NCBI RefSeq assembly: GCF_007860105.1
Contig: NZ_SJPU01000001.1
Coordinates: 806,001-870,000, forward strand
Direction of reading: 5' to 3'
From: Allorhodopirellula heiligendammensis
GTDB lineage: Bacteria > Planctomycetota > Planctomycetia > Pirellulales > Pirellulaceae
Length of the DNA: 64,000 nucleotides
The notes below the pieces were generated by a model. The model was not told where the DNA came from. It searched no databases and saw nothing but the letters and a program-made list of their open reading frames with translations. The position numbers and the translations under genes were made by a program. The stretch's first letter is position 1, and every line of letters starts with the position of its first letter. This document shows positions 1-64,000 of the stretch, one piece after another.

Positions 1-977
1 CGGTGATAGAGTTGGACGAATCGCACTCCGCGTTCGGCCAAGCGACGAGCCAACAAGCAGTTGCTCGCGAAACTACCGTCACCTGGACGGCAGCCGTACA
101 TGTCAACGATGTGTTGCGGTTCGGCGGACATGTCCGTCAGTTCCGGCACCGACGCCTGCATCCGAAATGCCATTTCGTAGCCGCTGATCCGGGTCGCGAT
201 TTCGGGATCGTCGAGCGTGCCATTGCGGATGCCATTGATTCGCGAGATTGTATCGATGATCTCTTCCTGTTGGCGGCGAGTCACGCCCGCAGGGTTGCCG
301 ACATAGTTGACAGGGTTTCCACTGGCGTGCATCTGCACACCTTGGAACCGACTCGGTAGGAATCCAGAGTGCCACTGTCGTGAACTGATAGGTTGTGCTT
401 GTCCACCGCCCACGCTCGTCAGAACGATGTAGCCGGGCAGGTCTTGCGTTTCAGCCCCCAGTCCATAGAGCACCCATGAGCCCATCGATGGACGTCCGCT
501 GATCGCAGTCCCCGTGTTGAAAAACGTGTGCGCGGGGTCATGATTGATCTGCTCGGTGTACATGGACTTGATCACGCACAGGTCGTCGGCATGTTGGGCC
601 GTATGCGGTAAAATTTCCGAGATCTCCAGCCCACTGTCACCGTATCTGGCAAAGCTATGTTGCGGCCCCATGACCTTGAGCGTCTGCCCTTGCAATTGAG
701 CGAGCTGTTGACCTTGCGTGATGGATTCTGGCATCGGCTGTCCGTCCAACCGCGCGAGCTCAGGTTTGTAGTCGAACGTTTCCAGATGACTTGGCCCACC
801 CGCCATGCACAAGTGGATCACGCGTTTGACGCGTGGCATTATGACCGATGAATCGACCGCAGCAGCTTGCACGACAGCGGATTCCAGTAACGACCCTAAC
901 GCCAAGCCACCGATCCCGGTTTGCCGTAGAAACGTGCGGCGGGCCAACTGCTGCGATGAATGATTCAAGAATGACAT
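1..977 (-). CDS. DUF1501 family protein, 3' part outside the window
   Basis: Minus-strand reading frame open from an ATG at 977 to the window edge, about 325 residues seen. The N-terminus carries a Tat-like twin-arginine segment (LARRTFLRQTGIGG) followed by a hydrophobic stretch, so export by Tat is likely. The text VIHLCMAGGPSHLETFDYKP, a SMYTEQINHDPAHTFF block and [17 protein letters not shown] near the edge match the family seen complete at 11178-12632, where the same blocks occur in the same order. DUF1501 proteins resemble the alkaline phosphatase/sulfatase fold, but their substrate is unknown. The gene lies 28 bp downstream of a DUF1549/DUF1553 cytochrome gene on the same strand, the usual planctomycete pairing, so the two are probably co-transcribed and act together outside the cytoplasm. 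The C-terminus is not visible. Confidence 0.9.
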   Translation of the reverse strand, partial: MSFLNHSSQQLARRTFLRQTGIGGLALGSLLESAVVQAAAVDSSVIMPRVKRVIHLCMAGGPSHLETFDYKPELARLDGQPMPESITQGQQLAQLQGQTLKVMGPQHSFARYGDSGLEISEILPHTAQHADDLCVIKSMYTEQINHDPAHTFFNTGTAISGRPSMGSWVLYGLGAETQDLPGYIVLTSVGGGQAQPISSRQWHSGFLPSRFQGVQMHASGNPVNYVGNPAGVTRRQQEEIIDTISRINGIRNGTLDDPEIATRISGYEMAFRMQASVPELTDMSAEPQHIVDMYGCRPGDGSFASNCLLARRLAERGVRFVQLYH

Positions 978-1005
978 AGTCTTGCCGCTTACGAAGTAGG
1001 CGGGC

Positions 1006-4000
1006 CTAATAGCGAGTGATGGTTTCGTGCAAATTCAAAATCACGCGAGCGACGCTGGTCCACGCCGCCAACTCGGCTGCATCGAGGTCTTCTGCAGGCG
1101 GCGAGACGCCCGTGGCGACCAAGTCTTCGGCGTCGACGTGTTGCTCGGTGTAAGAGTGAATGTGCTCGATAGACAACTTTTCCAATTCTTCAGCGATCTC
1201 GGGTGCAGGCTTGTGCGACAACGCCTCGCGATACGCCCATTGGATTCGCTCCGCCGTGGTCTTCCCTCCCTCTCGCATGATGCGCGCCGCGAAGACGCGT
1301 GCGGCTTCCACAAACGTGGGATCGTTCAGTAGGGTGAGAGCTTGCAGGGGAGTATTGGATCGCGATCTCGCAGCCGTGCATTCTTCACGACTTGGTGCGT
1401 CGAAGGCCTTGAGCATCGGATGCAAAAAGGTTCGCTGCCAATGCGTGTAAAGGCCCCGTCGAAATTGATTCGAGCTCGTCTCGGCAACGTAGGTGCGTTT
1501 GGGAAAGTTCAAATGGTCGTAATAACCCTCCGGTTGGTAGGGCTTCACGCTCGGGCCACCGCGATGTTCCACGAGCAGACCGCTGACGGCGAGGGCATTG
1601 TCGCGAACCATCTCGGCATCGATGCGGAATCGACCCTGCCGAGCAAATAATTCATTGTATGGGTCGCTCGCCCGGAGTGACTCCGTCGGTCGGGATGATT
1701 GCTGGTACGCCGAACTGCTGACAATGGTGCGTATCAAATGTTTGACGTCCCAACCGGATTCGACAAACTCGACTGCCAACCAATCCAGTAGATCGGGGTG
1801 CGAAGGATAGGTACCCTGCCCTCCAAGATCATCGACACTCGTACTGATTCCACGCCCGAACATCAAATACCAAATTCGATTGACAAATGTCCGCGACGTT
1901 AATGGGTTGTCTTGTCGACACAACCAATTTGCGAGATCCAAACGTGTGGCTCGCGGAGAGTCAATTTCGAGCGATCCCAAGAATTCGGGAATCGCCGGCT
2001 CAACAATCTCACCTGAATCATCCATCCAGTTACCCCGGGGGAGGACACGAATGGGACGCGGCGTGACAGCTTTACTGACCATTACCGTGGTAGCAGTATT
2101 CACGATCGTCTGACGAGCGGTTTGTTCTGCCGCAATCTGCTGATCGATGTCGATGATTGGCTGGGACTGCGCTAGATAGTATGCCGTCAACATTTGGGCC
2201 TGCTCCATGCTGCGACCATCGACTGGTTGACTCAGCGCTTGGGCGATGTCTTCAGGCATGGAATCCGATTCGATCCAGGCTGTGTGATCCCAATAGGTCA
2301 ATCCTCCGAATTGCGTCCAGGCTTGGCCCGCGACCGTGCTCCCGGGTTTCAACCCCACATCGGCCGCGCGGACCTCCAATCGAACCCACTGGCCCGTTTG
2401 CGGTAGATCACCTGCCCGGTGGTACCCGGCCCAACTTTCGGCTCGCTTGCCATACTTGATTGCATCCGAACCCCAGACAGCACGATGGTCCCAAGAACCA
2501 TCGTGGAACTGCAGCATCACGGCCTGAGGTGGGTTACCGGGATCGAGGTAGACCCACGTATAGAAACGAGTGGTTTCGGTAATGGGAATTGTCGTTTTCG
2601 CCCCCAGCACAACGTGCTGGACGAGGCCGCTGGATGACTGCCGCCGCGCGTGGGTGCCGCTGTATACCGGTCCCTGATCGTGACCAATGAACTCCCATGA
2701 TTCGCTGCTCTGACCCCCAGTGTCCTGTGAATCTTCAATCCAAACTGTGGTTTTGTCTCGCGTTTGGTCGAGCTGCGCTCGTGCTTGATTCTCCCAGATG
2801 GGTTGCGCGGCCGCGAGCTGTTGCTGTCGTGACAGACGCTCGCTATTGAGTTGGGCGAGCCGCTGGTCGTGCTGATCGAGGTGTGCTTGTTGGTCAGCGG
2901 TGAAGACGGGAATCGTAGGCGGCCGTTGGCGAGCGCCATAAACCCCGCGTTCGTCCAAGTCAGCGAAGAATGCGCCAAGCGAATAGAAGTCTTTAGCGGT
3001 GTAGGGATCATACTTGTGGTCGTGGCATTGGGCGCACCCCACCGTCGCACCCATAAACACCTGGGAAACATTGCGAACGCGATCGGCGAAATAGATCGCC
3101 AAGTACTCCTTGGCTTGAGCGCCGCCTTCTTCGGTGGTTTGATTGAGCCGGTTGTAGCCGGAGGCGATTTGCTGTGCTGGGGTGGCCCCCGGCAATAGAT
3201 CGCCTGCCAGCTGTTCTCGTACGAACTGATCGAAGGGCATGTTGGCGTTGAAAGCGTCGATGACGTAGTCTCGGTAGGGCGACTGCGACACGTCCTGGTC
3301 ACCGTGGTATCCGACCGTATCGGCGTAACGCACGAGATCGAGCCAGTACATTGCCATTCGCTCGCCAAAACGCGGTGACTCGAGGAGACGATCAACGAGT
3401 TCGCGATAGGCGTGTTCGGAATGATCATCAAGGAAGGCATCGACCTCCGCGGGCGTCGGTGCGATCCCAGTTAAATCAAGTGATAGACGCCGGATCAAAG
3501 TCACCCGATCAGCTCGAGCCACCCGCGCAGCGCCCTCACTCTCGAGGCGGGCGGCGACGAAGCAATCAATGTCATTGCGACACCAATCAGAATCCAGCGG
3601 TGACGGTGGCGTTGGCCGGCGGAGCGAGGTGTATGCCCAGTGCGGTTCGTACTGCGCCCCTTCTTCAATCCAGCGCGTCAGCAAATCCTTCTCCACACTC
3701 GTCAGCGTTTTGTGGCTATGTGGCGGCGGCATCACCGTGTTCTCATCGGAAGAATCGATGCGATCGATCAGCGGACTATCGCCGGGGACGCCGGGCGTGA
3801 TTGCGCCGTTGTCGACGGCAGATTCAGACAAATCCAAACGCAGGTCACCTGCGACGCTTTCCGCGTCGGGACCATGGCAGGCAAAGCACTTGTCACTCAG
3901 AATCGGGCGAATGTCACGATTGAATCGTATCGGTCGCTCGTCAGCGCATGCGAGTTGCGATAGGCCGCACGAGACGAACGGGAATAACAGGAGAGCGAGT

Positions 4001-4023
4001 GTGGAGCTGAGGTGGGAGGTCAT
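1006..4023 (-). CDS. PSCyt1 / DUF1549 / DUF1553 secreted cytochrome protein
   Basis: 1005 residues. A signal peptide covers about residues 1-27. A planctomycete cytochrome C domain (PSCyt1) follows with haem motif CFACH at residues 46-50. DUF1549 spans roughly 150-360 and contains a second CxxCH at 330-334 ([11 protein letters not shown], typical of the family). A middle region resembling a beta-sandwich carbohydrate-type module lies around 440-600 (FYTWVYLDPGNPP), and DUF1553 occupies about 700-960. Members are thought to be exported c-type cytochrome proteins linked to polymer breakdown, but no reaction has been assigned. It is the first gene of a minus-strand pair with the DUF1501 gene ending at the window edge. 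It is divergent from the DUF1552 gene at 4269, with 245 bp between them for both promoters. Confidence 0.93.
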   Translation of the reverse strand: MTSHLSSTLALLLFPFVSCGLSQLACADERPIRFNRDIRPILSDKCFACHGPDAESVAGDLRLDLSESAVDNGAITPGVPGDSPLIDRIDSSDENTVMPPPHSHKTLTSVEKDLLTRWIEEGAQYEPHWAYTSLRRPTPPSPLDSDWCRNDIDCFVAARLESEGAARVARADRVTLIRRLSLDLTGIAPTPAEVDAFLDDHSEHAYRELVDRLLESPRFGERMAMYWLDLVRYADTVGYHGDQDVSQSPYRDYVIDAFNANMPFDQFVREQLAGDLLPGATPAQQIASGYNRLNQTTEEGGAQAKEYLAIYFADRVRNVSQVFMGATVGCAQCHDHKYDPYTAKDFYSLGAFFADLDERGVYGARQRPPTIPVFTADQQAHLDQHDQRLAQLNSERLSRQQQLAAAQPIWENQARAQLDQTRDKTTVWIEDSQDTGGQSSESWEFIGHDQGPVYSGTHARRQSSSGLVQHVVLGAKTTIPITETTRFYTWVYLDPGNPPQAVMLQFHDGSWDHRAVWGSDAIKYGKRAESWAGYHRAGDLPQTGQWVRLEVRAADVGLKPGSTVAGQAWTQFGGLTYWDHTAWIESDSMPEDIAQALSQPVDGRSMEQAQMLTAYYLAQSQPIIDIDQQIAAEQTARQTIVNTATTVMVSKAVTPRPIRVLPRGNWMDDSGEIVEPAIPEFLGSLEIDSPRATRLDLANWLCRQDNPLTSRTFVNRIWYLMFGRGISTSVDDLGGQGTYPSHPDLLDWLAVEFVESGWDVKHLIRTIVSSSAYQQSSRPTESLRASDPYNELFARQGRFRIDAEMVRDNALAVSGLLVEHRGGPSVKPYQPEGYYDHLNFPKRTYVAETSSNQFRRGLYTHWQRTFLHPMLKAFDAPSREECTAARSRSNTPLQALTLLNDPTFVEAARVFAARIMREGGKTTAERIQWAYREALSHKPAPEIAEELEKLSIEHIHSYTEQHVDAEDLVATGVSPPAEDLDAAELAAWTSVARVILNLHETITRY

Positions 4024-4268
4024 GCGCCGGATTCTACGAGCGGGGGTGAATCAGTTAACGTCATGTCGCATCTATTAAACCAGATTACGGAGCGCCCTGT
4101 GGAGTTGCCACACGCAAGATCGCGAGGAACGCCTTAGGAAATACGGGATTTTTGCCCCCCGAAAACGCCTCGTCGATAACAGCAATCTGGTGATAGCGTC
4201 CCGTTTTGACGATTCAATATTCATCCACGTGTTGCATCGGGTGGTCCTCTCGATGTTAGAATGGCTGC
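4024..4268. promoter_or_regulatory. Divergent intergenic region between two planctomycete-specific operons
   Basis: This 245 bp gap separates the minus-strand DUF1549/DUF1553 start (4023) from the plus-strand DUF1552 start (4269), so it must contain promoters for both directions. I could not identify a convincing -35/-10 pair or operator by eye. The assignment rests on gene orientation alone. Confidence 0.5.
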
Positions 4269-5558
4269 ATGTCAAATTCAAATAATCTTAATCGTCGCCG
4301 TTTTGTAATCCGGTCCCTCGCTGGATCGCTCGCTCTCCCGGGGTTACCGTCCCTGATGGCTGGTTCGGTCGGTGGTAACTCAGCGATTCAGGCTTCCCGC
4401 GGCGCCGGCGTCGGTGCGAGACGCTTTGTCGCGGTGGGCAATCTGCTTGGTTTCCAACAGAAATCATTCTTCCCCGAGACCACAGGACGTGAATTTGAAG
4501 CGACAACACTCCTGAAACCACTCATTGCCAATCGCGAACATATCACGGTCTATCGCGGGCTCGATCATGGTTTGCGAGGTGGGCACTTTGCCGTGCACAC
4601 CTTTCTTTCCGGTGTGCTCCATCATGAGTCAAAGAACCGGCCTGATGGCAACGTTACCATTGACCAGTTCATTGCCGATGAGGTTGGTACCGAGACTCGA
4701 TTTCCGTCGTTAACGGTGGGATCCGAAGGAGGAATTCATGGCGGGTGTCAGATGTCGTGGACGAAGTCGGGTGTCCGTGTTCCGCCCATCACCGGCCCCG
4801 CCGAATTGTTTGACAGACTCTTCGTGACCGAGTCGAAAGAACGACGGGCCCAGCGGGTCAAAGACAACTCATTGCAAGGTTCTGTGCTCGATTTGATGCT
4901 GGAGGAAGCCGGGGCTCTTTCTAAGCAGGTCAATCAGGAAGACAGGGCTAAATTGGACGAGTATTTCAGCTCCATTCGAGATGTCGAGAAACGACTCGAA
5001 GTCCGCCGGCGGTGGGCAGATCAGCCCAAGCCTGCTCCACCTTTCGAGAAACCAGCCGACTCGAACACGGTCGACGATCTGCCGATGTTGTATGAGCTGA
5101 TTGCCTTGGCATTGCAAACAGACTCCACCAGGGTCGCGACTCTGGAGATTGGCGGGAGCTTCTTGCCTCAAAATCTCGGCATCGATAAGTCGTATCACAG
5201 TCTTTCACATCACGGCAACGACGATGCGGCGATCGCAGACTTGATTACTCTTGAAACCTACCAGTTGGAGCACTTTGGAAAATTTTTGACACGTCTTGCC
5301 GACGTCCAAGATGGCGAACAGACCTTGCTGGACTCCACGGCAGTCGTTTTCGGCAGCGGTATGGGAAACGGCAGTTCACACACCAACAGTGACCTACCGA
5401 TCGTCGTGGCCGGGGGCGGCTATGGTAGCGGTGAGTTCCGGAATGTCGCGTCGAGACACTCCGGCAGCATCCCCCTATGCAACCTCTTCGTCGACATCGC
5501 TCAGCGGATGGGAATCGAGAAGGATTCGTTCGGTACCAGTACCGGGGCATTTTCATAA
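4269..5558 (+). CDS. DUF1552 family protein
   Basis: 429 residues. The N-terminus (LNRRRFVIRSLAGSLALPG) has a Tat-type twin-arginine and hydrophobic signal. The blocks LLGFQQKSFFPETTG, YRGLDHGLRGGHFAVHTFLSG, and SYHSLSHHGND toward the C-terminus are typical of DUF1552. This family is related to DUF1501 and is almost always next to a DUF1592-type cytochrome gene. That is the case here: the DUF1592 gene starts 5 bp after this stop codon. The two products probably work together outside the cytoplasm in oxidative degradation, a role inferred from co-occurrence. The length is close to the family norm and no damage is visible. Confidence 0.93.
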   Translation: MSNSNNLNRRRFVIRSLAGSLALPGLPSLMAGSVGGNSAIQASRGAGVGARRFVAVGNLLGFQQKSFFPETTGREFEATTLLKPLIANREHITVYRGLDHGLRGGHFAVHTFLSGVLHHESKNRPDGNVTIDQFIADEVGTETRFPSLTVGSEGGIHGGCQMSWTKSGVRVPPITGPAELFDRLFVTESKERRAQRVKDNSLQGSVLDLMLEEAGALSKQVNQEDRAKLDEYFSSIRDVEKRLEVRRRWADQPKPAPPFEKPADSNTVDDLPMLYELIALALQTDSTRVATLEIGGSFLPQNLGIDKSYHSLSHHGNDDAAIADLITLETYQLEHFGKFLTRLADVQDGEQTLLDSTAVVFGSGMGNGSSHTNSDLPIVVAGGGYGSGEFRNVASRHSGSIPLCNLFVDIAQRMGIEKDSFGTSTGAFS

Positions 5559-5563
5559 CCGCG

Positions 5564-8083
5564 ATGGCCACGCACGTGATTAGCTTATTTCTGTCGACAG
5601 CCCGGCGCGGTGCGCTCGTGCTTGGCATCTGTTGTTCAGTCAGCCCTTTCGCCGTCGCCGCGGACACCGAACCCGATCTTCAGCCCGTAATTTCAGGTTT
5701 CGTTGAAAAGTACTGCTTGGAGTGCCATGACGCGGATACCGCTGAAGGTGAACGCGAATTCGAATCGTTCTCATTGCCGCTTGTTTCAGAGCAACAGCTG
5801 ATAACGGCCGATGAAATGATCGACCAAGTGACACTGCAAGTGATGCCGCCGGAGGAATCCGATCAGCCCACGGATGACGAGCGTGTGTCGTTCGTTACCG
5901 CGCTGAGAAATCTAGTCTCCCAAGCCGACGACAAGGCGCCGGGGGGCGGTGGACGCACAGTGATGCGGCGACTTTCCAATCGTGAGTACGAAAACACGCT
6001 GGCGACACTATTCGGTCGTCGCGTCGATACTTTGGGGTTAACCGCGGATTTCCCCAAAGACAACACCAGCCATCACATGGACACCATCGGGGAGTCGCTG
6101 GTCACGTCAGGCTTCTTGTTGGACCAATACTTCCAAGCCGCCTCACGTCTTGTCGAGACGCGCCTGGGTAAGCCGAACCTGGAACCAAAATCATGGCATT
6201 TTACTGATAACTTTCAACAGTACGAAGAGCTGACAGGGGCGCACCGAAGCGTCTTTAAGTTTAAATTTCTCTGTTTGTATGAACAGCCCAATACGGACAC
6301 GCGGCAAGGCGGTTATGGCCATATTGAGGATTTCTTGGAGGGGGTCCCTGTCTCTGGGCTTTATGATATCGAAGTTCTTGCCCAGGCGATGCACCGCGAC
6401 ACGCACTATGACCCCAAAATCTTCCGTATCGATTTCTCCGAGCCCTTCCAACTCGCCGTGGTCCCTGGTGACGCGACCAAGGGGCATATCCATTACCCGC
6501 AGGCAATTGAGCCCATCCTGGGGTGTACCGTCGTGCCCGATGAGCAGCCCGAATGGCTGACGTTTCGCGTTTGGCTGGAGGCGGGGCAAACACCTCGGTT
6601 TATCTTCCCCAACGGTCCTTATGAGTCGCGGGCGTCGGTGATCGAGACCAACAAGAGATACCAAGACGAGTTCAAGAATCCCAAGGTCGGCGTGAGCCGC
6701 ACGTCATTGCTTCGCGAAGGGGCGCTGCCGCACATCAAGATCGGTGAAATCAAAGTCCGAGGACCGCTGAAGGAAGCTGACGGCGGGAAAGAAGACGTCA
6801 CCGTATTCGGCATCGATGGTTTTCAGCCAGATCGTGCTCTTGAACAACTATTTGCCTTTGGCGAGCGAGCCTTCCGTCGACCCCTCAACGACCGTGATCG
6901 GGCGCGGATCGAGGCTATCTATCAGACACGCTTGTCCGAACACGCCACACCGCGCCAAGCTGCATTGGACGCGTTGAAAATGATTCTTTGCTCCCCCTCG
7001 TTTCTGTATCTGAGCGAGATTACTCCCGAAGACGAGAGCGACCTACGCCCCTTCGATCTAGCGTCACGGCTCTCCTACGCGATTTGGGCGGCGCCACCGG
7101 ACGAGATCCTGTTTGAAGCGGCAAGATCCGAATGCTTGACAGAAGCGGACGAATTAAGAAAACAAATTAGTCGTTTGCTTGCGGACGAGCGATCGAATGA
7201 ATTCATCAACGGATTTCTCGATAGCTGGCTGAACCTACGAGACATCGGCAGTCTGCCGCCACCTCGCAAGGCGGCGCCGGAGTACTATGCCGAGAACTTG
7301 CCTGAATCGATGAAGGAGGAGGCTCGGCGCTTCTTTCGGAATCTGCTGGACGAAAACGGATCGGTTACGAATTTCATCAACGCCGACTACACCTTCGTGG
7401 ACAAAAAGTTGGCTAAACTCTATCAATTGCCGGAGCAGGACAGTTTGCGTTTGGGAGATGGATTTCAACGGGTCAGCGTCGCTGGAAACGAGCAACGAGG
7501 CGGTTTGCTCGGAATGGCGGGAGTGCTAACCGTCAGCGCCAACGGAGTTGATACATCGCCAGTGACGCGGGGTGTATGGGTGCTCGAAAACATCCTTGGA
7601 ATCATACCTCCCCCACCGCCTGATGAGGTTCCCTCGATCGACAGCGACGTTAGCGGCGCCAAGACGATCCGAGAAAAGCTAGAGAAACACCGCGAGGACA
7701 AAACTTGCAGTGTGTGCCATCGAAATATCGATCCACTGGGATTTGCACTTGAGACATTTGACCCCATCGGACGCTGGAGAACGAAGTACCCTAAGCCGAA
7801 GAACAAAAGCGTAGCAGCTCGAGTAGACCCGTCGGGAACGCTGCCGTCGGGAGAAACCTACAGCGACTTTGCGGGCTTCAAGGAAGTGCTTGTCGAGAGT
7901 CGCCGTGATCACTTTGTTCGCAACTTGATCGAAAAATTGTTGACGTACGCGACGGGACGACACATGGAACGACGTGATCAGTACGAGATCGATCGCATCG
8001 TGGAGGTTGTCAGAGCGGATGGCGATGGACTCCATACGATGGTGACCGAGGTCCTCACCAGCGAGATCTTTCGGTCGCGGTAG
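5564..8083 (+). CDS. DUF1587/1595/1592/1588/1585 cytochrome protein
   Basis: 839 residues from the ATG at 5564, chosen over an upstream in-frame start at 5477. It lies just after the DUF1552 stop and opens a clear signal peptide (ISLFLSTARRGALVLGICCS). A PSCyt-type haem motif, CLECH, sits at residues 51-55. DUF1587 follows (RRLSNREYENTLATLFGR), then DUF1595 and DUF1592, then DUF1588 with RGGLLGMAGVLTVSANGVDT and a second haem-like motif CSVCHRNIDPLG. DUF1585 forms the C-terminus (LLTYATGRHMERRDQYEID). The domain order is the standard one for this planctomycete family. Function is unknown but is presumed to be electron transfer coupled to catabolism with its DUF1552 partner. Confidence 0.93.
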   Translation: MATHVISLFLSTARRGALVLGICCSVSPFAVAADTEPDLQPVISGFVEKYCLECHDADTAEGEREFESFSLPLVSEQQLITADEMIDQVTLQVMPPEESDQPTDDERVSFVTALRNLVSQADDKAPGGGGRTVMRRLSNREYENTLATLFGRRVDTLGLTADFPKDNTSHHMDTIGESLVTSGFLLDQYFQAASRLVETRLGKPNLEPKSWHFTDNFQQYEELTGAHRSVFKFKFLCLYEQPNTDTRQGGYGHIEDFLEGVPVSGLYDIEVLAQAMHRDTHYDPKIFRIDFSEPFQLAVVPGDATKGHIHYPQAIEPILGCTVVPDEQPEWLTFRVWLEAGQTPRFIFPNGPYESRASVIETNKRYQDEFKNPKVGVSRTSLLREGALPHIKIGEIKVRGPLKEADGGKEDVTVFGIDGFQPDRALEQLFAFGERAFRRPLNDRDRARIEAIYQTRLSEHATPRQAALDALKMILCSPSFLYLSEITPEDESDLRPFDLASRLSYAIWAAPPDEILFEAARSECLTEADELRKQISRLLADERSNEFINGFLDSWLNLRDIGSLPPPRKAAPEYYAENLPESMKEEARRFFRNLLDENGSVTNFINADYTFVDKKLAKLYQLPEQDSLRLGDGFQRVSVAGNEQRGGLLGMAGVLTVSANGVDTSPVTRGVWVLENILGIIPPPPPDEVPSIDSDVSGAKTIREKLEKHREDKTCSVCHRNIDPLGFALETFDPIGRWRTKYPKPKNKSVAARVDPSGTLPSGETYSDFAGFKEVLVESRRDHFVRNLIEKLLTYATGRHMERRDQYEIDRIVEVVRADGDGLHTMVTEVLTSEIFRSR

Positions 8084-8101
8084 ATTGCTGTCCCGCGGTT
8101 G

Positions 8102-8307
8102 CTCTATCGACGTAGCTCAGAACGGTTCAGTGTCAAAGATGTGCGAGCGGTCGTGTAATTGACGCGAATCTTGGACCACGAAATACACGAACCACACGAA
8201 AGTCAGCGGTGGTCTATTTCGTGTCGTTCGTGTATTTCGTGGTTGATTCAATGCACGGCACAACGGCGCGGCCGCCACTCCTGAAGGTGTACAACCATGT
8301 TGCATAT
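8102..8307. repeat. Tandem hairpin repeat, unit 1 of 4
   Basis: First unit of a tandem array with period 206-208 bp, defined by the recurring word CTCTATCGACGT. It contains a near-perfect inverted repeat. The arm 8175-8201 pairs with 8217-8243 over 27 bp with one mismatch, and the outer 17 bp (ACCACGAAATACACGAA) match exactly. The loop is 15 nt. It starts 18 bp after the DUF1592 gene stop. No protein is supported here; the short open frames run through the repeat and recur in every unit. Confidence 0.9.
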
Positions 8308-8515
8308 CTCTATCGACGTGGCTTAGAACGGTTCGGTGTCAGAGATGTTCAAGCGGCCCGTGCCATCAAAGCGAATCTTGGACCACGAAATACACGAACG
8401 ACACGAAAAGTTTGGGGCCGTCTATTTCGTGTCCTTCGTGCATTTCGTGGTTGATTCAATGCACGGCACAACGGCGCGGCTGCCCCTGCTTAAGGTGTAC
8501 AACCATGTTGTATAT
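8308..8515. repeat. Tandem hairpin repeat, unit 2 of 4
   Basis: Second unit, 208 bp. The inverted repeat is 8382-8408 against 8425-8451 with two mismatches. The unit is the most divergent in the hairpin loop. Outside the hairpin it retains the blocks TTAGAACGGTTCGGTGTCAGA and GGTGTACAACCATGTTG found in its neighbours. Confidence 0.9.
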
Positions 8516-8723
8516 CTCTATCGACGTGGCTTAGAACGGTTCGGTGTCAGAGATGTGCAACGCGCCCGTGCACTCAAAGCGAATCTTGAACCACGAAAGA
8601 CACGAACCACACGAAAAGTCAGCGGTGGTCTATTTCGTGTCCTTCGTGTATTTCGTGGTTGATTCAATGCGTGGCGTAACGACTTGGCCGCCCCTGCTTA
8701 AGGCGTACAAGCAGGTTGCATAT
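8516..8723. repeat. Tandem hairpin repeat, unit 3 of 4
   Basis: Third unit, 208 bp. The inverted repeat is 8590-8616 against 8633-8659. The left arm carries a T-to-G change (ACCACGAAAGACACGAA) that unit 4 shares. This indicates that units 3 and 4 are the most recently related. Confidence 0.9.
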
Positions 8724-8890
8724 CTCTATCGACGTGGCTTAGAACGGTTCGGTGTCAGAGATGTGTAAGCGGTCGTGAAATTGATGGGAATCTTGAACCA
8801 CGAAAGACACGAACCACACGAAAAGTCAGCGGTGGTCTATTTCGTGTCCTTCGTGTATTTCGTGGTTGAAACAATGCGTGGCTCAATCGA
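8724..8890. repeat. Tandem hairpin repeat, unit 4 of 4, incomplete
   Basis: Fourth unit, ending soon after the hairpin (8797-8823 against 8840-8866). The rest of the unit is replaced by unrelated sequence after about 8890. That marks the boundary of the array with the small-gene region that follows. Confidence 0.85.
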
Positions 8891-9223
8891 ACGACCGCCA
8901 TCGTGTTTCTGACGGTCTGAGACGCCCAACAGCAGGTTTTGTCGACGCCAGTGGTGATCGAAGCGGAAATCGTGGCACACGAATAAGTTGTACCAACGGA
9001 GGAACACCTCGCCAGCCAAATAGGTTTCCGCGGGGTTGAATTGCCAGTGGACGTGACTGAAGCATTGGACGTATTGAGAAAAGATTTTCCAACGTAGAAC
9101 GTGCAGCTTTGCGGCAAAACCATGTTGCCCGCCGCTAACCTCGCGATTGATTGTCAACATCGAGGTAACGCGCGTCAGGATACGCCATGAGAAATGCATC
9201 AGCGACGTTGCCAGACGCACCAA
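8837..9223 (-). pseudogene. Possible gene remnant running into the tandem repeat
   Basis: The minus-strand frame between about 9110 and 8880 reads with a protein-like composition rich in Trp, Phe and His (WKIFSQYVQCFSHVHWQFNP, then LAGEVFLRWYNLFVCHDFRF). It then enters repeat unit 4 and ends there. It overlaps the end of the gene at 9135-9611, so no intact start is obvious. I do not recognise a family. It could be the tail of a gene truncated by the repeat array, or chance. Confidence 0.25.
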
Positions 9224-9611
9224 TCAACAAGGTGGCGGATGAGTCCCAGCAAACGATCTCAAAATGCGCATCCGGTAATTGTGGCCGAGGTGAACCACGC
9301 CAAAGTTCGGAATTGCCGTCGGCGTAGGGTGCGGATTCGAGGGCCGCTGGATCACAGTTGGTATCAGCGGGCAATGCAGACAGGACAGACCAAACGAATT
9401 GCGGACGTTTGAGCGTGAAATCAAAAAGAACGTCGCCATCGATCAAGTAGCGGTCGTGGTCGTTGGGTGGCACAGGCAGCTCCGATGTGACGTCAACGTC
9501 CGTCCATAGCCAGTAGTGAGATCGGATCGTTGATTCGATCAACGAGAAGAATGGAAACAGATCGGAGTACCATTGGATCGTCGGCGAGTTTTCGATAATG
9601 AGGTTGGCCAA
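9135..9611 (-). CDS. Small hypothetical protein (cassette-like gene 1)
   Basis: 158 residues if a TTG at 9611 is the start. A stop codon lies two codons upstream and no ATG occurs early in the frame, so the start is either TTG or misplaced. The sequence is acidic and aromatic (SLIESTIRSHYWLWTDVDVT, DGDVLFDFTLKRPQFVWSVL) with the composition of a real soluble protein and no signal peptide or membrane segment. I do not recognise a family. It is one of three small minus-strand genes separated by a related repeat (9630-9766 and 10208-10346), an arrangement suggesting mobile cassettes. Confidence 0.55.
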   Translation of the reverse strand: MANLIIENSPTIQWYSDLFPFFSLIESTIRSHYWLWTDVDVTSELPVPPNDHDRYLIDGDVLFDFTLKRPQFVWSVLSALPADTNCDPAALESAPYADGNSELWRGSPRPQLPDAHFEIVCWDSSATLLIGASGNVADAFLMAYPDARYLDVDNQSRG

Positions 9612-9629
9612 CGATTAACCTGCGGCGTA

Positions 9630-9766
9630 CAACGGAAGCTTTTTACGACACCGACCTGAACGAAGCGAACGATGCCTGAACTACGAGAGATTCTACCAAT
9701 GCCAGCCCGCGTGACCAACCAAGAAAGGTGTGTTGAAGGCCTAGCGTAAAAGCCAGGTTGTGTGAC
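9630..9766 (-). repeat. Inter-cassette repeat, copy A
   Basis: 137 bp lying between two small genes. It aligns almost end to end with copy B at 10208-10346. Shared top-strand blocks are CAACGGAAG, CTGAAC, ACGAGAGATT, GCCAGCCCGCGT, GAAGG or CGAAGG, and GCGTAA. Its position immediately after one gene and before the next resembles an integron attC site, but the canonical core is not conserved (GTTGTAC on the gene strand). Confidence 0.7.
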
Positions 9767-9767
9767 G

Positions 9768-10187
9768 CTAAGCACCGGGTGCGGCGAAGAAAGGACCAAG
9801 ACCAATCGACATTTCGTGAGTGGTGGTGAATAGCCACGTCATGTCGTGGGGGCAAACGTAAATGTCGTCGGCAAACGAGCGGATATCTGGCCATGTCGCT
9901 GCCGCGCAATCGAGCATTGCGTCGTGACATTCGTGATAGATATAGAATGGGACAACCGTCTGTTCGCGGTAGCACTCAAAGGCGGCGTCGCCAGCCAGTG
10001 CAATCTCGTGGCCGAACGTGTATCCGTGCCAGCGGTAGTTGCTGTACACCCACCTACCGGTCGCGCTTTTGACGTTGGGGAAGAAGCGCTCAAGCAACCG
10101 CTGGTTGACGTTGCGAAACGTTGCTGCGTCCAACACCGCCGCGGACGTGCAGTGTTCCATGCTGAGCGTTGCGATAAAGTCGTCCAT
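9768..10187 (-). CDS. Small hypothetical protein, possibly DUF4275-like (cassette-like gene 2)
   Basis: 139 residues from the ATG at 10187, chosen because the open frame upstream of it is repeat copy B. The C-terminal half reads RWHGYTFGHEIALAGDAAFE, VVPFYIYHECHDA and DIYVCPHDMTWLFTTTHE. The last block resembles the 'voice/view of a test then acidic, aromatic C-terminus' pattern I associate with DUF4275 proteins, but this is recollection rather than a demonstrated match. No signal peptide is present. It sits between repeat copies A and B. Confidence 0.65.
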   Translation of the reverse strand: MDDFIATLSMEHCTSAAVLDAATFRNVNQRLLERFFPNVKSATGRWVYSNYRWHGYTFGHEIALAGDAAFECYREQTVVPFYIYHECHDAMLDCAAATWPDIRSFADDIYVCPHDMTWLFTTTHEMSIGLGPFFAAPGA

Positions 10188-10207
10188 CTTGATGAGACTG
10201 CGTGACC

Positions 10208-10346
10208 CAACGGAAGGTATTTGCGATACCGCCCTGAGCGAAACGAGCGATGTCTGAACGACGAGAGATTGTAACAAGGCCAGCCCGCGTCGCCAAACTC
10301 GGAAGGTGTACCGAAGGTCTCAGCGTAATAACCATGTTATGCGACG
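10208..10346 (-). repeat. Inter-cassette repeat, copy B
   Basis: 139 bp aligning with copy A (9630-9766) without large gaps. On the gene strand its 3' end reads CCGTTGGGTCACG, which contains GTTGGGT, a match to the integron core consensus GTTRRRY. About 160 bp away, after the preceding gene stop, TCCTAAC matches the inverse core RYYYAAC in six of seven positions. These matches are suggestive only. No integrase gene is in the window. Confidence 0.7.
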
Positions 10347-10362
10347 GCGAATCGCGAAAACG

Positions 10363-10689
10363 TTAGGAATCCACATAGAAGACCGACCAGACCGCGAGTG
10401 CGGTAATGAATCCAAAGAACGCAGAGCATTCAAGCAACGGCTTGCGAAACATCGAACGTCGATCGTTTACGAGCCAATTGACGGCGAGAGCCGTCAATAA
10501 TGATGCCCAGGCAGTGACGCAAGCCATCGCAAACGCAGTGATTGCAACGCCAAAGACAATCACGGGGAGTTCGTAGTTGTTCGCGACGATTTCCGCCCAG
10601 CTCGCGGCAGTTGTGAGTGTGAGCCACATAGTGACGCCCAGCCAGACGACGGGCGTCGGAAAGAATCGAAATGTGCCTTGGTCATTCAT
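10363..10689 (-). CDS. Small membrane protein of unknown function (cassette-like gene 3)
   Basis: 108 residues with three likely membrane segments: about 13-32 (PVVWLGVTMWLTLTTAASWA), 41-75 (IVFGVAITAFAMACVTAWAS) and 88-105. There is no cleavable signal or known motif. It is the outermost of the three small minus-strand genes in the cassette-like array. Just upstream of its start a 7 bp inverted repeat (CGACACC at 10715-10721 with GGTGTCG at 10740-10746) could belong to another spacer. Confidence 0.65.
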   Translation of the reverse strand: MNDQGTFRFFPTPVVWLGVTMWLTLTTAASWAEIVANNYELPVIVFGVAITAFAMACVTAWASLLTALAVNWLVNDRRSMFRKPLLECSAFFGFITALAVWSVFYVDS

Positions 10690-11177
10690 CTGAGTCGCCC
10701 AATATGTTTATAGGCGACACCCTGTCATGATAAACGCAAGGTGTCGTGAAACGGGTTGTTTTGGCGGTTTGGGTGAAGGGCTGCAAGACTGTTTTTATTT
10801 CACTGAGTTCTTAATGGAATTTGCATGATGTTCTTCATGGTCGGTGAACGCAGAGCGTTGGATTCGAGTTTGGTGTTTCAGCGTTTTGAGCTGGGGGCCG
10901 CCTGGCGGATCTCGATGTTGGGAAATTCGCGGGCGCGAAATTGAGAGGGGTAAAAACGTGGACCCGAATGAATTGTTCGATGAGGCTTCAAGAGTTCGAC
11001 AGGGACAGACGCGTTGCCGTGCTGCGCGGTCGATATGTCTTTGCAGTTGTTGGACAACGCCATGGTTCTCGATACTTATTCGTCAAAATCAGGGTAACCC
11101 CCCAACGGCTCATCAGCGCGGCGCTGCCGCGCTATCTGGGGCGTGTTGCGATCTAGGCGAGTCTGGCGGCTCATCCG
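10690..11177. other. Gene-poor stretch between the cassette-like array and a DUF1501 operon
   Basis: 488 bp. It holds the short inverted repeat at 10715-10746 next to the array. Several open frames exist, the longest on the plus strand from 10844 into the next gene. Their composition is Cys/Arg/Trp-rich and frame-shadow-like, with no homology I recognise. I see no supported gene here. Confidence 0.6.
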
Positions 11178-12632
11178 TCAGGTCAAGATATCTGTCACGG
11201 CGTGACGTTCTTCGACGCCGGTTAGTTTTAAATCGAGACCTTGAAAGGGTATCGTCAGCCTGCGATGGTCGATGCCAAGCGTGTGCAGAATCGTGGCGTG
11301 TAAATCGTTCACATGGACCGGGTTAGCAACGATGTTGTAACCAAACTCGTCGGTTTCCCCGTAAACCGTGCCTGGTTTGATGCCGCCCCCGGCCAGAAAC
11401 ACGGAGAAACACCGCGGATGATGGTCGCGACCGTAATTGGTCTCGGTCAGTTTGCCTTGACAGTAAACCGTCCGTCCAAATTCACCACCCCACACCACGA
11501 GCGTGTCGTCGAGGAGTCCACGCTGATCCAGATCATTGATCAGTGCCGCCGTAGGCTGGTCGGTATCACGGCACTGTTTGCCCATGTGATCGGGCAAGTG
11601 GTCATGCTGATCCCAGCCCATGTGAAAGAGCTGGATAAATCGCACGTCCCGCTCGGCGAGGCGACGGGCCAGCAAACAGTTTCTCGCATAGGTGCCGGGT
11701 TTGGACACATCCGGACCGTAGCTATCGAGCACCGATTGGGGTTCGTCGCTGAAATCCATTAACTCGGGTACAGATGACTGCATACGAAACGCCAGTTCGT
11801 ATTGCTCGATTCGGGTCTGGACGTCTGGGGCCATCGTGCGTGCGAACGTTTCCTGATTCAGCGATTTCAGATCGTCTAAAATTCGCCGTCGGATTTGAGG
11901 TGGGCAGCCTGCGGGATTGGCCAGATATAGAATTGGATCGGCGCCACCACGAAGTTTCACACCCTGCGTTTTTCCCGGTAGGACGCCGTTGCCCCACAGG
12001 CGGTCGTAGAGCGGTTGGCCAGCTGCCCGACCGGTTCCCCGTGAGACCATGACGACGAAGGTGGGTAGGTCCTCGTTGATCGATCCTAGCCCGTATGCGA
12101 CCCATGATCCCATGCTGGGGCGACCGGAGAGCTGCGAGCCTGTTTGAAAGAAAGTGATCGCTGGGTCGTGGTTAATCGCTTCGGTGTGCATCGAGCGGAT
12201 CACGCAATATTTATCGGCGACTGCGCCGATATGGGGCAACAGATCGCTCACCCACGTGCCCGCCTGACCTCGCTGTTGAAACTTGAAGATCGATGGAGCG
12301 ATCGGGAAACTCGACTGTCCGGCGGTCATTCCAGTCAGCCGCTGGCCATTGCGAATCTCATCTGGCAACTCGGTCTTGGCGAGTTGGCTGAGCCCGGGCT
12401 TATAGTCAAAGGACTCGAACTGCGACGGAGCTCCTGATTGGAACAGATAGATCACCCGCTTGGCCGTGGCCGGATGATGTGGGAAACCGGCCAGAGCTGA
12501 GCTCGAGATACGTCCTTGCACCGTCGCTGGGCTCGGTTCGGCTCGGGCGTTCATCGCCGCCGCAGCGATGGACCCCAAACTGAGGCCCGACGATTTCAGA
12601 AATAGTCTTCGGTTCTCGATCATGTTATTCAT
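11178..12632 (-). CDS. DUF1501 family protein
   Basis: 484 residues, complete. The N-terminus ([20 protein letters not shown]) is a Tat-type signal. Conserved blocks are [76 protein letters not shown] and [17 protein letters not shown]. The family has the alkaline phosphatase-like fold, and the His/Asp-rich blocks would be its metal site; the substrate is not known. The start codon overlaps the stop of the DUF1549/DUF1553 gene in an ATGA, so translation is probably coupled. A second ATG three codons later (12623) is an alternative start. Confidence 0.94.
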
Positions 12633-15600
12633 TCCTTCGTGACGGCTTCGTCTAAGTTCAATAGGATCGCTGCCACCGACGTCATGGCCGCCATTCGGTC
12701 CGGCGGCAATGACGGATCTACCCGCGACTGACCAGTTGTCAATAATTCGTTGGCGTCATCAACATGCTCAGCATAGTAATGGCTGTAGACCTGATAACCC
12801 TGCCACAAGACATCCAGCTCGCTCGCGCTGGGTTGGCGCAGAGTCACGACCAAAAAGCCGTGGCGAATTGAGTCGCGAAGTGAGGTTTCGGTTCCTGAAG
12901 ATTGGGTAGGCTCGATCAGCATCCGTTCGGCCAATTTGCGTGCTGCTTCCACATAGGTCACGTCATTGAGTAAGGCCAACGATTGCAGCGGTGTGTTGGT
13001 GCGGGGACGCTGGAGTTGGCAGATTTCCCAGGTCGGTGCATCAAACGTAGCCAAAGTCGGATGAGCAACGGTCCGTTTTCGATACGTATACAAACTGCGG
13101 CGATACAGATCGTCACCTTGCGATGGCACGTAGGGACCGTTGTTCGCGCCACCGGCTAATTCCTCCCACAAACCTGCGGGCTGGTAAGGAAACACCGATG
13201 GCCCCCCGACCCGCTCGACCAGTAACCCTGCGGCGTTCAAAGAAGCATCACGAATCTGTTCTGCGGACATCCGGTATCTCGGTCCGCGAGCGAAATATTG
13301 GTTGGCGGGATCGCGAGCGAGCGACTCCTCCGTCAGATCAGAGGCACGCTGATAGGTCGCGGTCATGACAATCATTTTATGCAGTCGTTTCAGATCCCAG
13401 TTGTGAGTTCGGAAATCGTCGGCAAGCCAGTCGAGCAATTGGGGGTGCGACGGGGGTGTGCCCTGCAAACCAAAATTGCCGACAGTCTCGACTAAACCCC
13501 GCCCGAAGAATTTTAACCACGCACGATTCACGACGACTCGTGCAACGAGTGGGTTACGGGAGTCAATCATCCACTTCGCCAAACCCAACCGATTGCGGTG
13601 TTGATCGGCACGGAGCTGGGGAAGTGCCGCGGGGATGGACGGCATGAGCGCGACGCTCGTGTCAGGTTGGTCGTATTGTCCACGTTGCAGCAGAAACGTT
13701 TCGCGGTAGGGCCCCGCGCGCTCCCGCATGATCATCGTTGTCTGCGTATTTGCCGACAGTCGTTCGTGCTGCGTCTGCAGTTCGGCCAGCTTGGCTGTCG
13801 TCCCATCGTCGGTGATGCCATGCAGATACTGGTTGCAAACCTGCATCGCAGCAGCCTCGTTGCCGGTGGTGGCGAGCTGACCGTAGTGGGAGATGACGGC
13901 GTGATGAAGCAGAGCGTTGATATCCTGTTGGGACAATGCGCGGTCGTACAACCGAAAATCCGCCAGCGCGCCTGTGAGAAACTCCGAGTGCGAGCGTTGT
14001 CCCAGTTTAAACGGGACTTCGGTCGCCACAGACTGCGTCAATGAATCTGCATTCATTTCAAGTTCGACTGGCTCGCCATTGAAATAAACTCGCACGCCAC
14101 TGGCTTGGCTCCCACCATCGTAGGTCACACTCACTGAGGTCCATTGACCAGCCTGAAATGGACGTTTGGAGATCACCGCGATCGCGTTGTCCGACCAATG
14201 ATGAATCAAATGAACTTTCAGTCGACCATCTGCTAGGATCAGTCCGTCGACGCCTCGGAATCCATCGCTCTCGTCCATGTGTCCGAAAATGGCGCCGCGG
14301 GCATCTCCTTGAACCCATGCCGACCATGAGAACGGTGAGTCTCGCTCGAACGTGAACGACGGTGTTGGGTGGGTGCTCGCCGCGTTGTTTCGTCCAGGGA
14401 ATTCATAACTCGGCCCGGCGGGTGAGTCGCCCTCGGGCAGTTCGCTACCTTCAAACCCGTTCGATACGTAGACGGGCTGAGGGAGCGTGGTCGAATCACG
14501 CGCTGATAGCAACTCTCGCCATCGCTCCATGACGGTGCTTGCGCGGTTGACATCGTTCGATTGGGAATCGAGTCGCTGCCGTAAGTCGGCGATCTGGGCT
14601 GCAATTTCTAACAACCGAGCGGTCTCGTCCGTTGTGGGCACATGCAGTTGAGGTCCCGCGTTGCCGCGTTTTTCGTTGTAAACGCCCTGTTCATCGACGT
14701 TATTGAAGAACGCAAAAAACTGATAAAATTCCTGTTGCGACACCGGGTCGTATTTGTGGTCATGACAGCGGGCGCAACCCATCGTCAGACCCAAAAATGC
14801 TGCCGAGGTTGTTTCCACGCGATCAATGCAGTTTTCGATTCGCCATTCTTCATCGATCGTGCCGCCTTCGGTAACCGACGGGTTGTTTCGATTGAATCCG
14901 CTCGCGATCAATTGCTCATCAGTCGGATCGGGCAACATATCGCCCGCGACTTGGAAGACAATGAACTCATCGTAAGGCAGATTCTGATTGAAAGCCTGGA
15001 TCACCCAGTCACGCCAGGGCCACATGTTGCGCACGAAATCGTTTTGATATCCGTTGGTGTCCGCATACCTTGCTACATCGAGCCACTCGACGGCCATCTG
15101 TTCGCCATAGTGAGGTGAGGCCAGTAGCTCGTCGACGACATGCTCAAACGCGTCTGGGCGAGAATCGTGGACGAACGTTGCTAGTTGTTGCGGAGTTGGT
15201 GGAATGCCGACGAGATCGAGATGCACGCGACGTAGCAACGTGGCTTTGTCAGCAAGAGGCGAGGGTGATAGACCGTGGCGGTCAAACTGCTGTGCGATAT
15301 ATCGATCGATCGTTGCTGGCGACGACTCGGAACTCTCGGTGGACGCGATGGGCTCGAACGCCCAGTGTTTTTGCCATGTGGCACCTTCCTCGATCCAACG
15401 TTTGAGCAACTGTTTGTCATCATTGGACAGAGGATGACGGGCCTCGGGAGGCGGCATAATCAGATTGGCATCTTCGGTGAAAATCCGAGAAACCAATTCG
15501 CTATTGCTGGCATCGCCAGCCACGATTGCATAGTCCTTAGCTGATGACTCGTCATCGAGGCGCAGATCGGCCTCGCGAGTGCTCTCGTCGGGGCCGTGAC

Positions 15601-15769
15601 AGGCGTAGCAATGCGTTGCCAAGACAGGCTGGATCTGCTGGCGGAAATCAATCTTCGACTCCACCCCTTCACCTGCCGTGAGCCGCTTCGATGAGCCCAG
15701 TCCCAACGCGGAGAGTAGTATCGCCGCAAGCAAAAGTGGTTGTGGGATGCAATGCTGCGATGTACTCAT
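12629..15769 (-). CDS. PSCyt1 / DUF1549 / LamG-like / DUF1553 cytochrome protein
   Basis: 1046 residues. Signal peptide at about 1-32. PSCyt1 haem motif CYACH at residues 54-58. DUF1549 includes [12 protein letters not shown] concanavalin-like LamG module lies around 470-630 ([38 protein letters not shown]), which may bind polysaccharide. DUF1553 closes the protein ([20 protein letters not shown]). It is 41 residues longer than the paralogue at 1006-4023, and its LamG module is the clearer of the two. It is first in a two-gene minus-strand operon with the DUF1501 gene, joined by a 4 bp overlap. Exported redox role inferred. Confidence 0.94.
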
Positions 15770-16212
15770 GGAAGCGTCTCGGATTGTCAGAAGGTGGTCC
15801 GTCGCTAGTCCTCACTCGCTCGATGGACCGGAAATAGCCCTGATCGTAGTCTATGATGAAGTGTCAATCTATCAGCGCGGTGTGCTGCCGGTTTCCGTGG
15901 GAGTCGAGCGACGGAGCTGTCGATTGACGATGTTCTGCCAGAGTCCGAAATGCACCGTGTATCGCTATTCAGATTCGAACAGTATCTCTTCGGCAATAAT
16001 CTCCTCAGCATATATTTTCTACATTTCAAGTGATCTGCCGAAATAGAATCAAGGTAACATCGCAATTCGGATAGACTGCCGGCTATTCGTCCTGAAAGTC
16101 ACAGCCCTTTTGGTGATTGACAGCCCCTGCCTTGACGGTGTCCTTATTTCACCGACCACGGTGGTGCCGGTTCCAGTCAGGTATTTCCTTTCGCCTGTTC
16201 GCTGGAGCTGTG
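15770..16212. other. Divergent intergenic region
   Basis: 443 bp between the minus-strand cytochrome operon and a plus-strand membrane protein gene. Both promoters should lie here. The sequence becomes AT-richer around 15955-16045. An open frame overlaps its right end but precedes the better start of the membrane protein. Nothing else is recognised. Confidence 0.5.
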
Positions 16213-16860
16213 ATGTCCGATCATACATTGACGCGAGAGTCCCCAGTCTACGTCTTGCTGCGGTTCCTTATCTATGGCCTGTTTGCAATTGTGATGGGGC
16301 AAATCATTGTCTGGAATTTGAATTCTCTGGGAGTCGCTGCGCTCGCGAGCGAGAACGGTGTGCTGGAGTGGGTGCAAGTTGCGTTTTTGGCGTTCGCGAG
16401 TGGCCTTTCTGCCTGCGCTTTCTGTACCTCGAGATCCGGTTCGACCATCTACGGTCTCATTGCCTGTGTCACGGCGTACGCGACCGCGAAGGAGTGCGAT
16501 ACATTTTTCGAAGCAGCACTCTTTGACGATGCATACAAGTACGTCGCGGGCGTTCCCTTGGCTCTTCTGGCTGGATTTCTGCTATATCGCGGACGCATGA
16601 GATTCGTCAACGAAATATCTGAATGCATCGGTTATCGATGGTTTGGCATCTTTGTGACCGCGGGCATTCTGTTGGCCTCTCTCTGCCAACTCTTGGACAG
16701 TGCTCATTTTTGGGAGACATTTGAGCAAAGTCTTACGCTGCAGGATGCCAAACGCCTCGTCGAAGAGACCTCCGAGCTGTACGCGTACTACTTTATGTCT
16801 GTCGCAGCCGTTGAGAGTTTTTTCCAATCGAGAATCTTGATAGCACCCACGGCATCGTAG
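16213..16860 (+). CDS. Integral membrane protein of unknown function
   Basis: 215 residues from the ATG at 16213; an earlier start at 16117 would add 32 residues without helix-like character. Six hydrophobic segments are visible, for example VLLRFLIYGLFAIVMGQIIV (about 13-32), WVQVAFLAFASGLSACAF, VAGVPLALLAGFLLY and FGIFVTAGILLASLCQLL. Acidic residues near the C-terminus (VEETSELYAYYFMSVAAVES) follow the last helix. I do not recognise a family. The gene is convergent with the PhoD-like gene, 74 bp from its stop. Confidence 0.75.
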   Translation: MSDHTLTRESPVYVLLRFLIYGLFAIVMGQIIVWNLNSLGVAALASENGVLEWVQVAFLAFASGLSACAFCTSRSGSTIYGLIACVTAYATAKECDTFFEAALFDDAYKYVAGVPLALLAGFLLYRGRMRFVNEISECIGYRWFGIFVTAGILLASLCQLLDSAHFWETFEQSLTLQDAKRLVEETSELYAYYFMSVAAVESFFQSRILIAPTAS

Positions 16861-16934
16861 CCCCCACCGAGCATCAGAGGCGGGGTATGGGTGCGAGACG
16901 CATTCGAGCGACTGCTTGTTTCTGTTGCTCAAAC

Positions 16935-18440
16935 CTACACCGAGTCCGGGGAGGCTGGTGTCAACTCCGAGAGGCTGAGGTCGATCTCTTCGAGAATGTC
17001 ACCCTGTGGCGTGATCAAGCGAAACGTGACGGCGGATTCATCGTCGGAGACATCAAAGGTGAATTCGCCGAACGCTACGAAGCTATTGCCCTGGTCGTCA
17101 CTACCACTGTAACCAAACAGTTGCTCAGGACAGTTCTTGACCAATCCTGGAGGTCCAGAGACCCCGCCTAACGTCGCGGGTTCAAATTCATAGAACGTGA
17201 AAGTCGAAGGCCTCGGGATGCGGAACCCACGGGCGCCATGTCGATCACCACTGACCAGCAGAACGCCACCAATCGACTCTTCCTCGATCAAACTGAATAT
17301 TTCCTCACGGGCAGCAGTGTCCCACGTGCCCCAAGAATCCTTTCCATTACTGACATAGTCGCTCCACATCGTTCCACTGCTAATGACTTTGAACTTTGCC
17401 GTTGAGTTTTTCAGCGTTTGCTTGAGCCAGTCCATCTGCTGCTGGCCAAGATACGAACCATGTTGCCCTCGCTGCTGGCGATCTCGACACGAGCGAGTGT
17501 CCAACATGATCACTTCGACGGGCCCAATCTGCGTACTGAAATAGATACCCTCTCGATTCGCGTCTGCCGCTGGATTATTCCAGTTCTCACGCCAAACTTC
17601 GCGGACATTGTCACGGTCTTGAGAGCTGAACTTTCGCGGAATGCCACTGAGGTCATTGTCAAAATAATCGTGATCGTCCCAGGCAGTGTAGACGGGAACG
17701 TGCGAGACGAGATCATTCCATGGCTTGGACACATCACGTAGTTGGTAGTCGGCCCGATGCATAGCGACTTGGTTGTTACGATCATCGACCGCAATATCTC
17801 CGAGCAGTAACATCGCGTGGGGCTGGCGGTTGACGATCGCACGAAACAAATTCGGATTATGCACGCCGATCTTGTGACAGCATGATCCAAAGGCAAGGCG
17901 AAAGGAACCTGAATCGTTGGTCGCTGGAGCTGTTACAAAACGTCCTGAGGCGATGGTGCGTCCCTCTGACTCTACCGCGTAGTGGTACGGTGTGTTTGGC
18001 TGCAGTTGATCGACTCGGATGCGAACGGTCTCACCAGGACGTCGTGGTTTGATCGGGAACGATTTTCCTGCCACGGTGATCGACATCTCTGACTCGGTGG
18101 CGGGTCTCATCCAAATGGTAACACCATCATCTCGCAAATCTCCCAACAGGGGCCCGCCCATCAGTAAGACACCGTTGCGCTGTGCAGCGGCGACGATCTT
18201 GGGGTCCGTAAAGTTAGCCTGTTCGTTGTTCGCAAAGATCTGACGGACATCCAGATAAAACCGCCGCAGGTTCGCTGCGGGCCCGCCGTAGCTGTCGAGC
18301 AGACGCGTGTCGATTTCCAGCGTCCCCTTGTGAGCTTCGGGCAGAGTGACCTTGAACTGAGGTTCGACGGTAGTTGCGAAGATCCGCTGGAGCGGAGTCA
18401 GTACGGCACCGACCGCGCCGAGGAATAAACGACGTTTCAT
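16935..18440 (-). CDS. PhoD-like metallophosphatase
   Basis: 501 residues from the ATG at 18440, which opens a Tat-like signal (MKRRLFLGAVGAVLTPLQ); a start at 18473 would add 11 residues before it. The PhoD-type pattern is present: FRLAFGSCCHK, LLLGDIAVDDR, VPVYTAWDDHDYFDND, VIMLDTRSCRD and LLVSGDRHGARGF. These Asp, His and Asn residues would bind the metal centre of an exported phosphomonoesterase or phosphodiesterase. A fibronectin-like N-terminal region (about 130-190, TVRIRVDQLQPNTPYHYAVE) precedes the catalytic domain, as in the family. A 9 bp imperfect hairpin (18468-18493) lies 28 bp upstream of the start; any regulatory role is untested. Confidence 0.9.
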   Translation of the reverse strand: MKRRLFLGAVGAVLTPLQRIFATTVEPQFKVTLPEAHKGTLEIDTRLLDSYGGPAANLRRFYLDVRQIFANNEQANFTDPKIVAAAQRNGVLLMGGPLLGDLRDDGVTIWMRPATESEMSITVAGKSFPIKPRRPGETVRIRVDQLQPNTPYHYAVESEGRTIASGRFVTAPATNDSGSFRLAFGSCCHKIGVHNPNLFRAIVNRQPHAMLLLGDIAVDDRNNQVAMHRADYQLRDVSKPWNDLVSHVPVYTAWDDHDYFDNDLSGIPRKFSSQDRDNVREVWRENWNNPAADANREGIYFSTQIGPVEVIMLDTRSCRDRQQRGQHGSYLGQQQMDWLKQTLKNSTAKFKVISSGTMWSDYVSNGKDSWGTWDTAAREEIFSLIEEESIGGVLLVSGDRHGARGFRIPRPSTFTFYEFEPATLGGVSGPPGLVKNCPEQLFGYSGSDDQGNSFVAFGEFTFDVSDDESAVTFRLITPQGDILEEIDLSLSELTPASPDSV

Positions 18441-19021
18441 GTTTGTTTCTTTAAATTGGCTCGCCCCACCCATCCTGCTTCGGGGATGGTGGATTGACCG
18501 TCACTTTGATGGCGGACGACATCGTCAGTCTACCCGGTAATGAACGCCGATTGTACTTGCGCTCGAAAACTTCCTGGGTGGCCGGTTCTCCGCAGTGCCT
18601 ACGTCAGGTCGGAGAGGTTGAAAATTTGGGGAGTGTGGAGGTTGCCGACGACGAGTCCACCGCTGTCCTCTTGGTCGGCGACAATCGAGTTACACCTAGC
18701 GCGCCTCCGACCCGCGTTTTCGTCGGATGGTCCCAATAAAAGTGGTAAGGAGGGAGCCGCGGTCTGTTTGGTGGATTGTCCGGATGGGGAGAGTTGACGG
18801 GCTCTGTAAACAGCAGTCGTCGTCAGGAGTTTCGACGTTGGGCGATGGAGTCAGTGCTGCCGAAACCCGTAGTTGTTTCCAACTCAAAAGCTCACTGCCC
18901 AGCAGCGGTGCTCCGGTTCAGTACAGACCGGCCTGCGGGCTCACTGAATCCGTAAAGGTGGTTATGATGGGGCGACTCTTTGCATCAACGTCGTCCCCAC
19001 TGGCCATCTCGGCACCTGTTT
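18441..19021. other. Divergent intergenic region without a gene
   Basis: 581 bp separating the minus-strand phosphatase from the plus-strand CstA-family gene. It includes an imperfect hairpin at 18468-18493 (CCACC-ATCC with GGATGGTGG). A TATGAT at 18963-18968 could be a -10 element for the transporter, but no good -35 accompanies it. Open frames here are short and shadow-like. Confidence 0.5.
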
Positions 19022-20923
19022 ATGAGCACTCTTTTCGTTGCCGCCGCATCCATGATCGGCTTTCTGATCGCCTATCACACCTATGGCAGATACTTAGCGA
19101 GACGGTTGTTCGACCTACGTGACGATGAGGCCATGCCGAGCGTGACACAGCGTGACGACGTTGATTTCGTACCGACCGATCGGAGCGTCGTGTTTGGGCA
19201 TCACTTTACGAGTATCGCGGGTACGGGACCGATTGTCGGCCCGGCTCTCGCCGTTTTCTGGGGTTGGTTGCCAGCACTATTATGGGTGGTGTTTGGATCG
19301 ATTTTGGTCGGGGGCGTGCACGATCTTGCCGCCCTCGTGATCTCGATTCGCAATCGCGGCGAGTCGATCGGGCAAGCAGCCGGCCATCTGATTTCCCGGC
19401 GTGCCAAGTTCCTATTTCTCATCATTTTGATGATGGCCCTGTCCATCGTTTTGGCAGTGTTTGGACTGGTGATTGCTAATATCTTCAAACTCTATCCGGA
19501 ATCGGTGCTCAGTGTCTGGACCGCGATGCCGGTCGCGGTGTTGATTGGATGGCGGGTGATTCGCCGGGGCGGAAACTTGATTCTGCCATGTCTGGCAGGG
19601 TTAGTCGTGCTGTACCTGACGGTCTATCTCGGTGCGTATCACCTGCCGATTGATCTCGCCAATGTCCTGCCTGCCGATAGTTTCTATGTTACGCCCGTCG
19701 TGGTATGGACGGCGTTGCTGCTGGGCTACGCGTTTGTTGCTTCGGTGTTGCCGGTCTGGCTGCTACTACAACCGCGTGATTTTATCAATTCACTCCAGTT
19801 GCTTGTCGCGCTGGTATTGTTGGTGGTTGGTTTGGCGGTGGCGTCGTGGGTGGGGCAAGCCGACTTGATTCGGTCGGCACCAGCGATCGCGTCCAATATC
19901 CCAAGTGATGCACCGCCGATGCTCCCGTTTCTGTTCATCACGATTGCTTGCGGAGCCTGCAGTGGCTTTCACTGTTTGGTCAGCAGCGGAACGACCAGCA
20001 AGCAGTTGCAGTGCGCATCGGATGCACAATTGATCGGCTATGGATCGATGCTCGGCGAAGGGATGTTGGCCGTGCTCGTGATTCTGGCTTGCTGCGCGGG
20101 TGTGGGAATGGGCCGTCTGGAGCGATCGTCGGTTGATGGTCAAACTGTGGTCAGCCGAGTCGAGCCGGACTTAGCCACAGAATCCACCGCCCTGGCGGGA
20201 GAAGAGGGGTCGGCGGCGTGGCGATCTTACTACCAAACTGGCCGGACTGCCCCCGATCTGGCGTCCCAACCGGGAGCGGCTGGTGACGCCACGCAGGCCG
20301 ATACAGGCGGTTGGAGAAAGCAGGGATTGGCAAAAAACCTGGCAGCCTTCATTGATGGGAGTGCCAATTTTTTGTCATCGATAGGGGTTCCGCTGAAGAT
20401 GGGTGTGGCGATCATGTCGGTCATGGTGGCCTGCTTCGCCGCCACGACGCTCGATACCGCGACCCGCCTGCAACGCTACGTGATCAGCGAGCTATCGGAG
20501 TCCGTTGGTTTCGCACCGGGGACGAACAAATATGTGGCAACCGCGATCGGCGTTGGGGTTGCCATGCTGATCGCCATTTTTGCTGGCGACGCACCGGGGA
20601 CGGGCGGATTGATCTTGTGGCCGCTCTTTGGCGCCACCAATCAATTGTTGGCGGGATTGGCGTTGATGGTAGCTGTATTTTACTTGGCACGCCGCAATCG
20701 CAGCGTGGCACTGGTGGCTATACCGATGTTCGCGATGTTGCTGATGCCTGCGTGGGCGATGACCTTCGACCTAATCGAAAACTGGTGGCCAGCGCGTGAC
20801 TGGGTCTTGGTCGTGTTCGGATTGGTGATCCTGAGCTTGCAGATTTGGATGATTTTCGAGGGCGTGCTGCTGTGGCGCCGAGGCACAGGCTTTTCCAATC
20901 TCCCCGATGAGCACGCCAGATAG
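19022..20923 (+). CDS. cstA: Carbon starvation CstA-family transporter
   Basis: 633 residues from the ATG at 19022, preferred over 18980 because it opens directly into the first helix (MSTLFVAAASMIGFLIAYHT). The CstA signature follows: DDVDFVPTDRSVVFGHHFTS, IAGTGPIVGPALAVFWGWLP, and GSILVGGVHDLAALVISIRN. There are many further helices and a C-terminal PGTGGLILWPLFGATNQLLA block. The family imports peptides or pyruvate during carbon limitation; the substrate here cannot be told from sequence. A non-membrane insert of about 90 residues lies around 370-460 (ERSSVDGQTVVSRVEP onward). The gene is convergent with the DUF1571 gene (81 bp between stops). Confidence 0.9.
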   Translation: MSTLFVAAASMIGFLIAYHTYGRYLARRLFDLRDDEAMPSVTQRDDVDFVPTDRSVVFGHHFTSIAGTGPIVGPALAVFWGWLPALLWVVFGSILVGGVHDLAALVISIRNRGESIGQAAGHLISRRAKFLFLIILMMALSIVLAVFGLVIANIFKLYPESVLSVWTAMPVAVLIGWRVIRRGGNLILPCLAGLVVLYLTVYLGAYHLPIDLANVLPADSFYVTPVVVWTALLLGYAFVASVLPVWLLLQPRDFINSLQLLVALVLLVVGLAVASWVGQADLIRSAPAIASNIPSDAPPMLPFLFITIACGACSGFHCLVSSGTTSKQLQCASDAQLIGYGSMLGEGMLAVLVILACCAGVGMGRLERSSVDGQTVVSRVEPDLATESTALAGEEGSAAWRSYYQTGRTAPDLASQPGAAGDATQADTGGWRKQGLAKNLAAFIDGSANFLSSIGVPLKMGVAIMSVMVACFAATTLDTATRLQRYVISELSESVGFAPGTNKYVATAIGVGVAMLIAIFAGDAPGTGGLILWPLFGATNQLLAGLALMVAVFYLARRNRSVALVAIPMFAMLLMPAWAMTFDLIENWWPARDWVLVVFGLVILSLQIWMIFEGVLLWRRGTGFSNLPDEHAR

Positions 20924-21004
20924 CCGAGTCCGCGGCGACCTCGTGCATGTGCTGCAACGCATGCTGATTCGTACGGTGCCCAAATGGTCGCTGCCTTTGG
21001 TGGC

Positions 21005-22066
21005 TCAGTTGTCCACGTCGGCGGTGGGTAATTCGCCATCTTCGCCGGTGTGCTGGTCCTCGTCCTCAGGGCGGAATTGGTACGCCGGGTTCGTCCGATC
21101 AAAGTCCAGGTCGGTCAATTTGGCTTTCAGGTCAATCTTGGTGATGGCGTACTGTTCTTGTAAAATGGGCTCGCCGTCAGGCGTGTCCGACCACGCATAG
21201 GAGGAGAAGTACACTGGCAGTTCGAGTTCATTGTCGATGTACACTTTCGCGACCTGAAACATCGCGTCTGGGGTGTGTTCGATTTGTCTGACTTCGATGT
21301 GTTGACAGGGCCGTCCATCGACCTTGGCATCTGCGAAATATCGGATCTTGATATTGGCTGGATCGATTTGCGACTCCATGCGATCGAGAATTTGCTCGAG
21401 CATGGGGCGGATTCCAGTTTGCAGAATTGAATAGTTGCTTTTGCTCTTAGCTAATCGTCCCTCAGGGTTGAGCTCCAGCGTCAGATTGGGCAATCGAGTA
21501 CCACCGCGGCGCACCAAGAGGTCACCATCTCGTTGGTTCTCTACGTAGAGGACTTCGCGGCCGGCTACGTCGTGCGGTTTTAAAAACTTCGCATACAGAC
21601 TTTGGGGCTGGAGCAGGCGGTCACCCTCAGCACGCCGCTCCCGGATTTTCACCAGGATGTACTGTGCGGGCTCGAGGCCATCCTCAAGCGTTTCTCGTTT
21701 GACCAGCAGGCAGGTGTACGCATCAATTTCATTCTCGAATCGGATTTTGGCCTTCCGTGCAAACTCAATCAGTGGCTGCAGTGAATCTGGTGGTTGCTTG
21801 CCCGGGCCAATATGATCGACTGGCATCGCTGCCGCCTCATCGATTGCCTCAGCGTTGAGACGCGTCCTCGCATCGTCACGACCCAGATCGGTTGTGTCGG
21901 CAGATGATGGCATGTTTCCCGTTGCCTCATTTAGGCTCGCTTCGTCGTCTGAGCCTCGTAGGGGTTGCGCCGCGAAAATCAACGAGAGTCCGATCGGGAC
22001 GGCGAAGACACGCCAAGCTGACAATCTGCTCGGGCCTTGGTTGCTCGCAAAAATAGAAGATTTCAT
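21005..22066 (-). CDS. DUF1571 family secreted protein
   Basis: 353 residues. Signal peptide at about 1-38 (FAVPIGLSLIFAAQPLRGSD), then a disordered acidic linker, then DUF1571 from about 100 to 320. Typical blocks are YTCLLVKRETLEDGL, LLQPQSLYAKFLKPHDVAGR, EVLYVENQRDGDLLVRRGG and CQHIEVRQIEHTPDAMFQ. The fold resembles lipoprotein-carrier-like beta-barrels such as LolA, but the function is unknown. The C-terminal 30 residues are acidic and low in complexity. Single gene on the minus strand. Confidence 0.88.
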   Translation of the reverse strand: MKSSIFASNQGPSRLSAWRVFAVPIGLSLIFAAQPLRGSDDEASLNEATGNMPSSADTTDLGRDDARTRLNAEAIDEAAAMPVDHIGPGKQPPDSLQPLIEFARKAKIRFENEIDAYTCLLVKRETLEDGLEPAQYILVKIRERRAEGDRLLQPQSLYAKFLKPHDVAGREVLYVENQRDGDLLVRRGGTRLPNLTLELNPEGRLAKSKSNYSILQTGIRPMLEQILDRMESQIDPANIKIRYFADAKVDGRPCQHIEVRQIEHTPDAMFQVAKVYIDNELELPVYFSSYAWSDTPDGEPILQEQYAITKIDLKAKLTDLDFDRTNPAYQFRPEDEDQHTGEDGELPTADVDN

Positions 22067-22380
22067 GTGGAGGGGCCAGCGTGGAGGCGTACGGAACAGG
22101 AGTCCAAGGGTGAGTCTCCCTAGTCTGGTTCGTTGCGATGTGCAATCAAGATGCCATTTTGAGACGATAGCAGCGCCACCGGATGCGAATCAATGCGAAG
22201 CTGCAGGCGTGAACGTGGCGAAGAAATTCGGAGGCTGTGTACCAACGCGGGCGGAGCATGAGTTATAATCCGCATTCTCTCCCCCCTTCCCCACCCCCAC
22301 GCGAGCGGTCCGAGTTGCCAGCCCGGCAGACCTTGGCTTGCCGCCGTGTACTTTCATTCAATTTGACAGGGCGTCGATAC
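22067..22380. other. Divergent intergenic region
   Basis: 314 bp between DUF1571 (minus) and the ThuA gene (plus). An in-frame start at 22237 exists, but the residues it would add (Pro/Arg-rich, SLPPSPPPRER) do not look like a signal peptide. A C-rich run at 22279-22300 is the only striking composition. Confidence 0.5.
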
Positions 22381-23313
22381 ATGCGATTTTTCCGTGTTTT
22401 CTACTTGCTACTCTTGCTCCCAGCTAGCCTTGCGACGGTTGGCTCGGCAAACGCTGCGGACGCCAATGTTGACAGTGCCGACGCGTCCAAAAAGATCGTG
22501 TTCCTCGCTGGACGCCCGTCACACGGTTACGGCGCTCATGAACACTATGCGGGCTGCCGACTGCTCGCCGAAGCCCTGCAGGAGGCAGAGCCCAACTACG
22601 AAATAACCGTGCTGAAGGATGGATGGCCGAAGGATGGAGAGGCATCGCTGAAGGATGCCGACTGCATCGTCGTCTACTGCGACGGTGGCGAGCGTCACCT
22701 GCTCAACGCACATGTTGAGGAATGTGACCGTCTGATGAAAGACGGGATCGGACTGGTTTGTATTCACTATGGCGTCGAGACCCCAAAAGGAAAAACCGGC
22801 GATGCCTTTGTCGATTGGATTGGCGGTTATTTCGAAACCGATTGGTCCGTTAATCCTCATTGGGAAGCTAAGTTTGAGAGTTTCCCTGAACATCCGGTTA
22901 GCCGTGGTGTGAAACCGTTCGAGATCAATGACGAGTGGTACTTTCACATGCGGTTTCGAGACAACATGGAAGGGGTTACTCCCATTTTGTCCGCTCACCC
23001 ACCGGAAGCCACAATGCGGCGACCTGACGGCCCTCACAGCGGAAATCCAGCCGTTCGTAAGGCGGTTGCTGATGGCGAGATCCAGCATATGGCATGGGCC
23101 GCAGAGCGTGATGGCGGAGGGCGTGGATTCGGGTTCACCGGCGGTCACTTCCATTGGAATTGGGCCGACGAGAACTTTCGCAAAGTCATGCTCAATGCAA
23201 TCGTGTGGACCGCTCACGGTGAAGTTCCCGAAGGTGGTGTGAGCACACCGGATCCCACCGAGGCGGAACTTGAAGCCAATCAAGACGAGCCCAAGCCGCA
23301 AAAAAAAAAGTAG
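22381..23313 (+). CDS. ThuA-like domain protein, likely first half of a frameshifted fusion
   Basis: 310 residues from the ATG at 22381, which opens a signal peptide (MRFFRVFYLLLLLPASLATV). The ThuA-like domain, a glutamine-amidotransferase fold without a clear catalytic Cys, spans about 38-280: KIVFLAGRPSHGYGAHEHYA, DGIGLVCIHYGVETPKG, FEINDEWYFHMRF, FTGGHFHWNWADENFRKVML. The tail is a charged linker ending in QKKK, encoded by ten consecutive A, with TAG directly after. The -1 frame is open straight through this point into an NPCBM-PVC dehydrogenase. The stop is therefore probably bypassed in a fraction or all of the translation events, or the A count is wrong. ThuA proteins are linked to trehalose and other sugar use. 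Confidence 0.9.
   Translation: MRFFRVFYLLLLLPASLATVGSANAADANVDSADASKKIVFLAGRPSHGYGAHEHYAGCRLLAEALQEAEPNYEITVLKDGWPKDGEASLKDADCIVVYCDGGERHLLNAHVEECDRLMKDGIGLVCIHYGVETPKGKTGDAFVDWIGGYFETDWSVNPHWEAKFESFPEHPVSRGVKPFEINDEWYFHMRFRDNMEGVTPILSAHPPEATMRRPDGPHSGNPAVRKAVADGEIQHMAWAAERDGGGRGFGFTGGHFHWNWADENFRKVMLNAIVWTAHGEVPEGGVSTPDPTEAELEANQDEPKPQKKK
23300..23313 (+). promoter_or_regulatory. Candidate -1 frameshift site (A10 run, A_AAA_AAG, then TAG)
   Basis: Positions 23300-23309 are ten A. In the zero frame the codons are CAA AAA AAA AAG TAG, so the last seven bases before the stop form A_AAA_AAG, the slippery heptamer known from E. coli dnaX. A slip of -1 joins the ThuA frame to the downstream frame at GTA (23310). 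A small hairpin (AGCGAC 23312-23317 with GTCGGCT 23321-23327, one bulge) follows almost at once, closer than usual for a stimulator. RNA polymerase slippage on the A run would have the same effect. Confidence 0.6.
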
Positions 23314-25757
23314 CGACTGAGTCGGCTGCCAAAAAAACCGGACCGCAAATCAAACGATCGGCCGCGCGATCGAACAGCCAGCCAACCAAACCGATCTTCC
23401 AGAGCGATCCGGTCACCAATCAAACCAGCGGTCACGCTGTTGAGATCGATGTTGCCCTGGGGGATGCGACGCAGCTGTACCTCGTCGTCAATGACGGAGG
23501 CAATGGGTACTCGTGTGATTGGGCGGACTGGGCGATGCCACGTTTAGTCGGTCCCCAAGGCGAAATGCGACTGACGGAACTGAAGTGGAAATCAGCGGTG
23601 GCTGGCTTTGGATCCGTGCGGGTCAATCAAAGTGCTGGGGGCACGCCACTCCGCATCGATGGCGAGGAGGTTGCCTACGGGATTGGCACCCACGCAAATT
23701 CGGTCATCGCCTACGACCTTCCTCCCGGCTTCGACCGGTTCCGAGCACGTGCTGGATTGGACAACGGCGGCACCGACCAAGGAAATTGCGGTGACGAAGC
23801 AAGTGTGCAATTTCTTGTGTACACCGCCGCACCACCGGCGTTGCCGGGGATGGCGGAGTCCGGATCGCATCAACCCGCCGATGCATTGGCAGGTTTGGAG
23901 GTCGGTCTGGGGATGACGGCGAGTTTGTTCGCTGCCGAACCACAGCTCCGCAGTCCTTCCAACATCGACATCGATCATCGCGGCAGGGTCTGGGTCTGCG
24001 AAGTTGTGAATTATCGCAGCCACAATGGTGAACGCGTGGAGGGTGATCGCATTTTGATCCTGGAGGATTCCGACGGAGACGGGCTGTGCGACCAGGAAAA
24101 AGTTTTCTACCAGGGAAACGATATTAATTCACCGCATGGGATCTGCGTCCTGGGACGCCACGTCATCGTTTCGGCCGGTGATCAGGTGCAGGTCTTTACC
24201 GACACCGACGGAGACGATCGGCCGGACGAGAAACAGGTGTTGTTCCGAGGCATTTCCGGCACCCAGCATGATCACGGCATTCATGCGTTCACCTTTGGTC
24301 CCGATGGAAAACTGTATTTCAATTTTGGCAATGAGGGGCGTCAGATTAAAGACGCCCAAGGCAATCCGATTGTCGATCAGGCCGGCAATGTCGTTGAAAA
24401 CCGGCGCCAACCTTACCAAGAGGGCATGGTGTTTCGCTGCAATCTCGATGGTAGCGATTTCGAAACGCTAGCATGGAATTTTCGTAATAATTGGATGGTC
24501 ACGGTCGACTCGTACGGAAATATTTGGCAATCAGACAACGATGACGACGGGAATCGCGGGTGTCGAATTAACTACGTGATGGAGTTCGGCAACTACGGTT
24601 ACAAGGACGAACTGACCGGTGCGGGCTGGCAATCGCCCCGGACGGGCATGAGTGACGAAATCGCCAAGCGGCATTGGCACAGTAACGATCCCGGGGTTGT
24701 GCCCAACCTGCTGAACACGGGGGCGGGATCGCCTACGGGGATCACAGTTTACGAAGGAGATCTGTTCCCGATGTTTCGTGGCGACCTGATCCACTGCGAC
24801 GCGGGTCCGAACGTTTGTCGGGCCTACCTGGTGGCGAGTGAGGGGGCGGGCTACACCGCCAAGATACGTGATATCCTGACAGGCACTCACGACAAGTGGT
24901 TCCGTCCCTCCGACGTGAAGGTGGCACCGGATGGTTCGCTTATCATTGCGGATTGGTATGACCCCGGTGTGGGCGGCCATGGCATGGGTGACGTCGATCG
25001 CGGGCGATTGTTTCGGATCACCCCGCGCCGCGGTAGTGTGCAATACACTGTCCCAAAATTTGACTTTGCATCTGCCGGTGGATCCGTCGAGGCGCTCAAG
25101 AGCCCCAATTATGCTACACGTGCTCTGGCGTGGCAGTCATTGCATGCAATGGGGCCTGACGCTGCAGCGGAATTGGAGAAACTCGCTGCTTCTGAGAACC
25201 CCATCTATCGCGCTCGCGCCTTGTGGTTGCTCGGGAAGATCGAGGGCCGCGGCTTCCAGACGGTGAGCGAGGCGATCGCGGATAAGGATCAGAACATTCG
25301 CATCGTCGGAATTCGCTTGGCACGCCAGTTGGGCATGCAGGTTGACAGGTACGCTGCGATGGTCGAGAAGGATCCATCTTCTGCGGTGCGGCGTGAGCTC
25401 GCGATTGCGTTGCGGGATAGCGAATCCCCGCAAGCGGCGACGATATGGGCGACGTTGGCTATGCAGTACGACGGTCAGGACCGCTGGTATCTCGAGGCCC
25501 TTGGTATCGGCGCTGGCAATGGGCACGCCGATGCATTTTTTGACGCCTGGCTAGCTGCCGCTGGAGACGGCTGGAATACGCCCGCTGGACGTGAGATTGT
25601 GTGGCGCAGTCGCGCTGCAAAGGCCCCCGGCTTGCTCGTCAAAATCCTGCAGGACCCCGCGACCCCTGCGGAACAACACGATCACTTCATGCGAGCGTTT
25701 GATTTCCATGAGGGAGCTGCCAAAGATGCTGCCCTCCAAGCTCTGTTGGGGCTATGA
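23310..25757 (+). CDS. NPCBM + PVC-type membrane-bound dehydrogenase, -1 frame continuation of ThuA
   Basis: 815 residues if read from the -1 shift at 23310. The first ATG in this frame is 23535, which would start inside the NPCBM beta-sandwich. The residues before it (TSGHAVEIDVALGDATQLYL and VVNDGGNGYSCDWADWA) are clearly part of that domain, and no ATG, GTG or TTG precedes them. The NPCBM domain covers about 40-180 (YGIGTHANSVIAYDLPPGFD). The PVC dehydrogenase beta-propeller runs from about 195 (AGLEVGLGMTASLFAAEP) with WVCEVVNYRSH, DGDGLCDQEKVFYQGNDIN and QSDNDDDGNRGCRINYVMEF. HEAT-like repeats fill the C-terminus (ATRALAWQSLHAMGPDAAA). No haem motif is present; it is supplied by the next gene. 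Confidence 0.88.
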   Translation, partial: VATESAAKKTGPQIKRSAARSNSQPTKPIFQSDPVTNQTSGHAVEIDVALGDATQLYLVVNDGGNGYSCDWADWAMPRLVGPQGEMRLTELKWKSAVAGFGSVRVNQSAGGTPLRIDGEEVAYGIGTHANSVIAYDLPPGFDRFRARAGLDNGGTDQGNCGDEASVQFLVYTAAPPALPGMAESGSHQPADALAGLEVGLGMTASLFAAEPQLRSPSNIDIDHRGRVWVCEVVNYRSHNGERVEGDRILILEDSDGDGLCDQEKVFYQGNDINSPHGICVLGRHVIVSAGDQVQVFTDTDGDDRPDEKQVLFRGISGTQHDHGIHAFTFGPDGKLYFNFGNEGRQIKDAQGNPIVDQAGNVVENRRQPYQEGMVFRCNLDGSDFETLAWNFRNNWMVTVDSYGNIWQSDNDDDGNRGCRINYVMEFGNYGYKDELTGAGWQSPRTGMSDEIAKRHWHSNDPGVVPNLLNTGAGSPTGITVYEGDLFPMFRGDLIHCDAGPNVCRAYLVASEGAGYTAKIRDILTGTHDKWFRPSDVKVAPDGSLIIADWYDPGVGGHGMGDVDRGRLFRITPRRGSVQYTVPKFDFASAGGSVEALKSPNYATRALAWQSLHAMGPDAAAELEKLAASENPIYRARALWLLGKIEGRGFQTVSEAIADKDQNIRIVGIRLARQLGMQVDRYAAMVEKDPSSAVRRELAIALRDSESPQAATIWATLAMQYDGQDRWYLEALGIGAGNGHADAFFDAWLAAAGDGWNTPAGREIVWRSRAAKAPGLLVKILQDPATPAEQHDHFMRAFDFHEGAAKDAALQALLGL

Positions 25758-25883
25758 CGTCGCCTGCCGATCTCCACCGCGTTGACTCTCTTGCTGGCGT
25801 GGCTTGGGGGCGATTTACATCGCCCCCGTCCACGCCTGGCATCTGTGTGATGCAAAGTTCCCTTCCATATCCCGATTTGATCC

Positions 25884-27005
25884 ATGACCGTGCGATTCAC
25901 ACTGCTATTTCTCGCTGCCGCTCTGACCGGTGGATTCGTCGATGCGGACGACGCAGCACCACTTGAGCCCAAAGACAAACTCGTTGTTGAGGCGGTTCTG
26001 CGTTTGAAAAGCTTCCAGTTGGATTCCTCGCCACCGGCCAAAGCGGCGGTGCTTCGATACCTGCACGCTCGACCAGGAACGGCGCAATCATTTGATCTGA
26101 TTGAGCGTTTCAAGCCTGTGGAGATCGCTCCCGAGTTGGCGGCGTTCGGTGTCGAGCATGCCGAGCAGACCTCGGGCGTGAGGGCTGCTGAGCTATTGTT
26201 TGCGATGGATCAGCAGGGCGAGCTGGTCGAATTGACTCAAGCGGAAGATGCAGAGGAAGCGCTTGCTGCGATCAGTTTGATCGGTCGAAGTGGTGGCATG
26301 AAGGCAGCCGAATTGCTGCTATCAATCGTGACGTCGGATTCGATTGCTGCCGATCGCCGGATCGCTGCCATTGCGGCCTTGAGTGGTCACGTCAAGGGAC
26401 AGTCTCAAATGCTTGAGCTGGTGAAAACAAAAGCGCTTGCTGATGATTTAGAATTCGCGGCAGCTAATTTGCTGCTGTCGTCGGATGACGACTCGATCGC
26501 AACCGAGGCACGCAAGTATTTGACGCTTCCTGAAACCGCCGACAGCGAGCCGCTGCCTCCTCTCGCCGAGCTTGGCAGACGAAGAGGCGATGCGCGGGCG
26601 GGGGCTGGAGTGTTTCGACAGCAAGGGACCTGCAGTCAATGCCACCAAATCCACGGTGAGGGCAAAGTTGTTGGTCCAGATCTCTCTGAGATCGGTAGCA
26701 AACTCTCCCGCGAAGCGATGCTGGTGGCAATTCTTGATCCGAGCGCCGCGATCAGTCACAATTTTGAAACCTATGTGCTGCTCACCGAGGACGGCACCGC
26801 GATTACGGGGCTGCTGATCAGTCAGACAGATGCTGAGATTACTCTCCGAACCAATGAGGGAATTGATCGCACCGTAGACCGGGAAGAAGTGGAGTTGTTC
26901 GAGAAGAAATCGAAATCGATGATGCCGCAGGATCTGCAGCGATTGATGACGGCAGATCAACTCGTTGACTTGGTCGAATACCTGATGACGCTGCAAAAAA
27001 AGTAG
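25884..27005 (+). CDS. PVC-type haem-binding domain protein with HEAT-like repeats
   Basis: 373 residues. Signal peptide at about 1-21 (TVRFTLLFLAAALTGGFVDA). The middle is helical, with HEAT-like repeats at about 60-225. The C-terminus is the planctomycete haem-binding domain: GDARAGAGVFRQQGTCSQCH (haem motif CSQCH at residues 250-254), GEGKVVGPDLSEIGSKLSRE and LDPSAAISHNFETYVLLTED. In many planctomycetes this domain is fused to the C-terminus of the PVC dehydrogenase, as in the gene at 35923. Here it is a separate protein with its own signal, 126 bp after the dehydrogenase, presumably its electron acceptor. Same-strand operon inferred. Confidence 0.9.
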   Translation: MTVRFTLLFLAAALTGGFVDADDAAPLEPKDKLVVEAVLRLKSFQLDSSPPAKAAVLRYLHARPGTAQSFDLIERFKPVEIAPELAAFGVEHAEQTSGVRAAELLFAMDQQGELVELTQAEDAEEALAAISLIGRSGGMKAAELLLSIVTSDSIAADRRIAAIAALSGHVKGQSQMLELVKTKALADDLEFAAANLLLSSDDDSIATEARKYLTLPETADSEPLPPLAELGRRRGDARAGAGVFRQQGTCSQCHQIHGEGKVVGPDLSEIGSKLSREAMLVAILDPSAAISHNFETYVLLTEDGTAITGLLISQTDAEITLRTNEGIDRTVDREEVELFEKKSKSMMPQDLQRLMTADQLVDLVEYLMTLQKK

Positions 27006-27165
27006 AGACATCATGGCCGGTCGTGTGGGGTGAATCTCGTTTGGCGGGATATCTCGCGACGGAGGTGAACGATTCGGTGGACTGCGTCAACCTGCTTGAC
27101 GACAACCCTGCTTTTGGCGTCTGATATGCTGTCTATTTGTTTCTGTTCCGCATGCTGTCGATTCC

Positions 27166-27684
27166 ATGTCTGCCGCTCCGCTACCGCCTGATCCCGCCTC
27201 CCACACCTCGTCGAGTGTCCCGATGGGAACAGCGGAAATAGAGCAAAAGATACCGCATCGGGCCCCGATGTTGCTGCTCGATGAGATCGTCGAGATCAGC
27301 GAGACTGCGATCCACGCGCGAAAGACGTTTGCCTCGGATGACTTCTTTGTCCAGGGACATTTCCCCGGGTACCCTCTCGTGCCGGGGGTCATCCAATGCG
27401 AATGTTGTCTGCAGGCGGGGGCGATTCTACTGAGTGAGCAAACACCCGACGTCGGTGAGTTTGTGCCGGTTGCCACACGGATGGACAGCGTGAAGTTCAA
27501 AAATATGGTTCGCCCTGGAGACACTGTTGATATCCATGTGACGCTGAAGGAGCGACTTTCCAATGCGTATTTCTTGACAGGTAAAATGCTGCTTAATGGA
27601 AAAACAACGATGCGATTGGACTTCGCCTGCAGCATCACGAACCCTCGCGATACAGAGGAAGGTAGCGGAGGGGACGCTTCGTGA
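27166..27684 (+). CDS. fabZ: FabZ-like 3-hydroxyacyl-ACP dehydratase
   Basis: 172 residues, hotdog fold. The core is [40 protein letters not shown] and [15 protein letters not shown]. The catalytic His lies in GHFPG and the catalytic Glu in PGVIQCE, as in FabZ, which dehydrates 3-hydroxyacyl-ACP in fatty acid synthesis. About 22 residues precede the domain and look disordered. The stop overlaps the GTG start of fabI (GTGA), which supports a coupled fatty-acid pair. The two Cys in QCECCLQAG next to the active-site Glu are unusual compared with the usual EAMAQ-like text; a specialised FabZ/FabA-like paralogue cannot be excluded. Confidence 0.85.
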
Positions 27685-28520
27685 GCGATATCAAACCAAC
27701 GCCAGCAGGTTTTGATTTTCTGGGGTTTGCCGGGAAGAAATATTTGGTCATGGGCGTGGCCAATCGCAAGAGCGTAGCGTGGGCGATCGCGAGTTTGATT
27801 GAACAGGCCGGTGGCGAAGTGATCTATACCGTTCGCAGTGAATCGCGACGTGATAGCACCGCAAAACTGTTATCCGGGCGGCGAGTGATCGTGTGCGACG
27901 TTGAAGACCAGTCCCAAATCGACGCTCTCGCAATCACGCTTGCTGACGAGAACGTGGTGCTCGCAGGATTCGTCCACGCGATCGCTTTCGCTGATTACTC
28001 CGACGGCATGCGTCCATTCCACGAAACCACACGAACACAGTTCCTACAGGCGATCGATATCTCGGCGTTCTCGCTGACGGCCGTGTGCCATGCCTTGAAG
28101 GATTGTTTCACACGCGATGCATCTGTGGTCACGATCGGAATTAGCACCACGCGGATGGCGAGCGAGAGTTACGGATACATGGCGCCGATCAAAGCCGCTC
28201 TGGAATCGTCACTCGCGTTTCTGACCAAGTCATTCAGCCGGTTCAGTGAAATGCGTTTCAACAGTGTCTCGGCGGGACTACTTAAGACGAGCGCATCGGC
28301 GGGGATTCCAGGATACGTCGATTCCTATCTCTTTGCGGAAAAGGTCATCCCACGAGGCCGCGCGGTGCAGACCGGGGAAGTCGCTGCCACGGCGGCTTTT
28401 CTCTTATCGTCTCGGTCGAGCGGCATCGCAGCCCAGTCTTTGGTGGTCGATGCAGGGATGTCCATAAACTATTTTGACGCAGACATTGTCGGCGCGGTCA
28501 CCGCGGCAGCGGTGGATTGA
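27681..28520 (+). CDS. fabI: Enoyl-ACP reductase (FabI family)
   Basis: 279 residues starting at GTG 27681, chosen for its 4 bp overlap with fabZ. It is a Rossmann-fold SDR with the FabI N-terminus ([20 protein letters not shown]), the CDVEDQSQ loop and HAIAFAD. The catalytic Tyr-x6-Lys is in [15 protein letters not shown], and the helix after it reads [20 protein letters not shown]. The enzyme reduces trans-2-enoyl-ACP with NAD(P)H in the last step of each elongation cycle. The linked fabZ-like gene supplies the preceding step. Slightly longer than E. coli FabI because of extra residues at both ends. Confidence 0.9.
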
Positions 28521-28589
28521 TCCTGCATGTGAACCTATCCACTCCGGTCTGTGTCAGTCTCACTTCAATTAACTCGATAGAAATTTCTC

Positions 28590-29447
28590 ATGGCTCAAGC
28601 GATCTATATCAACGGCGACTACTTTTCTCGCGAAGACGCCAAGATCAGCGTTTACGATCACGGTTTGCTGTACGGTGACGGCGTTTTTGAAGGCATGCGG
28701 ATCTACAGTGGCAAAGTCTTTGCGCTCGAAGACCATCTGGTTCGCTTGTACGAGTCCGCTCGCGCGATCGCGCTGAATATCCCGATCGACATCAGCGCGA
28801 TGCGTAGCGCCGTCGAGGCAACCGTCGAAAAAAATGGTTTAGATGAAGCGTACGTGCGATTGGTGTGCACTCGCGGTGGTAACCAATTGGGCCTGGATCC
28901 GTACCGCTGTGATGATCCGCAGGTGATTATCATCGTAGACAAGATCTCGTTGTATCCTGAAAAGTACTACACCGAGGGTTTGGACCTGATCACAGCATCG
29001 ACGATTCGGAACCATCCAGCGGCGCTGAGTCCGCGGGTGAAGTCCCTGAATTACCTGAATAACATTATGGCAAAGATTGAGGCGATTCGCGCCGGTTGCG
29101 TCGAAGCGGTGATGTTGAACCACAAGGGCGAAGTCGCGGAGTGCACTGGTGACAATATTTTCATTGTGCGGCGAGGACGCTTACTCACACCACCGAGTCA
29201 TGCCGGCATTCTGGAAGGAATCACTCGCAATACCGTGATGGAACTTGCCCGGGATGCAGGTATTGAAGTGGTTGAGGAAACGCTGACTCGCCACGATCTA
29301 TTCATCGCCGACGAGTGTTTTCTGACGGGAAGTGCTGCTGAAGTGATTCCTGCCGTGCGCCTCGATGGGCGATTGATCGCCGACGGAAAGGTTGGGCCGA
29401 TCACGAAGCAGCTCAACGAGTTATTCCGAGCCCACGTGAATCGTTAG
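28590..29447 (+). CDS. ilvE: Branched-chain amino acid aminotransferase (fold type IV)
   Basis: 285 residues. The class IV PLP aminotransferase pattern is present: YDHGLLYGDGVFEGMRIYSG, YVRLVCTRGGNQLG, and the PLP lysine in SPRVKSLNYLNNIMAKIEA. EVAECTGDNIFIVRRG and ECFLTGSAAEVIPAVRLDGR complete the fold. The enzyme would transaminate Val, Leu and Ile with 2-oxoglutarate in the cytoplasm. D-amino-acid aminotransferases and aminodeoxychorismate lyases share the fold, but the R and G-rich loops fit IlvE best. Followed at 29598 by a hairpin terminator shared with the convergent glutamine synthetase gene. Confidence 0.88.
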   Translation: MAQAIYINGDYFSREDAKISVYDHGLLYGDGVFEGMRIYSGKVFALEDHLVRLYESARAIALNIPIDISAMRSAVEATVEKNGLDEAYVRLVCTRGGNQLGLDPYRCDDPQVIIIVDKISLYPEKYYTEGLDLITASTIRNHPAALSPRVKSLNYLNNIMAKIEAIRAGCVEAVMLNHKGEVAECTGDNIFIVRRGRLLTPPSHAGILEGITRNTVMELARDAGIEVVEETLTRHDLFIADECFLTGSAAEVIPAVRLDGRLIADGKVGPITKQLNELFRAHVNR

Positions 29448-29594
29448 CGACGAGAGTTTGCCGGCAGTCGACGTGGTAACATGAGGGCGTTTTCGCCGCG
29501 CGTTCAGATTTTGCGCGGCCGGGATGCTTGGAAAGTCGGCTGTGAATTACGTGGTCCTTGAGAGCCACTCACACATTTCTTCGGGCGATTGAAT

Positions 29595-29634
29595 AAAAAA
29601 AGCCTGGATTGCGATGGGCAATCCAGGCTTTTCG
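29595..29634. terminator. Bidirectional rho-independent terminator
   Basis: A 12 bp perfect stem (AGCCTGGATTGC at 29601-29612 with GCAATCCAGGCT at 29618-29629) and a 5 nt loop. Six A precede it and four T follow it. On the minus strand this gives the classical hairpin plus T-run, terminating glutamine synthetase. On the plus strand the T-run is short (TTTT) but may end the ilvE transcript. Confidence 0.88.
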
Positions 29635-29662
29635 TCGTTAGACAAGAATGTCAAAAGTTTGA

Positions 29663-30688
29663 TCAGACAGTTTCGGGAATCTTAGCGGTTCGCACTGTCG
29701 CAATGATCGCACTGGCCACCATGTATGGATCCGCGTTGGAGGCTGGACGACGATCTTCGAGCCAACCCTTCCAGCCGTGCTCGACGGTGAAGATCGGAAT
29801 CCGGATCGATGCGCCGCGGTCGGAGATGCCATAGCTGAACTTGTCGATCGACTGAGTTTCGTGCAATCCGGTCAATCGCTGATCATTGTCGGCGCCATAG
29901 ACGTCGATGTGCTCACTGATCCGGGGCTCGAATGCCTGGCAGACAGCGTCGTAAACTTCCTTGCTACCGCAGGTTCGCAGCAGCGTGTTGGAGAAGTTCG
30001 CGTGCATACCGCTGCCGTTCCAGTCACCTTGCATGGGTTTGCAATGGTAATTGATGACCAGACCATATTTTTCTGCGGTGCGATCGAGCAGGTAGCGAGC
30101 AATCCAGATCTCATCTCCAGCTTGGCAGGCACCCTTGGCGAAAATTTGGAATTCCCATTGGCCCATCATGACTTCGGCGTTGATGCCTTCGACATTCAGA
30201 CCGGCTTCCAGGCACAATTCCAAGTGCTCTTCGACGAGGTCGCGACCGACTGCCTTGCCGGCACCGACGCTACAGTAGTAGGGGCCTTGCGGGGCGGGGA
30301 AGCCTTCGGCAGGGAACCCGAGTGGGCGGTTTGTTTCGGGATCGAAGATGGTGTATTCCTGTTCGAAGCCGAACCAGAAATCATCGTCCTTGTCTTTGAT
30401 CGTCGCTCGTCCATTGCTGCGGTGAGGAGTGCCATCCGCATTGAGGACTTCGCACATGACGAGGAAGCCGGTGCCAGATCGATCGGGGTCGGGGCAGCAG
30501 AAAACCGGTTTAAGCAAACAATCGCTGGCGCCGCCGGGAGCTTGCTGCGTCGATGATCCGTCAAACGACCACACGGGAGCATCTTCAAAGTTGCCGCTGA
30601 AATCATCGACGACTTTTGTCTTGCTACGCATGCTTTGGGTCGGCTGATAGCCATCGAGCCAAATGTACTCCAACTTGCACTTGGTCAT
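29663..30688 (-). CDS. glnII: Glutamine synthetase, eukaryotic (GSII) type
   Basis: 341 residues, much shorter than GSI. The beta-grasp N-terminus (KLEYIWLDGYQPTQSMRSKT, VWSFDGSSTQQAPGGASDCL) precedes a catalytic domain with FGFEQEYTIFDPETNRPLGF, AEVMMGQWEFQIF, NYHCKPMQGDWNGSGMHANF and DRGASIRIP. The Glu and His residues would bind two metal ions. The enzyme assimilates ammonium using ATP and glutamate. GSII-type enzymes are typical of eukaryotes and some bacteria such as planctomycetes and actinomycetes. Monocistronic, with a strong terminator. No nitrogen-control site was recognised upstream. Confidence 0.93.
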   Translation of the reverse strand: MTKCKLEYIWLDGYQPTQSMRSKTKVVDDFSGNFEDAPVWSFDGSSTQQAPGGASDCLLKPVFCCPDPDRSGTGFLVMCEVLNADGTPHRSNGRATIKDKDDDFWFGFEQEYTIFDPETNRPLGFPAEGFPAPQGPYYCSVGAGKAVGRDLVEEHLELCLEAGLNVEGINAEVMMGQWEFQIFAKGACQAGDEIWIARYLLDRTAEKYGLVINYHCKPMQGDWNGSGMHANFSNTLLRTCGSKEVYDAVCQAFEPRISEHIDVYGADNDQRLTGLHETQSIDKFSYGISDRGASIRIPIFTVEHGWKGWLEDRRPASNADPYMVASAIIATVRTAKIPETV

Positions 30689-31133
30689 AAAACGGGAGTC
30701 TCCTCAGACTGGTTTGGCCAGCGAAACGGATGTTCGCAAAGGCCTGGAATCGAAACATTGGGACAAAAAACGATCTACCCAACCGCACCTGTCCACACGA
30801 CTGAGCAGGGTCACCCGCCGCCGTCTGCTAACCTCATTAAAATAGCGGAATTTGTATAACTTTCCAGTGGTATCTGCGAAAGCCATCCCGCAGTGCGCAG
30901 ACCGGCGTGTTCGACGTGACTTCGAGACCTAACTTGGCCACCCATGTGGCGGTGTTCCTCCCTCCGCTCCCTCGTCAGTTGGGGAAAAATCCCGCCCCAG
31001 CGTGCAGCGGCAACGCCCGGCTCGCGAGCATCCAGTCGGCAAGAAAAATGACACAGAAAATTGCTGCTGCCGCCGGACGCGTGCGTCGGTTGAGCCTGAA
31101 ATTACCGACGAATGTTGGCAGACGCCCGGGGCG
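30689..31133. other. Intergenic region upstream of glutamine synthetase
   Basis: 445 bp between the 3' end of the acetyltransferase-like gene and the glnII start, both minus strand. It should hold the glnII promoter. I looked for a glnA-type RNA motif, SRP RNA, RNase P or tmRNA signatures and found none. Positions 30690-30850 are AT-richer than the rest. Confidence 0.5.
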
Positions 31134-32186
31134 CTAGCTCAAGACCTTGGTCCACTGCTTGCCTTGTTCGACACACTCGAATTTCAGTTGACCCAACTGT
31201 TCGATTAGTTTGCGGTCGTCGCGATCGATCGCCGTTTCGACGGTCAGTATTTGGCGGTTGGACAGCGATTGGACGAGCGAGGAGATCAGGAATTGGCATT
31301 CAACCGAAAGTTCGCGAGATTCCGGATCGACGAATCGCTTGGAGGGGATCGAGACGGGCCGACCATTGTAAAGACGTCCCCCCATCGGGCTGAGTGAGAG
31401 GATCGCGCGCGAACTCTCCATCACCTGGACCTCGGGGTCACCAAGCCAAAACTCACAGGTTGCCAGCATGGCCTGCTGTTGATGGTCGACCAGAGTATGT
31501 CGCTCAATATCAAAGTGACTCATGGCCGCCGTGACGCGGTGGTCCGAGGGCAATAAAGGGACATGATCCAGTCGCGTACTACGTCGCAATTGGAGGAATG
31601 AGCGGTTGACAGGTGGTCGGTAGGTCGAGGTTTGAACGGCCATCCTGTCGATGCTGCGAGCAACATGGTATCCGTTGCGAGAGAGCAGAGATCCTGTGCG
31701 AGCATCCGATACGGGGATGCCGATGCCATGACCGACAGGAGCGAGACCGGCATAGCCATTTCGGTCGTCACGCACCGGACCGATATTGATTTGGCGTACC
31801 CCCGTGCTGCGAAGTTCCGTTTCGACGCGCTGGAGTAGTTGGTCGCAGATCGCAATTCCCGGTTCATCGGCGAAGCAGAGCGCTGCGATGGTCGCTGTGG
31901 TCCCCTGATCCTGGGTAGGTTGGGCTGGGGGTGAATCACCCTCCGATGCGCTCGTACCGCTCCGATCGGCGGGGGCGTCTGCGAAAGAGTGGGCCCAGGC
32001 AATCACCCGTTCGTCCGCCAGGGCGACCATCATATTCGATGGCCGAAAAAACGCACGGGCGAGCACTGCCCGTTCCAATATCGAAACGCTGACCGGCGGC
32101 GATTGACGCGCAGCCGCCCAATGTCGCATCCAGACTTCAAAGATTCCCGGTAGATCCGAGTTTTGAAAAGGACGAATTTTAGCCAT
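31134..32186 (-). CDS. GNAT-like N-acetyltransferase domain protein
   Basis: 350 residues. The first part reads as a GNAT domain: IRPFQNSDLPGIFEVWMRHW, ATIAALCFADEPGIAICDQL, LRSTGVRQINIGPVRDDRNG, and GYAGLAPVGHGIGIPVSDAR with the RNGYHV motif (SLLSRNGYHVARSIDRMAV) that follows beta 5. A second, weaker acetyltransferase-like half follows (about 195-350). A Ser/Pro/Gln-rich insert (about 75-95) interrupts the first domain. The acceptor is unknown and the function is assigned by fold only. The gene is divergent from lysC, 278 bp from its start. Confidence 0.7.
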   Translation of the reverse strand: MAKIRPFQNSDLPGIFEVWMRHWAAARQSPPVSVSILERAVLARAFFRPSNMMVALADERVIAWAHSFADAPADRSGTSASEGDSPPAQPTQDQGTTATIAALCFADEPGIAICDQLLQRVETELRSTGVRQINIGPVRDDRNGYAGLAPVGHGIGIPVSDARTGSLLSRNGYHVARSIDRMAVQTSTYRPPVNRSFLQLRRSTRLDHVPLLPSDHRVTAAMSHFDIERHTLVDHQQQAMLATCEFWLGDPEVQVMESSRAILSLSPMGGRLYNGRPVSIPSKRFVDPESRELSVECQFLISSLVQSLSNRQILTVETAIDRDDRKLIEQLGQLKFECVEQGKQWTKVLS

Positions 32187-32464
32187 CGGGAATTCTCCAA
32201 GCCGGTTAGTTAGGCTTCCGTGATCACATCACTCCTTCACCGGAGGTGCTTGCTCGAGCGCAAAACACTAGCAAGAAAACGCCAGCCTCAAAACACTCGT
32301 CCGAAAATAGCATCGTCCATAACGACAATGTGGCTCAGAAAACTAACCTAGCACAGAGTGGCGCACAATCGGCTTTTAGGAACATCGACTCCCTGGTAAG
32401 CTCCTCATTGGGTATTTTCCGCCACGGCACCCCATTCACCGCGAAACGTAGAATTCGTTTGACC

Positions 32465-34252
32465 ATGTCCTTAATCGTCCAAAAATTTGGTGGCACCTCA
32501 GTTGCCGATCCTGAAAAGATTCGCGCTGCGGCCCGCCGGGCTATCCGCGCTCAGAATCAAGGGCACCGCGTCGTGATGGTGGTCAGCGCGATGGGCAAAC
32601 AGACCGACGAGCTGCTGCGGCTCGCGACCGCAGTCAGTGAAAAGCCACCGGCTCGTGAGATGGACATGCTGTTGAGTACCGGCGAACAAACCAGCGTGGC
32701 GCTCGTGGCGATGGCCATTGATGACCTCGGCGCGAAAGCGGTCAGCCTGACCGGCGGTCAATTCGGTATGAAAACCGACAATAGCTACAGTAAGGCCCGT
32801 ATCCGATCGATTGATACCTCCCGCATCAAGTCGTTATTAGACGATGGCAACATTGTTGTCGCAGCGGGATTTCAAGGCATCGACGATGATTTTAACATCA
32901 CCACACTCGGCCGTGGTGGCAGCGATACAACCGCTGTCGCGCTTGCGGCTGTGTTGGGGGCCGATGCCTGCGAGATTCACACTGATGTTGATGGAGTGTA
33001 CACCACCGATCCACGCCTACTGCCGGAGGCACGCCGCGTCGATGTGATCAGCTATGATGAAATGCTTGAACTGGCGTCGCTCGGCGCTGGGGTGATGCAT
33101 TCGCGTTCGATCGAGTTTGCCAAGAAGTTCGGCGTCCCCATTCACGTCCGCAGCAGTTTTTCAGATCGTGAGGGCACGATGATCGTGTCGCAAGCCGAAT
33201 CCGAGAGCTCACCGGTCAGCGGTGCGGCGCTCACGAAGGACGAAGCTCGTGTCACGGTGCTCGGCGTACCCGACGTGCCCGGCATGAGCCAAGCCATCTT
33301 TTCCGCCATCGCCGCTCAAAAGGTGGCGGTGGACATGGTCGTGCAGAACGTCGGTGCCCAAGGGAAAGCCGATGTCTCGTTTACCGTGGCTGGTCATGAA
33401 CTCAAGCTGACGCTCAGTGCGGTCGAAGCCATCATTCACAAAATTGGAGCCTCTGGCATTACCCATGACGCGGAGGTTGCGAAGGTCAGTGTCGTGGGGC
33501 TGGCGATGGCGCGGCAGAAATCAGTCGCTGCTCGCATGTTTCGAGCGCTTGCTGATGCTGGCGTCAATATTCACATGATCACCACCAGTGAGATCAAAAT
33601 CTCCGCCCTGGTCCCGCGTGATCAAGCCGCTGATGCCCTCCGTGCGGTCCACGAAGCATTTCAACTTGATCAACGCCCGGTGGATGCAAAAACGTGGGCA
33701 GAAATCCAGGCTGAATCCAACCCGCATGCTGACGTGGACGACGTCGTTACGCGTTTGCAGAACGACGCGCTCGAAGCACTCACGCTTACTGATATTGCGA
33801 TTCTCGCTGGCCAAGCCCGCGTGACGCTCGACGGAGTTCCCGATCATGCAGGCGTCGCGGCGGATATCTTTGATGAGATCGGCCGCGCCGGTATTTTCGT
33901 GGACATGATTGTGCAGGGTTACGATGGCCAAGACGGCAGTACCAGCGTTAGCTTTACCATCGATCAAGCCGATCTCGAACCCGCATTGAAAGTCGCCAAA
34001 GCCCTGTGCCAGCAGCACGCCATGCGGGACGTTCGCGGCTCCGGCGGCATCACCAAACTCAGCGTCAGCGGCATCGGGCTGCGCAGCCACACCCAGGTCG
34101 GTACGGTGCTCTTTGAACAACTCGCCGCCGCGCAGATCAATGTTGAGATGATCGCGACGAGCGAACTACAAGTCAACGTCGTGATCGACTCCTCACGCGG
34201 TGACGAAGCTGAAAACTGCCTCCGGGACGCGTTCGCCGAAGCCCTCGGGTAA
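32465..34252 (+). CDS. lysC: Aspartate kinase with four ACT domains
   Basis: 595 residues from the ATG at 32465; an upstream frame to 32246 has no kinase features. The catalytic domain begins MSLIVQKFGGTSVADPEK and includes DTTAVALAAVLGADACEIHT, DVDGVYTTDPRLLPEARRV and YDEMLELASLGAGVMHSRSI. Two ACT-pair modules follow. The first is at about 255-415 (ARVTVLGVPDVPGMSQAIFS, ARMFRALADAGVNIHMITTS); the second is at about 435-595 (ARVTLDGVPDHAGVAADIFD, EQLAAAQINVEMIATSELQV). The enzyme phosphorylates aspartate, the first step to Lys, Thr and Met, and the ACT domains would bind feedback inhibitors. Four ACT domains occur in some cyanobacterial and planctomycete enzymes. No riboswitch was recognised upstream. 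Confidence 0.95.
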   Translation: MSLIVQKFGGTSVADPEKIRAAARRAIRAQNQGHRVVMVVSAMGKQTDELLRLATAVSEKPPAREMDMLLSTGEQTSVALVAMAIDDLGAKAVSLTGGQFGMKTDNSYSKARIRSIDTSRIKSLLDDGNIVVAAGFQGIDDDFNITTLGRGGSDTTAVALAAVLGADACEIHTDVDGVYTTDPRLLPEARRVDVISYDEMLELASLGAGVMHSRSIEFAKKFGVPIHVRSSFSDREGTMIVSQAESESSPVSGAALTKDEARVTVLGVPDVPGMSQAIFSAIAAQKVAVDMVVQNVGAQGKADVSFTVAGHELKLTLSAVEAIIHKIGASGITHDAEVAKVSVVGLAMARQKSVAARMFRALADAGVNIHMITTSEIKISALVPRDQAADALRAVHEAFQLDQRPVDAKTWAEIQAESNPHADVDDVVTRLQNDALEALTLTDIAILAGQARVTLDGVPDHAGVAADIFDEIGRAGIFVDMIVQGYDGQDGSTSVSFTIDQADLEPALKVAKALCQQHAMRDVRGSGGITKLSVSGIGLRSHTQVGTVLFEQLAAAQINVEMIATSELQVNVVIDSSRGDEAENCLRDAFAEALG

Positions 34253-34317
34253 TCGGCCGGGGCCAATGGGAACTGCTGCGGCGGCGCTCGCCACCGCATG
34301 GCGTTCTGCGGTCGGCC

Positions 34318-34350
34318 CGATTCGCCATCGCCCCGATTCGCCATCGCCCC
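34318..34350. repeat. Short tandem repeat of 16 bp, two copies
   Basis: CGATTCGCCATCGCCC occurs twice back to back in the 140 bp gap between the convergent lysC and lactonase-fold genes. No function is suggested beyond length instability. No clear hairpin terminator is seen in the gap. Confidence 0.7.
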
Positions 34351-34392
34351 AGAGACGATCGCGATGTCCCGGCCTCACGACGTGACAGTGAC

Positions 34393-35562
34393 TTACTGAC
34401 CGAAGAGCACGCAAATGGGTGTCGGCACTGGTTGCGTCTCACGCATGAACGTCAGCTCGCCGGATTCGGCATCAATCGAGAACAGGGTTGCGGTGTTGCT
34501 GTCCCGTCCTGCCGCGATTAACCATTTCCCCGTTGGATCAATGTTGAAGTTGCGCGGCCAACCACCGCGAATTGCTTCGACTTCCACGGCCTCGAGTGTT
34601 CCCGTGTCGTCGACTCGAAAAACGCTGATGCTATCGTGGCCGCGATTGGCGGAGTAGACAAACCGGCCGCTGGGGTGAACACGGATTTCGGACGCGCTGT
34701 TGAATGTCTCTTTCGCTTTCACTTCTTCGGAAAGTGTTGCGATCGTTTGCACCGGAGTCATCTCGCCATCCTGTGCGTTGTAGTCGAAGACAGTAATGGT
34801 CAGCGATAACTCATTGAGCACGTAGATTTTTGATCCGTCGACACTGAACTTCATGTGCCTCGGACCGCTGCCGGGCGGGCAGATACCGTAGCCGTGGTGG
34901 GTCAGTGACGGTTTATCGGCATCTAGCTTCCAGATCACGACCCGATCCATACCGAGGTCCGGAACGAAGGCAAATCGATCATCAGGCGATGTACCGGTCC
35001 AGTGCGCGTGCGAGGCGGTTTGCCGCCCCTCCACCGCGCCGCTGCCGACGTTGGGCATCAAATCAGCATGTTTCTTGACCTCAACCAAACGAGCAATTCG
35101 CCCGTCTTGGTCAAGCTGATAGAGTGACGTCGACCCTCCTCCGTACTGTGCCGATAGCAGCACCTTACCTGCACGATCGGTGGAAACTTGGGCAGCACCG
35201 CCGTCACCAGTGCCCACTGCACCGATGAACTCGAGTTCGCTGCGACCAGCACTGCCATTGACACGAAATGCGGAAACAGCATCCCGGGGACCATCAGCCG
35301 CTGCCGGACGACCTGTGGCGTAGAGTGTTTTACCGTCTGGGTGAAGTGCGAGGAATCCCGGTTGGTCGCATTGCGTGGCGAGCGTGGGACGTGTCAACTT
35401 GCCGGTGTTCGTGTCGAGCGAACTGTGATAGATCCCACGACTCTCTCCCCCTTTGGGCGTGGTCGTTCCAAACCACACATCGACGTTTTGGGCAGTAGCC
35501 AAGGAGGCTGCCATTGGAAAACAAACCGCCGGAAAGAATGCTAAACATCGCATGCGAATCAT
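34393..35562 (-). CDS. Lactonase-family beta-propeller protein, secreted
   Basis: 389 residues from the ATG at 35562, which has AAGG nine bases upstream; a GTG at 35580 would add six residues. Signal peptide MIRMRCLAFFPAVCFPMAAS. The rest is the seven-bladed YbhE/6-phosphogluconolactonase-like propeller: QPGFLALHPDGKTLYATGRP, GICPPGSGPRHMKFSVDGSK, IYVLNELSLTITVFDY, SEIRVHPSGRFVYSANRGHD and IDPTGKWLIAAGRDSNTATL. A secreted location argues against the cytoplasmic pentose-phosphate enzyme, so it may hydrolyse another sugar lactone. Monocistronic, convergent with lysC. Confidence 0.88.
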   Translation of the reverse strand: MIRMRCLAFFPAVCFPMAASLATAQNVDVWFGTTTPKGGESRGIYHSSLDTNTGKLTRPTLATQCDQPGFLALHPDGKTLYATGRPAAADGPRDAVSAFRVNGSAGRSELEFIGAVGTGDGGAAQVSTDRAGKVLLSAQYGGGSTSLYQLDQDGRIARLVEVKKHADLMPNVGSGAVEGRQTASHAHWTGTSPDDRFAFVPDLGMDRVVIWKLDADKPSLTHHGYGICPPGSGPRHMKFSVDGSKIYVLNELSLTITVFDYNAQDGEMTPVQTIATLSEEVKAKETFNSASEIRVHPSGRFVYSANRGHDSISVFRVDDTGTLEAVEVEAIRGGWPRNFNIDPTGKWLIAAGRDSNTATLFSIDAESGELTFMRETQPVPTPICVLFGQ

Positions 35563-35922
35563 GTACAAAAGCCTTGTCACAAAGAAATGGGAAGGGAAAG
35601 ATCGTGGCCGATATTGTAGACAAGTGGATTGTCGGCGGACATTGCTAAATGCTGGTTTGAGTTAGTTCGGCAGCGAATCTTCGGACGGCCCGCCTTGCTA
35701 GAGGTCGGCGAAGGGGACACGTCCTTCCAGCGGATCGCCAGGAGAAGGCCGCGGAGGACTGAAGTCGAGCTCAGCCGGTTTGGGCGGAAGCTTTCCCACC
35801 GACCGCTTGCGTTCAGCTATGCTGTTATCACGACCGCCTGACGGCACCTTGAGATAGGCCCGGTCGCCCCGCCTTTCATCCCTCCCCTTTTCCCTCCCTC
35901 AGCGCTTTGGAGCATCGATTTG
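35563..35922. other. Divergent intergenic region
   Basis: 360 bp between the lactonase (minus) and the large ceramidase-like fusion (plus). GGAG at 35907-35910, ten bases before ATG 35923, is a reasonable ribosome binding site for the downstream gene. I could not identify promoters with confidence. Confidence 0.5.
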
Positions 35923-38900
35923 ATGATCAAGCATGATGTGAAGCATCCGAGTAAAGCTCGAGACATGATTCAAACACTGGCTGGCTCAATTGTTTGCAGC
36001 GTTGTTTTCCTGTGCGTTGGTCTTTCCTTTGGCGAGGCAGCTGCGGCCGATACGAGCGACGCTCCACCGCAGTTGTCGATCGCGACATTTGATATCGACG
36101 CCACACCACCAGTTGGTTTTATGATGGCATATGACCGAGTTCGCCGCGTGGATGAATTGGGGCTGCGGTGCCGCGGCATCGTCTTGGTGGGGGCTGGGCA
36201 ACCTATCGTGCTATGTGCGGTTGATTGGATTGGGATTAGCAACCAGAGTCAGGATGCATTTCGCGAGCGTATCGCGGCAGCAGCTGGCACGATACCTCAG
36301 CGAGTCGCCGTCCATACGCTCCACCAACATGATGCACCGCGGAGTGATTTTGGTGCCGAGTCGCTACTTCAGCAGATCGGGGCATCGGACCTCGGAGCAC
36401 ATGATGGTACCTTCGCGCGCAAGGTCATCGATCGGCTCGCCGTGGCGGTGAAAGACTCCCTCGGCTCAGCTCAGCCGATAACGCATGCTGGGTTTGGAAC
36501 GGCAGAGGTGAAACAGGTAGCGTCGAATCGGCGATTGCAAGATGAAAGCGGCCGAGTTGTCACGACGCGTTATACGGCGACGAAGGATCCTGCCATCCGG
36601 GCGCTCCCGGTGGGGACCATCGACCCCGAACTCAGCTCGCTTTCATTCTGGAACGAGTCAAAACCTGTCGCTGTGCTCACCTACTATGCTTGCCATCCGC
36701 AGAGCTACTACCGCACGGGTGTACCCAGCCCAGACTTCCCGGGCATTGCACGGTTCATCCGAGGGCAGGCCATGCCAGAGACACTCCATGTGCATTTCAA
36801 CGGTGCTGGAGGAAACGTGGGCGCAGGTAAATACAATGATGGATCGCCTGCCAATCGCATGGTGCTGGCCGGTCGTGTTGCTGATGGGATGCGGCAGGCA
36901 CTCGAGAATACGGAAAAGTTCGCAATTTCCGCGGATGATATTCGCTGGACGACCGCACCGGTCCATCTGCCGGTTGCCACTCACTTTGATCGTGAACAAC
37001 TGTTGCAAACGCTCAACCAGTGGGATGGCGTTAGTTACTGGGGCACCCCTGACAAACTGGCCTGGGTGTTACGCTGCGAGAGCAAGACGGCGATCGACCT
37101 GGGATGCCTCAGTGTTGGCGACACACGTGTGCTGTACATGCCAGGCGAACTGTTCGTCGAATATCAGATTGCTGCGAAAGCCATGCGGCCGGACCTGCAC
37201 GTGGCAATGGCTGCGTACGGAGATTATGGTCCAGGTTACATCGGTACGGAGGAGGCGTATGGCCAGGGCGGCTACGAGACTGGTCCCACCGCGTCGAACG
37301 TCGCCCCCGAAGTGGAAGGCGTATTGATGGATGGGATGCGTGTCTTGTTAGAAGCAAAAGCAGAACCCGCGAAAACTGTCAGCAACGAAGGGCAGGGGGC
37401 GTCATCCAATCTGTCGCAAACACCGGACTATTCCGATGAGCTGCCACGCATTGCTCCCACACCGGCAACCGAAGCCTTGGAGACCTTCGACGTTGCCGAG
37501 GGTTTTCAAGTTCAATTGATCGCGTCCGAACCCCTCGTCACCAGCCCTGTGGCGATGGAGTGGGACGCGAGTGGGGCTCTCTTTGTTTGTGAAATGCGTG
37601 GTTACAGCGAGGACCGTGAGGCTGGTCTTTCCCGAATCGCGCGTCTCACAGATTTGGACGGTGACGGAGTTTACGATCAACGAACCACGTTCGCTGATGG
37701 CCTGTTATGGCCGACGGCTGTATTTCCATACGACGGCGGAGTGTTCGTTGGCGATGCGCCGGATGTGTGGTACTTCAAGGATACCGATGACGACGGCGTC
37801 GCTGATGTTAAACAGCTCGTGTTGACTGGATTTGGAACGTCGAACGTGCAAGGCCTACTTAATTCCTTTCGCTGGGGGTTAGACAATCGCATTCATATTG
37901 CCTGCAGTAGCGTCGGCGGCGAGATTCGCAACCCGCACGCTGCCAGCGACAGTGCGGCGATCAACATTCGTGGTCGCGATTTATCGCTGAATCCAAAGAC
38001 GTATCAGTTTGAACCGACCAGCGGCGCCGCTCAGCATGGAACCTGTTTTGATGATTGGGGTAACAAGTTCGTTTCCTCCAATAGTGACCATATCCAACAG
38101 GTGATGTATCGCGACCAGGATGTGGCTGCCAACCCGTACTACTCGCCGCCACCAGCGCGAATCTCAATCGCCGCTGATGGGCCGCAAGCCGAGGTGTTTC
38201 GCGCCAGTCCTGTCGAACCTTGGCGGCAGGTGCGCACACGGTTGCGAGTCTCCGGATTGGCCAAGGGGCCCATTGAAGGCGGCGGGCGGGCGGCGGGCTA
38301 CTTCACCGGTGCCAGCGGAGTGACGATTTATCGCGGCGACGCGTGGCCGACACAGTGGAAAGGAACAGCGATCGTAGGTGATGTGGGCAGTAACCTGATT
38401 CATCGCAAACGACTCGACAAGAATGGTTTGGAATTCGTCGCTCGTCGTATGGACGACCATGACGAGTTTGTCCGGTCGACAGATAATTGGTTTCGTCCGG
38501 CTCAGTTTGCGAATGCTCCCGATGGTTCGCTGCATGTCATCGACATGTACCGTGAGGTCATCGAGCACCCCGCATCACTTCCGACGGAGATTAAGAAACA
38601 TCTCGATCTCACATCGGGCCGTGATCGCGGCCGGTTGTACCGAATTGTGCCTGATGAATTCCGACCTCGGAAAGTCGACGATCTAACTCAGGCTGAGACC
38701 CGAGAACTGTGTTCGTTGCTCGCCCACGACAACGCATGGCATCGCGAGACCGCCTCACGCTTGCTCTACGAACGCCAGGATCCGGCGGCGATTCCAGTGC
38801 TCGTGGCAATTGTGCGGGATGCGACTTCGGCGTTGGGACGCATGCACGCGGTGTATGCGCTCGATGGGATGAAACAATTAACGGCTGATGTATTGCTCGC

Positions 38901-39795
38901 AGCTCTGAGTGACGACGAGGCCCACGTCCGTCGGCACGCCGTGCGATTATCGACCACGATGCAGCCCACACCGGCGATTCAAGAACGGCTCTTGGAGTTG
39001 GCGTCCGATCCTGCGATGGAGGTTCGTTACGAGCTCGCATTCGCACTCGGTAGTGCTATACGCAAGCAGCGCGTCGCGGGACTCGCTGCCATCTTGCGCC
39101 GCGATCCAGCCGATCGGTGGATCCAAGCCTCAGTGCAGACCGCGGTGGGAGATGCTGCGGAATCCCTCGCCAGCATCCTGCAGTCTGACCCTGGACTGAC
39201 CGAGCAGGTTGGCGAGGAATTTCTCAAACAACTTCACTCCCAAATCGACGCCCGGGCGCGGCACCCCCAGATGGATTCGCTGCCATCAAGTGGTGGGAAT
39301 CTCAGCGACGCGGCCGCTCGCACGCCGGAGGAGATTGCTGAACGGGAACTCGTCATCGCCCGCTACCAACCGGCCTTGAACCAGGAGGGAGATGCTCGGC
39401 GAGGCCGAGATTTATTCAAACAGCACTGTAGCAGTTGTCATCGAGTGGATGATGTCGGCCATGAACTCGGTCCCAACCTAGCCGCCATTGCGACCCGAGG
39501 AGCAGAGACTCTCCTCACCTCGGTCATGGATCCAAACCGTGAAGTCAATCCTCAATTCATCAACTACATTGCGTTGACTGCGGACGATCGGATCGTCGCT
39601 GGGATGATTGTTGACGAAGGTGCGACCAGCGTCACACTACGTCAGCCTGACAATTCACTCGAGACCCTGTTGCGCATCGATATTGAAGAGCTTCGCAATT
39701 CAGGTAGATCGTTCATGCCCGAGGGTCTCGAAGCGGTCATTGACATCCAATCAATGGCGGACCTGATCGCGTACTTAATCCAACCGGCGCAGTGA
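35923..39795 (+). CDS. Neutral ceramidase-like / PVC dehydrogenase / HEAT / haem-binding fusion
   Basis: 1290 residues from ATG 35923; a later ATG at 35965 would give a shorter signal peptide. Signal peptide at about 15-42. An N-terminal neutral/alkaline ceramidase-like domain covers about 45-470 ([76 protein letters not shown]). A PVC dehydrogenase propeller follows at about 510-890 ([55 protein letters not shown]). HEAT-like repeats follow, and the haem domain carries CSSCH at residues 1169-1173. It could couple hydrolysis of a lipid-like amide or related bond to oxidation, with electrons passed to the attached haem. This is inference from architecture. Confidence 0.88.
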   Translation: [1290 protein letters not shown]

Positions 39796-39858
39796 ATCGT
39801 CGCCTTCCCTCCCCACCGTCTCACCTCTCGCCCCTTCCCCCGCTCTGAAAGACAAACG

Positions 39859-41187
39859 ATGTCCCTTCATCAACAACACCAGCGTGATCGCCGATTATTC
39901 CTTCAAGGTGGTGTCGCCATTGGCGCCTCCCTGCTTAGCCGACGAGCCGTTGCCGACACATCGACTCGCTCGGAGTCAAGCTCAGCGGCCACGTCGGGCG
40001 AGAAACAACGCGTTGCTATCATCGGTGTCAACAACCGAGGCTCGGCACTCGCCAAGGGCTTTATCGCCAATCCCGATGCGGATGTCGTGTGTGTGTGTGA
40101 CGTCGATTCACGCGCTGGTGAGAAAGCGGCTGCGATGGTGGAAGGTCTATCCAAGCAGCGGCCCGATACTGCCACGGATATTCGCAAAGTGCTCGACCGC
40201 TCGGACATCGATGCCATCGTGGTCGCAACTCCAAACCACTGGCACGCTCCCGCGACGATTATGGGCTGTGCCGCAGGCAAACATGTCTACGTCGAAAAAC
40301 CCTGCAGTCATACAGCGCAAGAAGGAGAGTGGGCCGTCGAAGCAGCCCGCAAACATAACCGAACCGTGATGATGGGATCTCAGCGTCGCAGCTGGCCTGC
40401 GATCATCCAGGGCATCGAAATGGTGCAGTCCGGTCGCATTGGTAAAGTCTCGTACGCCCGCACTTGGTACAACAATCGCCGGGCGTCGATTGGTATCGGA
40501 AAGCAAACCAGTGTGCCGCAATGGCTCGACTGGGAATTGTGGCAGGGACCGGCGCCTCGGCAGCCCTATGTCGACAATCTTGTTCATTACAACTGGCATT
40601 GGAAATGGCCGTACGGCAATGGTGAGCTCGGCAACAATGGCATCCACATGCTCGACCTGGCTCGCTGGGGACTACAAGTAACCTATCCCAATCGTGTCAA
40701 CGCTGGTGGGGGCAAGTACCGCCACGATGACGATCAGGAAACACCAGACACGATGATGGTGACGTACGACTTCCCCGAGGCGAAGACGATCACGTGGGAG
40801 GGCATCAGTTGGTCGCCAATGGGACCCTACGACGACCAAGTTGGCGTCAGTTTCCACGGTTCCGAAGGTACGCTCGTCGTGCTTGGAACCGGCTACACGC
40901 TGTTCGACGATCACAACAAGGAGATTGAAACGGTCAGCGACGCGGGCGGCGACACCGCACATATTGCAGAGTTCATCGACTGTATTCACTCCGGGCGACT
41001 GCCCAATGCGGACATCGCGGAAGCCCATCGCAGTACCCTGTTATGCCATCTCGGTAATATCGCGTACCGCACCAGTTCGACACTTCACATCGATCCGGCC
41101 ACGGGTAAACCCCAGGACCATCCTGACGCTCAAAGGATGTGGGGACGCGACTACGCGGAAGGCTGGAGTCCTCAGCTGTCGATGTGA
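39859..41187 (+). CDS. Gfo/Idh/MocA oxidoreductase, Tat-exported
   Basis: 442 residues. The Tat signal reads RDRRLFLQGGVAIGASLLSR. The Rossmann domain starts KQRVAIIGVNNRGSALAKGF, with AIVVATPNHWHAPATIMGCA and the family motif KHVYVEKPCSHTAQEGEW, where the Lys of EKP binds the nicotinamide and substrate. The C-terminal substrate domain includes NGELGNNGIHMLDLARWGLQ. The family oxidises sugar derivatives with a tightly bound NAD(P). Export with cofactor is the reason for a Tat signal. 63 bp after the ceramidase-like fusion, so possibly co-transcribed. Its 3' end overlaps the convergent ROK gene by 16 bp. Confidence 0.92.
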   Translation: MSLHQQHQRDRRLFLQGGVAIGASLLSRRAVADTSTRSESSSAATSGEKQRVAIIGVNNRGSALAKGFIANPDADVVCVCDVDSRAGEKAAAMVEGLSKQRPDTATDIRKVLDRSDIDAIVVATPNHWHAPATIMGCAAGKHVYVEKPCSHTAQEGEWAVEAARKHNRTVMMGSQRRSWPAIIQGIEMVQSGRIGKVSYARTWYNNRRASIGIGKQTSVPQWLDWELWQGPAPRQPYVDNLVHYNWHWKWPYGNGELGNNGIHMLDLARWGLQVTYPNRVNAGGGKYRHDDDQETPDTMMVTYDFPEAKTITWEGISWSPMGPYDDQVGVSFHGSEGTLVVLGTGYTLFDDHNKEIETVSDAGGDTAHIAEFIDCIHSGRLPNADIAEAHRSTLLCHLGNIAYRTSSTLHIDPATGKPQDHPDAQRMWGRDYAEGWSPQLSM

Positions 41188-42275
41188 TGTAAAGCGAACG
41201 CATAGGCGCCAATCCCCACCGCCTTGCTCGTTCCCAGGACGGTGGTGCCGATCCCGATCCGCTTCATGGGGTCGTATGAAATCTCGCGGGTGGTACCGGG
41301 AACCAAGATCGTCTTGGTCGCGCCCGCGACAAACGCCCGGGACTGTTCAGGCGACTCCAAATTGAAGACTTGCTGGACGATGCGCCGCATGGGGGTGCCG
41401 TCGTAGGTGGCGATCGTGCTCTGCATCTCGTCAATCAGCGGTTGCATAAAAACACCATGGGCAGCTGAAATTCCACCGCCGATCACGATCAAACCATCGA
41501 GTAAGGTGATCGCGTTGGCGAGGGCATCGCCGACAACTTCACCAAGTTTTGCGAAGGCGCAGGTCGCCGCCTTTTGGTTACCGGCAGAGACGCCGCGGGC
41601 AATCGACTCGATCTCTTGTGGTGAGGGTGAATCTTCCAGCGGGATCCCGGCGGCTTCTGCGTAACTGCGCCGAACGGAGCGAATGCAAGCGCCCTCCTCC
41701 GCGAAGGACTCCGTACGAAGCTTATTCCGTAGCAACCAAATCTCAGAGGCGTTCGAATTGTCACCGATGAACAGCTCACCACGATGCACCAACCCGCCAC
41801 CCAGTCCAGTGCCGAGAGTAATCGCAAAGAGTGTTTGGTAGCGTTTGGGACTCCCGGCGTCTGCGAGCAGTTCATTGACCTGGGGCAACAGACCAGCGAT
41901 GGCCTCACCGTACGCAAAGAGGTCGCCATCGTTGTTAATAAAGGTCGGCAGTCCGAAACGTTCTTCCAAGTAGGGGCCTAGCGCGACACCACCGGCAAAA
42001 GCAGGCAGATTGCCGACGTTGTCGATAATGCCATTGGGATAGTCAGCTGGACCAGGGAACGCGAAACTGATCGCCACCGGAGGACTGTCGAGAGCGTCCA
42101 TGACCTGCCGGAAACCCGATTCAATGGTTTCCAGACTACGTGAGAGCACTTGGGTTTCGGCGGGTAATCGGACCGGCTCAATGACTTCACGGTTCGCGGC
42201 AATCGCGGAGAATACAAAGTTTGTACCTCCGGCGTCCAGGGTCAATACAACCCGTTCGTCGTGCTGATACCTCAT
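41172..42275 (-). CDS. ROK family sugar kinase
   Basis: 367 residues from the ATG at 42275, which overlaps the permease stop as ATGA; the longer frame upstream is the permease gene read out of frame. ROK features are the phosphate loop LTLDAGGTNFVFSAIAANRE, SFAFPGPADYPNG, FINNDGDLFAYGEA and ITLGTGLGGGLVHRGELFIG. The zinc-binding CxCGxxGC motif of most ROK enzymes is absent after GELFIGDNSNASEIW. The substrate is therefore uncertain; glucose, mannose or fructose is likely given the linked GH125 mannosidase and permease. Third gene of that minus-strand cluster. Confidence 0.88.
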   Translation of the reverse strand: MRYQHDERVVLTLDAGGTNFVFSAIAANREVIEPVRLPAETQVLSRSLETIESGFRQVMDALDSPPVAISFAFPGPADYPNGIIDNVGNLPAFAGGVALGPYLEERFGLPTFINNDGDLFAYGEAIAGLLPQVNELLADAGSPKRYQTLFAITLGTGLGGGLVHRGELFIGDNSNASEIWLLRNKLRTESFAEEGACIRSVRRSYAEAAGIPLEDSPSPQEIESIARGVSAGNQKAATCAFAKLGEVVGDALANAITLLDGLIVIGGGISAAHGVFMQPLIDEMQSTIATYDGTPMRRIVQQVFNLESPEQSRAFVAGATKTILVPGTTREISYDPMKRIGIGTTVLGTSKAVGIGAYAFALHHIDS

Positions 42276-43696
42276 GCGACGGCATCCATCGGTTGCACCT
42301 TGTGCCCGGCGAATCCGAAGAACGCGATGTAGGCATAGTTGATAATGGGCACAGCGAAGGCCAGCTGAATTCCGTAGTGATCCGCAGCCGCGCCCATCAC
42401 GAGTGGTACGATCGCACCTCCAACAATCATCATCACGAGCAGGGAGGAGCCTTGGGACGTGTACTGCTTTAGGTCTTTGATGGACAGCGTGAAGATATTC
42501 GACCACATAATCGAGTTGAATAGGCCGGTGCCGAGAGCGGCCCAGAACGCGACTGAGCCTCCCGTAAAGGCGGCGATACACAACAACGTGATCATGCCGA
42601 GCGAGAATACTCCGAGCACGCGGGCGGCGTGGCCTCGCCCAAACACGAATGCCACAAAGTTCAATGCGATCAACAAAAAGTAAGGTGCGATCTGCTGCGG
42701 TGTCATGAACTTCATCGAGAATACCCCGTCGTCGATTCGAATCGCCGTAACGAGATAGACGAGGAAGAATACCGCGATCCCGGTCGCGGCCATATAGAAG
42801 TACTTCGTGCTCTGATTGGCGATCTCACTGAGCGAAATCGCACCGCATAACCGCCCGATCATCGCTCCGCCCCAATAGTAAGCAAGGTAGATGCTGGCGT
42901 CCGCTTCCGCTAATCCCATGATGCCCTCGTCCATCATGAAGTTGATGAGATAGCTGCCGATCGCGACTTCGCCACCGACATACATGAAGATTGCCACCAT
43001 CCCGTAGCGTAGATGTGGGAAACGCAGTGCCCCGAGCCCCTTCGCTAACTTCTCTTCGTTGGCGACCCGCGGCAGATGACTAAACCACACGATGATCGCG
43101 AGGATGAGGAACATCGAGCCATAGATGAGGTAAGGCATCTTGATCGAATCGATGGTGACCTGGCCATCCTCTGCAAATACTTTGTAGAGCAGCAGACCTC
43201 CCGCGATCGGCGCGAGCGTTGTTCCCATGGAATTGACTCCCTGAGCCAAGTTCAACCGGCTCGATGCTGTTTCCGGTTTTCCCAAAATCGCCGCATAAGG
43301 GTTCGCTGCTATTTGCAACAAGGTCACCCCAGTTGCCAACATGAAGAGTGCCGCCAAAAACAAACCGTACTGCCGAAATTCAGCTGCCGGATAAAACATA
43401 GCGCAACCGGCACCACAAACCAACAACGCCACGATGATACTTTTTTTGTATCCGATACGATTGATCGGATCCCCTTGCGACAGCGATATAAAGTAATAGA
43501 GCAGCGAGACGAAAAAGAATGCTCCAAAGAATGCGAACTGCACCAAGCCTGCTTGGAAATAGCTGAGCTGGAAGCTGTTTTTAAGATATGGGATCAACAC
43601 GTCGTTCATGACGGTGATGAAGCCCCACAAGAAGAACAACATCGTAATCGTGATGAACGGACGCCGATAATCCGGCGTCGTGCTTGCGGGTTCCAT
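42272..43696 (-). CDS. FucP/GluP-type sugar:H+ symporter (MFS)
   Basis: 474 residues from the ATG at 43696, with GGAAAG eight bases upstream; a start at 43759 would add 21 hydrophilic residues. There are twelve hydrophobic segments. The FucP-like pattern is present: ITMLFFLWGFITVMNDVLIP, LKNSFQLSYFQAGLVQFAFF, QIAANPYAAILGKPETASSR and LNLAQGVNSMGTTLAPIAGG. The family imports fucose, glucose, galactose or N-acetylglucosamine with protons. In this cluster (mannosidase upstream, ROK kinase overlapping downstream) mannose or glucose is a reasonable guess. Confidence 0.9.
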   Translation of the reverse strand: MEPASTTPDYRRPFITITMLFFLWGFITVMNDVLIPYLKNSFQLSYFQAGLVQFAFFGAFFFVSLLYYFISLSQGDPINRIGYKKSIIVALLVCGAGCAMFYPAAEFRQYGLFLAALFMLATGVTLLQIAANPYAAILGKPETASSRLNLAQGVNSMGTTLAPIAGGLLLYKVFAEDGQVTIDSIKMPYLIYGSMFLILAIIVWFSHLPRVANEEKLAKGLGALRFPHLRYGMVAIFMYVGGEVAIGSYLINFMMDEGIMGLAEADASIYLAYYWGGAMIGRLCGAISLSEIANQSTKYFYMAATGIAVFFLVYLVTAIRIDDGVFSMKFMTPQQIAPYFLLIALNFVAFVFGRGHAARVLGVFSLGMITLLCIAAFTGGSVAFWAALGTGLFNSIMWSNIFTLSIKDLKQYTSQGSSLLVMMIVGGAIVPLVMGAAADHYGIQLAFAVPIINYAYIAFFGFAGHKVQPMDAVA

Positions 43697-44010
43697 GGAA
43701 TCTTTCCGACGAGAAGTAGATGAGCCAGATGCCGTGCCATCGACGTGATCTGCTACCATCGCCAGCGAGCGTTCCGCCGGCAGACAGGGGAGGAATCGCT
43801 TCCATTCGAAGGACGGCCGTGGGGATTCTACCAGGTAAATCGACCGCTGCGAGGCACGTTACGCTGGAATCGATTACGAAAACGCCGCTCGTCTTATCCG
43901 TTGCCAGCGTCGTTCAGACTTCGGATCTCCGATCGGTGAGGCCGCGCTGTCGAAACTCTTGCAACGTTTCGCTGCGAAAACTCCAAGTCTCGGCGTGAGC
44001 CGGGAGTGCG
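43697..44010. other. Gap between the mannosidase and the permease
   Basis: 314 bp on the minus-strand side of a possible three-gene sugar cluster. A gap of this size suggests that the permease-kinase pair has its own promoter. No convincing operator, promoter or terminator was seen. Confidence 0.5.
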
Positions 44011-45492
44011 CTAGTCGCTGAATCGGTGTGAAAGAATCTCCGGATGCTGATGGTGAATTTTGACAATCAGTTCGCCGAAGAGAGTATTGGCCCACGCGAA
44101 CCAGTCGCGACTGTAATCAGCGGGATTGTCTTTGTTGAAAGATTCGTGCATGAAGCCTGTTCCGGCGTGAGTGTTCCGGAGCATCGTGACACATTCCAAG
44201 ATTTCTTCTGGGGACGTGCTCGACAGTGCTCGCAAGATGATCCCCATCGGCCAGATGGCATCTTTGCCTGTATGCGGGCTCGCTTGCCCAGATGCTGCGG
44301 AGCCTTGTAAATAATATGGATTGTGCTGACTGAGCAAAAAACGCCGCGTCCGTTGGTACAGCGGGTCGTGCGGCTGGTGGATTCCTAAGTAGGCTAACGA
44401 CATCAAGCTGGGGACGTTAGCGTCATCCCAGAAGGCCGCGTTGCCAAATCCGTCGACTTCGTAGGCATAGATCTGTCCATAGTCCATGTGCTCAGCAACA
44501 GCATACTTATCGATTGCAGTTTGGACTTCGTCGGCAAGGCTCGTGCACTCTGCTGCAAACTCTTGATCGTTAACTTGTGCGGAGGAGATCTTGGCGAGTT
44601 GACGCAGCGATTGGATGGCGAATAGATTCGACGGAATCAGAAACGGGTACAACGTGCTGTCGTCGCTGGGGCGAAACCCGGAGACAATCAATCCGACGGG
44701 GTTGATCGGGCGTCCCGTGCCATCGAACGGCGGCGCATCGAGCATCCGACTCGTCTCGCGAACGAAGCGGTAGGGTGTCGTGCCATCTTTACGCTGCTCG
44801 GTGCGGAAAGTTTTTACCACCAAATGCATCGCAGTCTGCCACTCTTCGTTGAAGATCGAGCTGTCGCCGGTCCGCTCAAAATAGGCATTGGCTAAACGGA
44901 TGGGGTAGCAGAGCGAATCGATTTCCCACTTCCGCTCGTGCACGCCGGGGATGGGTGACGGTCGGTCACTGGCCCAATGAGACGGCTGCGTCAAATCTTT
45001 GTAGAAGGCGTTGGCGTAGGGATCTAAGAGAATGCACAAATTCTGACGGTGAATGAGGCCTCTGACCAACCGCGTCAGCTGCTTGTCCGATTTCATGTAA
45101 GGTAGGTATGGCCATACTTGTGCGGTGGAATCCCGCAACCACATCGCGTCAATATCTCCAGTGATGATGAAGGCATCGGGCTCGCCATCGACCTCTTCGT
45201 AATCAACCGTGGTGTCGAGCGTATTGGGATAGCAGTTTTCGAATAGCCATCCCAACTGCTCGTCCGCGATGTCTGCTTTCACTTTTGTAATCGTCGCTTC
45301 GACGGAGGGACTGGTGAACTTGCGTTGATCGATTGGAGGCCGCTTGCTGGCATACGAGCCGCCGTCTTGCGGATCATCAGCATGGGCGACGTGGCGTCCA
45401 GCGAGCGTGAGAGTCGCCCCTGCTGCGGCGGTGATTGCTTGACGCCGCGAAAATCCCGGCAAACGATTCGTACTTGGATTGGGATGAGTCAT
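44011..45492 (-). CDS. GH125 exo-alpha-1,6-mannosidase, Tat-exported
   Basis: 493 residues from the ATG at 45492, which places the Tat signal FSRRQAITAAAGATLTLAGR near the N-terminus. The GH125 (formerly DUF1237) signature is strong: DAFIITGDIDAMWLRDSTAQ, HERKWEIDSLCYPIRLANAY, SSDDSTLYPFLIPSN-like text around 300 (read as RPSDDSTLYPFLIPSN), and LRNTHAGTGFMHESFNKDNP with WFAWANTLFGELIVKI at the C-terminus. GH125 enzymes release mannose from alpha-1,6-linked mannan or yeast and N-glycan material. The 314 bp gap to the permease leaves operon membership open, but a common pathway is likely. Confidence 0.93.
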   Translation of the reverse strand: MTHPNPSTNRLPGFSRRQAITAAAGATLTLAGRHVAHADDPQDGGSYASKRPPIDQRKFTSPSVEATITKVKADIADEQLGWLFENCYPNTLDTTVDYEEVDGEPDAFIITGDIDAMWLRDSTAQVWPYLPYMKSDKQLTRLVRGLIHRQNLCILLDPYANAFYKDLTQPSHWASDRPSPIPGVHERKWEIDSLCYPIRLANAYFERTGDSSIFNEEWQTAMHLVVKTFRTEQRKDGTTPYRFVRETSRMLDAPPFDGTGRPINPVGLIVSGFRPSDDSTLYPFLIPSNLFAIQSLRQLAKISSAQVNDQEFAAECTSLADEVQTAIDKYAVAEHMDYGQIYAYEVDGFGNAAFWDDANVPSLMSLAYLGIHQPHDPLYQRTRRFLLSQHNPYYLQGSAASGQASPHTGKDAIWPMGIILRALSSTSPEEILECVTMLRNTHAGTGFMHESFNKDNPADYSRDWFAWANTLFGELIVKIHHQHPEILSHRFSD

Positions 45493-45980
45493 GGTGTTTT
45501 GAAAAAGAGAGAGACGCGTATCGATGAGAGACTTCTGCATTCGACTGTCGTTGCCGGGCCGCATGCGTGTCTGGCGGAGTGTGCGCTGTGTGATCGTGCT
45601 AGAACCCTGCTAACATTGCGGTGCCGAGGAAGTGCAGCCATCCTCCATACGGTTACCGCAGGCGAAACAGAATTGACAGCCCGGCGGTTTAGCGATTGCC
45701 AACTCACCCCATTATACCTGCCTGCGATAACCCGGTTTGAAGACGAACCGCCCTCTTCCCCGGGGGTGAGGGCAGAAACCAGCAGTTTTGAATACCAAAG
45801 TCTTACCCGTCGCCAAGGTCAGCTGTCGCTGGCGCAGGGAGAGACACCCCGACAGCGAGCCGATCGGATCCGAGCCGCAGCAAATTAAGACCGAGCTTGT
45901 ACAGCAATCAACCACCCTGACAATTCGATGCCGTCCTCACGGCCAGGATGGCAGAGCCCAGTTTAAGGCCTAGTCCAGAT
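45493..45980. other. Intergenic stretch without a supported gene
   Basis: 488 bp on the 5' side of the mannosidase and the 3' side of the HNH gene. One open frame on the plus strand (45325-45888) is largely antisense to the mannosidase and has a shadow-like composition. Nothing else recognised; the mannosidase promoter should be here. Confidence 0.5.
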
Positions 45981-46574
45981 CTATAGAAATGTCTTCCATG
46001 ATTCGTAGCGTGGGTCGTCACATGACAAAGTCATCAGCGGGTTGAAGCGTGGCTTGGCCGGGTGCGATAGCAATTTCATGTGAGCCTGTTGCGGAGTTCG
46101 ACCACCTTTGCGGCTATTGCACCGCAGGCAACTGCACACGATGTTCTCCCACGTTGTCGCTCCGCCATGAGAGCGAGGCACCACATGGTCTAGGCTCAGT
46201 TTCGCCAGCGGTTCGGTCTTGCCGCAGTATTGGCAGCGATATTCATCTCGCGCGAACAGGTTACGTCGATTGAATCGCACTGTCTGCACTGGCATCCGAT
46301 CGAATCGCGTCAAGCGCGCAATTCGAGGGACTTTGATTTCGAATTCGACCGCTTGCAAGAACTCCTCGCCGGGGTGCTTGTCCAGCGAAGCCAATTGGCT
46401 CAGTTCGCACCAGGAGTCGAAGTCGTAACTGACGTACTGGCCGTCATCGCAATCGATCACCTCGGCGCAGTCGCGGTACAGTAGCGTCATCGCACGACGC
46501 ACGTTGACTACTCGAATCGGCATGTAGAACCGATTCAAAACGAGCACATTGGTATCTAAAACCCTTGCGTTCAT
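45981..46574 (-). CDS. HNH endonuclease
   Basis: 197 residues from the ATG at 46574, chosen because the conserved text starts there (MNARVLDTNVLVLNRFYMPI). The C-terminal HNH zinc-finger-like nuclease has FARDEYRCQYCGKTEPLAKL, SLDHVVPRSHGGATTWENIV and CSCLRCNSRKGGRTPQQAHM. The paired Cys (CQYC, CLRC) bind zinc and DHVVPRSHGG holds the catalytic His. This type (sometimes called 'HNH endonuclease 5-like') is widespread and usually standalone. Its target is unknown. It is not associated with a toxin, phage or restriction gene here. Confidence 0.9.
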   Translation of the reverse strand: MNARVLDTNVLVLNRFYMPIRVVNVRRAMTLLYRDCAEVIDCDDGQYVSYDFDSWCELSQLASLDKHPGEEFLQAVEFEIKVPRIARLTRFDRMPVQTVRFNRRNLFARDEYRCQYCGKTEPLAKLSLDHVVPRSHGGATTWENIVCSCLRCNSRKGGRTPQQAHMKLLSHPAKPRFNPLMTLSCDDPRYESWKTFL

Positions 46575-46772
46575 GGATACTGCTTTCCTCTCGCCTAGCG
46601 AAATTGGGATCACGTATTCGTTGCGTCCATATTAGCGGCAGGCACGGCGCCGTTCCACATCGAGAGGCGGATTGTTAAAAAGCTGTCCGAAACACCTCGC
46701 CAATACTTTTGTTCATTTGAGACGGTATTCGGTGAAATCGGGTTCACCCGCAACGAGAGACTTCATGGAACC

Positions 46773-47450
46773 ATGATCGAACCAACCGATTTTCTTCACA
46801 ATCTCATGGCGGGGGTGGCGACACAGTTGATCGCCGAGAGCGTTTCGGATCCCGCGCCCGATCCGGGGTGGTTATTGCAATTGCAGGAATCTGCCAGGCC
46901 TGTGGTTACATCGGGGGGGACGTTTCTGATCGCTACCGTACTGGTCCTGATCTGTCTGGGAGCATGGTTGCTCAATTTGATCGCCTTGCCTGGCAATTGG
47001 CTGGCGGTTTTGGCGATGGGAGTCTACGCCTGGCTAGGACCCGAATCGGGCCGAGGTCAGCTCGGCCTGGTGCCGTTGGGCCTAGCATTTTTAGCGGCGA
47101 TTCTGGGCGAAATCGTTGAGTTCGCTGCTGGAGCGGTCGGTGCAAGTCGCGCCGGGGCTAGTCGACGGGGGACCATCATGGCCATCGGTGGTTCCATGAT
47201 GGGTGCGATCGCAGGTGGCATCATTGGTCTACCCATCCCGGTGATCGGCCCAGTCCTCGCTGCGTTATTGTTTGGGGGATTGGGCGCCACTGCTGGGGCC
47301 ATGCTGGCGGAATGGCAGGATGGGAAGCCTTGGCGAGAGAATTGGCGGATCGGCCACGCCGCATTTTGGGGACGAACAACAGGCACGGTTGGCAAAATGT
47401 TGATTGGAATCTTGATCGTGCTGATTTGCCTGATCGCTGTGCTGATCTAG
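46773..47450 (+). CDS. DUF456 family membrane protein
   Basis: 225 residues. A 45-residue N-terminal extension precedes the membrane domain. Segments include FLIATVLVLICLGAWLLNLI, ALPGNWLAVLAMGVYAWLG and VPLGLAFLAAILGEIVEFAA. Glycine-rich text follows (GAVGASRAGASRRGTIMAIG, GSMMGAIAGGIIGLPIPVIG, FGGLGATAGAMLAEW). These glycine-rich helices and the GNWL block match DUF456; function is unknown. 82 bp before smc on the same strand, so they may share a transcript. Confidence 0.85.
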   Translation: MIEPTDFLHNLMAGVATQLIAESVSDPAPDPGWLLQLQESARPVVTSGGTFLIATVLVLICLGAWLLNLIALPGNWLAVLAMGVYAWLGPESGRGQLGLVPLGLAFLAAILGEIVEFAAGAVGASRAGASRRGTIMAIGGSMMGAIAGGIIGLPIPVIGPVLAALLFGGLGATAGAMLAEWQDGKPWRENWRIGHAAFWGRTTGTVGKMLIGILIVLICLIAVLI

Positions 47451-47532
47451 GATTTTCCGAGGAATTTGGCTAATCTGACAGCAGTTTCCGTGATTTCCAA
47501 TTCTTCCACTCTCGGCCTGCTGCCTCTTATTT

Positions 47533-50500
47533 ATGCTCAAAGCGCTCGAGCTGGCCGGATTCAAGAGTTTTGCGGATCGAACCCGCTTTGATTTTCCTGA
47601 TGGGATCACCGTCGTGGTTGGGCCCAATGGGTCCGGGAAATCGAACATCGTCGATGCCATGAAGTGGGTGCTGGGGAGCCAGAGCGCAAAAAGTTTGCGT
47701 GGGAAAGACATGTCCGACGTGATCTTCAAAGGATCGCAGACGCGTGGCCCCGCCGGTGCCGCTGAGGCGACCATCATCTTCGATAATACGGGCGGCGAAC
47801 TCCCTGTGGACGCCCCCGAGGTCCACGTTACACGCCGCGTATATCGCAGCGGTGAAGGCGAGTACCTGATCAACAACCAAGCGGTCCGGTTGAAAGATAT
47901 CCGTGCGTTGATTCGCGGTACCGGGATCGGCATTGACGCCTACAGCCTCATCGAGCAGGGCAAAGTCGATCGGATGCTGCAGGCGAATGCGAAGGACCGC
48001 CGCGCGATTTTCGAAGAAGCCGCCGGCATCAGCCGCTTCAAGGCAAAAAAAGTGGAGGCGGAGCGGCGATTGGCCCGCGTCCAACAGAACCTGACGCGAC
48101 TGGGAGACATCGTCGATGAAGTTGCCACGCGCCTGAAGACGCTCAAAAGCCAGGCTGGAAAAGCGGAACGATACCGCCAGGCGAGTGATCGCCTCAAAGA
48201 ACTACGTACCGTCGTCGCCTGGACCGATTGGCTGGCGTTGTGCGATGAATTGAAATCGGCACAGCAGCGATTGACCGACGCCACAGCTGAGCATACCCGC
48301 CTGGAGGCGGAACGCGAGTCGCTCGAGGAACAGCGTCAAACCGCCGAACAGGGGCTACAGGCGATTGCCGACGAAGCTCGTGATGCGGAGCGGACGCGCG
48401 GCGAACTGTCCGGCGAAGTTGCGCGACTGCAAGGCCGCCGCGAATCAGACCAGACCACGTTCGTCGAGCAGCGACGAGCGCTCGCCAGTCATTACCGCCG
48501 CTTGCGAGTCACTCGCACGGCATCCGGAAATGCGACCGCCGATCTGCAGAAAGCCATTTCAGACTGGGAGCTCGCCCAAACCCAAGCTGCTGAGGTGCTC
48601 GCGAAGAAGCAACAGATTACCGCCGATCGTGATCGCTTCCAAAGCCAAGTCCATGCCATCGCGGATCGGCGTGACGAGTTGCAGCGAGAGCACTTGGCGT
48701 CGGTCAGACGCGTTGCTGATCACGAGGCTAACCGTCAGAGAGTCTCCCAGCAGATCGTCGAGGCCAAACGGGCAATCGCTGAAACACAGCGAAGCCTTGA
48801 GGTTGCCCAGGAAAACCTGTGTGCTGCCCAGGAAGAATACGAAGCTGCCAATGCTCAAGTAGCCCAGCTCGTTGCTGAAATCGCCACATCCCAAAAACAC
48901 GTCGAGATCGCAGACGCGAAACTTGCCGAAACTCGCCGCGTGTTCGAACGGCGGCGGGATGAAGTCGGGTCGCTGAAGATTCGCCTGCAAGGGATCACGG
49001 AACGTGCCAAGGTGCTCGGTGAGCTCGAAGCACGGCACGATGGGGTCAGCGGCGGTGTGCGTGAAATTTTGACATTGCCGGAAGGTCCACTCCGCAGCCA
49101 GTTGGTCGGTCTGGTCGCAGAGTGTTTTGACGTCGATCGACAGGTTGCTATGCTGATTGATGCCGCCCTGGGCCCGCGCAGCCAATACGTGATCGTGCGT
49201 GGTGCGGCGATCCACGACGCCATCGCTGCAGGTGAGCTACAGGTTCCCAGCCGAGTGGGGATCATCCGCTTGGATGAATTGCCCAACCGCCGCCCCGGCG
49301 ATCAGATTCGGCTCGATGGGCTCGCAGGAGTGATTGGACGGGCAGATCGCATGGTCGAGTGCCATGCCGATCTGCAGCCACTGGTCCGTCACCTACTGGG
49401 AAACACTTGGCTGGTCGATTCCATCACGACCGCCATGGGACTTCGAAAACTCTCAGGGGCTGGCCTGCGATTCGTCACGGCTTCCGGCGACCTGCTCGAT
49501 AACGATGGATCATGCGTCCTCGGCCCTCCCGGTGGCGAAAGTGGGCTCATCAGTCGCCGCAGCGAGCTGCAAGCAGCGCGGTCGGAGATGCAGCACTACG
49601 GATTCCAGATCAACGAAGGCGAAAAGGAACTCGCTCGTCTGGCCGGTGAGATTGACGAGCATGCAGCCGAATTCGGTCGTCACGAACAGGCTCAACGCAA
49701 TTGGATCACCGCTCATGCCGCTGCGGAGGCTCGCAGCCATCACGTGGCTGAGCGGTTGGCCGCGAGGCAGGCGTCAGTCGATCAATTCAGCATCGCCAGT
49801 CGCGAACACCAACAGTCCCACGACCTCGCCAAGCAGCAAGACAGCAAACTGCAGGCGGCCATTGACGAGGGGAAATCGGCTATCGATCAGCTCGAACAGC
49901 AACGCTCAGCAATTGAATCGGAACTGAGTGATGCGACTGCGGAATTGCAAGCCGTGCAGAGCGAAGCGATGAACGTGTCGGTCGAATCGGCAAGGTTAGA
50001 ACAACAGGTGGAATCGCTCGCGACGGCTGCCGAGGTAGCACGCCGAGACCAGACTCAACGTGAGGCAGCCAAACAGGAATTACGCGACGCGATCGCGCAC
50101 ACTCGGTCGCGCCTTGCCCAAGTGGAAGCCAGCATCGTTGGCGCAGACGATCGTTTGGCCGAACGATTGATTGCCATGGAGGCCGTCGACGAACAACTTC
50201 GCCAGTTCGCTCACCGCGCCGCATCACAGCGTGCTGTGGCGAAGTCCGTGCAAGCGAAATCGCAGGCTGGCGCAAAGGCCGCGACCGCGGCCACGGAAGC
50301 CATGGCATCGATTTCCTCGGCACGCGATGCTGCGGAACTCAAACGCACGACGCTCGCTGAGCGAATTGCCGAAGACTACAGCATCGATCTGCGAAATGAC
50401 GAGCCGCCCGAAGAACTCGCTGAAATCGAGGACCGCGACGAGGTCGATGCGGAAATCAGCAAACTTCGCACAGCAGTCCAAAATGTCGGATCGGTCAATA

Positions 50501-51111
50501 TGGAAGCTCTCGAAGAGCTCAATGAGCTGCAGGTTCGCTATGATGAGCTGCATGGGCAATACCAAGACCTGACCGCGGCCAAGGATTCCCTCCAACGAGT
50601 GATCGCGCGGATCAACGCGGACTCGCGACGCTTGTTCCTTGATACGCTCGAAGCGATCCGGCAAAACTTTCAAAAGCTCTATCGAAAGTCATTCGGCGGT
50701 GGACATGCGGATTTGGTGCTGGAAGAGTGCGACGACCCGCTCGAAGCCGGTGTGGAAATTGTCGCCACCCCGCCCGGCAAACCCAGTTTCAGTAACTCGC
50801 TTCTTTCCGGTGGTGAGAAGGCCCTGACCGCGGTCGCGCTGCTGATGTCCATCTTCCAGTACCGCCCCAGTCCGTTCTGTGTCCTCGACGAAGTCGACGC
50901 GCCTTTCGATGAAGCCAACATTGGCCGATTCGTGACCGTGCTCAATGAGTTTCTCGATCAATCCAAATTCGTCGTCGTCACTCACAGCAAAAAAACGATG
51001 ACCGCAGCAACCACTTTGTATGGCGTTACCATGCAAGAGTCCGGTGTCAGCAAACAGGTCTCGATCCGCTTCGAGGATGTCAGCGAGGACGGCCAAATCA
51101 GCGCGGCATGA
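47533..51111 (+). CDS. smc: Chromosome segregation protein SMC
   Basis: 1192 residues. N-terminal ATPase half with MLKALELAGFKSFADRTRFD, the Walker A motif GPNGSGKSN and the Q-loop region. There are two long coiled coils (about 170-500 and 680-1010) around a hinge at about 510-660 (LEARHDGVSGGVREILTLPE, RSQLVGLVAECFDVDRQVAM). The C-terminal half holds the signature LLSGGEKALTAVALLMSIFQ and Walker B FCVLDEVDAPFDEANIGRF. It compacts and segregates the chromosome with ScpA and ScpB, not encoded nearby. Full length for the family, no damage. No clear terminator follows. Confidence 0.97.
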   Translation: MLKALELAGFKSFADRTRFDFPDGITVVVGPNGSGKSNIVDAMKWVLGSQSAKSLRGKDMSDVIFKGSQTRGPAGAAEATIIFDNTGGELPVDAPEVHVTRRVYRSGEGEYLINNQAVRLKDIRALIRGTGIGIDAYSLIEQGKVDRMLQANAKDRRAIFEEAAGISRFKAKKVEAERRLARVQQNLTRLGDIVDEVATRLKTLKSQAGKAERYRQASDRLKELRTVVAWTDWLALCDELKSAQQRLTDATAEHTRLEAERESLEEQRQTAEQGLQAIADEARDAERTRGELSGEVARLQGRRESDQTTFVEQRRALASHYRRLRVTRTASGNATADLQKAISDWELAQTQAAEVLAKKQQITADRDRFQSQVHAIADRRDELQREHLASVRRVADHEANRQRVSQQIVEAKRAIAETQRSLEVAQENLCAAQEEYEAANAQVAQLVAEIATSQKHVEIADAKLAETRRVFERRRDEVGSLKIRLQGITERAKVLGELEARHDGVSGGVREILTLPEGPLRSQLVGLVAECFDVDRQVAMLIDAALGPRSQYVIVRGAAIHDAIAAGELQVPSRVGIIRLDELPNRRPGDQIRLDGLAGVIGRADRMVECHADLQPLVRHLLGNTWLVDSITTAMGLRKLSGAGLRFVTASGDLLDNDGSCVLGPPGGESGLISRRSELQAARSEMQHYGFQINEGEKELARLAGEIDEHAAEFGRHEQAQRNWITAHAAAEARSHHVAERLAARQASVDQFSIASREHQQSHDLAKQQDSKLQAAIDEGKSAIDQLEQQRSAIESELSDATAELQAVQSEAMNVSVESARLEQQVESLATAAEVARRDQTQREAAKQELRDAIAHTRSRLAQVEASIVGADDRLAERLIAMEAVDEQLRQFAHRAASQRAVAKSVQAKSQAGAKAATAATEAMASISSARDAAELKRTTLAERIAEDYSIDLRNDEPPEELAEIEDRDEVDAEISKLRTAVQNVGSVNMEALEELNELQVRYDELHGQYQDLTAAKDSLQRVIARINADSRRLFLDTLEAIRQNFQKLYRKSFGGGHADLVLEECDDPLEAGVEIVATPPGKPSFSNSLLSGGEKALTAVALLMSIFQYRPSPFCVLDEVDAPFDEANIGRFVTVLNEFLDQSKFVVVTHSKKTMTAATTLYGVTMQESGVSKQVSIRFEDVSEDGQISAA

Positions 51112-51731
51112 GCGAGATTCAGGCGACGCCCGGTGATGTCGCTGCCTGATTGGCATCGCTGCCTCATACTCGTTCATTCGCACGCGAGTCGTCCCCTGTT
51201 GCCCAACGCTTACGGGCAATCTGCCATTCTGCGCTCGCATGCTGGAACACTACTTTGCCGCCTGTGCAGTCGACAACATGTATCATGCCGGCTGAGCTTG
51301 GGCGGGCAGCACGCCATTCAAAGGCACCAAGCACACCGCCTCGTATTTTGGAGGCACTCGCAACCCCATGGTCATTTCATGGCCACAGGTGCTTCGCCTC
51401 AGTCCCATTCCACGCTCCCAGTTTTCTCATGTCGTAGATAGTTTCAAGTAGTCAACAGTGGCGTAGTGCGAATGGTTTTTTCCTAAGAAATAATCATGTT
51501 GGAAAAGGCGAATCCTGATCTGCGGCGTGATTCAGAGGACGCGTGCGAACTCCGCGCATGCTCATGGGGGCAACGACGGCGCGTGCGGGGGGACCGGCAA
51601 GCCAAATCGGGCGTCCGCTCTGGCGGTAAAATCGATTTCCCAAAAGTATGGCTGGAGTGGTACAATCGCATCTGCTGTGACGATGACTTGTCCCAGAAAT
51701 CCACCATGACCCCTCACCCACGGACGGACGC
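51112..51731. other. Intergenic region between smc and uvrC
   Basis: 620 bp without a supported gene. A sigma-70-like pair, TTCCCA (51637-51642) and TACAAT (51661-51666) with 18 bp spacing, could drive uvrC. A short open frame begins at ATG 51706 and ends at 51735; its role in the uvrC start is discussed in the findings. Other frames here are shadow-like. Confidence 0.45.
51637..51666 (+). promoter_or_regulatory. Possible sigma-70-type promoter of uvrC
   Basis: TTCCCA, 18 bp, TACAAT. The -10 hexamer matches the consensus in five of six positions and the -35 in four. Transcription would start near 51673, about 60 bp before the first coding region. Weak evidence; planctomycete promoter consensus is poorly known to me. 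Confidence 0.3.
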
Positions 51732-53105
51732 CTGAACGACCCTTCATCCCCTGAACCTGCCGCTGAGCCTCCCGAGTCCGCTGCCACCTTCGAGTTCAAG
51801 GGGCATGCGCACGCGGCGGCGAAGGTAAAAACGTTTCCCAACGAGCCTGGTGTCTATTTGATGAAGGACGCTGCCGGGGTCGTGATCTACGTTGGCAAAG
51901 CAAAGAATCTTCGCAACCGCGCGGGTAGCTATTTTCTCAAAGCCGCCGAGGTGGATGCTCGCACAGCCAGCTGGATTCCCGATATTGCGGACATCGACTT
52001 CGTCCAGTGCGAGAGCGAGGTCGACGCGTTGCTGATGGAGTCGAGGCTGATTAAAGACATCCAGCCTCGGAACAACAAAGACCTCAAAGACGATAAATCA
52101 TTCCCCTACCTGATGATCACGACACGCGAAGAGTTTCCGCGCGTCGAGGTCACACGCGAACCGAAAACGTCGGGCGTGAAACTGTACGGACCGTTTACCA
52201 GTGCCGGGGCGTTGCGGGGGGCGATCCAGGTGATGCAGCGGATTTTTAAATTTCGCACCTGCACGCTCGACATCAGCGAATCGGACGAGAAATGGAAATG
52301 GTTTCGCCCGTGCCTGCTAGCGAGCATCAACCAGTGCACCGCCCCCTGTAATTTTCGTATCAGCAAGGAGGACTATCGCCGCGATATTAAACGCTTGCAA
52401 ACGTTTCTCGACGGTGGCAAAACGAAACTGATCAAAGACATGAAGGCGGAAATGGCGACCGCCAGTGCTGAACTGGAGTTCGAACGAGCCGCGGTGCTGC
52501 GTGACGAGATTCAAATGCTCGAGCGGTTGTCCGAACGTGGTGAACTCGATACCCATGCTCAGCCGGAGGTTTTTTATATCGATCCCAAAAAGGGACTCGC
52601 GGGATTGAAGAAAGTCCTGCGGTTGAATGAAACTCCGCGGGTGATTGAGGGCGTCGACATTGCGCATCTCGGTGGCAATGAAACGGTCGCTTCGCTGGTC
52701 CAGTTCATCGATGGCTTACCGTTCAAGCCAGGCTATCGTCGATACAAAATTCAGGACGTCAAAGGCGTCGACGATTTTCGTAGCATTTACGAGGTCGTGT
52801 CACGACGATTCCGACGCCTGAGCGATTCGGGTGATGCATTCCCTGATATTTTGCTGATCGACGGAGGGAAAGGGCAATTGAGTGCTGCGATGGCAGCGTT
52901 TCGAGATCAACAAATCACGCCACCGACCGTGATTTCCCTCGCGAAACGCGACGAAGAGATATTTCGGCCTGGAAATCCCGAGCCGCTCCGATTGAGTAAG
53001 AACGCCTTTGCACTAAGGCTATTGCAGTACGTTCGCGACGAATCGCATCGTTTTGCCCAGCATTACCACCACATATTGCGAAATCGGTCGACTTTCGATC
53101 GCTAA
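51732..53105 (+). CDS. uvrC: UvrC excinuclease subunit, no HhH domain, unusual start
   Basis: 457 residues if begun at CTG 51732. The first ATG/TTG in frame (51858-51861) is inside the GIY-YIG domain, since TFPNEPGVYLMKDAAGVV and YVGKAKNLRNRAGSYFLKA form one block and the frame is open back to a stop at 51684-51686. No ATG, GTG or TTG lies between. Domains: GIY-YIG nuclease (about 35-125), a UVR motif that binds UvrB (ASAELEFERAAVLRDEIQML), and the RNase H-like 5' nuclease (EGVDIAHLGGNETVASLVQF, DILLIDGGKGQLSAAMAAF, RDESHRFAQHYH). The usual C-terminal helix-hairpin-helix domain is missing: the protein stops about 10 residues after the RNase H-like block. UvrC cuts both sides of DNA lesions in nucleotide excision repair. 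Confidence 0.9.
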   Translation: MNDPSSPEPAAEPPESAATFEFKGHAHAAAKVKTFPNEPGVYLMKDAAGVVIYVGKAKNLRNRAGSYFLKAAEVDARTASWIPDIADIDFVQCESEVDALLMESRLIKDIQPRNNKDLKDDKSFPYLMITTREEFPRVEVTREPKTSGVKLYGPFTSAGALRGAIQVMQRIFKFRTCTLDISESDEKWKWFRPCLLASINQCTAPCNFRISKEDYRRDIKRLQTFLDGGKTKLIKDMKAEMATASAELEFERAAVLRDEIQMLERLSERGELDTHAQPEVFYIDPKKGLAGLKKVLRLNETPRVIEGVDIAHLGGNETVASLVQFIDGLPFKPGYRRYKIQDVKGVDDFRSIYEVVSRRFRRLSDSGDAFPDILLIDGGKGQLSAAMAAFRDQQITPPTVISLAKRDEEIFRPGNPEPLRLSKNAFALRLLQYVRDESHRFAQHYHHILRNRSTFDR

Positions 53106-53297
53106 GCTCGGATTGATCTTCGAACCTTTGCCCGCGACAAACTGTCTGTCAATGAGTTAACATGAAAGCGTCTCTGTAGCTACCGTCACCCGGCGTCGGG
53201 CAGGGCCGCGATAATGCGATCTGTGTCCCACCGAGCACGGCTACGGACTCAATCACTTTTTTAATCATTCTCTCCAACCGGAGTCCCCATCCACCTC

Positions 53298-54704
53298 GTG
53301 TCTCATCCACACAATTCTTCGGACCTGATCTCGCTGGTCGACAACGGTCCCGAACGCAGCATTCTGGCGCGTCTCATTCTTCCTGATGTGGTCGTCGATG
53401 ACGATCCGTTGGAAGAACTCCACGGTTTGGCGACGACGGCTGGTACGGAGGTCGTCGACGAGCTGACTCAGCGGCGTGGGACGCCTGATCATTCGACTTA
53501 TCTTGGTAAGGGTAAAGTTGAAGAACTCCGCTTAATGGTCGAGCGGCATGAAGCGCATGTCATCTTTTTTGATAACGATTTGTCGCCCGCGCAGGTCCGC
53601 AATTTAGAGAAAGCGACCCATGCGAAGGTCATCGATCGGACTGAATTGATTCTCGATATCTTTGCTGCGGGAGCGCGGACCCACGAATCGCGGCTGGCCG
53701 TCGAATTGGCGCAGCTAGAGTATTCGCTTCCCCGGCTGAAGCGGATGTGGACTCACCTGTCACGACAATCGATGGGCGTGGGCATGCGAGGGCCCGGTGA
53801 GAAACAACTCGAGGTCGACAGGCGACTGGCCCAGAAACGCATCCATGATCTAAAAGTTGAACTTGAGAAAGTCGAGTCGCGACGGGAGCGGCAAGTTGCC
53901 AGTCGTAATGAGATTCCAACGATCTCATTGGTCGGTTACACCAACGCGGGTAAAAGCACGTTAATGAATGCACTGACCGGTGCGGGTGTGCTCGCTGAAG
54001 ACAAGTTGTTTGCGACTCTGGAAACTCGAACTCGTCGTTGGCACCTGCCCAATTGGGGGCATGTTCTGCTGAGTGACACCGTCGGCTTCATTCGAGATCT
54101 CCCTCACTCCTTGGTCGCCAGCTTCAAGTCAACGTTGGAGGAGACCCGGCAAGCCGACTTGTTGATGCACGTGGCCGACGCCAGCAGTCCTCAGGTGTTC
54201 GAGCAGATCACTGCCGTTTATCAAGTTCTCGAAGAGCTCGGCATCGAAGAGAAAGACACCCTGCTCGTGCTCAATAAGATCGACTCGATCAACGGTCCGA
54301 GAACGCTCAATCGTGTGCTTGATCGCTATCCCCACGCCATTCCCGTCAGTGCGAAAACGCACACGGGCCTCACGCCGCTCTGCGAAGCTGTGGGTGCGGC
54401 GCTGGCAAAGGAGTTCCTCGACGTGGAGATTGATGTCGCACATCATGACGGCAAGCTGCTGGCATATTTATCTGCCAAGGGTAAAGTCGAATCACGGGAT
54501 TTTCATGATTCGCATGTCACCGTCCGCGTACGAATGCCTGCGGGCGCCATGGGAGAAGTCCACCGCTCGGCAATTCGAGTTGTGCCTACCCAGCTGACGA
54601 TTCGCGGCGACGGAGGTACTGCCGAACACGATGCCGTGGAAGACGACACTACGCAAGAGCCGACAGGTGACCAAGCCAGCGCACACTCGAGCGAGGTTGC
54701 TTGA
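53298..54704 (+). CDS. hflX: GTPase HflX
   Basis: 468 residues from GTG 53298. The HflX N-terminal domain contains STYLGKGKVEELRLMVERH, IFFDNDLSPAQVRNLEKAT, and the family blocks LAQLEYSLPRLKRMWTHLSR and GMRGPGEKQLEVDRR. The G domain has GYTNAGKSTLMNAL, LSDTVGFIRDLPHSLVASFK and NKID. HflX rescues stalled ribosomes and splits subunits during stress. The tail after about 430 is acidic and disordered. GGAG lies 14 bases upstream of the GTG. The stop overlaps or abuts the short-chain dehydrogenase gene. Confidence 0.95.
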   Translation: MSHPHNSSDLISLVDNGPERSILARLILPDVVVDDDPLEELHGLATTAGTEVVDELTQRRGTPDHSTYLGKGKVEELRLMVERHEAHVIFFDNDLSPAQVRNLEKATHAKVIDRTELILDIFAAGARTHESRLAVELAQLEYSLPRLKRMWTHLSRQSMGVGMRGPGEKQLEVDRRLAQKRIHDLKVELEKVESRRERQVASRNEIPTISLVGYTNAGKSTLMNALTGAGVLAEDKLFATLETRTRRWHLPNWGHVLLSDTVGFIRDLPHSLVASFKSTLEETRQADLLMHVADASSPQVFEQITAVYQVLEELGIEEKDTLLVLNKIDSINGPRTLNRVLDRYPHAIPVSAKTHTGLTPLCEAVGAALAKEFLDVEIDVAHHDGKLLAYLSAKGKVESRDFHDSHVTVRVRMPAGAMGEVHRSAIRVVPTQLTIRGDGGTAEHDAVEDDTTQEPTGDQASAHSSEVA

Positions 54705-54709
54705 GGCGG

Positions 54710-55564
54710 ATGACAGAGGCATGGTCATCAATCGCCGCATGGGCGTTCTGGCGAAAACGTCGCTGGCATTGGCGAGCGGATCGAAGCTTGGCCATCGTGA
54801 CCGGCGCCAGTAGTGGAATCGGACGCGAACTGACCTTGTTGTTGGCCAGCCAAAACTGCCGCGTGATTGCAGTTGCGCGCCGGGGCGACCGTCTCGACGA
54901 GATCGTGTCCCGGGCAGCACATGGAAACGTCGTCCCCATTGTCGGCGATGTTACCGATGCAGAGACCCGAGATGCCGCGATGAATCAGGTACTCAAACTC
55001 GGTGGTGGTCGACTTGACCTATTGGTTAACAACGCGGGCATCGGCGGGATCGGCCCGTTTGCCGAAGCGGAATCGCAGCGGATGCGACAGATTATGGAAG
55101 TCAACTTTTTTGCCGCGACGGAATGGACCCGGGCCGCAATCCCCCTCTTGAAGTCTTCCACCGAGAACCAGTCCCAACGCTGCTGCACCCCAGTGATCTG
55201 TAACATCGGCAGTGTGCTGGGGCACTGCGCCGTACCGGACAAGAGCGAGTACTGCGCCAGTAAGTTTGCGCTCCACGGATGGACAGATTCTCTCCGCGCC
55301 GAGCTCAGTTCACATGGTATCGCCGTGGTGCTGGTTAGCCCCAGTACGACACGAAGTGAGTTTTTCGAATCACTCGTTGGCACTGACGCCAACCAACAAT
55401 CCAAAAGCTTCGGCAGTTGGCCACCCGATCGCGTAGCCCACTCTACCCTGGCCGCCATCAAGGCCTGTCGACGAGAAGTCATCCTGAGTTTCGCTGGCAA
55501 AGCCCTAGTGTACGGCGATCGTATCGCTCCGTCGCTGATGAGCAAAGCACTCGCCAAACGGTGA
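54710..55564 (+). CDS. Short-chain dehydrogenase/reductase
   Basis: 284 residues from ATG 54710; a TTG at 54701 overlapping the hflX stop (TTGA) is possible and slightly better placed relative to a GAGG sequence. A Trp/Arg-rich leader of about 25 residues precedes the Rossmann fold: SLAIVTGASSGIGRELTLLL, LLVNNAGIGGIGPF, and the catalytic Tyr-Lys in DKSEYCASKFALHGWTDSL. The SDR uses NAD(P) to reduce or oxidise an unknown substrate. Likely translated with hflX. Confidence 0.85.
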   Translation: MTEAWSSIAAWAFWRKRRWHWRADRSLAIVTGASSGIGRELTLLLASQNCRVIAVARRGDRLDEIVSRAAHGNVVPIVGDVTDAETRDAAMNQVLKLGGGRLDLLVNNAGIGGIGPFAEAESQRMRQIMEVNFFAATEWTRAAIPLLKSSTENQSQRCCTPVICNIGSVLGHCAVPDKSEYCASKFALHGWTDSLRAELSSHGIAVVLVSPSTTRSEFFESLVGTDANQQSKSFGSWPPDRVAHSTLAAIKACRREVILSFAGKALVYGDRIAPSLMSKALAKR

Positions 55565-55745
55565 ACGCTCGCCTTAGGCTGTCTACAGAAAGTCGTGGAT
55601 CGCTCCGCCGATCCACCATCGTGATCGCGGGGCGATCAGCGACCATTCCCACGGGCGGTTTCAACGAAATGCCGACAATGCTTTGTCGCTCACCGAGATG
55701 AATTTCGTCGCAAGCGGTACAGGCGCCGTCGTAGCTGCCCGCGAA

Positions 55746-57707
55746 TTAGGGTGTTTCTTCACCTACCATCTGTGGTCCCAGTTCTCGGAATAGGTTCACC
55801 CACGACAGCCAGATGGCGTTGTGAATTGTGGCTGTGCCGGACTCTTGAAGCCTTGTCAGTTCGGTGGGAGATTCGTCCGGCCAGTGGCCGATCCAGCCGT
55901 CGGCAATGCCGTGGCTTTTTAGCAAGAAGTCTCGTTCGTCATCAACGCTGCAACTCAAAGGAAATGTCTCGCCAATCACGATGGGCTTCCCCCAATCATA
56001 CTTTTTGAGGAGTTCAATTTCTGCATCGACCTTGTCGGTCTTGGGATAGAGGTGTGGCGAAACGAAATCGAGTTCCTCGGCGGCGACCTTGTAGACGCCA
56101 GGAAATGGCAGCATGCCCAACGTGATCAAATGTGTCTGATCTTGCGAGCGAATAGCGGCCACCATTTTCCGAGTCCACTGCCGAAAAATTTCATCACCGT
56201 TTCGCTCCTGGGCGTCGAGACTCAGTCGTTGACAGAATTCTACATAGCCCATTCTTCCTAAATACCAGCCTTCTTCCGGTGTCCCGATTGCCCCTGGCTC
56301 GTTGACGAGGTCGTATGCGAATACGGCTGGGCTGTCGGCGCACGTTCGCGCAATGGTTTGCCAGAAAAAGGCTTGGGTTTCCCAACGCTGGGCTTCCTCG
56401 AGAGAGTCATACCAAGCCATCCGGTCGTCGATTTGGTAGCAAGCCAGCCCAGTGATCATCAAGTGAATGCCTGCCCCTTGAGCAATCCCCAAGAGCCGTC
56501 TCAGCAGGGCGAGTCCCTCGGGGTCCGCTTCCTGGGGGCCTTTCATCAATCGCGGCATCTCTGGATGGACGCGCGCCACCGTCGTTCCAGCAGCACGCAT
56601 TTCGGTGAACTCTCGCTGCACGCGGGCGGGGTCGTTGGCCAATCGCTCCATGAGGTCGACCGAAGCGTAATTGTGCCCCCAGGGTACGTATCGCTTCCTC
56701 GAGGGATGTAGGATAAACCCGCCTGCATCAGGGTCGACCTGAACTGTTTCCAATGTCGATTCGCGCCAGCTTGTAGGAGCTGCTTTCGCCAAGATAGTTC
56801 CGACTTCAATGGGGCGGTCGGTCTCAATGACGTCAATGCCCATCTGCAAGAGTTCACGATAACTCGCCTCAAGGTCGGCTGGTTGCCTGGCACGATCAAT
56901 TACAATCTGTTGATCAAGGTTGCGAGATGTGCCTGACATGCAGCGCGCACCCTCATCGTGGATGCGCTGAATCAGCTCTTGGTCATGTGAAGGTTGATGG
57001 CCAATGAAGGCGAGGATGTTGCCCCAAGGCACACCAGACGTCTCAAATGCTTGGAGCTTCTTGCGATCACCCAGCATGACCTCCATACAGATGTTTTTGT
57101 CAAGTTGATGGCATCGCTTCGCCTCTGCGATATTGTTGACAATCAACATCACAAACCCCTGTGCATTGTGCTCGATGATTTTCTGAACTCGCAGATCGAG
57201 CGGAACATCCTTCTGATCGAGCACAAGAATTGTTCTTCCTCGCGCCCATGTGATTGCTTCGTCAAGCGTGGGAATTCGGTACTCCGTAACTGTACCGTCG
57301 ATATCCTTCAAATACAGGTTTTTAAGTTCCTCCAGCGTGGCGTCTCTGACTAAGCCAGTCCCCGTAGTGGTCCGGTCAAGGGTCGCATCATGAAGGAGCA
57401 CAATTTGGCCGTCCTTCGTCAGACGGGGATCTACCTCCATCATCGAGGGCTCGTTGCGTAGGCTATGCTCAAACGTTTCAATCGCATTTTCGGGAAGCCC
57501 TCGCCCCGGACCTCCACGATGGGCACTGATGATGACCAACGGGGGCCCATCATATCGCAGTTGGGCCTGCAATTCGGTGGCAGTGAGCGGAGCAATCCAG
57601 CGGGGGTTGGCGGCCGTCTGGGCACTGCAAACGCTGGAGATTGCTGCGGCGGTGATCAACGTTACGATCGGAACTGCCAAGCGTGACACGCTGATTGATT
57701 TTGTCAT
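55746..57707 (-). CDS. Glycerophosphodiester phosphodiesterase / GH5-like hydrolase fusion
   Basis: 653 residues from the ATG at 57707, which opens a signal peptide (SISVSRLAVPIVTLITAAAI); a longer frame to 57863 adds hydrophilic residues first. The GDPD TIM-barrel covers about 55-320: ISAHRGGPGRGLPENAIETF, MMEVDPRLTKDGQIVLLHD and LLQMGIDVIETDRPIEVG, with His-Arg, Glu-Asn and Asp-His residues of the catalytic site. From about 345 to 640 a GH5-like glycoside hydrolase barrel follows: RYVPWGHNYASVDLMERLAN, VFAYDLVNEPGAIGTPEEG (acid/base Glu in NEP) and KPIVIGETFPLSCSVDDERD (nucleophile Glu). Exported bifunctional hydrolase inferred; substrates unknown. Single gene. Confidence 0.85.
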   Translation of the reverse strand: MTKSISVSRLAVPIVTLITAAAISSVCSAQTAANPRWIAPLTATELQAQLRYDGPPLVIISAHRGGPGRGLPENAIETFEHSLRNEPSMMEVDPRLTKDGQIVLLHDATLDRTTTGTGLVRDATLEELKNLYLKDIDGTVTEYRIPTLDEAITWARGRTILVLDQKDVPLDLRVQKIIEHNAQGFVMLIVNNIAEAKRCHQLDKNICMEVMLGDRKKLQAFETSGVPWGNILAFIGHQPSHDQELIQRIHDEGARCMSGTSRNLDQQIVIDRARQPADLEASYRELLQMGIDVIETDRPIEVGTILAKAAPTSWRESTLETVQVDPDAGGFILHPSRKRYVPWGHNYASVDLMERLANDPARVQREFTEMRAAGTTVARVHPEMPRLMKGPQEADPEGLALLRRLLGIAQGAGIHLMITGLACYQIDDRMAWYDSLEEAQRWETQAFFWQTIARTCADSPAVFAYDLVNEPGAIGTPEEGWYLGRMGYVEFCQRLSLDAQERNGDEIFRQWTRKMVAAIRSQDQTHLITLGMLPFPGVYKVAAEELDFVSPHLYPKTDKVDAEIELLKKYDWGKPIVIGETFPLSCSVDDERDFLLKSHGIADGWIGHWPDESPTELTRLQESGTATIHNAIWLSWVNLFRELGPQMVGEETP

Positions 57708-58127
57708 CTTAAATCCATTGGCATACGAGAATAGCGTTCGGCCCAACCCTGTGCGGTACGGTGATGGGTCTACCGCAACTATTTTAGAAGCTGGCAGGCG
57801 AGCAAAGCGTGTCGCTAGACGCTCCGCAGCCCGTTGTTCGGCGAGCGGCTCTTCCCCGCCCAATTGCTGAGGGGGACGTTGTATTGTAGAGGATCCGTCG
57901 CTATCAGCGGGAGCGATTCGAAGTTCGAACTCATATATTCACTCGTATCGCATTTGCAATTCGGGAACGCAACGAGTCGTACTGATGTGGCGAACCTGCA
58001 GACGGAACCGCCCGTCAGATGGGATCGGCACTCATTTTCGGTTAGATTGGTTTTCCGGCCAAACGGATTGTTTGGTTTTCCGGTCAGCCCCTACTCTGGC
58101 GGCGTTTTCCTTCGGTAGTGATCAATC
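57708..58127. promoter_or_regulatory. Divergent intergenic region with direct repeats upstream of the sulfatase
   Basis: 420 bp between the GDPD/GH5 fusion (minus) and the sulfatase (plus). It contains a direct repeat: TTGGTTTTCCGG at 58047-58058 and again at 58072-58083, a 25 bp period on the 5' side of the sulfatase start (45 bp before it). This spacing, about two and a half helical turns, could be a regulator binding site, but no known operator matches. Confidence 0.45.
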
Positions 58128-59567
58128 ATGGTACTTCGCGCAGCAATAATCTTAGTCCTCGCAACGGGGATGTTGCCGTCTCCATACCTGCAACCCGTCA
58201 CCGGAGATGACGGGGAGCGGATGAATATTCTGCTGATAACCGCCGACGACCTAGGACTGCAATTGAATTGCTATGGGGATAACACCGTCGCGATGCCGCA
58301 TTTAGATGCGTTGGCACAACGCAGCGTACGATTCGAGACGGCGTACGTCGCTCAGGCGTCCTGCAGCTCTTCCCGATCTGCGATGTTGACCGGCACGTAT
58401 CCTCACACGAACGGGCAGTATGGGTTGGCAAACGCTGACGTGGGTTTTCATGTCCGCCCCGAAATCATTCAACAATCAATCCCAAATGTGTTGAAACGTC
58501 ACGGCTACTACACGGGCGTGATCGGCAAACTTCACGTGGATCCGGAACAGGAATTTGCACTCGACGTGCATACCAAAGAAGGTTTTGGAAGTCGTGACGT
58601 CGTGCGCCAAGTGGCGTTGGCAGAAGACTTTTGGCGGGAGTCCAGCGACCAGCCATGGTTTTTGATGTTCAACGTATTTGATCCCCACGTGATGGGAAAG
58701 AGGCCTCCAGGCCAACCAGCGTTCCCTGATGTCGTCAAGGGAATTCCGGCGGATCCCATCGCCCCCGATGACGTAACGGCCTGGCCTTGGCAGGATGTTG
58801 ATACGCCAGTGACACGCAAACGAATCGCGGGCTACTACAACTGCGTCCAGCGCGTCGACGCGGCTGTTGGCCGGCTATTGAAATCGCTCGATAATAGCGG
58901 TCAACGCGAGCGAACGCTGGTGATTTTTTTAGGCGATCATGGGCCTCCATTCTCGCGAGGCAAAACGACGTGTTATGAAGCTGGTTTACGAGTGCCTTTC
59001 CTGCTCGACTGGCCGGGGCTGAGCGACGCACATGTGTCACCGAAACTAGTCAGCGCTGTCGACATCGCGCCTACCGTATTTGATGCCGCTGGAGTTGAAA
59101 CACCCGCCATCGTCCAAGGAAACTCATTGCGCGCCGTTGCGCAGCGACATCCCACGTCAACCTGGCGTGACACATTGGTGGGAGAGTTCCACTTTCATGG
59201 AGCGTCATCGTTCTATCCCACGCGCGCGATTACTGACGGACGGTACAAACTGATTTATCGTTTGCCTGGCAGCATCGGCAACGCGATTGTGTCGGTCGAC
59301 GGAGACCCATCGAACCGTGAGGTCGCAAAACTGCCGAGCGACCATCCTGCGCATCCGTTGTATCAAAAACTTCGCGAGCCACCTCCACTGGAACTTTTCG
59401 ATTTGGCAAGCGATCCCCATGAACTTGTCAATCTCGCGGGCGATTCCGCAGCGGCGGACATTGAAACGCGTCTAAAAGCGGCACTGGAAAGCTGGCAGGA
59501 GTCCACTAACGATCCCTTTCGCGATGCAGCATTTCGTAACGCGGTGGGGCGCAAGTTCACGAAGTAG
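58128..59567 (+). CDS. Sulfatase (formylglycine type)
   Basis: 479 residues with a signal peptide (VLRAAIILVLATGMLPSPYL). The arylsulfatase fold is clear: MNILLITADDLGLQLNCYGD, the fGly motif SCSSSRSAMLTGTYPHTNGQ, and FLGDHGPPFSRGKTTCYEAG. The motif reads C-S-S-S-R, so the position usually Pro or Ala is Ser. The Cys would be converted to formylglycine by a maturation enzyme not seen here. Secreted sulfatases remove sulfate from marine polysaccharides, which planctomycetes use extensively. No partner glycoside hydrolase adjoins it on the same strand. 45 bp upstream of the start are two direct repeats. Confidence 0.92.
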   Translation: MVLRAAIILVLATGMLPSPYLQPVTGDDGERMNILLITADDLGLQLNCYGDNTVAMPHLDALAQRSVRFETAYVAQASCSSSRSAMLTGTYPHTNGQYGLANADVGFHVRPEIIQQSIPNVLKRHGYYTGVIGKLHVDPEQEFALDVHTKEGFGSRDVVRQVALAEDFWRESSDQPWFLMFNVFDPHVMGKRPPGQPAFPDVVKGIPADPIAPDDVTAWPWQDVDTPVTRKRIAGYYNCVQRVDAAVGRLLKSLDNSGQRERTLVIFLGDHGPPFSRGKTTCYEAGLRVPFLLDWPGLSDAHVSPKLVSAVDIAPTVFDAAGVETPAIVQGNSLRAVAQRHPTSTWRDTLVGEFHFHGASSFYPTRAITDGRYKLIYRLPGSIGNAIVSVDGDPSNREVAKLPSDHPAHPLYQKLREPPPLELFDLASDPHELVNLAGDSAAADIETRLKAALESWQESTNDPFRDAAFRNAVGRKFTK

Positions 59568-59746
59568 CTAAACACGCTCAGATGTTGACGTGACGCCGAA
59601 AGGTTATCTCGGTTGGAATCGAATCCTGAAAGTTGGCATCCCCAAACGCTTACGCCAGTCCAATCGTGGGCAGAGCGAGCGTAGGAAAAAAGTCCCAGGA
59701 CTCAGCGAGAATTGGCAACCGAGCACTTTCAGGCTGGCGATGGTAC

Positions 59747-60622
59747 TTAAAAATTGCACCATAGACATTCGGTTTTCTTCTCCTTTACCTTCCCCGATGC
59801 AGCCTTATTGTCGATCAGAAACTCGTGGCGATTCCACCCATGTTTTCTTTCCCATTTCGTATACAGCTCGCTCGGGTATCCGCTCAACATGAATTTTCCT
59901 TGGATTGCCGAAAGCGTCTCAAGGAGTTCCTCATGTTCCACGAGGGTCATTTCAAATGCATACTCACCGGTAGTCGCACGCGTCTCGTGAACATAGGGCG
60001 GATCGCAATAAAACAATGTCTTCGTACCATCTTGCTTGCGAATGACACCCACGGCGTTTTGATTGAGGATCACGACGCCTTTTAGTCGCTGATGTACATC
60101 GGGTAAGCCCTGGACCACATTGAGCCATGCCGAGGCCTGTTCGTTCACCCGACCACGGGTGCGATTTCTCGACAACGTCGCGAAGTCTTTCATCAATCCT
60201 TGGCGGGACTGCCGCGCCAGAATAAAAAAATGGACCGCGCGTTCGAGTGGTGATCGATCCGATGCAGCGCCCGCGTCCGGCGAAAGCTCTTTTGCTTGAT
60301 CAAACTCATCTTCGCTGAAGGGGGTCATCTCCACTCGCTGCCGGAATGCTTCGAAGTGCTCTGCCGATTGCAGCACTCGCCAGAAATTGATTAGTTCACC
60401 GTGCAGATCGTTGACGACTTCACTGCTTCCTTTTTCGGCAGCGGTGAGTTTCTCATCGCCGACAGCCATCCAGTCGCGATTCGGATCGCGAGCCAGAAGG
60501 ATGCCGCCACCACCGAAAAACGGCTCGACATAGTGTAGGTGTGGCGGCATCAAACCAATGATCCAGCTCCGCAGATAGTATTTGCCGCCATGCCACTTCA
60601 GGGGCTGCGTCAATTTCGTCAT
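59747..60622 (-). CDS. D12-class adenine-specific DNA methyltransferase
   Basis: 291 residues. The motifs are PLKWHGGKYYLRSWIIGLMP, YVEPFFGGGGILLARDPNRD (SAM-binding motif I) and LFYCDPPYVHETRATTGEYA (DPPY catalytic motif). They define the Dam/D12 class that methylates N6 of adenine in DNA. The closest look is to phage and orphan Dam-like enzymes rather than to a restriction system: no restriction endonuclease or specificity gene is adjacent. The gene is isolated between the sulfatase and the YCII gene, which suits an orphan or prophage-derived methylase. Confidence 0.9.
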   Translation of the reverse strand: MTKLTQPLKWHGGKYYLRSWIIGLMPPHLHYVEPFFGGGGILLARDPNRDWMAVGDEKLTAAEKGSSEVVNDLHGELINFWRVLQSAEHFEAFRQRVEMTPFSEDEFDQAKELSPDAGAASDRSPLERAVHFFILARQSRQGLMKDFATLSRNRTRGRVNEQASAWLNVVQGLPDVHQRLKGVVILNQNAVGVIRKQDGTKTLFYCDPPYVHETRATTGEYAFEMTLVEHEELLETLSAIQGKFMLSGYPSELYTKWERKHGWNRHEFLIDNKAASGKVKEKKTECLWCNF

Positions 60623-60955
60623 GGGTCACTTTCCCCTCAGGCATCAAAAATCGGATTCGCGATGTTGGAAAAGATACCGCCGTGGCGATTCTGTACCAGA
60701 CGACATGAGATGAGATCTTGCCAGACTGCCGCATAAAGCTGGCTTTGCCTAGGAATACCTCGGTCGGGGTGAGCCGAAAGGCGCCTGTCGCTGGAATCCC
60801 GCACGCTGCGCAGAGTTGCCCGATGATCTTAGGATAGATTAGCTGTGGAAGCTTTTTCCGGACAGTGTCGATTGGAGTGACGGTGGTTCGACTAACTATC
60901 GAGCGACGACAATGCGCGCTCGGAGAGTCGGACCGTAGAATCAACAGGAGCCGGA
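60623..60955. other. Divergent intergenic region
   Basis: 333 bp between the adenine methylase (minus) and the YCII-PhnB gene (plus). AGGAG followed by CCGGA precedes ATG 60956 and is a strong ribosome binding site. No promoter was identified confidently. Confidence 0.5.
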
Positions 60956-61843
60956 ATGATGAAGTTTGTTTGCATGGGATATAGTGACGAGAAGAAGTAC
61001 GATGCGATGTCTGAGGTGGACAGGCAGCGTATGCTAGAAGAGTGTTTCGCCTATGACGATGAGTTGAGGCGGGGTGGGCACTTTCGCGGGGGCGAGGCAC
61101 TGCAATCGGCGCCCAACGCAGTGATGCTGCGAATGAACAACGGTTCAGTCGAAGTGACAGATGGACCCTATGCCGAGACCAAGGAAATGCTTGGTGGGTT
61201 GCTGTTGCTCGAGGCTCGTGACTTGAATCACGCAGTAGCATTAATGTCGAAACATCCCGGTGTAGCAGTGGGGCCCTTCGAGATTCGTCCTGTTGCTGCA
61301 GAGCTCAACGATCAAATTGCTGCTCGCGATGCCGCTATTGCCCACACTCCGAGCTCAAGAGACGAGAAGACGAGCAACAGAATCTGCTTGTGGTACAACG
61401 GCGACGCGGAAGACGCAGCACAGTTTTATGCCAAAACTTTTCCTGACTCCTCTGTCGACGCAGTGCATCGAGCGCCGGGAAACTATCCAGCTGGCAAAGA
61501 CGGCGATGTGCTGACTGTTGAGTTCACGGTGATGGGGATTCCATGCCTTGGGCTCAACGGCGGTCCTGGTGTGGAGCACAATTGGGCGTTCTCATTTCAA
61601 GTCGCGACTTCCGACCAAGCCGAAACCGATCGCTATTGGAATGCCATCGTCGGCAATGGCGGTGAGGAAAGTCAGTGCGGGTGGTGCAAAGACCAATGGG
61701 GGGTGAACTGGCAGATCACGCCGGTCATCTTGACCCGCGCGGTTACCGGCTCGGACACGGCTGCTGCCAAACGCGCCTTCGATGCGATGATGCAGATGAA
61801 AAAGATTGACGTCGCTGCAATCGAGGCCGCAGTTCGCGGTTGA
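60956..61843 (+). CDS. YCII domain / PhnB-like (VOC) fusion protein
   Basis: 295 residues with a good AGGAG site upstream; a second ATG at 60959 is equivalent. Residues 1-120 are YCII-related ([40 protein letters not shown], a DGPF-type motif). Residues about 135-290 are the PhnB/3-demethylubiquinone methyltransferase-like VOC fold ([57 protein letters not shown]). Both halves occur separately in bacteria and often in sigma-factor-linked clusters. Function unknown; possibly a small-molecule modifying or binding protein. Confidence 0.88.
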
Positions 61844-62017
61844 TTTTCGTATCACCGTGAAGACGCGCGGTTTCCTCGCCGGTGAGTCGAGTTAGTACGT
61901 CCATTCGGCGCAAGTATCGATTGCCACCCTAGATGGATCGAGAGTGGGGTTGCCAATGAACTGCGATCGAGTGCAGTCAGCGACACAGCGGACCGCGAGC
62001 GAATAGCAGGACGCTAA

Positions 62018-63781
62018 CTAATCGAGCCCATAGTGCTCGATCTCGGCCCAATAGTCTTCGAAAGCGTCTTCCTTGTGGAAGTCGGGGCTGTTGTCCAGGT
62101 CATGGCATTCCATGCATTTCTCACGCGCCTTGGCCAGCGGCAGCCTCATTGCCTTGCGAAGCTGCTCCCGTCGCGCATCCGAGACATCAAGCTCTCCATT
62201 CTCGACGGCAGCGTGCGATGCCCCTGGGCCGTGGCAATTCTCGCAACCATTGCCATGAAGATGCTTGTCCACCTCTAGATTCAGGTATCCCGAAACGTAG
62301 GGATGATAGTTTTGCGCGTTCCACCCAGTGACGTGGCACGAGATGCACTCAGGATCAAAGTGACGCGGCACGTCTCCCCGCTCACCAGGATGGACCAGGC
62401 TCTCGGTGGCATTGAAGTGCGGCGAATCTTTCCAGATGTCATAAGCGGTGGTGTGGCATTCTCCGCAGGCTTCGGACCCGACAAACTTTTCGCCCGTGGG
62501 GTGTGGGATCGGTTTAATACCCAGGTTTTCCAAACCAAGGTCTCGGAGCTGGGATTGGTACTCAGCCATCAGCTGACGCATCTCTGGAGCATCGCCAAAG
62601 GAATCATCTAGCGGGACGCGGGCGTAACGCAGCTGGGAGTCTTTGTAGAGACCCACCAACCCAACATACATGCCCTTATCTCCCGTCAATATCAACTTGG
62701 TGGCAGTGCCTTCAATGGTCTGGGGTTGGTAGGACGGTTCGCCATAGCCGCCGGCGACAACAATCAGATCAAAACCAGGAACTTGCCGTGCCAATTGCTT
62801 CGCAGTGTCTTCCTTCCCATAGAAAGTCAGCACTTTGAAATTCAGATGGTTGTTTCTCAGCGTTTCCAACACGGTTCGTGCCGACACGATCGGATCGTTG
62901 AGCGTGATATCCTCGCTCAGCGGGGAAGTCAGCGAGGCGGGATCGAGAATGCTCGTAACGCCAACCCGAAATCCGTCGCGATCGATGATGCGGTGGCTCT
63001 GCATGAGCGAAGGGTCCAGCAGCACCACGTTAGCGGAGCAGTAGAGTGCGTCCTCCGGCGTCTCGGCCGCTGCCTCTTGGATCAAGTCGCCCACGCCGAT
63101 GCGCATATCGTCGGGACCAAAGCCGACAGCATCGTATTTCATCTCCCGGAGTGCTTCGAGTGAGCGATGGAATTTGATCTCAGCTTGGCGACCAAATCGT
63201 CGGACTAAGTTCCCCGCGTCGATCGGCACGAGTTTCCAACCGGACTGGCGAAGCTGGGTGGCAAAGGTCATCCGCCTCGCCACGCCGCCTTTCTGATTCT
63301 CCAAACCGGTGCATCCACATGGTTCGATGTAGCCATGCTGTTGACCCGTGACGAATAACGTTAGGTCGGGAACGGGCCACGTGGTGTAGTCGATCGGCCC
63401 CGATAAGCCATCGCTGGAAGGTGAGGCTTTTTCGGCGGTGTCCCCCACAGGAGGCTTTCGCGCAACATGGGAAGGCTCTGCATCACCGGTCCGGGCAGGA
63501 TCGACTCCCGAGAGCTTCTGTTTCTCCGCAGGACGTTGCGGAGCCAGTTCGGTGGTTCCGGTTTGCTCATCGCCCGGCTGCGTGGATACCGAAGTAGCTT
63601 GATCGCTGGGCTGATCGTGCAGGGGCGGTTCGCTGCGGGGTGTTGAACGTGACGAGGTCGTCATGTCCGCGGGTGAGCAACCCGTCAATCCCAGCAGCAA
63701 TATCGGCAACAACCATCGTCTTCGGTGCAACCGACGGCAACTCAGAGGGGCTTGGCAGCGGGGTGAATCTGGGGTGCGCAT
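62018..63781 (-). CDS. Metallophosphoesterase-like / tetrahaem cytochrome lipoprotein
   Basis: 587 residues. A lipoprotein signal ends at LLPILLLGLTGCSPADM (Cys lipidation). A Ser/Thr/Pro/Glu-rich linker follows (about 36-135). The middle domain, about 140-400, resembles the UshA/5'-nucleotidase metallophosphoesterase fold (LFVTGQQHGYIEPCGCTGLE, LVPIDAGNLVRRFG, MKYDAVGFGPDDMRIGVGDL). The C-terminal third is a cytochrome c554-like multihaem domain with CGECH, CISCH, CENCH and CMECH. It could be an anchored redox protein. The UshA part may be degenerate; its metal residues were not all located. It follows a truncated gene on the same strand by 37 bp, suggesting an operon. Confidence 0.85.
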   Translation of the reverse strand: MRTPDSPRCQAPLSCRRLHRRRWLLPILLLGLTGCSPADMTTSSRSTPRSEPPLHDQPSDQATSVSTQPGDEQTGTTELAPQRPAEKQKLSGVDPARTGDAEPSHVARKPPVGDTAEKASPSSDGLSGPIDYTTWPVPDLTLFVTGQQHGYIEPCGCTGLENQKGGVARRMTFATQLRQSGWKLVPIDAGNLVRRFGRQAEIKFHRSLEALREMKYDAVGFGPDDMRIGVGDLIQEAAAETPEDALYCSANVVLLDPSLMQSHRIIDRDGFRVGVTSILDPASLTSPLSEDITLNDPIVSARTVLETLRNNHLNFKVLTFYGKEDTAKQLARQVPGFDLIVVAGGYGEPSYQPQTIEGTATKLILTGDKGMYVGLVGLYKDSQLRYARVPLDDSFGDAPEMRQLMAEYQSQLRDLGLENLGIKPIPHPTGEKFVGSEACGECHTTAYDIWKDSPHFNATESLVHPGERGDVPRHFDPECISCHVTGWNAQNYHPYVSGYLNLEVDKHLHGNGCENCHGPGASHAAVENGELDVSDARREQLRKAMRLPLAKAREKCMECHDLDNSPDFHKEDAFEDYWAEIEHYGLD

Positions 63782-63820
63782 GAGTTTCCTTGGTCAGTGC
63801 GATGGGAGATGTTCCCTAGC

Positions 63821-64000
63821 CTACCGCGCCGGCAACGCAAATTTCAGTATCAATTTCAGCGCGGGAACGAGTGGGTCATCCGATTCGATCATCACGGATC
63901 CGTAATCCCCTTTGTTCATTCCGAGACGATCAATGGCTACGGTTCCTGGCTTGAGCTCCAATTCCAGTGGGAACAGCGTCATATTGCCTTGGCGGATTGG
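63821..64000 (-). CDS. C-terminal fragment of a protein running off the window
   Basis: The minus-strand frame is open from the window edge to a TAG at 63821-63823, 59 residues. The visible text (IRQGNMTLFPLELELKPGT, IDRLGMNKGDYGSVMIESDD and PLVPALKLILKFALPAR) has the beta-rich look of the DUF1573 proteins common in planctomycetes, but a firm family cannot be given from this fragment. Upstream of the multihaem lipoprotein gene on the same strand, 39 bp between stop and start. 5' end outside the window. Confidence 0.6.
   Translation of the reverse strand, partial: PIRQGNMTLFPLELELKPGTVAIDRLGMNKGDYGSVMIESDDPLVPALKLILKFALPAR

Follow-up and report, generated by a model that had tools for sequence, protein, structure and literature searches.

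In dnaX of Escherichia coli, ribosomes shift into the -1 frame at the heptamer A_AAA_AAG, and this heptamer by itself needs only A6-7 for ribosomal slippage. At the locus described here the same heptamer is present. Unlike in E. coli dnaX, we found no Shine-Dalgarno (SD) or stem-loop stimulator, and all shifted loci with short linkers have a longer run. A second group of described systems relies on transcriptional slippage. In Thermus thermophilus dnaX, RNA polymerase slips on A9, giving gamma and tau (Baranov 2005, PMC1088944). In Citrobacter rodentium tssM1, transcriptional frameshifting at A11 restores the full-length product, and both length variants are made (PMC4256274). The GeneTack clusters of programmed frameshifts contain A-rich frame transitions, among them dnaX with ten A's in nine fs-genes; the transcriptional cases have no conserved direction among orthologues, and phase differing among orthologues serves as a criterion for transcriptional realignment (Antonov 2013, PMC3711429). 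The main text of that survey does not contain "ThuA" or "Rhodopirellula" and has "Planctomycetes" once, in a table row.

The locus that we studied probably belongs to the transcriptional kind, with programmed slippage placed at the domain junctions of an exported modular enzyme and a run that appears to have arisen repeatedly. Like T. thermophilus dnaX as described, it has an A run on the coding strand and two proposed products from one gene, and dnaX of the same family has A9/A10 at gamma/tau; unlike that gene, it would encode a carbohydrate-oxidising enzyme that is modular and exported, and the unslipped form is the short one in the window (the whole 64,000-nt stretch of DNA that was analysed). 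With tssM1 it shares a poly-A run ahead of a premature stop, but tssM1 is by its published account a single gene with one Yersinia relative, whereas in this bacterial family the run has originated repeatedly, at several different junctions. The A-rich transition and the direction that is not conserved among orthologues recall the GeneTack clusters. For the enzymes, the closest description is the 3-keto-disaccharide pathway, in which DUF1080/PF06439 hydrolases occur with a dehydrogenase and both are proposed to act in the periplasm (PMC9007349). Dehydrogenase and 3-keto-glycoside hydrolase modules are likewise found here, fused in relatives; in contrast to the pathway as published, the modules would form one polypeptide with predicted activity, and some relatives have slippery linkers. 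Among the matches listed in searches of titles and abstracts of open-licence papers, there was no report of a ThuA-PVC locus or of slippage in these bacteria.

An A10 run lies between ThuA and an NPCBM-PVC dehydrogenase

The features of the junction are as follows.

22381..23313, + strand: ThuA-domain ORF, signal-peptide-like N-terminus by eye, PF06283 (E 1.5e-21), TAG end directly behind A10
23300..23309, + strand: A10 run, the proposed slippage site
23304..23310, + strand: A_AAA_AAG heptamer in the ThuA frame
23311..23313, + strand: TAG stop of the unslipped ThuA frame, immediately behind the codon that ends the run
23318..23320, + strand: TGA closing the third (+1) frame shortly 3' of the run
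23274..25757, + strand: -1 frame with linker, NPCBM, PVC-type dehydrogenase (TIGR02604/DUF7133/GSDH) and HEAT; open through the junction, used coding part from 23310
25884..27005, + strand: separate cytochrome c ORF (TIGR02603), signal-peptide-like start by eye

The ThuA ORF starts at ATG 22381 and scores 78.1 bits, above the Pfam gathering cut-off of 33.4. Its frame ends CAA AAA AAA AAG TAG, with a single G (23310) between A10 and the stop, and it holds the X_XXY_YYZ heptamer of -1 ribosomal frameshifting in the 0 frame. The -1 frame runs for 815 codons without a stop and is 79% identical to a Rhodopirellula solitaria protein. It contains Pfam matches to NPCBM, DUF7133/GSDH and HEAT, and its dehydrogenase matches TIGR02604 (PVC-type heme-binding/dehydrogenase; E 5.8e-92, 308.9 bits, above the NCBIfam cut-off of 122.2). 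The first ATG, GTG or TTG of this frame is ATG 23535, with CTG codons at 23457 and 23475 before it, and the start of NPCBM is encoded upstream of this ATG. Ahead of NPCBM the PVC part itself lacks both an export signal and a common start codon, and thus it should be exportable only as a fusion. These results bear out the sequence-only reading of this DNA, which had described the TAG right after A10, the heptamer in the correct frame, the open -1 frame with NPCBM begun before any usual start codon, and the missing signal peptide of the downstream ORF. The adjacent cytochrome c is likely the electron-acceptor partner of the dehydrogenase. In some relatives cytochrome c is encoded in the same frame as the dehydrogenase.

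A10 is the sole A run of at least nine in the window on either strand. Shuffling the window gave a mean of 0.40 matches, with two reached in 8 of 100 shuffles, so that the run by itself is only mildly unusual. The window genome (7.18 Mb) has 19 distinct runs of at least A9, of which four are A10 and none is longer.

We hypothesize that A10 is a programmed slippage site, probably of RNA polymerase, at the point where two domains of a single exported, modular enzyme meet. The polymerase would most likely slip on A10 so that part of the mRNA carries one additional A, and translation of this mRNA into the -1 frame would give ThuA-NPCBM-PVC dehydrogenase, with ThuA's signal peptide as the only one. 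On mRNA made without slipping, translation would end at the adjoining TAG and yield exported ThuA alone. The site could then set how much ThuA, which would cleave 3-keto-glycosides, is free relative to how much is tethered to the dehydrogenase in a periplasmic oxidative cleavage of sugars.

Long A runs recur in the ThuA-PVC linker and the reading phase drifts

We surveyed 162 distinct ThuA-PVC loci, the window locus counted in, and 139 of them read the junction in one open frame. The comparative data favour a ThuA-NPCBM-PVC protein made by slippage with a ThuA-only product, as had been suggested from the sequence. The sequence-only reading had also asked whether the run and its stop are conserved. 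A linker run of A9-A11 is present in 30 loci, of which 15 are in frame, 14 at -1 and one (L147) at +1; it is absent from the other 132, consisting of 124 in-frame loci and the eight resembling separate genes. As these 132 loci lack a run, the family does not depend on dual products.

Frame shifts were concentrated at the runs, with 15 of 30 loci out of frame when the linker had at least A9 compared with 6 of 132 without (Fisher 8e-9). In the six shifted loci lacking a run the linker measures 187-1162 nt, as between separate genes; seven of the eight separate-gene-like loci have linkers of this length, and the eighth, L082, has a 66-nt linker and an in-frame stop. When the eight were removed, the comparison became 15/30 versus 0/124 (Fisher 6e-13), a step that itself takes out shifted loci without a run. 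Short-linker shifts were found only at runs of at least A9, and all had A9-A10, while the 13 loci with A6-A7 were all in frame. Considering the linker plus 45 nt on each side, the longest A run was 2-7 in 124 loci, 8 in none, 9 in eight, 10 in 21 and 11 in one, a bimodal distribution with a gap at 8. Runs of at least A9 numbered 30 in 27 kb of linker, three in 117 kb of ThuA, where they sit at its upstream junction, and one in 357 kb of PVC body.

Mapped on two trees, the run requires 15 and 16 changes of state, 13 forced by starred branches in each; the shift state requires 11 changes on each tree, with 10 forced, also when the -1 group is taken alone. We conclude that the run was gained or lost recurrently among relatives. 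The phase drifted as well, and genus g19 contains 0, -1 and +1. For transcriptional realignment the coding-strand run of A or T should be at least about nine long, as A10 and the A9-A11 of the 30 run loci are; the alternative frame at A10 reaches a conserved coding region in the 815-codon NPCBM-PVC frame, and the run recurs while its phase is not conserved among orthologues.

Stops lie close behind the run

In 9 of the 14 loci at -1, the unslipped frame stops within two codons behind the run (same-locus control 8.4%, p 3e-7), and in all 15 in-frame run loci the -1 frame stops within eight codons (control 37%, p 3e-7); both cut-offs were picked after the values were known, and the statistics include related loci. 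With one locus per clade, represented by its worst member, a stop within three codons remained in 6 of 10 (p 3e-4). Four of the 14 (L003, L004, L114 and L137) have the stop 11-15 codons off. We had expected early stops to be enriched also in the +1 frame of the in-frame run loci, and they were not (5/15 within eight codons, control 35%, p 0.66), a result that lends no support to deletion or double insertion as frequent events. Low GC was considered as a cause of the close stops and rejected, with mean GC over the linker plus 50 codons being 0.552 with a run and 0.554 without. The repeated arising of runs with a stop close behind suggests that deliberate slipping lets the cell draw two proteins, one short and one long, from a single gene.

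A runs at dnaX and other domain junctions

In the same family, 27 of 30 dnaX loci, the window genome's included, carry A9 or A10 in frame at the gamma/tau junction, compared with 15 of 30 runs shifted at ThuA-PVC (27/27 in frame, p 8e-6). In a phylum-wide sample (match in 93 of 99 genomes, runs scored in the 29 best-scoring loci), five dnaX loci had at least A9 and three had A8. Four of the five are the four loci of the same class as the window genome, and thus the dnaX run belongs mainly to the window's family and class.

The junction upstream of ThuA, between 3-keto-disaccharide hydrolase and ThuA, carries the same cassette in relatives, some of which fuse PF06439, ThuA and dehydrogenase; all six DUF1080-ThuA loci shifted with a run, L007 among them, are at -1. 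No run of at least A9 was found at the dehydrogenase-cytochrome junction in 87 loci with enough downstream DNA. Of 30 A10 runs in 10 genomes, 19 were placed in coding sequence, 18 of them between domains (calls partly by eye). These junctions were those of dnaX, 3-keto-hydrolase|ThuA|dehydrogenase, ThuA|GDSL-dehydrogenase, carrier|ketoreductase and acyltransferase|AAT of synthases, and aminotransferase|thioesterase.

Ribosomal frameshifting and other explanations

The main rival is that ribosomes, rather than RNA polymerase, slip on A_AAA_AAG inside A10 to make the fusion. The heptamer is in the right phase just ahead of TAG, ribosomes too slip on A runs, and the direction is -1 in 14 of 15 shifted ThuA-PVC run loci as well as in every shifted DUF1080-ThuA run locus; the 14:1 bias fits both ribosomal -1 slippage and insertion of an A. 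If the heptamer were sufficient, the A6-A7 linkers could shift too, and they do not. We found no SD-like 5-mer upstream of the run in 15 loci and a 4-mer in two, both AGGA. Downstream structure showed no excess, with a mean z of -0.35 against -0.26 in 124 controls (60 mononucleotide shuffles each) and a z of -0.99 at the window junction. Direction was also not conserved, given L147 and the 15 in-frame run loci. The sequence-only reading had left open which machinery slips; the evidence leans towards transcription, short of proof, and we consider the ribosomal explanation unlikely.

Replication slippage could instead toggle the fusion at the DNA level, each genome being a snapshot of phase variation. 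A homopolymer, an exported product and the presence of all three phases would suit such switching, but the phases are uneven (15:14:1), the run is of equal length in two of three aligned sister-species groups of different phase (one genome per species), and dnaX uses the same run, where switching off would harm. We regard phase variation as very improbable.

A sequencing or assembly error, with a true A11 and one plain ORF, had been named as the main alternative to slippage, and it now seems slightly less credible still. Homopolymers invite errors, and most shifts go the way expected if one A is missing; in the sisters L137 (A10, -1) and L139 (A11, in frame), whose run lengths differ, an A may have been lost or miscalled. 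In the other two aligned sister groups of different phase, however, the flanking bases differ and the runs do not: L112 and L114 both have A10 and differ by a 2-base insertion 3' of the run, and L012 and L147 share A10 plus GTAACTGAGG and differ in upstream length. The dnaX runs of the family were called in frame throughout, and miscalls leave the close stops and the recurrence of the run unexplained. The expectation that nine or eleven A would make one ORF was half wrong, as with a -1 phase eleven (or eight) would do so and nine would not. Decaying or truly separate genes, with a PVC ORF that is dead or begins at an unusual or internal start, are just as improbable: ThuA and PVC do lie apart without a run in eight related loci, but NPCBM begins in the -1 frame before any ATG, GTG or TTG, that frame is long, open and conserved, and linkers of run loci (57-155 nt) fall inside the 21-210 nt range of in-frame loci without a run. 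Programmed slippage, probably transcriptional, remains our preferred reading.

Implications for modular proteins of the Pirellulaceae

It is possible, and we propose it tentatively, that A9-A10 transcriptional slippage is a general device of the Pirellulaceae for cutting modular proteins at domain junctions, with a run that is easily gained or lost, a phase that drifts, and a tunable ratio of short to long product in each lineage. Annotation may list such a gene as a pair of genes or as a pseudogene, and bifunctional exported enzymes of planctomycetes may be misread as a result. The family is also a natural system for study: one slippery junction was acquired in it many times and in three phases, and dnaX in these same cells provides an internal comparison, so that selection for dual products becomes directly testable. 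If the wider pattern is true, recoding at domain junctions would be a general way to obtain several proteins from one modular gene.

The ThuA-PVC locus of the window

The sequence-only reading had placed the stop codon of ThuA directly behind ten A, with a -1 frame that is open through the junction, has no earlier start codon than 23535 and encodes an NPCBM-PVC dehydrogenase. All of this was borne out, the last point by a domain search, which found NPCBM, the PVC-type dehydrogenase domain and HEAT repeats in the -1 frame product.

Features of the window locus
From ATG 22381, +: ThuA ORF, ending ...CAA AAA AAA AAG TAG
23300-23309, +: run of ten A (A10)
23274-25757, +: open -1 frame (ORF reading), first ATG/GTG/TTG at 23535
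25884-27005: cytochrome c ORF (TIGR02603), adjoining the dehydrogenase

The cytochrome c ORF is separate in the window; of 87 loci examined, 33 have a downstream CxxCH motif that shares the frame of the dehydrogenase.

Frame shifts in relatives coincide with the run

A search of the Pirellulaceae gave matches in 180 of 241 genomes. Among the matches listed, 226 loci were fetched in batches of 30 (window locus included), 24 new, 80 and 92, leaving out partial and some contig-edge matches. Removing 30 duplicates and 34 loci where the match had no adjacent ThuA gave 162 distinct ThuA-PVC loci. ThuA and PVC are apart without a run in eight of them, which we took to be separate or unclear genes and excluded; 154 remained. 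Linkers in seven of the eight span 187-1162 nt (two -1, four +1, one same frame). In locus L082 both parts share a frame, with a 66-nt linker, an in-frame stop between and no A run, which may be a real split or an error.

On conservation of the run, a check proposed in the sequence-only reading: at least nine A recur in 30 of the 162 loci, and 132 lack such a run. Among the 154, all 124 loci without it are in frame, whereas those with it comprise 15 in frame, 14 shifted -1 and one shifted +1 (L147). Shifts thus occur only where the run is present (Fisher 6e-13, a figure aided by putting the eight loci aside); over all 162, 15/30 loci with a run are shifted vs 6/132 without (Fisher 8e-9). Carriers of the -1 shift include Rhodopirellula solitaria CA85 (L056, identical to L003), Roseimaritima sediminicola JC651 (L060, identical to L045), TBK1r (L114) and SV_7m_r (L115).

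The longest A run, counted in the linker plus 45 nt either side, has a bimodal distribution: 124 loci have 2-7 A, none has 8, and lengths of 9, 10 and 11 occur in 8, 21 and 1 loci, respectively. In the same genes, the linkers (27 kb) hold 30 runs of at least nine A, ThuA (117 kb) holds 3, located at its upstream junction, and the PVC body (357 kb) holds 1. On a FastTree of the 154 loci, run presence requires 15 changes (13 forced by starred branches), shift requires 11, and the -1 group alone also 11 (10 forced). An IQ-TREE of 72 hand-chosen loci (30 run loci, 42 neighbours) gave 16 changes for the run (13 forced) and 11 for the shift (10 forced). No run of at least nine A was present in any of the 13 Verrucomicrobiota and Kiritimatiellota rows in the tree. 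From these sequence comparisons, the run looks selected rather than incidental.

Homopolymer error and the dnaX comparison

Among the best 30 Pirellulaceae dnaX loci (TIGR02397; matches in 53/60 genomes), the gamma/tau junction has a long A run in 27, A9 in 7 and A10 in 20; L291 is cut by a contig end, and L295 and L303 lack a run. The dnaX loci concerned are that of the window's genome (L232, G000:C1:735494, genome:contig:position, outside the window) and those of L274-L303. The same arrangement is described for Thermus dnaX, which is alike in having an A run at this junction (PMC1088944). All 27 runs are in the tau frame, and both other frames close within 12 codons in 23/27 (raw count). Shifts in 0/27 dnaX vs 15/30 ThuA-PVC run loci (p 8e-6) make dnaX a control for miscalled homopolymers. 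In addition, alignment of the sister pairs L112/L114 and L012/L147 showed that phase differs at equal run length, with different flanking bases. In the third such group, L137 (A10) and L139 (A11, the one ThuA-PVC relative with that length), phase and run length both differ, and one A may have been lost or miscalled in this group.

Stops behind the run

In nine of the 14 -1 loci the unslipped frame stops within two codons (same-locus control 8.4%, p 3e-7), and in the other five after 3, 11, 12, 15 and 15; the codon cut-offs in these stop tests were picked post hoc, with values already known. Taking the worst member of each clade, a stop falls within three codons in 6/10 (p 3e-4). The third frame closes within three codons in 9/14 (control 12.5%, p 8e-6). 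Where the run is in frame, all 15 loci have a -1 frame stop within eight codons (control 37%, p 3e-7). The +1 frame there has no early-stop excess (5/15 within eight codons vs control 35%), which counts against the slippage reading. A slip in one direction would toggle between ThuA-only and full-length products in both the -1 and in-frame arrangements.

Transcriptional slippage is the favoured mechanism

We favour transcriptional slippage because of a length threshold (0 of 13 loci with A6-A7 linkers shifted), drifting phase, the lack of ribosomal frameshift stimulators, none of which were found at shifted loci, and the dnaX parallel. Drifting phase among orthologues is a criterion for transcriptional realignment in section 10 of Antonov 2013. 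Ribosomal -1 slippage may contribute at this run, although the first three of these points argue against it. The nearest tested case that we found is tssM1 of Citrobacter rodentium, where slippage was examined experimentally (PMC4256274).

A10 runs at other junctions

A 3-keto-disaccharide hydrolase domain (PF06439 by Pfam in L007) lies directly upstream of ThuA in 69 loci. At this junction, 54 are fused without a run, seven are fused with A9/A10, five are shifted -1 with A9/A10, and three are shifted without a run (linkers 113-273 nt). A stop follows one codon past the run in 5/5 of the -1 loci. L007, missed by the filter and hence outside the 69, is also -1 at A10. By sequence, this junction bears the same cassette as the ThuA/PVC junction.

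In ten genomes (G000, which is the window's own, G018 and eight others) there are 30 A10 runs, of which ORF reading by eye, with Pfam on a subset, assigned 19 as coding and left 11 non-coding or without assignment. The coding runs include seven dnaX, three ThuA-PVC and one 3-keto-hydrolase/ThuA.

Further A10 runs by locus and position
L239, G000:C1:1427910: between acyl-carrier repeats and ketoreductase, multidomain synthase
L320, G023:C1:4631869: carrier/ketoreductase, same synthase type
L252, G018:C1:85706: carrier/ketoreductase, same synthase type, sides shifted -1
L236: acyltransferase/AAT
L258, G018:C1:1068303: aminotransferase class III/thioesterase, in frame
L309, G195:C1:1342021: aminotransferase class III/thioesterase, in frame
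L305, G023:C1:2447703: between ThuA and a GDSL-lipase/PVC dehydrogenase ORF, +1 shift
L271, G018:C1:4112868: inside NPCBM region, in frame

Other frames stop early in L258 and L309 (1-11 codons). The ThuA of L305 is a second, different ThuA gene. In L271 other frames close within one codon, and the gene has a further A10 at a 3-keto-hydrolase/ThuA junction.

Of the 19 distinct runs of at least nine A in the window's genome (7.18 Mb), four are A10, the greatest length reached there. A10 is scarce (0-7 per genome) and A11 absent from the ten genomes, where run length behaves as if capped.

Inferred function

ThuA has a role in 3-keto-trehalose use. DUF1080 proteins hydrolyse 3-keto-disaccharides, or are proposed to do so, together with a periplasmic dehydrogenase (PMC9007349). 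The window dehydrogenase and cytochrome c ORF would fit periplasmic glycoside oxidation followed by cleavage. Slippage may then set the share of free versus dehydrogenase-linked ThuA.
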